Shown here: positions 1 through 21,295 of the stretch, one piece after another
Layout of the letters: each line of letters opens with the position of its first letter
Numbering within the stretch: the stretch's first letter is position 1
IMG/VR virus record: IMGVR_UViG_3300044630_002054
Span: 1-21,295 of that record
DNA length: 21,295 nucleotides
From: a virus
Strand: one strand, 5' to 3'
Notes under the pieces: generated by a model
Database searches by the model: none
Seen by the model: only the letters and a program-made list of their open reading frames with translations
What the model was told of the DNA's origin: nothing
Position numbers and translations under genes: made by a program

Positions 1-1
1 T

Positions 2-73
2 CAAGATAATGCAGCTTTTGCCTTAACAGTACCTAAAGACCTCGTGGAGGAGTTATTAAACAATGAACAGTAA
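2..73 (+). CDS. C-terminal end of an unidentified protein (truncated by window edge)
   Basis: Frame 2 is open from the window edge and reads 23 residues (QDNAAFALTVPKDLVEELLN and on to NNEQ) before TAA at 71-73. The reading is protein-like, with an amphipathic helical ending, and its last 11 bases overlap the start of the next gene at 63. That overlap is the usual arrangement in this window. Too little is left to name the protein. Confidence 0.55.
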   Translation, partial: QDNAAFALTVPKDLVEELLNNEQ

Positions 74-623
74 ACTTCAAGAATACATTTTTGATCCTTC
101 TAATGCAGAGAAAAACTTTGAGTTAGGGTATTGGTATGATGCTCAAGGTCATGTAGCATCCTCTCTTTCTCTATATTTAAGAGCAGCCGAATTATCAGAA
201 GATAACGATTTAACTTACGAAGCATTAATCAGAATAGCTCTAGGATTTAAAAAGCAGGGAGATAGGTTATTCTCAATTAAGAGTTTACTTTATCATGCAA
301 TTAATACCTGCCCTACTCGTCCGGAAGCATTCTGGTTATTAAGTCAAATTTATGAATTAGGTAATGAATGGCATGAGGCACATAATGCAATCTGCCAGGC
401 AGAATACTTTATCGATAATGCAATCCCAACCCGGACAGATATTGGATATAAAGAAAAATACGCAATCCTATTTCAGAAAGGAGTTACAGTTTGGTATGTT
501 GGAGGAAGAGACGAAGCCCGTAGGATCTTTAATCAATTATTAACAGATTACGATATGACTCCTGCCTATGTAGAAAATACAAAAAGTAATTTGAAAATCA
601 TCCAAGGTGGGGATTTTACTTAA
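63..623 (+). CDS. TPR-like helical repeat protein, function unknown
   Basis: The 186-residue protein is almost wholly helical, with helix pairs spaced like tetratricopeptide repeats. Residues about 15-45 (NFELGYWYDAQGHVASSLSLYL) have the small-residue and aromatic spacing of a TPR unit. A second unit covers about 50-85, and a third about 88-118 (RPEAFWLLSQIYELGNEWHE). There is no signal peptide or membrane segment. TPR folds are protein-binding scaffolds, so a partner-binding role is likely, but the partner is unknown. The start overlaps the preceding gene by 11 bases. GGAGGAG at 46-52 lies 10 bases upstream and is one of the few Shine-Dalgarno-like sequences in the window. The fold is moderately sure; the function is not known. 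Confidence 0.7.
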   Translation: MNSKLQEYIFDPSNAEKNFELGYWYDAQGHVASSLSLYLRAAELSEDNDLTYEALIRIALGFKKQGDRLFSIKSLLYHAINTCPTRPEAFWLLSQIYELGNEWHEAHNAICQAEYFIDNAIPTRTDIGYKEKYAILFQKGVTVWYVGGRDEARRIFNQLLTDYDMTPAYVENTKSNLKIIQGGDFT

Positions 624-631
624 AGATACTA

Positions 632-639
632 TATTTATA
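632..639 (+). promoter_or_regulatory. Late promoter-like octamer TATTTATA upstream of 657
   Basis: Exact TATTTATA in the gap between the TPR gene and the 87-residue gene, ending 17 bases before the ATG. It belongs to a set repeated before many genes here, described in the findings. Confidence 0.5.
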
Positions 640-656
640 ATATATATAATAACGTT

Positions 657-920
657 ATGGAACCAACAAAATTAACAGTAGAGGAAGTTGAACAACTTCA
701 ATCAATCCAGCAAAAGTACAATGCTGTAGTTACAGAACTAGGAAACATCGAGTTTGCTAAAATTAATTTAGAGTCTCGTAAAGAGGAAGTTCTTACCTAC
801 TTGAGCGAATTGAAAAGCGAAGAGCAAGCTCTCGGTAAAGAATTAAGCGAGAAGTACGGTGTAGGATCAATCAACCTTGAGAAAGGTGAATTTACTCCCG
901 AAGCTACTGCAGAAGCTTAA
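657..920 (+). CDS. Small coiled-coil protein, function unknown
   Basis: The 87-residue acidic protein is nearly all helix. Residues about 8-65 have heptad-like hydrophobic spacing (VEQLQSIQQKYNAVVTELG, then LESRKEEVLTYLSELKSEEQ), giving a prefoldin-like antiparallel coiled coil. The tail is short and probably disordered. Proteins of this shape are common next to virion genes in T4-like phages of uncultured origin, but I know of no assigned function. It could be a chaperone or scaffold-like factor, which is inference only. A late-type octamer lies upstream and an intrinsic terminator follows, so it may be transcribed alone. No Shine-Dalgarno is visible. Confidence 0.75.
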   Translation: MEPTKLTVEEVEQLQSIQQKYNAVVTELGNIEFAKINLESRKEEVLTYLSELKSEEQALGKELSEKYGVGSINLEKGEFTPEATAEA

Positions 921-946
921 TCATATTCAACAAACTAGCTAGTAAC

Positions 947-978
947 GGAAAGGCCTTCAAAAGAGGCCTTCCTTTTTT
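947..978 (+). terminator. Rho-independent terminator after the coiled-coil gene
   Basis: AAGGCCT (950-956) pairs with AGGCCTT (964-970). The stem extends by GG/CC (947-948 with 971-972) around a single bulged A, the loop is 7 bases, and six T follow at 973-978. The next late-type octamer starts only 6 bases later. Confidence 0.8.
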
Positions 979-983
979 ATTGA

Positions 984-991
984 TATTTATA
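984..991 (+). promoter_or_regulatory. Late promoter-like octamer TATTTATA upstream of 997
   Basis: Exact TATTTATA directly after the terminator, ending 5 bases before the ATG at 997. If it acts as a -10 box, the transcript would start at or beside the initiation codon. Confidence 0.55.
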
Positions 992-996
992 AGTAA

Positions 997-1914
997 ATGG
1001 CAAACGCAGTAAATTATTTAGCTCAAATACAAACCGGACAAACCATACAGGCAGTTCACGTAAATCAGTTTGTAAATGCATTATCAGGTTCAGAAGCTTA
1101 TGATCTAACAGTATCCGGTTCTTTGACAGTTATAGGACCTTTGAACGCTACTGCATCTGCAGCTAATGAAATTTATGTTGCTTCCAATAGTTCAACTAAT
1201 ACTGATTATACTTTAGTATTTAAAAATTCTGCAGCTAGCTTAGATGATTACCATCAGCTTGCAGCAGATGATACTAACGGTCCTTACTACAATCCATCAA
1301 CCAACGTTCTAGGTGGATTAGGAGGATTGACGGTTTCTGGTTCTATCGGTAGATTCGTATCAATTACAGGTTCATTATCCGGTAGTGTTGCCGGTACTGC
1401 ATCCTTTGCAACCTCAGCATCTTATGCATTAACTTCATCTTTCGCAAGTAACGGAGTTACAAACTTAGCAGTTGGCACATTCTACGATACAAACACTCAG
1501 ACTATACTATCAGGAGCATCAGCATCCTTGCAGTTAAACACTCCAGTTATTCAAGACGGAGTTATAGTAGCATCAAATTCAAGAATCACAGTATCGAGAA
1601 CCGGTATTTATAACCTTCAATTCTCAGCACAGCTATCTACCCCGGGTGGCGGCTCTCCCGATGTTCATATATGGTTGAGAAAAAATGGAATTAATGTAAC
1701 TTATAGTAATACCGGTGTTGTAATGCAGAACTCGAACCAAAAACAAGTTGCTGCTTGGAATTTCGTAGAAAGTTTGATTGCCGGAGATTACTTAGAGCTC
1801 GTAGCATACCTTAACGGAGGTAGTAGCGTGTTATTCCTTGCTGAAGGGCCTTTACCTACAAATGGCGGAGTAGGGGTTCCCTCTATGATTGTTACAATGA
1901 CCCAAATCAAGTAA
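997..1914 (+). CDS. Fibre/whisker-like virion protein with C-terminal jelly-roll head
   Basis: 305 residues, rich in Ser, Ala, Thr and Gly, with almost no charge in the stalk. The N-terminus (about 1-30) is a likely attachment segment. Residues about 35-120 are beta-rich with SGSLTV and SGSIGR repeats. Residues about 124-155 hold the low-complexity stretch GTASFATSASYALTSSFA, typical of trimeric fibre stalks. Residues about 165-305 look like a TNF/C1q-type beta sandwich (GIYNLQFSAQL, then VHIWLRKNGINV), a fold used by phage fibres as a trimerisation or receptor-binding head. Lying directly before the gp13-like gene, it has the place of T4 wac (fibritin whiskers). It could instead be a head or tail fibre. 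The sequence itself does not resemble T4 fibritin. Confidence 0.65.
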   Translation: MANAVNYLAQIQTGQTIQAVHVNQFVNALSGSEAYDLTVSGSLTVIGPLNATASAANEIYVASNSSTNTDYTLVFKNSAASLDDYHQLAADDTNGPYYNPSTNVLGGLGGLTVSGSIGRFVSITGSLSGSVAGTASFATSASYALTSSFASNGVTNLAVGTFYDTNTQTILSGASASLQLNTPVIQDGVIVASNSRITVSRTGIYNLQFSAQLSTPGGGSPDVHIWLRKNGINVTYSNTGVVMQNSNQKQVAAWNFVESLIAGDYLELVAYLNGGSSVLFLAEGPLPTNGGVGVPSMIVTMTQIK

Positions 1915-1927
1915 GCAAAACCAATAC

Positions 1928-1935
1928 TATTTATT
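1928..1935 (+). promoter_or_regulatory. Late promoter-like octamer TATTTATT upstream of 1941
   Basis: One base off the main form. It lies in the 26-base gap and ends 5 bases before the gp13-like ATG, the same spacing as at 984-991 and 3082-3089. Confidence 0.45.
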
Positions 1936-1940
1936 AGTAT

Positions 1941-3095
1941 ATGGCTAATGCTGCAATCTGGCCCGGTTCATCCTCTTTCTTTCCCGGAGATACTCCATTT
2001 GGGTTCTACGACTATGATTACCAGTTTCAGACAGATGCTGATAAGGTAGCAGACTTTTGTGCAAGAAGACTTGGATACCCTCTAGTAGACGTAGAATTAC
2101 AGGCTACCAACTTCTATACAGCTTTTGAAGAAGCAGTAACAACTTACGGTAATGAAATCTACGCTTGGAAAGTAAGACAGGATTTTCTTTCCTTAGAAGG
2201 AAGCTCTACAGGCTCTTTACTAAATAACTCAGTAATTCAACCTAACTTTGGATCTATTGTGAGAATGTCTCACCAATACGGAGAAGAAGCAGGAGTTGGC
2301 GGAACAGTTACTTGGTACACAGGTTCATTCCATACAAAAGCCGGCCAGCAGGATTATGATATGACTGCTTGGGCAGCTGCATCAGCTTCCTTAGCTCCTG
2401 GTGATACAATTGAGATTAAAAGGGTATTCTATGAATCACCCCCGGCCATCGTTCGTTACTTTGATCCTTATGCAGGAACAGGTACAGGGATGATGAACCT
2501 ACTGGATACTTTTGGATGGGGCAACTACTCACCGGCAATTAACTTCCTTCTGATGCCAATCAACTACGATCTTCAGAAGATTCAAGCTATTGAGTTTAAC
2601 GACCAGATTAGAAAGTCACAGTATTCATTTGAGTTAGTAAACAATAGATTAAGATTATTCCCAATCCCAACAGTGGATGAAGGAAAAATGTTCTTTGAAT
2701 ATATTAAAAACTCAGAAAGAAACATTGCAACAATGCCTAGTTCATCTGGGTTAGTTTCTAACGTATCAAATGTACCTTATGCCAATCCTAAGTATGTACA
2801 GATTAATTCTATTGGCAGACAATGGATTTTTGAATATACATTAGCCTTAGCTAAAGAGATGCTTGGATATGTTAGAGGTAAGTACGGCACTATTCCAATC
2901 CCAGGAGCAGAAGTTACTCTTAACCATGCAGATTTAATTACAGCAGCTACTGCCGAAAAGAACTTGCTTTTAGAGAGATTAAGAGGATATTTAGATGAGA
3001 CTTCTAGAGATAAACTACTTGAAAGAAGAGCTCTAGAGGCTGATTATAAAACAAAGGAATTGAACATGGTTCCTCAATTAATATTTATAGGATAA
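1941..3095 (+). CDS. Neck protein, T4 gp13-like
   Basis: 384 residues, longer than T4 gp13 (about 309). The N-terminal WPGSSSFFPGDTPFGFYDYD segment and the following region with RRLGYPLVDVELQATNFYTA resemble neck/head-completion proteins of T4-like phages. In T4, gp13 and gp14 form the neck that seals the filled head and accepts the tail. Order supports this: a whisker-like gene before it, then gp14- and gp15-like genes. The middle (about 120-220) is beta-rich. The C-terminal third is helical (IFEYTLALAKEMLGYVRGKY, then a Lys/Glu-rich helix). Its stop shares one base with the next start (TAATG). Confident as a neck/connector protein, less so on exact equivalence to gp13. Confidence 0.7.
   Translation: MANAAIWPGSSSFFPGDTPFGFYDYDYQFQTDADKVADFCARRLGYPLVDVELQATNFYTAFEEAVTTYGNEIYAWKVRQDFLSLEGSSTGSLLNNSVIQPNFGSIVRMSHQYGEEAGVGGTVTWYTGSFHTKAGQQDYDMTAWAAASASLAPGDTIEIKRVFYESPPAIVRYFDPYAGTGTGMMNLLDTFGWGNYSPAINFLLMPINYDLQKIQAIEFNDQIRKSQYSFELVNNRLRLFPIPTVDEGKMFFEYIKNSERNIATMPSSSGLVSNVSNVPYANPKYVQINSIGRQWIFEYTLALAKEMLGYVRGKYGTIPIPGAEVTLNHADLITAATAEKNLLLERLRGYLDETSRDKLLERRALEADYKTKELNMVPQLIFIG
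3082..3089 (+). promoter_or_regulatory. Late promoter-like octamer inside the end of the gp13-like gene
   Basis: Exact TATTTATA overlapping the last codons of the upstream gene and ending 5 bases before the ATG at 3095. Because it lies in coding sequence it is weaker evidence than the intergenic copies, but its spacing is the same. Confidence 0.35.
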
Positions 3096-3409
3096 TGAAA
3101 CTACAAGACCTATTAAACGAAGTAACATACTCAATGTACCAAACACTGGTATATGTTGAATTCTCAGAGGATACCAACATTACTGATATCGCTCAACTCA
3201 TTAGAGCTTTAAGATATGTTACAGTTGTAAACAATAAAACAGATAAAGAAGATCTAAATCCAAGAGGATTACTCGAATTAAAAGTAGTAACTCTAAAACC
3301 AGGGCAAGAAACTTTTGAATTGATTAAAAACGAAGCAATGAAGACAATCCCTACTTTAAAGAAATTCAAATATAGTACCAAACAATTACAAAAAATTGAG
3401 GAAATATAA
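3095..3409 (+). CDS. Small alpha/beta protein with a capsid-targeting-like N-terminus
   Basis: 104 residues. The N-terminus MKLQDLLNEV resembles the T4 capsid-targeting sequence MKTYQEFI.EA, and LNE fits the (L/I)xE site cut by the T4 head protease gp21. The rest looks like a ferredoxin-type fold: strand LVYVEF, helix ITDIAQLIRAL, strand YVTVVNN, strand GLLELKVVTL, helix ETFELIKNEAM, then FKYSTKQLQKIEEI. No catalytic motif is seen. It lies between the gp13- and gp14-like genes, shares one base with the gene before it and abuts the one after it, so it belongs to the late block. Whether it is packaged in the head is inference from the N-terminus alone. Confidence 0.65.
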   Translation: MKLQDLLNEVTYSMYQTLVYVEFSEDTNITDIAQLIRALRYVTVVNNKTDKEDLNPRGLLELKVVTLKPGQETFELIKNEAMKTIPTLKKFKYSTKQLQKIEEI

Positions 3410-3901
3410 ATGGCTTTATTTGGAAGACAGAGAGATGTATTGTTGATTAATAGTATCAACCGTGAGTTATTACCCGATATTATAACTCAGCAGATAGGAT
3501 ATTACAAAGTCACTCTTGGAGCTTCACAAACAAACATTTACGGAGAAGCCATTGATAAATTTTTCAGCGAACCAGCCTTACTTAACTGCTTAATTACCAG
3601 AGGAGATCAAACCTGGAGTACGGATAATTTTGGACCGGATGTTAACAGAGCGTTAAATTTTGCTTTCTTCCAACAAGACTTAAGAGATCTTGAATTAGTA
3701 CCTGAAGTAGGAGATGTTATATTCTACTATGAAAACTATTATGAAGTAGATGGCACTATAGAAAACCAATACTTTGTAGGTAAGATACCTGAATACTCAT
3801 ACTCTGATGGACTAAGTCAATTTGGTTCTTCAATTAGTATTGTTTGTTCAACTCACCTTGTACCTGCTGATAAACTAGGTATAACTAAAGAAAGAATGTA
3901 A
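3410..3901 (+). CDS. Neck protein, T4 gp14-like
   Basis: 163 residues, shorter than T4 gp14 (about 256). It begins MALFGRQRDVLLINSINREL and has the core VPEVGDVIFYYENYYEVDG (about 102-120), a beta-rich segment I associate with gp14-type neck proteins of T4-like phages. gp14 joins gp13 to complete the head-tail joint. The gene abuts the preceding stop and its own stop shares one base with the next ATG (TAATG at 3899-3903), suggesting translational coupling within 13-x-14-15. The short length means outer loops or a domain of T4 gp14 are missing. Confidence 0.65.
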   Translation: MALFGRQRDVLLINSINRELLPDIITQQIGYYKVTLGASQTNIYGEAIDKFFSEPALLNCLITRGDQTWSTDNFGPDVNRALNFAFFQQDLRDLELVPEVGDVIFYYENYYEVDGTIENQYFVGKIPEYSYSDGLSQFGSSISIVCSTHLVPADKLGITKERM

Positions 3902-4785
3902 TGGCTAACAAGATTAGAAAACCAGTACCGAAAAATCAAAGAGAGATTGCTATCTCTCAACAGACTCCTTTTTTGGACGATCCTAATGCAGCAGTAACGC
4001 CATTACCGGTATTTCAGAACCCAACCAATCCAGCAACCGCTAAAAGTTATAGAGCAAATCAAATCTCAGTAAAAGGAGATACTGAAAAGCCATACACAGT
4101 CGGTATTGAGGATATCGACGAAGCTGTTGTATACTACTTTAATAATGTAATTAAACCTCAAGTATACCAGAACGGAACTACAATAGCAGTACCTGTTATT
4201 TACGGAAATCCCGAAAGGTGGAAATCAGTTCAAAAAGACGGGTATTATAGAGACAAAAATGGTAAGATTATGTGTCCTATCATTATGTTTAAGAATAGTT
4301 CTGTAGAAAAAGACTTTACTGTTGCTAACAAATTAGATGCTAACAATCCTTTAAACTATGCAGTAGTAGGTCAAAAATACCAGAAGGGTGTAGCCTATAG
4401 CAACTTTGATATCCTAAATAACAGAAAACCTGTAGTTAGTTATCAAGCAGTAGTAATTCCGGATTACGTTACTTTAAATTACGAATGTGTTATTTGGACT
4501 TATTACAGAGAACAGATGAACAAAATTGTTGAAGCAATTAACTACGCTTCAGATGCATACTGGGGAGATCCCGCTAGATTTAAATTTAGAGCAAGGATTG
4601 ACACTTACACTGATAACACTACAGTAAATCAAGGAGAAGAACGCTTAGTAAGAACCTCTTTTAACATTAAGTTAAGAGGGTATATTATTCCAGACGCAAT
4701 CGCTAAAGATTTAACAGCTACTAAGAAGTTTCTTTCTGCTGGTAAAATCTCTTTCGGTATAGAGACCGATTCAATAATCGATTAA
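3901..4785 (+). CDS. Tail completion / sheath-stabilising protein, T4 gp15-like
   Basis: 294 residues (T4 gp15 is about 272). Residues about 60-110 (VGIEDIDEAVVYYFNNVIKP, then PVIYGNPERWKS) and about 193-235 (LNYECVIWTYYREQMNKIVE, NYASDAYWGD, RFKFRARID) match the pattern I know from gp15 of T4-like and cyanophage genomes. gp15 caps the finished tail tube and sheath at the head-proximal end and forms the surface that docks to the neck. The first 50 residues are basic and proline-rich, probably an extended arm. Position after the gp14-like gene and before the sheath gene agrees. The terminase genes that follow gp15 in T4 are absent. Confidence 0.75.
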   Translation: MANKIRKPVPKNQREIAISQQTPFLDDPNAAVTPLPVFQNPTNPATAKSYRANQISVKGDTEKPYTVGIEDIDEAVVYYFNNVIKPQVYQNGTTIAVPVIYGNPERWKSVQKDGYYRDKNGKIMCPIIMFKNSSVEKDFTVANKLDANNPLNYAVVGQKYQKGVAYSNFDILNNRKPVVSYQAVVIPDYVTLNYECVIWTYYREQMNKIVEAINYASDAYWGDPARFKFRARIDTYTDNTTVNQGEERLVRTSFNIKLRGYIIPDAIAKDLTATKKFLSAGKISFGIETDSIID

Positions 4786-4836
4786 ATACCGGTTACTCCC
4801 GCGTATTTTAGTACTGCTTTTTGAACACCTTCTTAC

Positions 4837-4844
4837 TATTTATA
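4837..4844 (+). promoter_or_regulatory. Late promoter-like octamer upstream of the sheath gene
   Basis: Exact TATTTATA in the 87-base gap (4786-4872), the longest intergenic stretch in the window. It ends 28 bases before the sheath ATG, leaving room for a short A-rich untranslated leader. No hairpin or Shine-Dalgarno is seen in the rest of the gap. Confidence 0.55.
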
Positions 4845-4872
4845 TTAGAACTATTAAATCAACTAAAACAAA

Positions 4873-6576
4873 ATGGCAGAAACTTTAATATCCCCAGGGG
4901 TACTCGCTAGAGAAAACGATCAATCGTTTATCACCTCACAACCAGTTACGGTGGGAGCAGCTATTATTGGACCTACAGTAAAAGGTCCTGTAGAAGTACC
5001 TACTGTGATTACGTCTTACAGTCAGTATCAAAATACTTTCGGTAGCACTTTCACAAGCGGTAGTAATGTATACACTTACTTTACTTCAATCGCAGCTTAT
5101 AACTATTTCAACAACGGAGGAGAAACCTTATTGGTTGCAAGAGTAGTATCAGGTTCATATTCTTCAGCTACCTCTCCTGCAAGCGGATCAAATACTTCTG
5201 GTTCAGTAGTATTCGAAACCTTATCTGAAGGAGTTATGATGAATAGCTCATCTTCTCTAAGCTCAAATGGTGCATTAGCAAGCGGAAGCATCGATAACAT
5301 CAGATGGCAAATTGTTAACTCTAACACTTCTTCAGGTACTTTTGACCTATTAGTGAGAAGAGGAGACGATACTGGTAACACTCCTATCGTATTAGAAACT
5401 TGGACTAACCTATCATTAGATCCTATGACTACTAACTATGTAGCTAAGGTAATCGGTGATCAGACTTACAACTATGCAAGCTCAGGTACCAGCTACTACT
5501 TAGAAATCACTGGATCATATCCTGTAAAATCTAAGTACTTGAGAGTTAAGTCTGTACCTTCACCAACTCCTGGATACTTTGATAACTCTGGATCTCCTAA
5601 AGCTCAATACACTAGCTCAATTCCTCTGAACGGATCAGGTTCATTCTCAGGTGCAACTGGTGATATCATGGGTAATGCCCAATACTATAACACAATTACA
5701 GACGGCAACAGATCACAAGGTATTCCTAGCGGAAGCTACTCTAACATGATCAACTTGTTGTCAAATACAGACGATTATAAGTTTAATCTTCTATTGACTC
5801 CTGGATTGTTTGATTCTTTGCAACCTTCACAAGTAACTTCAATTATTTCAAATACTCAAAACAGAGGAGATAACTTGTTCGTTCTTGATTTAGTTCCTTA
5901 CAACTCACAAGTTGCTACAGTAGTAACTCAAGCTGCTTCTAGAAACACTTCTTATGCTGCTTCTTACTGGCCTTGGGTACAGGTATTAGATCCAGATTCT
6001 GGTCAACAGGTTTGGGTACCTGCTTCAACTGTTCTCGGTGGTGTTTATGCATTCAACGATTCAGTTGCTGAGCCTTGGTTTGCACCTGCTGGTATCAACA
6101 GAGGTGGTTTAGGTCAAGTAATCAGAGCAGAAAGAAAATTAGCTCAATCTGACAGAGATACTCTATACAGCGGTAAAGTTAACCCAATTGCTACTTTTCC
6201 AGGACAAGGTACAGTAGTCTACGGACAAAAGACTTTGCAGACTAAAGCTTCTGCTTTGGATAGAGTAAACGTAAGAAGATTGTTGATCTCTTTGAAATCT
6301 TACATCTCTCAAGTAGCTAACAACTTAGTATTCGAACAGAATAGTGTTGCTACTAGAAATTCTTTCTTGGCACAAGTTAATCCTTACCTAGAATCAGTTC
6401 AACAGAGACAGGGACTTTACGCTTTCAAAGTAGTGATGGACGAATCAAACAACACAGCAGATGTAGTTGACAGAAACGAGATGGTTGGTCAAATTTATAT
6501 CCAACCTACTAAGACTGCCGAATTCATCTACTTAGATTTCAACATTACTCCAACAGGAACTACATTCCCAGGATAA
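4873..6576 (+). CDS. Contractile tail sheath protein, T4 gp18-like
   Basis: 567 residues; T4 gp18 is about 659. The N-terminus (MAETLISPGVLARENDQSF, then VTVGAAIIGPTVKGPVEVPT and YFNNGGETLLVARV at about 77-90) is the classic phage sheath opening. A Ser/Gly/Thr-rich, variable surface domain fills about 95-300. The conserved C-terminal core includes SYWPWVQVLDPDSGQQVWVPAS, the segment with FAPAGINRGGL, VNVRRLLISLKSYI, and the ending GLYAFKVVMDESNN to YIQPTKTAEFIYLDFNITPT. Sheath subunits assemble around the tube and contract on infection. It is followed by the tube gene, as in T4. Very confident. Confidence 0.95.
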   Translation: MAETLISPGVLARENDQSFITSQPVTVGAAIIGPTVKGPVEVPTVITSYSQYQNTFGSTFTSGSNVYTYFTSIAAYNYFNNGGETLLVARVVSGSYSSATSPASGSNTSGSVVFETLSEGVMMNSSSSLSSNGALASGSIDNIRWQIVNSNTSSGTFDLLVRRGDDTGNTPIVLETWTNLSLDPMTTNYVAKVIGDQTYNYASSGTSYYLEITGSYPVKSKYLRVKSVPSPTPGYFDNSGSPKAQYTSSIPLNGSGSFSGATGDIMGNAQYYNTITDGNRSQGIPSGSYSNMINLLSNTDDYKFNLLLTPGLFDSLQPSQVTSIISNTQNRGDNLFVLDLVPYNSQVATVVTQAASRNTSYAASYWPWVQVLDPDSGQQVWVPASTVLGGVYAFNDSVAEPWFAPAGINRGGLGQVIRAERKLAQSDRDTLYSGKVNPIATFPGQGTVVYGQKTLQTKASALDRVNVRRLLISLKSYISQVANNLVFEQNSVATRNSFLAQVNPYLESVQQRQGLYAFKVVMDESNNTADVVDRNEMVGQIYIQPTKTAEFIYLDFNITPTGTTFPG

Positions 6577-6592
6577 TTTTAACATAAGGCAA

Positions 6593-6600
6593 TATTTATA
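6593..6600 (+). promoter_or_regulatory. Late promoter-like octamer upstream of the tail tube gene
   Basis: Exact TATTTATA in the 37-base gap between sheath and tube, ending 13 bases before the tube ATG. The tube may therefore be expressed separately from the sheath. Confidence 0.55.
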
Positions 6601-6613
6601 AACAAATAGCAAA

Positions 6614-7102
6614 ATGGCAATTTTAACAGCAGACGAAATTTTCTTCACCGCGTTTGAACCCAAAGTACAGAATAGATTTATCATGTACGTTGATGGTATT
6701 CCAGCTTACCTTATTAAAGGGGTAAATGGATTAGGATTCGAACAGGGCGAAATTGTATTGAACCATATTAACGTTTACCGTAAAGTAAAAGGTAAATTGA
6801 GATGGAATGATGTAACTTTGACATTATTTGATCCTATCACTCCTTCAGGAGCACAGGCAGTAATGGAATGGGTACGTTTACACCACGAATCAGTAACTGG
6901 CCGTGATGGTTATTCTGACTTCTACAAGAAGGACGTAACAATCGACATCGTAGGTCCAGTAGGTGATATTGTTTCTGAGTGGGTACTAAAAGGAGCTTTT
7001 GTTAAGACTGCTGATTTTGGTGAATTAAACTTCGATAACGATTCAACTGCACAAAACATTTCCTTGACTTTAGGAATGGATTATTGTATCTTGAACTTCT
7101 AA
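6614..7102 (+). CDS. Tail tube protein, T4 gp19-like
   Basis: 162 residues, the same size as T4 gp19 (163). Typical tube features are FIMYVDGIPAYLIKGVNGLG (about 17-36), a charged hairpin (NHINVYRKVKGKLRWNDVTL), FDPITPSGAQAVMEWVRLHH, and the C-terminal strands with ADFGELNFDNDSTAQNISLT. Tube subunits form stacked hexameric rings that DNA passes through. It is followed by an intrinsic terminator, so a sheath-tube unit ends here. Very confident. Confidence 0.95.
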   Translation: MAILTADEIFFTAFEPKVQNRFIMYVDGIPAYLIKGVNGLGFEQGEIVLNHINVYRKVKGKLRWNDVTLTLFDPITPSGAQAVMEWVRLHHESVTGRDGYSDFYKKDVTIDIVGPVGDIVSEWVLKGAFVKTADFGELNFDNDSTAQNISLTLGMDYCILNF

Positions 7103-7120
7103 GTAAGAATAATCTTAAAG

Positions 7121-7155
7121 AAAGAGCCCTCCTATTTATTAGAGAGGGCTTTTTT
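7121..7155 (+). terminator. Rho-independent terminator after the tube gene, with a promoter-like octamer in its loop
   Basis: AGCCCTC (7125-7131) pairs exactly with GAGGGCT (7144-7150) around a 12-base loop, followed by T at 7150-7155. The upstream A residues can pair with part of the T run. The loop contains TATTTATT at 7133-7140. Confidence 0.85.
7133..7140 (+). promoter_or_regulatory. Late promoter-like octamer TATTTATT in a terminator loop
   Basis: It lies in the loop of the 7121-7155 terminator and 20 bases before the ATG at 7161. It could restart transcription for the kinase-like gene at the point where the tube transcript ends. Confidence 0.4.
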
Positions 7156-7160
7156 ATTAT

Positions 7161-7667
7161 ATGAAACTCATAGATATTTTAAACGAACTAGTTATGCCAC
7201 CGGCTTTAAAGTCGAAACAATACGAATTAGAGAAGGACGGGTATACTAAAATCGGAGGTGGAGATAATGGCATTGTAATGGAAAAAGGATCCGACGTAAA
7301 GAAGCTTACTACGGATGTTGATGAGCTAGAACACGCTGAGAAACTATTGAACCACTCTTTTTCATGTATCATCCCCATCTACAAAGTAGAGAGACTTGCT
7401 GGAGGTAAATCAGGCGTTATCGATATGACAAATGCCGAGCAGTTAGCACCTCAGGAAGCAGAAGAGATTGCAGCTAATGGAACTAAAGCAGAAGATTATT
7501 TAGTTTACGATGAAGAATTAGATCCTAGATTATCAGATAAATTAAAACAGTTCTTAGTTACCCTAAAAGAAGCATTCAAGAAAGCAGGTATTAATGCAGA
7601 TGAAATCGATTGGTCACCAACAAACGTTATGAATTACAAAGGAAATTACGTTCTAGTGGACGTATAA
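7161..7667 (+). CDS. Minimal protein-kinase-like protein with a capsid-targeting-like N-terminus
   Basis: 168 residues. The N-terminus MKLIDILNEL matches the tag on the protein at 3095. Then follow a glycine-rich loop GGGDNGIV (32-39, fitting GxGxxGxV), candidate ATP-binding lysines K47/K48, possible helix-C glutamates E57/E60, a hinge-like VIDMTNAEQL (86-95), a catalytic-loop-like DWSPTN (150-155, the spacing of HRDxxxxN but without the His-Arg), and a final LVDV whose D167 has the position of the DFG aspartate. The protein ends there, so the activation segment and lower C-lobe are missing. It may be a minimal kinase, a pseudokinase or another ATP-grasping protein. It sits alone between a terminator and the gp26-like gene. 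The kinase resemblance is my reading of motifs and has not been tested by search. Confidence 0.6.
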   Translation: MKLIDILNELVMPPALKSKQYELEKDGYTKIGGGDNGIVMEKGSDVKKLTTDVDELEHAEKLLNHSFSCIIPIYKVERLAGGKSGVIDMTNAEQLAPQEAEEIAANGTKAEDYLVYDEELDPRLSDKLKQFLVTLKEAFKKAGINADEIDWSPTNVMNYKGNYVLVDV

Positions 7668-7681
7668 ACCTAATTTATATA

Positions 7682-7689
7682 TATTTATA
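7682..7689 (+). promoter_or_regulatory. Late promoter-like octamer upstream of the gp26-like gene
   Basis: Exact TATTTATA in the 48-base gap, inside a longer A/T run, ending 26 bases before the ATG at 7716. The same 26-base spacing is seen at 11003-11010. Confidence 0.5.
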
Positions 7690-7715
7690 ATAGAACAGTT
7701 ATAACAAATTAGTAT

Positions 7716-8450
7716 ATGTCAGAATTCAAATTCCCAACAGAGGTTATTGATCTTCCTTCAAAAGGATTACTTTACCCTAAAGATTCACCACTTGCTTCCG
7801 GAAAGCTTCAAATGAAATACATGACAGCAAAGGAAGAAGACATCTTAACCAATCAAAACTACATCCAGAAAGGAATTGTAATTGATAAGCTACTTCAGTC
7901 TTTGATTGTAGATAACATCGATTACACTCAACTAGTTTCAGGAGATCAAAATGCAGTTATGATTGCTGCTCGTATTTTAGGTTACGGTAAAGATTACGAG
8001 TTTACTTATGGCGGTGAAAAGCAAGCAGTTGATTTAACTACGTTAGAAGATAAACCTTTTGATGAATCTTTAATCACTCCTCACGTTAACGAGTTTAAGT
8101 ATACATTACCTTTTTCCAAAACAGAAATTACTTTTAAGATTTTAACTGTTGGAGACGAAGATAAAATTAGAGAAGAACTTGCCGGCTTGAAGAAAATCAA
8201 CAAAGATGCATCTCCTGAATTATCAACCCGGTTAAAATATATTATTACATCGGTAGATCAAGTAAGGGAACCAGGAGCAATTAGATCTTTCGTAGATAAC
8301 CAGTTACTTGCAAGAGAATCAAAAGCATTAAGAGAGTATATCAGAAGAGTTCAACCAGATATCGATTTAACTGTTAAAGTTACCTACAACGGTGTTGAGG
8401 AGGACGTCGCATTACCAATTAATGTGAGCTTTTTTTGGCCTGACGCCTGA
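7716..8450 (+). CDS. T4 gp26-like baseplate hub / tail assembly protein, upstream frame of a probable frameshift pair
   Basis: 244 residues in the zero frame (T4 gp26 is about 208). The start FPTEVIDLPSKGLLYPKDSP, then LQMKYMTAKEEDILTNQNYI (about 30-50), is characteristic of the T4-type gp26 baseplate family. Helical segments around 150-210 and a final beta hairpin (LTVKVTYNGVEEDVALPINV) follow. It lies just before the tape measure, as do gp26/gp51 in T4 and tail assembly chaperones in other phages. The zero frame ends SFFWPDA then TGA, the only TGA stop among the complete late genes from 63 to 17828. Seven T at 8430-8436 precede it, and the +1 frame continues as protein-like sequence. A fusion would have about 325 residues. 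Confidence 0.75.
   Translation: MSEFKFPTEVIDLPSKGLLYPKDSPLASGKLQMKYMTAKEEDILTNQNYIQKGIVIDKLLQSLIVDNIDYTQLVSGDQNAVMIAARILGYGKDYEFTYGGEKQAVDLTTLEDKPFDESLITPHVNEFKYTLPFSKTEITFKILTVGDEDKIREELAGLKKINKDASPELSTRLKYIITSVDQVREPGAIRSFVDNQLLARESKALREYIRRVQPDIDLTVKVTYNGVEEDVALPINVSFFWPDA
8430..8436 (+). other. Candidate programmed ribosomal frameshift site (T7 run)
   Basis: Seven consecutive T are read as TTT TTT T in the gp26-like frame. Moving one base forward (or two back) after them enters a frame that reads GLTPEHRKFIFDQIHQIVF and joins the ORF ending at 8694. The zero frame stops 12 bases later with TGA. GAGGAGG at 8397-8403 is a purine-rich stretch upstream, but it is too far away to be a clear stimulator. 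Confidence 0.5.
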
Positions 8451-8487
8451 GCATAGAAAGTTTATATTTGACCAAATACATCAAATA

Positions 8488-8694
8488 GTGTTTAATGGTC
8501 AAGGAGGATATTCTTTTACAGAAGTATACGAACTTCCTATACACTTGAGAAAGTATATCTTTCATCAAATGAAAGAACATTACGATAAAATAAATAAACA
8601 AAAGGAAAACCCGGAAGACTTAGCTAAAAAAATTAAAAGCGGTCAGATTGAAGTACCGGATTACGCAAAAGGTAAAAAAGTATCATACGGATAA
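8488..8694 (+). CDS. Downstream extension of the gp26-like protein, or a separate small gp51-position protein
   Basis: From GTG 8488 it gives 68 residues (NGQGGYSFTEVYELPIHLRK, then a Lys/Glu-rich helix and an SGQIEVPDYAKGKK tail). The same frame is open back to 8428 and the extra residues (LTPEHRKFIFDQIHQIVF) look like genuine helical protein, yet that stretch has no ATG or TTG. This argues for expression by frameshift from the gp26-like gene. The tight YxFxxVYELPIxxR segment resembles the C-terminal part of shifted tail assembly chaperones. Independent start at GTG 8488 without a Shine-Dalgarno remains possible. Its stop overlaps the stem of the following terminator. Confidence 0.65.
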   Translation: MFNGQGGYSFTEVYELPIHLRKYIFHQMKEHYDKINKQKENPEDLAKKIKSGQIEVPDYAKGKKVSYG

Positions 8695-8719
8695 AGGCAT
8701 CTTAAAATCGATGCCTTTT
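8693..8719 (+). terminator. Rho-independent terminator before the tape measure gene
   Basis: AAAGGCATC (8693-8701) pairs perfectly with GATGCCTTT (8710-8718) around an 8-base loop. The T run is short (8716-8719). The stem begins within the stop codon of the preceding ORF. Confidence 0.75.
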
Positions 8720-8721
8720 CC

Positions 8722-8729
8722 TATTTATA
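8722..8729 (+). promoter_or_regulatory. Late promoter-like octamer upstream of the tape measure gene
   Basis: Exact TATTTATA, two bases after the terminator's T run and ending 4 bases before the ATG at 8734. Used as a -10 box it would give an essentially leaderless message. Confidence 0.55.
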
Positions 8730-8733
8730 ACAT

Positions 8734-10983
8734 ATGGCTGATCCAAACCAGAATATTAACCAAACTAACCAAGAGTTAAGAGATAATGCTCTAGAAACAG
8801 CCTCTATTGTTGCAGAAGCATTACGCAGTATAACTGCTGAGATTGCTGCAACACTTGCAACTGTATTAAACGATACAGACACTGTAGTAAAGTCTTTAGC
8901 AAAAGATTTACAGAAGAACTTTAATACGTTAAGTAAGACTTCCAAAGATACAGCTACAAACATATACCTACAGCAACAGGGTCTAGCGAAAGAAAAAAGC
9001 ATCTTAGAACAGATCAACAAAAGAAAAGCTGAAGAATTAGCAGCTGGTATAAACTTAGTATCAGTTTTAAAAGCTCAAAATGCTAGTTTAAGTACAATAG
9101 ACGAATTAGTTGATAAGACAACCGGCGATATACTGCTTCAAAGTGATAAGTACATAGACCTTACCGGGATACAAAAAACCCTCGTAGAACAATATGCACA
9201 GGCTTTAAGATATTCTAAAGAACAATTAGAGGTAGAGAAAAAATTAGCAAAAGAAGCAAAAAAACAAGAAGAGGACAGAGAGAGTAGTTTAGGACTGTCT
9301 GGAAAGATTTTAAAAACAGTAGGGAATATTAAGGGCTTAGGAGATGCATCAGCAAAATCTCAAGAAAAACTTAACGAATACGCAAACGAATACTATAGAA
9401 TTAACGAAAAATTCCCAGGACAGTGGCAAACTTTGGGTAAAGCTATAACACTAACCGGTCAAAGTTTAATAAGAGGACTAGTAGATCCTGCATTTATACT
9501 TTCAGCGACTGTAGGACTGTTAGTAAAAGGCTTCTTAAAGTTCGACCAAGCAGTAGTAGGGGTACAGAAGAGTCTTGCTATATCTAAAGATCAAGCCGGA
9601 GAATTAGTTAGAGAGTTTACAACCTTTAACAGTCTACTAAGCAGTGCTGACCTACTTAAATCTATTGGAGCAATTCAAAGTAAGTTAGGGTCGGTAGGAA
9701 AAGTAACTAAGGACACCGCAGAAACTTTTGCTAGACTAAATACCTTTGTAGGACTATCCGAACAAGGAGCTGCAGGTCTAGTTACCCAAGCTGATGCTTT
9801 TGGTAAAAACGCTTCAGAAGTATATAAGACCTCTGTAGGGACTACTGCTGAAATTGGTAGACAGTATAAAACTAATATAAACCAAAAAGCAGTTTTAGAA
9901 TCTGTTGGTAAAGCATCAGCTTATACCTTGATTCAGTTTAAAGGATCAACCCAGGCATTAACAGAGGGTGTAGCAAAAGCAAATGCTTTAGGTATTTCAT
10001 TAGAGACAGTAAACAAGTCTGCTCAAGGGTTGTTAAATTTCCAACAATCTATTGAGGATGAATTAGCAGCTGAGGTACTATCAGGTAAACAGTTAAACCT
10101 GGAACAGGCTCGATACTACGCTTTGACTAATCAACAATCCAAATTAATGGATGAGTTGAACGGTCAAGTCGGAACTTATAGTGATTTTACAAAACAAACA
10201 GTTTTAGCTCAAGAGGCACAGGCAAAAGCTTTAGGAATGTCACTTCCTGAACTTTCTGATATGCTGTTCAAACAGGAGTATATGAAAAATACTGCTCAAG
10301 AACAAGCAATGACAGAAGAAGAAATAATTCAGAGTAGGATAGAAAGCTTAACAGTACAAGAGAAGCTTCAAAAAGCTGTGGAAAAACTCTCCGAAACATT
10401 TGCCAATTTTGTTGCCGGTCCTTTAGGGACGTTCCTAACAGACATAACAGTAATCTCAGGAATACTCGGGTTCATGGCTGGATCACAGTTAGGTAAATTA
10501 GCAGCCGCTTTCGCACCTGTAATTGCCAGAGCTGCAGTCTTTTTCGGTCTACAGACAGGAACAGCAGCGGCAGCCACTGCTACAGCAACAGCAATCAGCG
10601 GAGGATCTTTGCTACCTGTAATATTGGGCGGTATTGGTGCAGTTCTTGCAATGCTAGCAGCTACTAACGTAGATGACATGTACTCTGGCGGTGATGGATA
10701 CGGGGAAAGAACTTTAATGGTAAAAGGAAAAGGTGCATTTAGGTTAAATAATGAAGATCGATTCTTCGCTACTACAGATAAAAACTTCCCCTATTCTGCA
10801 AATCAAGCCGGTGGTGGTCAATCAACTGTTAACAATCAAGTTAGTGTTGCTCCTTCAAATACAAGTATTAACTTGAACCTAAACGGTGCAGCTATCGGTA
10901 ATGCAACTGCAAGACAGGATTATGCAGTAGGTAAGAACATCCGAGCATTCGGTGGGTCTATAGATTATAGTGCACCCGTTTAA
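8734..10983 (+). CDS. Tail tape measure protein (T4 gp29 position)
   Basis: 749 residues, the largest protein here; T4 gp29 is about 590. Residues about 1-230 are long charged helices with coiled-coil character (KEQLEVEKKLAKEAKKQEED). Residues about 230-540 are helical with many Gln, Ala and Gly. Residues about 560-650 are hydrophobic, with Ala/Gly-rich segments (GILGFMAGSQLGKLAAAFAP and SLLPVILGGIGAVLAMLAAT) that could insert into the host membrane. The C-terminal 100 residues are polar and Asn/Ser-rich. This architecture, size and place between the gp26-like and tube-initiator-like genes identify the tape measure, which sets tail length and is expelled on infection. Confidence 0.88.
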   Translation: MADPNQNINQTNQELRDNALETASIVAEALRSITAEIAATLATVLNDTDTVVKSLAKDLQKNFNTLSKTSKDTATNIYLQQQGLAKEKSILEQINKRKAEELAAGINLVSVLKAQNASLSTIDELVDKTTGDILLQSDKYIDLTGIQKTLVEQYAQALRYSKEQLEVEKKLAKEAKKQEEDRESSLGLSGKILKTVGNIKGLGDASAKSQEKLNEYANEYYRINEKFPGQWQTLGKAITLTGQSLIRGLVDPAFILSATVGLLVKGFLKFDQAVVGVQKSLAISKDQAGELVREFTTFNSLLSSADLLKSIGAIQSKLGSVGKVTKDTAETFARLNTFVGLSEQGAAGLVTQADAFGKNASEVYKTSVGTTAEIGRQYKTNINQKAVLESVGKASAYTLIQFKGSTQALTEGVAKANALGISLETVNKSAQGLLNFQQSIEDELAAEVLSGKQLNLEQARYYALTNQQSKLMDELNGQVGTYSDFTKQTVLAQEAQAKALGMSLPELSDMLFKQEYMKNTAQEQAMTEEEIIQSRIESLTVQEKLQKAVEKLSETFANFVAGPLGTFLTDITVISGILGFMAGSQLGKLAAAFAPVIARAAVFFGLQTGTAAAATATATAISGGSLLPVILGGIGAVLAMLAATNVDDMYSGGDGYGERTLMVKGKGAFRLNNEDRFFATTDKNFPYSANQAGGGQSTVNNQVSVAPSNTSINLNLNGAAIGNATARQDYAVGKNIRAFGGSIDYSAPV

Positions 10984-11002
10984 TAAATTTTAATATCTTC
11001 AA

Positions 11003-11010
11003 TATTTATA
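11003..11010 (+). promoter_or_regulatory. Late promoter-like octamer upstream of 11037
   Basis: Exact TATTTATA in the 53-base gap after the tape measure gene, ending 26 bases before the next ATG. The leader between them is A-rich without a Shine-Dalgarno. Confidence 0.5.
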
Positions 11011-11036
11011 ACAGTAAACATAAATAACTTAAAATT

Positions 11037-11240
11037 ATGGCAACTACTTTAGAACAGAGGTTAAAAACTAACAAAACTCCAAATCTTTCATTGAATGGAT
11101 TAGTACCATCAACAGCTAACAGAGATGCTAGTTTTCCTGCTATTAACGATAGCTTTGAAAAAGGAACTTACGATGTAACGTTAAGACCTGACGATGCTCA
11201 AGCTGCAAGTAGAATCACTCCTCTACCTAAGCGTCCTTAA
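11037..11240 (+). CDS. Small probable virion-associated protein, unknown
   Basis: 67 residues with little predicted secondary structure: MATTLEQRLKTNKTPNLSLN, then a Pro/Asn/Ser/Asp-rich middle and a basic end PLPKRP. There are no membrane segments or cysteines. It has its own late-type octamer and lies between the tape measure and a baseplate-tube protein, so a minor tail or baseplate component or an assembly factor is plausible. I do not recognise the family. Confidence 0.65.
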   Translation: MATTLEQRLKTNKTPNLSLNGLVPSTANRDASFPAINDSFEKGTYDVTLRPDDAQAASRITPLPKRP

Positions 11241-11256
11241 TCGGTAGGATTGGTAG

Positions 11257-11276
11257 TACACTCATCCTTGGGTGTA
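11257..11276 (+). other. Small hairpin in the gap before 11308
   Basis: TACACTC (11257-11263) can pair with GGGTGTA (11270-11276), including one G-T pair, around a 6-base loop. No T run follows, so it is not a standard terminator. It may be an attenuator or mRNA-stabilising structure, or chance. Nothing else is seen in this 67-base gap. Confidence 0.25.
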
Positions 11277-11307
11277 AACTCTCTACTTTACAATAAAACA
11301 CTAAAGA

Positions 11308-13362
11308 ATGGCTTTAAAAGAACTACTAGCAGATCCTTCCCAATTTAAATATAATTCCCGTAGTCTAAAGTACGGTAATGATAGACCGGGAGGAGGAAGT
11401 AGTAAACAGCCTTTCATTCAAACAAAACTACCATCGGTAGAGTCTGAACCGACAACTACCTTCCCAGATTTCTTATTAAGAGATCCTAAAAATGCTTTAA
11501 ACAATAGAGTAGATGATCTTGAAAGAATAACTAAATTCTTAGTTTCAAGAGAGGGTGGTTTATTTATTGCCAAACAAGAATTACTTTCTTTACAGAATCC
11601 TATAGTTCCTGGTAGACCGAACCGAGCAACACCTATATCAGGGATGTATAATCCCTTAATGACTTTAGCTCAAGTTGGAGCTTCTGGAACAGGACTGCAT
11701 ATAGAAAAGCAGGGACTTTATCCTATTTGGGATAAGACTGAAAAATACGAGTATCAATATAAGAACTTATACAATTTTGATCAAACAAACAGGCTTACAA
11801 TTCTATACGAAAGAAAAATAGAAGGTAATGCAGCTTTTGGTGTAGGAGCTCCGACTGGAGTATCTCTTGATCCAAACACTATACTTTCATACTCTGGAGG
11901 TCCTAATTCACTAAAAGGAATTGGTAAAACAGTTATTCCATTTGCAGACAATAGGGCATACAGTAGAGAAAACCTTAAAAAGCAAAAAGCAGCTTTACAA
12001 ACATCGAAAGAAAAAGCTTCACTTATCAATTATGATTACACTAAGTATTTAGGAGCTTCAAACAAAGCTATTGATCTAGGATACGCATCAGACAAAATAA
12101 GTGATTCTCAGATTTATTTGAATAATCAGATAAACGCAAACAACACTGGATTCACTTTTGATCCAAGTGTTTACTTTGCTAAAGCAACCTTCCCAGATAC
12201 TAACGCTCAAAAAACAACAGCTTTCGGAGCATACACGTTAACCCAGAAGCAGCTACTAGCAAGAATACCTATTGGACGTAATGAAAGCACTAGCTTATCC
12301 GACATTCAGGATTTTAGACGTCAAATTAGAGAAACTTACACGCAGCAATCAGATAAAGTTAAACAAGACCGTCAAGGCTTAATATCTTTTGATTATACCT
12401 CACCAAAAGTAAACAGAGAACAGAGAATTGGTCTAGGAAACCCGGGTGGTAGAGGTAGAAGTAGAGGTAAGTTAACTTACTATACTAACGACGCTCTTGA
12501 TAGAATCAACGTTTTACCTGCCTACTATAGTGATATCGTAGCAGATGCAGACACTTTAACAAGAGATCTAGTTAAGTTTAGATTTGAAATTATTGACAAT
12601 ACAAAACCTAGCCATTCTACCTTTCTTCACTTTAGAGCATTCTTAGGAGCTATCAACGATAACTTCAGATCAGAGTGGGATTCCACAAAATATGTAGGTA
12701 GGGGAGAAAAATTTTACAATTACACTGGCTTTACAAGGGAAATAAGCTTTTCTTTCAAGGTACATCCCCAATCTAGAGCAGAAATGAGATCAATATACCA
12801 AAAACTAAATCTATTAGCAGCATCACTTGCTCCTGATTATAGAAACGGGTATATGAAAGGTAACCTTATTAGACTTACAATCGGGGATTACTTATACATT
12901 GTTCCAGGCTTTATTTCAAACTTAACTTACAACATACCAGAAGAAGCAGCCTGGGAGATTGCTTTAAACTCTCCTGAAGGAGAAAGTGATTTTGGTATGT
13001 TAGAAACTCCAAAGTATTTTGAAGTTAACGTCAACTTTACTCCGATTCATGATTTTGCTCCTCAATTAGGTACTACTGCTAAGACTGCATTTATTACACC
13101 TCAACCAGCTACTGCAGACGGTAATGCATACTTATCAGGACTAGGTGCAAGCGGATCATATACAGATCGAGATTTCTCATATGTAAGGAGAACATCTACA
13201 GATACTACCGACCTTAGCAACGTAGATGCAGCGAACTTGAAAAAGTTTACATCAGCTGGATCAGTAGAAGCTACTATTTTAACTCCTGAAAGTACACCGA
13301 ACCAAACCAACCTCACCGGAAACGCTCTGGCTGGTAATAATCCAGAATTAGTACTTCAATAA
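11308..13362 (+). CDS. Baseplate protein, probable tube initiator (T4 gp48/gp54 position)
   Basis: 684 residues. The N-terminal 100 residues include FPDFLLRDPKNALNNRVDDL and SREGGLFIAKQELLSLQNP. A long polar region, possibly a large insertion, fills about 110-380. Residues about 395-590 look like a tail-tube-type beta fold: FRFEIIDNTKPSHSTFLHFR, STKYVGRGEKFYNYTGFTRE, SFSFKVHPQSRAEM, and IRLTIGDYLYIVPGFISNLT. In T4, gp48 and gp54 follow the tape measure gp29 and form the cap from which the tube polymerises, so both order and fold point here. The C-terminal 80 residues are Thr/Ser/Asn-rich and probably disordered. T4 gp48 and gp54 are about 364 and 320 residues, so this single gene may do the work of both; that is inference. 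Confidence 0.6.
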   Translation: MALKELLADPSQFKYNSRSLKYGNDRPGGGSSKQPFIQTKLPSVESEPTTTFPDFLLRDPKNALNNRVDDLERITKFLVSREGGLFIAKQELLSLQNPIVPGRPNRATPISGMYNPLMTLAQVGASGTGLHIEKQGLYPIWDKTEKYEYQYKNLYNFDQTNRLTILYERKIEGNAAFGVGAPTGVSLDPNTILSYSGGPNSLKGIGKTVIPFADNRAYSRENLKKQKAALQTSKEKASLINYDYTKYLGASNKAIDLGYASDKISDSQIYLNNQINANNTGFTFDPSVYFAKATFPDTNAQKTTAFGAYTLTQKQLLARIPIGRNESTSLSDIQDFRRQIRETYTQQSDKVKQDRQGLISFDYTSPKVNREQRIGLGNPGGRGRSRGKLTYYTNDALDRINVLPAYYSDIVADADTLTRDLVKFRFEIIDNTKPSHSTFLHFRAFLGAINDNFRSEWDSTKYVGRGEKFYNYTGFTREISFSFKVHPQSRAEMRSIYQKLNLLAASLAPDYRNGYMKGNLIRLTIGDYLYIVPGFISNLTYNIPEEAAWEIALNSPEGESDFGMLETPKYFEVNVNFTPIHDFAPQLGTTAKTAFITPQPATADGNAYLSGLGASGSYTDRDFSYVRRTSTDTTDLSNVDAANLKKFTSAGSVEATILTPESTPNQTNLTGNALAGNNPELVLQ

Positions 13363-13363
13363 T

Positions 13364-13666
13364 ATGAACCGCTACGCTGATATTAGAACATATAAGACCG
13401 CTACAGGAATTACATACCAAGGTGTAACAAGATACCCTGAGATTCCTTATAGCGAAAATGATATTTACGTTATAACAACAGACGGTGACAGATTAGACAA
13501 CTTAGCATATGAATACTATGGAGATGCTACGTTATACTGGGTTATCTCTGCAGCAAACCCAACTCAAACATATAGCTTACTCTATCCGGTTATAGGAACT
13601 CAATTACGTATTCCTTTCCCTGTCGATGCAGTTATAGACAGTTTTAATAATTTAAACAATGGTTAA
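13364..13666 (+). CDS. LysM-like baseplate protein, T4 gp53-like
   Basis: 100 residues. The core ITTDGDRLDNLAYEYYGDAT, then LYWVISAANP and IGTQLRIPFP (about 37-90), is a LysM-type fold as found in gp53-like baseplate wedge proteins and in the gpX/LysM connectors of other contractile systems. T4 gp53 is about 196 residues, so this is a minimal version. It bridges baseplate parts; the fold here is structural rather than for cell-wall binding. The start lies one base after the previous stop, and its end overlaps the next gene by 8 bases, which suggests coupling with the hub genes. Confidence 0.7.
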   Translation: MNRYADIRTYKTATGITYQGVTRYPEIPYSENDIYVITTDGDRLDNLAYEYYGDATLYWVISAANPTQTYSLLYPVIGTQLRIPFPVDAVIDSFNNLNNG

Positions 13667-15218
13667 GATATTAGGATTACCTTTTGATGATTACGTTGAC
13701 AGACAAGTTAAAACCAGGCAAGAAAAGTTAGCAAAGACGCAGAAAAGCCCGGAAGATCTTAGCGTGTTCAACTCTAATACGGGTTGGATAAGACTTTCAT
13801 CAGGGGTTAAAGTTGAATCTGAAAGAGCAGAAACATTAAGTACAAGGTTAGGAATCAGTAAATCATCAATTGAAGGAACTGCCTTAGCGAGGAATTTAGT
13901 GCTTTGGGGAGGAGTTTCTAGCTTTAGTACAGGGTCTAATAGTGTTAGTTTAGATCCAATAAAAGGTGGAATCGGATACGGACTTAACAACACTTATGGA
14001 TTCTTATCAGGACCTGAGCAGGGATTAAAACCACCTCCAGGAATTACAAGCATTACTTGCAATTATAAAAACAACGGTTCATTAAAGCAGGCAACTGTTT
14101 CTATGAAATGTTATACTAGATCTCAATTTGAGGCTATAGAAGCAGTTTACTTAAGGTTAGGGTATACAGTGGTATTGGAGTGGGGAAATACTCTATGGTT
14201 TAATAATGGAGGAGAATTTAAACAAACTCAAGCTTATTCAATACCTAATATCCTATTTAAAGACCAAAACGATGTTGATCCAGAAACTATCTTTGATAGA
14301 TTAGCTTTTAATAAAAAAGCAACTGCTTGTAACTATGATGGGATGTTAGGTAAAGTAACTAACTATTCCTGGACTATAGGAAACGATCTAAGCTTTGATA
14401 TTAAATTATACTTAATCTCAGCAGGAGATATAATAGATTCACTAAAAGTAAATATTGGCGGAACCAACACTAAAGACTTAACTAGTCAAATACAAGTATC
14501 TCAAAGTTTTGACAATTTGGTAGCAATTCAAGTAAATAAAGAAGCTTCAAAACTTAATGGATTCTTTTACGAACTTTATGATGAAATTTTTAAACCCCTC
14601 CTAAAAAACTACGGATCTCCTGAGAATCAAAAAGCAGTAGAGCAAATTGATAAAGCGGTTGAAGCAGTCGATGATTTAGAACCTATCCGACAGAAATACA
14701 CAGCTGCATTGCAGGAGTTCAGAAAATACTACACCCTGTTTTATGAAGGATTACAAATCTTCAACAATGGAACTTCTACAGTACAGACAAACACCGCGAA
14801 CGGTGTTGGAGGAGGAGGACAAGTTGTACAGTCTATACGACCGCAGGATCTTGCTGCATGGACAGCAGTAGCAACAGGCTTTAACATACCGCCATCAAGT
14901 TTATTTAGTTTATACGCATTTGACGTGCAAAGTGAAGAAATACAAGGTGTAGAAAACTATAAAAAATCTTTAGATGCAATCGAAAAGTACTTTACTAATC
15001 TACAATCAAGCACAGACGAATCTAAACTAGCAGAAATTGCCTACTTAAAAAACTCAAAAAGACCAAAAGAGGATATTATTGAGATCCTAAACTCAGGAAC
15101 TATACCCACTATCAATGTAGATATAGCAGACAGTCAGTACCAGGACGGCAATACCGTTGGAGATAAGATATTTTCCAACATAATGGAAAAGTTAATTGAA
15201 GGATTAGATGTAGATTAA
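13659..15218 (+). CDS. Baseplate hub-associated structural protein A
   Basis: 519 residues. Residues about 113-130 (FLSGPEQGLKPPPGITSITC) open a beta-rich domain with NYKNNGSLKQATVSMKCYTR and YLRLGYTVVLEWGN. A second beta region holds NYDGMLGKVTNYSWTIGND followed by FDIKLYLISAGDIIDSLKVN (to about 266). A helical region covers about 285-365. A Gly-rich linker (NGVGGGGQVV) lies near 380-390, followed by a helical C-terminus. The paired beta domains and the place between the gp53-like protein and a second hub-like gene suggest a gp27/gpD-type hub ring component, possibly one half of a divided hub. I cannot tie it to a named T4 protein. Confidence 0.5.
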   Translation: MVKILGLPFDDYVDRQVKTRQEKLAKTQKSPEDLSVFNSNTGWIRLSSGVKVESERAETLSTRLGISKSSIEGTALARNLVLWGGVSSFSTGSNSVSLDPIKGGIGYGLNNTYGFLSGPEQGLKPPPGITSITCNYKNNGSLKQATVSMKCYTRSQFEAIEAVYLRLGYTVVLEWGNTLWFNNGGEFKQTQAYSIPNILFKDQNDVDPETIFDRLAFNKKATACNYDGMLGKVTNYSWTIGNDLSFDIKLYLISAGDIIDSLKVNIGGTNTKDLTSQIQVSQSFDNLVAIQVNKEASKLNGFFYELYDEIFKPLLKNYGSPENQKAVEQIDKAVEAVDDLEPIRQKYTAALQEFRKYYTLFYEGLQIFNNGTSTVQTNTANGVGGGGQVVQSIRPQDLAAWTAVATGFNIPPSSLFSLYAFDVQSEEIQGVENYKKSLDAIEKYFTNLQSSTDESKLAEIAYLKNSKRPKEDIIEILNSGTIPTINVDIADSQYQDGNTVGDKIFSNIMEKLIEGLDVD

Positions 15219-15219
15219 C

Positions 15220-16509
15220 ATGGGACAGTATTCAGATTTTATAGCAAAGACAATTAAAGATCCAGCCTTCGGTGGTGGAAATATGTTACAGTATGCTGAT
15301 GCGGGAGGTGAGATTTATATATCTTTTCAGACGCTATTACGGTTCTTAAACGAGTATGTTAATATGGTGGGTAAAACTAATGAACCGATCCTTAAGATAG
15401 ATTGGGAGTCTGATAAACCATGCTTTGCTTATTCAACTACTATTTCCTGTAATTTATCTAAGTGTTATATTTTTAACAAGTATACAGGTACAGGTGACGG
15501 TGCATTCGACCAAGAGGGAGTTAGTTTGTTTAAACCCTTTACGGAATTTAAAGATGCTAACATAACAGCTATTCAAGCAGCATTAACTAAAGAAGCAGAA
15601 GTTGATATAAAAGAATATTCAATTTTCCCAAGCATTGGTAATATCAACTACATTTACATAAACGTTGGATACTTATCAGATTTAATTTTTGAAAGCAGTA
15701 ACAATGCAGAAAACAAATCAACTATTAGAGGCTACCTACAGGAAGTTTGTGATGTAATTACTAAAGCTTTAGGTAGTGTTAATGATTTTCAAGTTATTAT
15801 AGACGAAGATACAAACTCACTAACTATAGTTGATTTTAATCAGAAGAGAATTAAAGGATTAAGAACTTTTAAAACTCCAAGTATTACAACCGTTAAAGTA
15901 CAGGGGTTAGGGAGCTTTGTAACAAACATTTCTGCTCAAAGTAGTGTAACACCTGAAATTGCTTCTATGATTGCAATTAGTGCCCAAGCAAATGCAAACC
16001 AGTTAGGAGAAGAAGCTACATCCCTAAGTAGGTTAAGTAAAGGATTGTTAGACAGAATATACCCGGAAAAGAAAATAGTAAGTCAGGATGCCGTTAATGA
16101 TATAAGCTTAGTAGATAAACAAAACACTCAGTTTGAAACAACCAGGCAAGCTTACGTTCAAATTATTGCCAACCAGGTAGAAACCGGTCAAAATAAGATT
16201 TTACTAAAGTCTGAGGATGTAAAAGTTAACTTGGAGAATATTCCCGTTGAAATGTACAAAGCACTTCTAGGGAAATTTACAGAAAGTAACCAAGTATCTA
16301 CAACTTTCATCCCAGTGAAGGTAGATCTTACTTTAGCAGGCATCAGCGGAATTAAAATATTTCAACGTTGCACTTTAAGTAGCGACTTGCTACCTTATAC
16401 TTATAGTGAGAATTTTGATTTAATAGTTTTAGGGGTTAGTCACGAAATAGACAATTCCGGTAAATGGACTACTAAACTATCTGCAATCACTGTCTTAAAA
16501 GAAACTTAA
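15220..16509 (+). CDS. Baseplate hub-like protein B
   Basis: 429 residues, starting one base after the stop of the preceding gene. Residues about 30-240 are mixed beta/alpha (GEIYISFQTLLRFLNEYVNM, INYIYINVGYLSDLIFESSN, FQVIIDEDTNSLTIVDFNQK). Residues about 240-345 are helical with polar linkers. The C-terminus (FIPVKVDLTLAGISGIKIFQ, then LIVLGVSHEIDNSGKWTTKL) resembles the final beta domain of gpD/gp27-type hubs, in which a G-V-x-H-x-I then W-T-T pattern is common. With the neighbouring hub-like protein it probably forms the central hub above the lytic spike. Exact counterpart in T4 not established. Confidence 0.5.
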   Translation: MGQYSDFIAKTIKDPAFGGGNMLQYADAGGEIYISFQTLLRFLNEYVNMVGKTNEPILKIDWESDKPCFAYSTTISCNLSKCYIFNKYTGTGDGAFDQEGVSLFKPFTEFKDANITAIQAALTKEAEVDIKEYSIFPSIGNINYIYINVGYLSDLIFESSNNAENKSTIRGYLQEVCDVITKALGSVNDFQVIIDEDTNSLTIVDFNQKRIKGLRTFKTPSITTVKVQGLGSFVTNISAQSSVTPEIASMIAISAQANANQLGEEATSLSRLSKGLLDRIYPEKKIVSQDAVNDISLVDKQNTQFETTRQAYVQIIANQVETGQNKILLKSEDVKVNLENIPVEMYKALLGKFTESNQVSTTFIPVKVDLTLAGISGIKIFQRCTLSSDLLPYTYSENFDLIVLGVSHEIDNSGKWTTKLSAITVLKET

Positions 16510-16528
16510 TAAAATATAGTTATAATAG

Positions 16529-17203
16529 ATGAAAAACTTTTTTTTAGCAACAGAAATAAAAGCTACCTCTGCAACTGAGAACGTCAGTTTTAATCAAGGA
16601 AAGTCCTACACAGTAGTTGCCGGAACTATAAAAAAAGAGGTCAGTAAGTTTGAAGAAGTAACAAAACAGGTTATCGCTTACCTGGAAGGCGGATATTACA
16701 ATCCACGTTACCATATCACTGGAGATAGTAGATATGGAACAAGCGGAGAAACAATGTTTGGTATTGATAGAGTAGCAGGAGGTAGTATCAATAAGACTTC
16801 TGCCGGACTGGCATTTTGGAAAAAGATTGACGAATCACAGAAGAATGGTAAATGGAAATGGAATTATATACCACCTGACCCTTTGCAGAAAGATCTTTTA
16901 GATCTAGCAATTAAAGTAATGAAGCCGGTTTACGATTCTAATATGAAAACATACCTTGCAGATACTAACCTACAAAAGATTATTGAATCGGATGGACGGC
17001 TACTATTTAACTTTGTGTATGCTTGTTGGAATGGACCAGGATGGTTTAAAAGATGGGCTACTGAAATTAAAAAAGCATACAAGGGAGGTAAAACCAATTC
17101 AGAAGACCTATTAAAACTATTTGTATCACTGAGAGCAACTTCGAGTAATTCACTTATCGCCCAGGGTGGAGCTAAAATTAAAGAATTAGTAGGACTAAAG
17201 TAA
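16529..17203 (+). CDS. Virion-associated peptidoglycan hydrolase (lysozyme-like)
   Basis: 224 residues. After a short N-terminal arm, residues 49-57 read IAYLEGGYY, with E53 a candidate catalytic acid in the usual E-G-G setting of muramidases. SGETMFGIDRVAGG (72-85) and FWKKIDES follow, then an aromatic-rich helical domain with WKWNYIPPDPLQ and VYACWNGPGWFKRWATEIKK. The pattern matches phage structural lysozymes that clear peptidoglycan under the baseplate, as T4 gp5 does. There is no signal peptide, and the neighbours are hub genes rather than a holin, so entry rather than lysis is the more likely job. The substrate bond has not been shown. Confidence 0.72.
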   Translation: MKNFFLATEIKATSATENVSFNQGKSYTVVAGTIKKEVSKFEEVTKQVIAYLEGGYYNPRYHITGDSRYGTSGETMFGIDRVAGGSINKTSAGLAFWKKIDESQKNGKWKWNYIPPDPLQKDLLDLAIKVMKPVYDSNMKTYLADTNLQKIIESDGRLLFNFVYACWNGPGWFKRWATEIKKAYKGGKTNSEDLLKLFVSLRATSSNSLIAQGGAKIKELVGLK

Positions 17204-17204
17204 T

Positions 17205-17828
17205 ATGTATTTCCCGAAATCTAAAATAATAACCGATCAGTATACTAATGGAGGAGAACTGTTTTACAAAAACAGCGGTACACCTTACACAGGTTATTAC
17301 TTTACATTAGCATCCGGCCAAGTATTTTCTGGCAAATCACCTACAGACGGACAGCCGTTAGAGTTAGTGTACACGACTAACTACAATGAAAAATTTGCCG
17401 GAGAAGAAAATGCTTTTCAAACTTCACCAACTTCGGTTTTTAAATTATACGGCTTCGGAACTTCTAAATTACCTTACGACAATATTAGAAAGCAAAATCA
17501 AATTGACCCCCCTCTGACAACTTTAATCGAACCGACTTACATAATCCCAACTCCCTCTTATCCTTCTTTTAGAAGATACTTTGTTAAGAGAGTTAACAAT
17601 GTGACTTTTATTGAGATTAATGAAGAGCAGTATAACGCTTTTGAGCAAAAAGATAATTCCTACAACTGGCCTTCGTATATCCCTTTCTTCTTACCTTGGA
17701 CTACAGGAGGTGCTGCTAGATCAGATATTCAGCAGACTAATCAAAAAATAGTCTTCCTTACTGAAACAAAGCAGAAGCTTTACGGACTATCTCAATACAT
17801 AACAAATTACACTCAATTTGCAATTTAA
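17205..17828 (+). CDS. Probable virion structural protein, unknown
   Basis: 207 residues, starting one base after the hydrolase stop. The opening MYFPKSKIITDQYTNGGELF, followed by TPYTGYYFTLASGQVFSGKS, is a pattern I have seen in uncharacterised virion proteins of uncultured T4-like phages. The middle is Pro/Tyr-rich (PTYIIPTPSYPSFRRYFVKR) and the end is helical (RSDIQQTNQKIVFLTETKQK). There are no membrane helices or catalytic motifs. As the last gene of the baseplate block it may be a baseplate periphery or fibre-attachment protein, but this is only context. Confidence 0.6.
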   Translation: MYFPKSKIITDQYTNGGELFYKNSGTPYTGYYFTLASGQVFSGKSPTDGQPLELVYTTNYNEKFAGEENAFQTSPTSVFKLYGFGTSKLPYDNIRKQNQIDPPLTTLIEPTYIIPTPSYPSFRRYFVKRVNNVTFIEINEEQYNAFEQKDNSYNWPSYIPFFLPWTTGGAARSDIQQTNQKIVFLTETKQKLYGLSQYITNYTQFAI

Positions 17829-17870
17829 GTAGGTTTTCCGAAGTAAAGTTCTTTTATTTACGGAAAGGTT

Positions 17871-19154
17871 ATGTTTTGGTTAGTAGAAACACAAGAGCAG
17901 TTTGATAAGTTACAATTCGAATTAGGAAGCGAGATATTCGTTCTACCTATCCGAAAGCATCCAGAGATGCACCCAGGCATTTATGCTCCGTTATCTCTTT
18001 ATCTAAGAGACATTACCCAACCCAAAGGATTCTTAATTAACTTCTTTCACCCGGAAGCATTACAGTTTGACCCTCTACAGGTTAAGGAATACCTTAAAAC
18101 GTTTAAGAAAATCTATACTCCGGATAAAAAGACGTTAAACTACACGTATTTTGGAACAAATACTTTTGATTTGAACTTATCAGAGTATAGAGAAGTAAGA
18201 AAGCAGACCTACGCTTATAACTTCTTCTCTCAGAAGTATTATGAGGCAGAGGATCTAAACTCAATCATTCCAATAGTAAAGCATTTTGAGCAGTGCGAAA
18301 TAATCTTCGAAGAATATGTCTCAGTAATTAAGAAGTATACTCCGAACGATTATCACGATGATCTTTGCAACGTTTTCTGGTTTATAGAAAGAAACGGTTT
18401 AAGGGTTAATAGTGCCTTTGAAAGATACTTTGAGTTAAAGAGACCCTTTCTATCCCGCTATAACTCTTATACATTCACTCAATACAACCTCAATACCACA
18501 ACCGGCCGACCTTCTAATACGTTTAATAGCTTAAACTTTGCGGCCTTACCTAAAGAAAACGGTTCTAGATCGGTTTTTATACCGAGAAACGACTTTCTAT
18601 TGGAGATTGACTTAACTGCTTACCATCCAACGCTGATTGGACAGATGGTTGGGTATGAATCACCGACCGGGGATATCTACGAAGATTTTGCTTTGAAGTA
18701 CGGAATGGACCGAACAGAAGCAAAAGGATTAGTATTTAAGCAGCTCTACGGACATATCTTCGATCAATACAAAGACTTTGAATTCTTTAAGTTAACTCAG
18801 AAGCTTATTGAGGAAATCTGGAATACATTCTCTAAGACGGGTAAGTATACGGTTCAGGAGACCGGGAAGGTATTTAAAAAAGATGACTTAACTAACATGA
18901 ATCCTCAAAAGTTGTTTAATTATATTATTCAACATTGGGAAACTTATAATAACGTTGCAATCCTTAAAGAAATCCTTTATATTATTAATAACAGTGAGAC
19001 AAAATTAGTATTGTATACATATGATGCTTTCTTGTTGGATATTAGTAAACAGGATAAAGATAAGATAAAAGCAATATTAAATGTATTTGACGATAAAAAA
19101 CTAAAGATAAAAACAAGTTATGGACCAGACTACGACACTTTACAGCCCCTTTGA
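17871..19154 (+). CDS. Short family A DNA polymerase
   Basis: 427 residues, small for the family (T7 polymerase is about 704). Motif A: FLLEIDLTAYHPTL with D247 in the position of the metal-binding aspartate of DYSQIELR. Motif B: RTEAKGLVFKQLYG (281-294), fitting RxxxKxxxFxxxYG. Motif C: VLYTYDAFLLD with D385, where the usual HDE is YDA. Upstream, QYNLNTTTGRPSN and NFAALPK match the conserved T-x-T-G-R-x-S and N-x-Q/N-x-x-P region. Residues about 1-110 resemble a worn exonuclease domain without a clear DxE, so proofreading is probably lost. T4 itself uses a family B polymerase. The last 35 bases overlap the next gene. It may be the replicative enzyme or an accessory one. Confidence 0.8.
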   Translation: MFWLVETQEQFDKLQFELGSEIFVLPIRKHPEMHPGIYAPLSLYLRDITQPKGFLINFFHPEALQFDPLQVKEYLKTFKKIYTPDKKTLNYTYFGTNTFDLNLSEYREVRKQTYAYNFFSQKYYEAEDLNSIIPIVKHFEQCEIIFEEYVSVIKKYTPNDYHDDLCNVFWFIERNGLRVNSAFERYFELKRPFLSRYNSYTFTQYNLNTTTGRPSNTFNSLNFAALPKENGSRSVFIPRNDFLLEIDLTAYHPTLIGQMVGYESPTGDIYEDFALKYGMDRTEAKGLVFKQLYGHIFDQYKDFEFFKLTQKLIEEIWNTFSKTGKYTVQETGKVFKKDDLTNMNPQKLFNYIIQHWETYNNVAILKEILYIINNSETKLVLYTYDAFLLDISKQDKDKIKAILNVFDDKKLKIKTSYGPDYDTLQPL

Positions 19155-19575
19155 TATTTATGATAGAGAAACTATCAATATCGGAGACGTGAATAATAAG
19201 TTATTTTGTACATTCGTGCCACTAAATGAAGTGGAATCCTTCATAAAGGATATATCCAGCGAATATACTATTTTATATAATAAGATTTTTGTTTTGTATA
19301 TTAAGAGCAATGACGAGTACGTTTGTACTTATAACGTTGACCAGCCTAATATCAACAATATCCCAGATAATACAATCCTGGTTCACAGGAAAAAAGAGAC
19401 TAACACTCTTTACACTATTAATGCTTTGAACGAATTGATCAAAAGCCTGAATGAAGGCATCGTTGATACGAACTTCAGAATCAATTGGCAGCATTATAAG
19501 AATACAGTTCTATTGACCCAGCAAGGTGATCTTAAGCTACTACGCACAAAGATCTATCAGATTGTTGAACTTTAA
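19120..19575 (+). CDS. Conserved phage protein next to the polymerase, unknown
   Basis: Up to 151 residues. The first ATG lies inside the polymerase gene (35-base overlap). GTG at 19189 is an alternative start just before KLFCTFVPLNEVESFIKDIS, where the strongly patterned sequence begins; it would give 128 residues and remove the overlap. The body has alternating strands and helices (YTILYNKIFVLYIKSNDEYV, NTILVHRKKETNTLYTINAL, then INWQHYKNTVLLT). I believe similar proteins accompany replication genes in related phages, but no function is known to me. No catalytic motif is evident. Confidence 0.6.
   Translation: MDQTTTLYSPFDIYDRETINIGDVNNKLFCTFVPLNEVESFIKDISSEYTILYNKIFVLYIKSNDEYVCTYNVDQPNINNIPDNTILVHRKKETNTLYTINALNELIKSLNEGIVDTNFRINWQHYKNTVLLTQQGDLKLLRTKIYQIVEL
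19155..19162 (+). promoter_or_regulatory. Degenerate late-type octamer TATTTATG at the polymerase stop
   Basis: One base off the main form, straddling the end of the polymerase gene. It ends 26 bases before the alternative GTG start at 19189, a spacing also found at 7682-7689 and 11003-11010. It is weak evidence because it lies within coding sequence. Confidence 0.2.
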
Positions 19576-19576
19576 G

Positions 19577-19593
19577 TTGCCTACAGAAGGCAA
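19577..19593 (+). other. Hairpin in the gap after 19575
   Basis: TTGCCT (19577-19582) pairs with AGGCAA (19588-19593) around a 5-base loop. No long T run follows, so it is at best a weak terminator. Confidence 0.3.
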
Positions 19594-19623
19594 TCTTCGT
19601 ATCTTTAGTGTATAATAAAAGTT

Positions 19624-19896
19624 ATGAAATTTAGAGCAGAAAACAACGAATGGCATCACGGCTTTCAAATGGACTTCGCTAACGGGTGTACTATTAGTGT
19701 TCAATTTAGCAAAGGCAATTATTGTGATGAAGGTAAAACAACCGCCGAAGTAGCGGCCTGGAACGGCAATGGTGATTGGATGACTTGGAACGATGGTCAT
19801 TGGACCGTTTATCCTAATGGTGAAAGCGATGTTATGTCTTATCAGACAACAGATGATGTTGCAATGTTAATCAGTGAATTAGTTAAGTTAAAGTAG
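19624..19896 (+). CDS. Small Trp-rich protein, unknown
   Basis: 90 residues, beta-rich and unusually rich in Trp, Asn, Gly and Asp: NNEWHHGFQMDFANGCTISV, then AAWNGNGDWMTWNDGHWTVY, ending with a short helix (DDVAMLISELVKLK). It looks like a compact beta-sheet protein with repeated W-N-G-type turns. No family recognised. Because it lies after the replication gene and outside the late block, an early or middle expressed accessory protein is likely. It is followed at once by a micro-ORF. Confidence 0.65.
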   Translation: MKFRAENNEWHHGFQMDFANGCTISVQFSKGNYCDEGKTTAEVAAWNGNGDWMTWNDGHWTVYPNGESDVMSYQTTDDVAMLISELVKLK

Positions 19897-19897
19897 T

Positions 19898-19966
19898 ATG
19901 GTTGTGTTTTTATTAATAGTAGTGATACTTTACCTAGGTGCTATAAACGATAAGTTAAAGAAGTAA
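19898..19966 (+). CDS. 22-residue single-pass membrane micro-protein
   Basis: ATG at 19898 begins one base after the previous stop and reads MVVFLLIVVILYLGAINDKL then KK before TAA. Residues 2-14 form one strongly hydrophobic helix and the tail is basic, so the C-terminus should stay in the cytoplasm. TAATG joins its stop to the next start, which suggests coupled translation. It is short, so chance cannot be ruled out, but hydrophobicity, basic tail and exact coupling on both sides support it. Its job is unknown; a regulator of a membrane protein or a holin-like peptide would be guesses. Confidence 0.45.
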   Translation: MVVFLLIVVILYLGAINDKLKK

Positions 19967-20271
19967 TGAGCCCACATCAAAAAGCAGCATTAGAACTTAT
20001 ACATGATTACTATTTCATGTTACCGAACAACGGTTCATTGAATAGTGGTATTAATAGCTGTGAATCACGTTACAAGGAAGGTATTGAATGTGCTTTAATA
20101 AGCCTTAAACGACTTATTTTAACATTAGAATTCATATCAGTAGAATCAAATGATCCTAGAATTATGAGTAGAATTAATTTTTATGATGAGGTACAAGCTG
20201 AATTATATAAAATAAAAGAGGGTAATGGCGGTGTATCATTTGATGAATTAATAGAGGTATTTAAAAAATAA
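19966..20271 (+). CDS. Small helical protein, unknown
   Basis: 101 residues, mostly helical: MSPHQKAALELIHDYYFMLP, a Gly/Asn/Ser-rich loop, then ECALISLKRLILTLEFI and NFYDEVQAELYKIKEG. Its start shares one base with the micro-protein's stop. No domain recognised and no membrane segment that looks definite. It belongs to a run of short tightly packed genes before the gp32-like gene, typical of phage accessory early genes. Confidence 0.6.
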   Translation: MSPHQKAALELIHDYYFMLPNNGSLNSGINSCESRYKEGIECALISLKRLILTLEFISVESNDPRIMSRINFYDEVQAELYKIKEGNGGVSFDELIEVFKK

Positions 20272-20274
20272 ACA

Positions 20275-20550
20275 ATGATAAGTAAGATCAGAAACAAATG
20301 GTTTACAGCTAACTTTGTACTTCGTCACAGATGGGAAGACGGAGACTACACCGACTACGAACTACGTCAGTTGAAAAGCACATTAAAGTTAGGTGTGTGG
20401 GCAAAAACATATGAGGCAGTCGGTAAAAGAAAAGGTACTCCTAAAGAAGTATTTAATAAGAATAATCATGTTAGAGTTTACATGATTGGACTAAACCTTA
20501 TCGTGTGTAGTGTATGGATGGATATCAGTAGACCAACATTTGGAAGTTAA
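20275..20550 (+). CDS. Small basic protein, unknown
   Basis: 91 residues, starting three bases after the preceding stop. The N-terminal half is basic and aromatic (MISKIRNKWFTANFVLRHRW, then GDYTDYELRQLKSTLKL). The C-terminus has a hydrophobic stretch (VYMIGLNLIVCSVWMDI) that may pack in a core or touch a membrane. The net positive charge would suit nucleic-acid binding, but no motif supports that. The family is unknown to me. Confidence 0.55.
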   Translation: MISKIRNKWFTANFVLRHRWEDGDYTDYELRQLKSTLKLGVWAKTYEAVGKRKGTPKEVFNKNNHVRVYMIGLNLIVCSVWMDISRPTFGS

Positions 20551-20551
20551 T

Positions 20552-20572
20552 ATGAGCAACAATAAACAAAGT
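20552..20572 (+). repeat. MSNNKQS start repeat, copy 1
   Basis: Copy 1 of a 21-base repeat covering an ATG and the codons for SNNKQS; consensus begins ATGAGCAACAAYAAACAAAG. It is identical to copy 3 and differs at one position from copy 2. Confidence 0.85.
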
Positions 20573-20830
20573 ATGAAACTATACACAGAAGAAGAATTAA
20601 GAAAGCATTTATATAATCATTCTGATGATTTTTTTGAACGATTAACCCCCATCGAACTACCAAGTGATGAAGAAGATAAGGAGCAGTACAAATACACAGA
20701 GGAGGATATACGTTCAGCCATAATATTTGGGTATAATAAGAGAACTTTTGATTTAGATAAAATAGGTATATTAGATGAAAATTCTTTTATTCAATCCCTT
20801 TCACAACCAAAAAAGAAAAATAACAAATGA
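20552..20830 (+). CDS. Small acidic protein with MSNNKQS start, unknown
   Basis: 92 residues from ATG 20552. I prefer this start over an in-frame ATG at 20510, which would overlap the upstream gene by 41 bases, because the same MSNNKQS start occurs again at 20827 and 21128. The protein is acidic: LYTEEELRKHLYNHSDDFFE, then PSDEEDKEQYKYTEEDIRSA, ending in a basic PKKKNNK tail. It is probably helical. Its TGA overlaps the next ATG (ATGA). No known domain. Confidence 0.65.
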   Translation: MSNNKQSMKLYTEEELRKHLYNHSDDFFERLTPIELPSDEEDKEQYKYTEEDIRSAIIFGYNKRTFDLDKIGILDENSFIQSLSQPKKKNNK

Positions 20831-20847
20831 GCAACAACAAACAAAGT
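20827..20847 (+). repeat. MSNNKQS start repeat, copy 2
   Basis: Copy 2 has one T-to-C change (AAT to AAC, silent) relative to copies 1 and 3. It forms the start of the next gene. Confidence 0.85.
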
Positions 20848-21141
20848 AGCGTAGAGTGGTTGGTTGAACAAATCAAAAAAGACATCAATTTGAGATTGAG
20901 AGGATTTGATATTGACAAAGCACTTGAACAAGCCGAAGCGATGCACAAGGAGGAAACTCTAAAATTGTATTATCAATATGAAGATTATGTATTGCGTGAA
21001 GAAGGCATCATAAAGACATTTGGGCAATTTTACAACGAAACATTCGGAGGTAACAATGAGCAAGCAATGATTGACTACAATAAAATGGAAGAGGAATGGG
21101 AAATGGATAACTACAACGAAATGAAAGATGAGCAACAATAA
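20827..21141 (+). CDS. Small acidic helical protein with MSNNKQS start, unknown
   Basis: 104 residues. MSNNKQS is followed by VEWLVEQIKKDINLRLRGF, then IDKALEQAEAMHKEETLKLY, a helical hairpin of a type I associate with small early proteins of phages infecting Bacteroidota. The C-terminal half is strongly acidic and Asn/Glu/Met-rich. Its last codons and stop are made from the third copy of the repeat, read in another frame. ATGA overlap with the upstream gene suggests coupling. No function known. Confidence 0.65.
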   Translation: MSNNKQSSVEWLVEQIKKDINLRLRGFDIDKALEQAEAMHKEETLKLYYQYEDYVLREEGIIKTFGQFYNETFGGNNEQAMIDYNKMEEEWEMDNYNEMKDEQQ

Positions 21142-21148
21142 ACAAAGT
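21128..21148 (+). repeat. MSNNKQS start repeat, copy 3 (orphan start)
   Basis: Identical to copy 1 but followed by only nine more codons (SCITKINYIY with the repeat's last Ser, stop TAA at 21176-21178), giving 16 residues in all. It may be the remnant of a lost gene of the same type or a landing site for gene cassettes. Confidence 0.8.
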
Positions 21149-21190
21149 TGCATTACAAAAATAAATTACATATATTAAAAACAAACAATT

Positions 21191-21295
21191 ATGGATATCA
21201 ATTCAATCAAAGCAAAGCTAAGCGCTTTGCAAACTCAGAACAGCCGTCCTTCCGGAGAGGCACGTAAGAATGTCTTCTGGAAACCTGCCGTGGGC
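21191..21295 (+). CDS. N-terminus of a single-stranded DNA-binding protein, T4 gp32-like (cut by window edge)
   Basis: 35 codons to the window end: MDINSIKAKLSALQTQNSRP, then SGEARKNVFWKPAVG. A short basic amphipathic helix followed by a charged linker and an FWKP-x-x-G segment is the way gp32-type proteins of T4-like phages begin: the helix serves cooperative binding, and the FW.P segment opens the DNA-binding core. gp32 coats single-stranded DNA in replication and recombination, which agrees with the nearby polymerase. The start is preceded by an A-rich leader without a Shine-Dalgarno. The DNA-binding core lies outside the window, so the call rests on the N-terminus alone. Confidence 0.65.
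   Translation, partial: MDINSIKAKLSALQTQNSRPSGEARKNVFWKPAVG

Follow-up and report, generated by a model that had tools for sequence, protein, structure and literature searches.

A conserved, predicted half-kinase of T4-like viruses, ending at the DFG aspartate, with a candidate T4-type capsid-targeting tag

In this study, we analyzed P0001, a protein of 168 residues encoded within a 21,295-base stretch of an IMG/VR virus record (the window) that covers a portion of the neck and tail gene cluster of a T4-like myovirus. The P0001 gene (7161–7667, plus strand) follows the genes for the tail sheath (4873–6576) and the tail tube (6614–7102) and precedes the gene for a hub-like protein (7716–8450). 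The same arrangement is typical of the near relatives examined, in which the P0001 gene immediately follows the one for the tail tube and the hub gene is mostly next. By its tail sheath, the window virus is closest among isolates to Flavobacterium phage immuto (57% identity), and a Bacteroidota host is therefore likely. The P0001 family is from freshwater T4-like viruses whose hosts are probably Bacteroidota. The neck cluster also has a small ORF of unknown function (3095–3409, plus strand) that starts MKLQDLLNE; its likely counterpart in immuto is gp060, whose start is shortened to MRKLVNE.

Between the tail tube gene and the P0001 start there is a terminator-like hairpin (7120–7156, plus strand; fold −21.9 kcal/mol, z −5.35), the 3' end of which is about four bases before the P0001 ATG. 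A core of 27 bases has the same sequence in almost every relative from the two family branches nearest to the window, and a 30-base form has exact matches in 65 viral contigs, a near-invariance that includes the loop. Codons 1–9, which come after the hairpin, also vary little. The hairpin probably reduces expression of what follows the tail tube gene. It may also be a homing site, as suggested by HNH endonuclease ORFs at three loci (L035, L081 and L148) that end inside the hairpin loop sequence.

A sequence-only reading of this DNA had described P0001 as kinase-like, and the ORF and the motifs on which that description was based are real: a glycine-rich ATP loop, G32-G-G-D-N-G-I-V39 (GGGDNGIV with G32, G34, G37 and V39; 7254–7277), the lysine pair K47/K48, a catalytic loop, D150-W-S-P-T-N155 (7608–7625), and the DFG-type aspartate D167 in a D167-V168-stop terminus (7659–7667), all on the plus strand. 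The chain ends one residue past D167, with no Phe-Gly following it. In 29 of 100,000 same-composition shuffles the full pattern GxGxxGx[VIAL]..K..DxxxxN..D was present, and GxGxxG alone was present in 4.5%. The stronger argument for the motifs is their conservation across relatives, which we gathered by scanning viral contigs and which provided an alignment of 46 proteins. Invariant in all 46 are E9, G27, G32, G34, G37, K48, T50, T51, D52, E55, I73, M89, N155, M157, G161, D167 and V168. The alignment also separated the two lysines that had been proposed as candidates, as K48 (7302–7304, plus strand) is the invariant β3 lysine of a VxK motif and K47, for which several of the aligned proteins have L, M or V, was ruled out as the catalytic lysine. 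On helix αC, the invariant E55 and nearly invariant E57 (7323–7331, plus strand) are candidate partners of the lysine in a Lys-Glu pair.

Searches by sequence provided few leads to the identity of P0001. As a single sequence it had no significant match in Pfam, PHROG or the PDB, and a profile-to-PDB sequence search had chance-level matches only, including NleH kinase chains (E 2.4–2.6). One relative matched Pkinase (HMM 124–141) in register and weakly (E 0.38), and another had a weak, in-register match over the ATP loop to the T7-type kinase family PHROG 15752 (E 0.0036). The latter family is that of the phage kinase gp0.7, and its match was to that one relative, with none from P0001 itself. 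The T7 kinase is made after infection.

Structure prediction was more informative. AlphaFold2 produced a poor model of P0001 from the single sequence (pLDDT 40) and a confident one with the family alignment of 46 relatives (pLDDT 90.6, pTM 0.83). The elements of that model are in kinase order, β1-β2-β3-αC-β4-β5-αD-αE-β7-β8 (β1 at residues 29–34, β2 at 37–42, αC at 53–61), and the chain ends after β8 at D167-V168, so that the activation segment and the C-lobe that come after DFG are absent. The comparison with known kinase folds that the sequence-only reading had proposed was made with Foldseek, and the best 50 PDB matches listed were all protein kinases or APH-type phosphotransferases (including CDC7, CK2 and APH), with probabilities of 0.99–1.00, a best E of 1.8e-4 among the matches listed and a TM of about 0.5 over the query. 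A TM of that size to solved kinases is as expected for half a domain and is not conclusive on activity. Among viral models, small uncharacterized phage proteins were matched first, followed by named phage protein kinases. The predicted structure, the Foldseek matches and the family-wide conservation together bear out the kinase-like description. P0001 is predicted to correspond to the first two thirds of a protein kinase, keeping the N-lobe, the hinge, the αE helix, the catalytic strand pair and the residues that bind ATP and metal. By this model its kinase fold stops at the DFG aspartate, which makes it a half-kinase as opposed to a broken kinase.

The position of the stop codon had been viewed as odd for a working kinase. 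It is indeed at the metal-binding aspartate, but it is a conserved feature of the family and not a defect. The aligned proteins form three branches: the window's own (57–100% identity), a second at about 50%, and one that includes the immuto homolog (28–33%). The D167-V168 end is identical in all complete relatives across the three, whereas the downstream gene differs by branch, being the hub gene, a fibre-like gene or another tagged gene. The same end despite different downstream genes indicates protein design rather than damage. That only a valine and a stop follow D167 could be read as the mark of a complete kinase that was cut short and is now decaying. However, that explanation is rejected as highly improbable, since the end is conserved, the predicted fold is compact and of high confidence, nine records each have one intact copy of the gene, and the family is under purifying selection (dN/dS 0.04–0.20 in comparisons with the window, and up to 0.42 in the most distant pair of the immuto branch).

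Whether the fold supports ordinary phosphotransfer is less clear-cut. Among the residues whose loss in homologs the sequence-only reading had regarded as evidence against a kinase, G32, G34, G37, K48 and D167 are present in all 46 proteins, while D150 is lost in the immuto branch. In the window's branch and the next, D150 is kept with canonical spacing in 33 of 33 aligned members. All 13 immuto-branch sequences have a different residue at that site, five positions before N155, yet keep K48, N155 and D167, and activity is consequently not certain throughout the family. Together with the absence of the C-lobe substrate platform, this replacement speaks for another reading, in which P0001 is a pseudokinase that binds ATP, or else an atypical transferase (for example an AMPylator), and works through a bound partner without carrying out ordinary protein phosphorylation. 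AMPylating pseudokinases retain the Lys, the Asn and the DFG-type Asp without the catalytic Asp. We consider such a role a substantial possibility that falls short of probable, as the retention of D150 in both nearer branches argues for phosphotransfer there, and OspG, which has no subdomains VIII–XI, is active once ubiquitin is bound (PMC3585378).

Half-kinases have been described in other settings. P0001 resembles OspG and NleH in that subdomains I–VII are kept with their catalytic residues and VIII–XI are absent; these are delivered proteins, as P0001 may be, although their route is type III secretion into eukaryotic cells (PMC3585378), and they have no significant sequence relation to P0001 (profile E about 2.4–2.6, chance level). 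Kinase domains without a C-lobe have also been predicted in polyvalent proteins of phages and prophages of Bacteroidetes and the Verrucomicrobia-Chlamydia group, with stand-alone versions among them, and packaging and injection have been predicted for the polyvalent proteins that contain them (Iyer et al. 2017, PMC5512222). P0001 is like that domain in having lost the entire C-terminal subdomain with active-site residues kept, and in its probable association with Bacteroidota phages (PMC5512222). Unlike it, P0001 has no Gln in the last N-lobe strand (β5 is GVIDMT), no conserved His with an insert before D150, and an Asp (D35) where those domains have Glu ahead of strand 2; its T4-type tag is a further difference. 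Two peptide patterns, a limited search, revealed no P0001 homolog in 84,980 bacterial and archaeal genomes. Searches of the open-access literature, which leaves out most subscription journals, turned up no account of the family. We regard the P0001 family as previously undescribed, its new feature being the combination of a stand-alone half-kinase that ends at the DFG aspartate with a T4-type tag.

The tag is the first nine residues, MKLIDILNE (7161–7187, plus strand), predicted here to be a capsid-targeting propeptide with a putative L/I-x-E cleavage site at residue 9. Within L7-N8-E9, the glutamate is invariant in the 46 relatives and L7 nearly so; the family consensus is MKLxxILxE, with L/I-x-E versions (ILNE, LLNE, ILKE, LLKE and IIRE) across all branches. 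Residues 5–9 have pLDDT values below 50 in a model that is otherwise confident. In T4, capsid-targeting propeptides are N-terminal, 10–19 residues long and cut by gp21 after L/I-x-E (PMC9026906). The P0001 tag is slightly shorter, at 9 residues versus 10–19 (PMC9026906). The likeness is to Alt and the internal proteins of T4, which have a short N-terminal propeptide ending in L/I-x-E, and phages related to the window virus encode a gp21-type protease (PMC9026906 for the T4 system). Unlike the T4 cargo, which is an ADP-ribosyltransferase or a small basic protein, the cargo in P0001 would be a predicted kinase fold.

Similar starts are present on unrelated proteins. Starts of the MKLxxILxE type occur on about six distinct families, with 13 N-terminal matches versus 0.27 expected. 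This count includes homologs more than once, Met-Lys is a frequent way for proteins to start, and the pattern itself was designed with P0001 already in view. The proteins with such starts include the 3095–3409 ORF of the window, a 143-residue protein of the related contig G002 (MKLVDILNEA), a zeta-toxin-family protein of that contig (MVKLVDLILE) and immuto gp231 (MIKLIDLLTE). G002 encodes a T4-type major capsid protein, Gp23, and a Peptidase_S77 prohead protease (PF03420, 3e-30), the start of which (MSKDLLIE) resembles the P0001 tag, as does that of a nearby scaffold-like protein (MSNRELLKEA). A gp21-type prohead protease is thus encoded in the relatives G002 and immuto; the window fragment stops short of the head genes. 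The late genes of immuto are enriched for N-termini of this kind, with 16 of 70 versus 1–7 of 70 at downstream offsets. When L/I-x-E was counted crudely across the whole immuto protein set, there was no N-terminal enrichment (34 of 178 in residues 1–14 versus 20–36 of 178 in later segments); the enrichment was seen only in late genes, above all with a stricter motif.

Several further observations came from these comparisons. The zeta-toxin-family protein of contig G002, a P-loop protein (L175:4026-4859, minus strand; PF06414, 9e-9), is possibly another packaged kinase. On G002, the contig with the head genes, there is also a 1306-residue protein (L175:109-4029, minus strand) with the tag-like start MNQLVESLVKPFLTED, which has a weak RegB-like match and a strong match to Fe/Mn superoxide dismutase. 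In immuto (NC_055915), gp003, gp076, gp077 and gp092, together with gp083 and gp230, have two more recurrent N-terminal tags, MENFDLKKFLVENKLTxNSxLLxE-like and MKKQILSEQFKRMQxLAGIITES.

Evidence of such tags on packaged proteins was obtained from cyanophage S-CREM2, for which a list of virion proteins detected by mass spectrometry has been published (PMC10665884). Four non-structural or hypothetical virion proteins of S-CREM2 have a single tag form, MKx[FL]xxFLxE: a SAM hydrolase (MKDFDSFLEE), gp13 (MKDLHSFLTE), the APH-like kinase gp14 (MKRFDAFLTE) and a cytidylyltransferase (MKNFSSFLTE). In the strict-motif list for this phage, the form is present in no undetected protein. With a broader motif and proteins of at least 60 residues, 7 of 28 detected non-structural or hypothetical proteins were tagged versus 8 of 134 in the comparison group (p 0.005), a difference that fades at a minimum of 100 residues (p 0.12). 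S-CREM2 thus provides a link between tags of this kind and virions in a T4-like phage that is not T4 itself, and the proteins concerned include a published virion kinase. The tagged virion proteins in its genome (OR473000) are gp6, gp13, gp14 and gp154, with gp12 listed alongside, and the Cas9-like protein of its virion has a variant, RFASFMAE, at around residue 20.

A different interpretation of the N-terminus is that it does not target the head. P0001 would then never be packaged, and would instead help to assemble the tail or baseplate or act inside the infected cell at a late stage. The gene adjoins that for the tail tube, mostly with the hub gene next, and a neck-cluster ORF has the same type of N-terminus. 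In addition, part of the tag conservation may be at the DNA level, as codons 1–9 vary little and lie next to the conserved hairpin and to a site where a homing endonuclease has likely inserted. Nevertheless, we consider this rather unlikely. In immuto the tube gene runs straight to the hub gene with no P0001 homolog between them, and the homolog, gp093, whose tag ends in ILKE, is in another neighborhood, among other tagged genes, where its codons differ but its L/I-x-E end is the same; moreover, the S-CREM2 tags mark virion proteins. The position between tail tube and hub would by itself be no pointer to the head, but genes for proteins with T4-type tags can lie outside the head cluster. The capsid-tag resemblance first noted from the sequence has therefore gained support of an indirect kind, from the invariant E9, the unrelated tagged proteins, the protease and scaffold-like protein of a relative, and the S-CREM2 tags. 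As judged from sequence comparison, residues 1–9 of P0001 are most likely a T4-type capsid-targeting propeptide, which makes packaging in the head and injection plausible.

The proposal that a head-borne kinase would be a novel use was too strong, as injected half-kinases have been predicted (PMC5512222) and virion-associated kinases have been detected by mass spectrometry in the cyanophages S-CREM2 (gp14), S-CRM01, S-TIM5 and S-CBWM1, which are mostly T4-like (PMC10665884). The tag of S-CREM2 gp14 has the same layout as that of P0001, but gp14 has 755 residues and a recognizable Pkinase/APH match, whereas P0001 has 168 and ends at the DFG aspartate.

Considering the computed fold, the conserved residues, end and tag, and the purifying selection, the best explanation, which we hold with moderate confidence, is that P0001 is a stand-alone half-kinase that is packaged by its tag, trimmed by a protease and delivered with the DNA. 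The tag would bring P0001 into the prohead core during late expression, where a gp21-type protease would cleave after E9, and the trimmed protein (residues 10–168) would enter the cell with the DNA. There it would probably bind ATP-Mg and then phosphorylate, otherwise modify, or occupy a host or phage protein. That target would supply the substrate platform that P0001 lacks, or stand in for it, much as OspG becomes active on binding ubiquitin. A more specific version, a split-kinase switch at entry in which the packaged and trimmed half-kinase is active only once a host protein completes its C-lobe, appears quite improbable.

P0001 adds a compact candidate to the short list of enzymes carried in phage heads, and an isolate with a homolog exists in Flavobacterium phage immuto. 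Should P0001 prove active, it would indicate how small a part of the kinase fold suffices for function. In addition, the comparison of tags points to L/I-x-E N-termini as a means of predicting which enzymes are packaged in T4-like phages other than T4.
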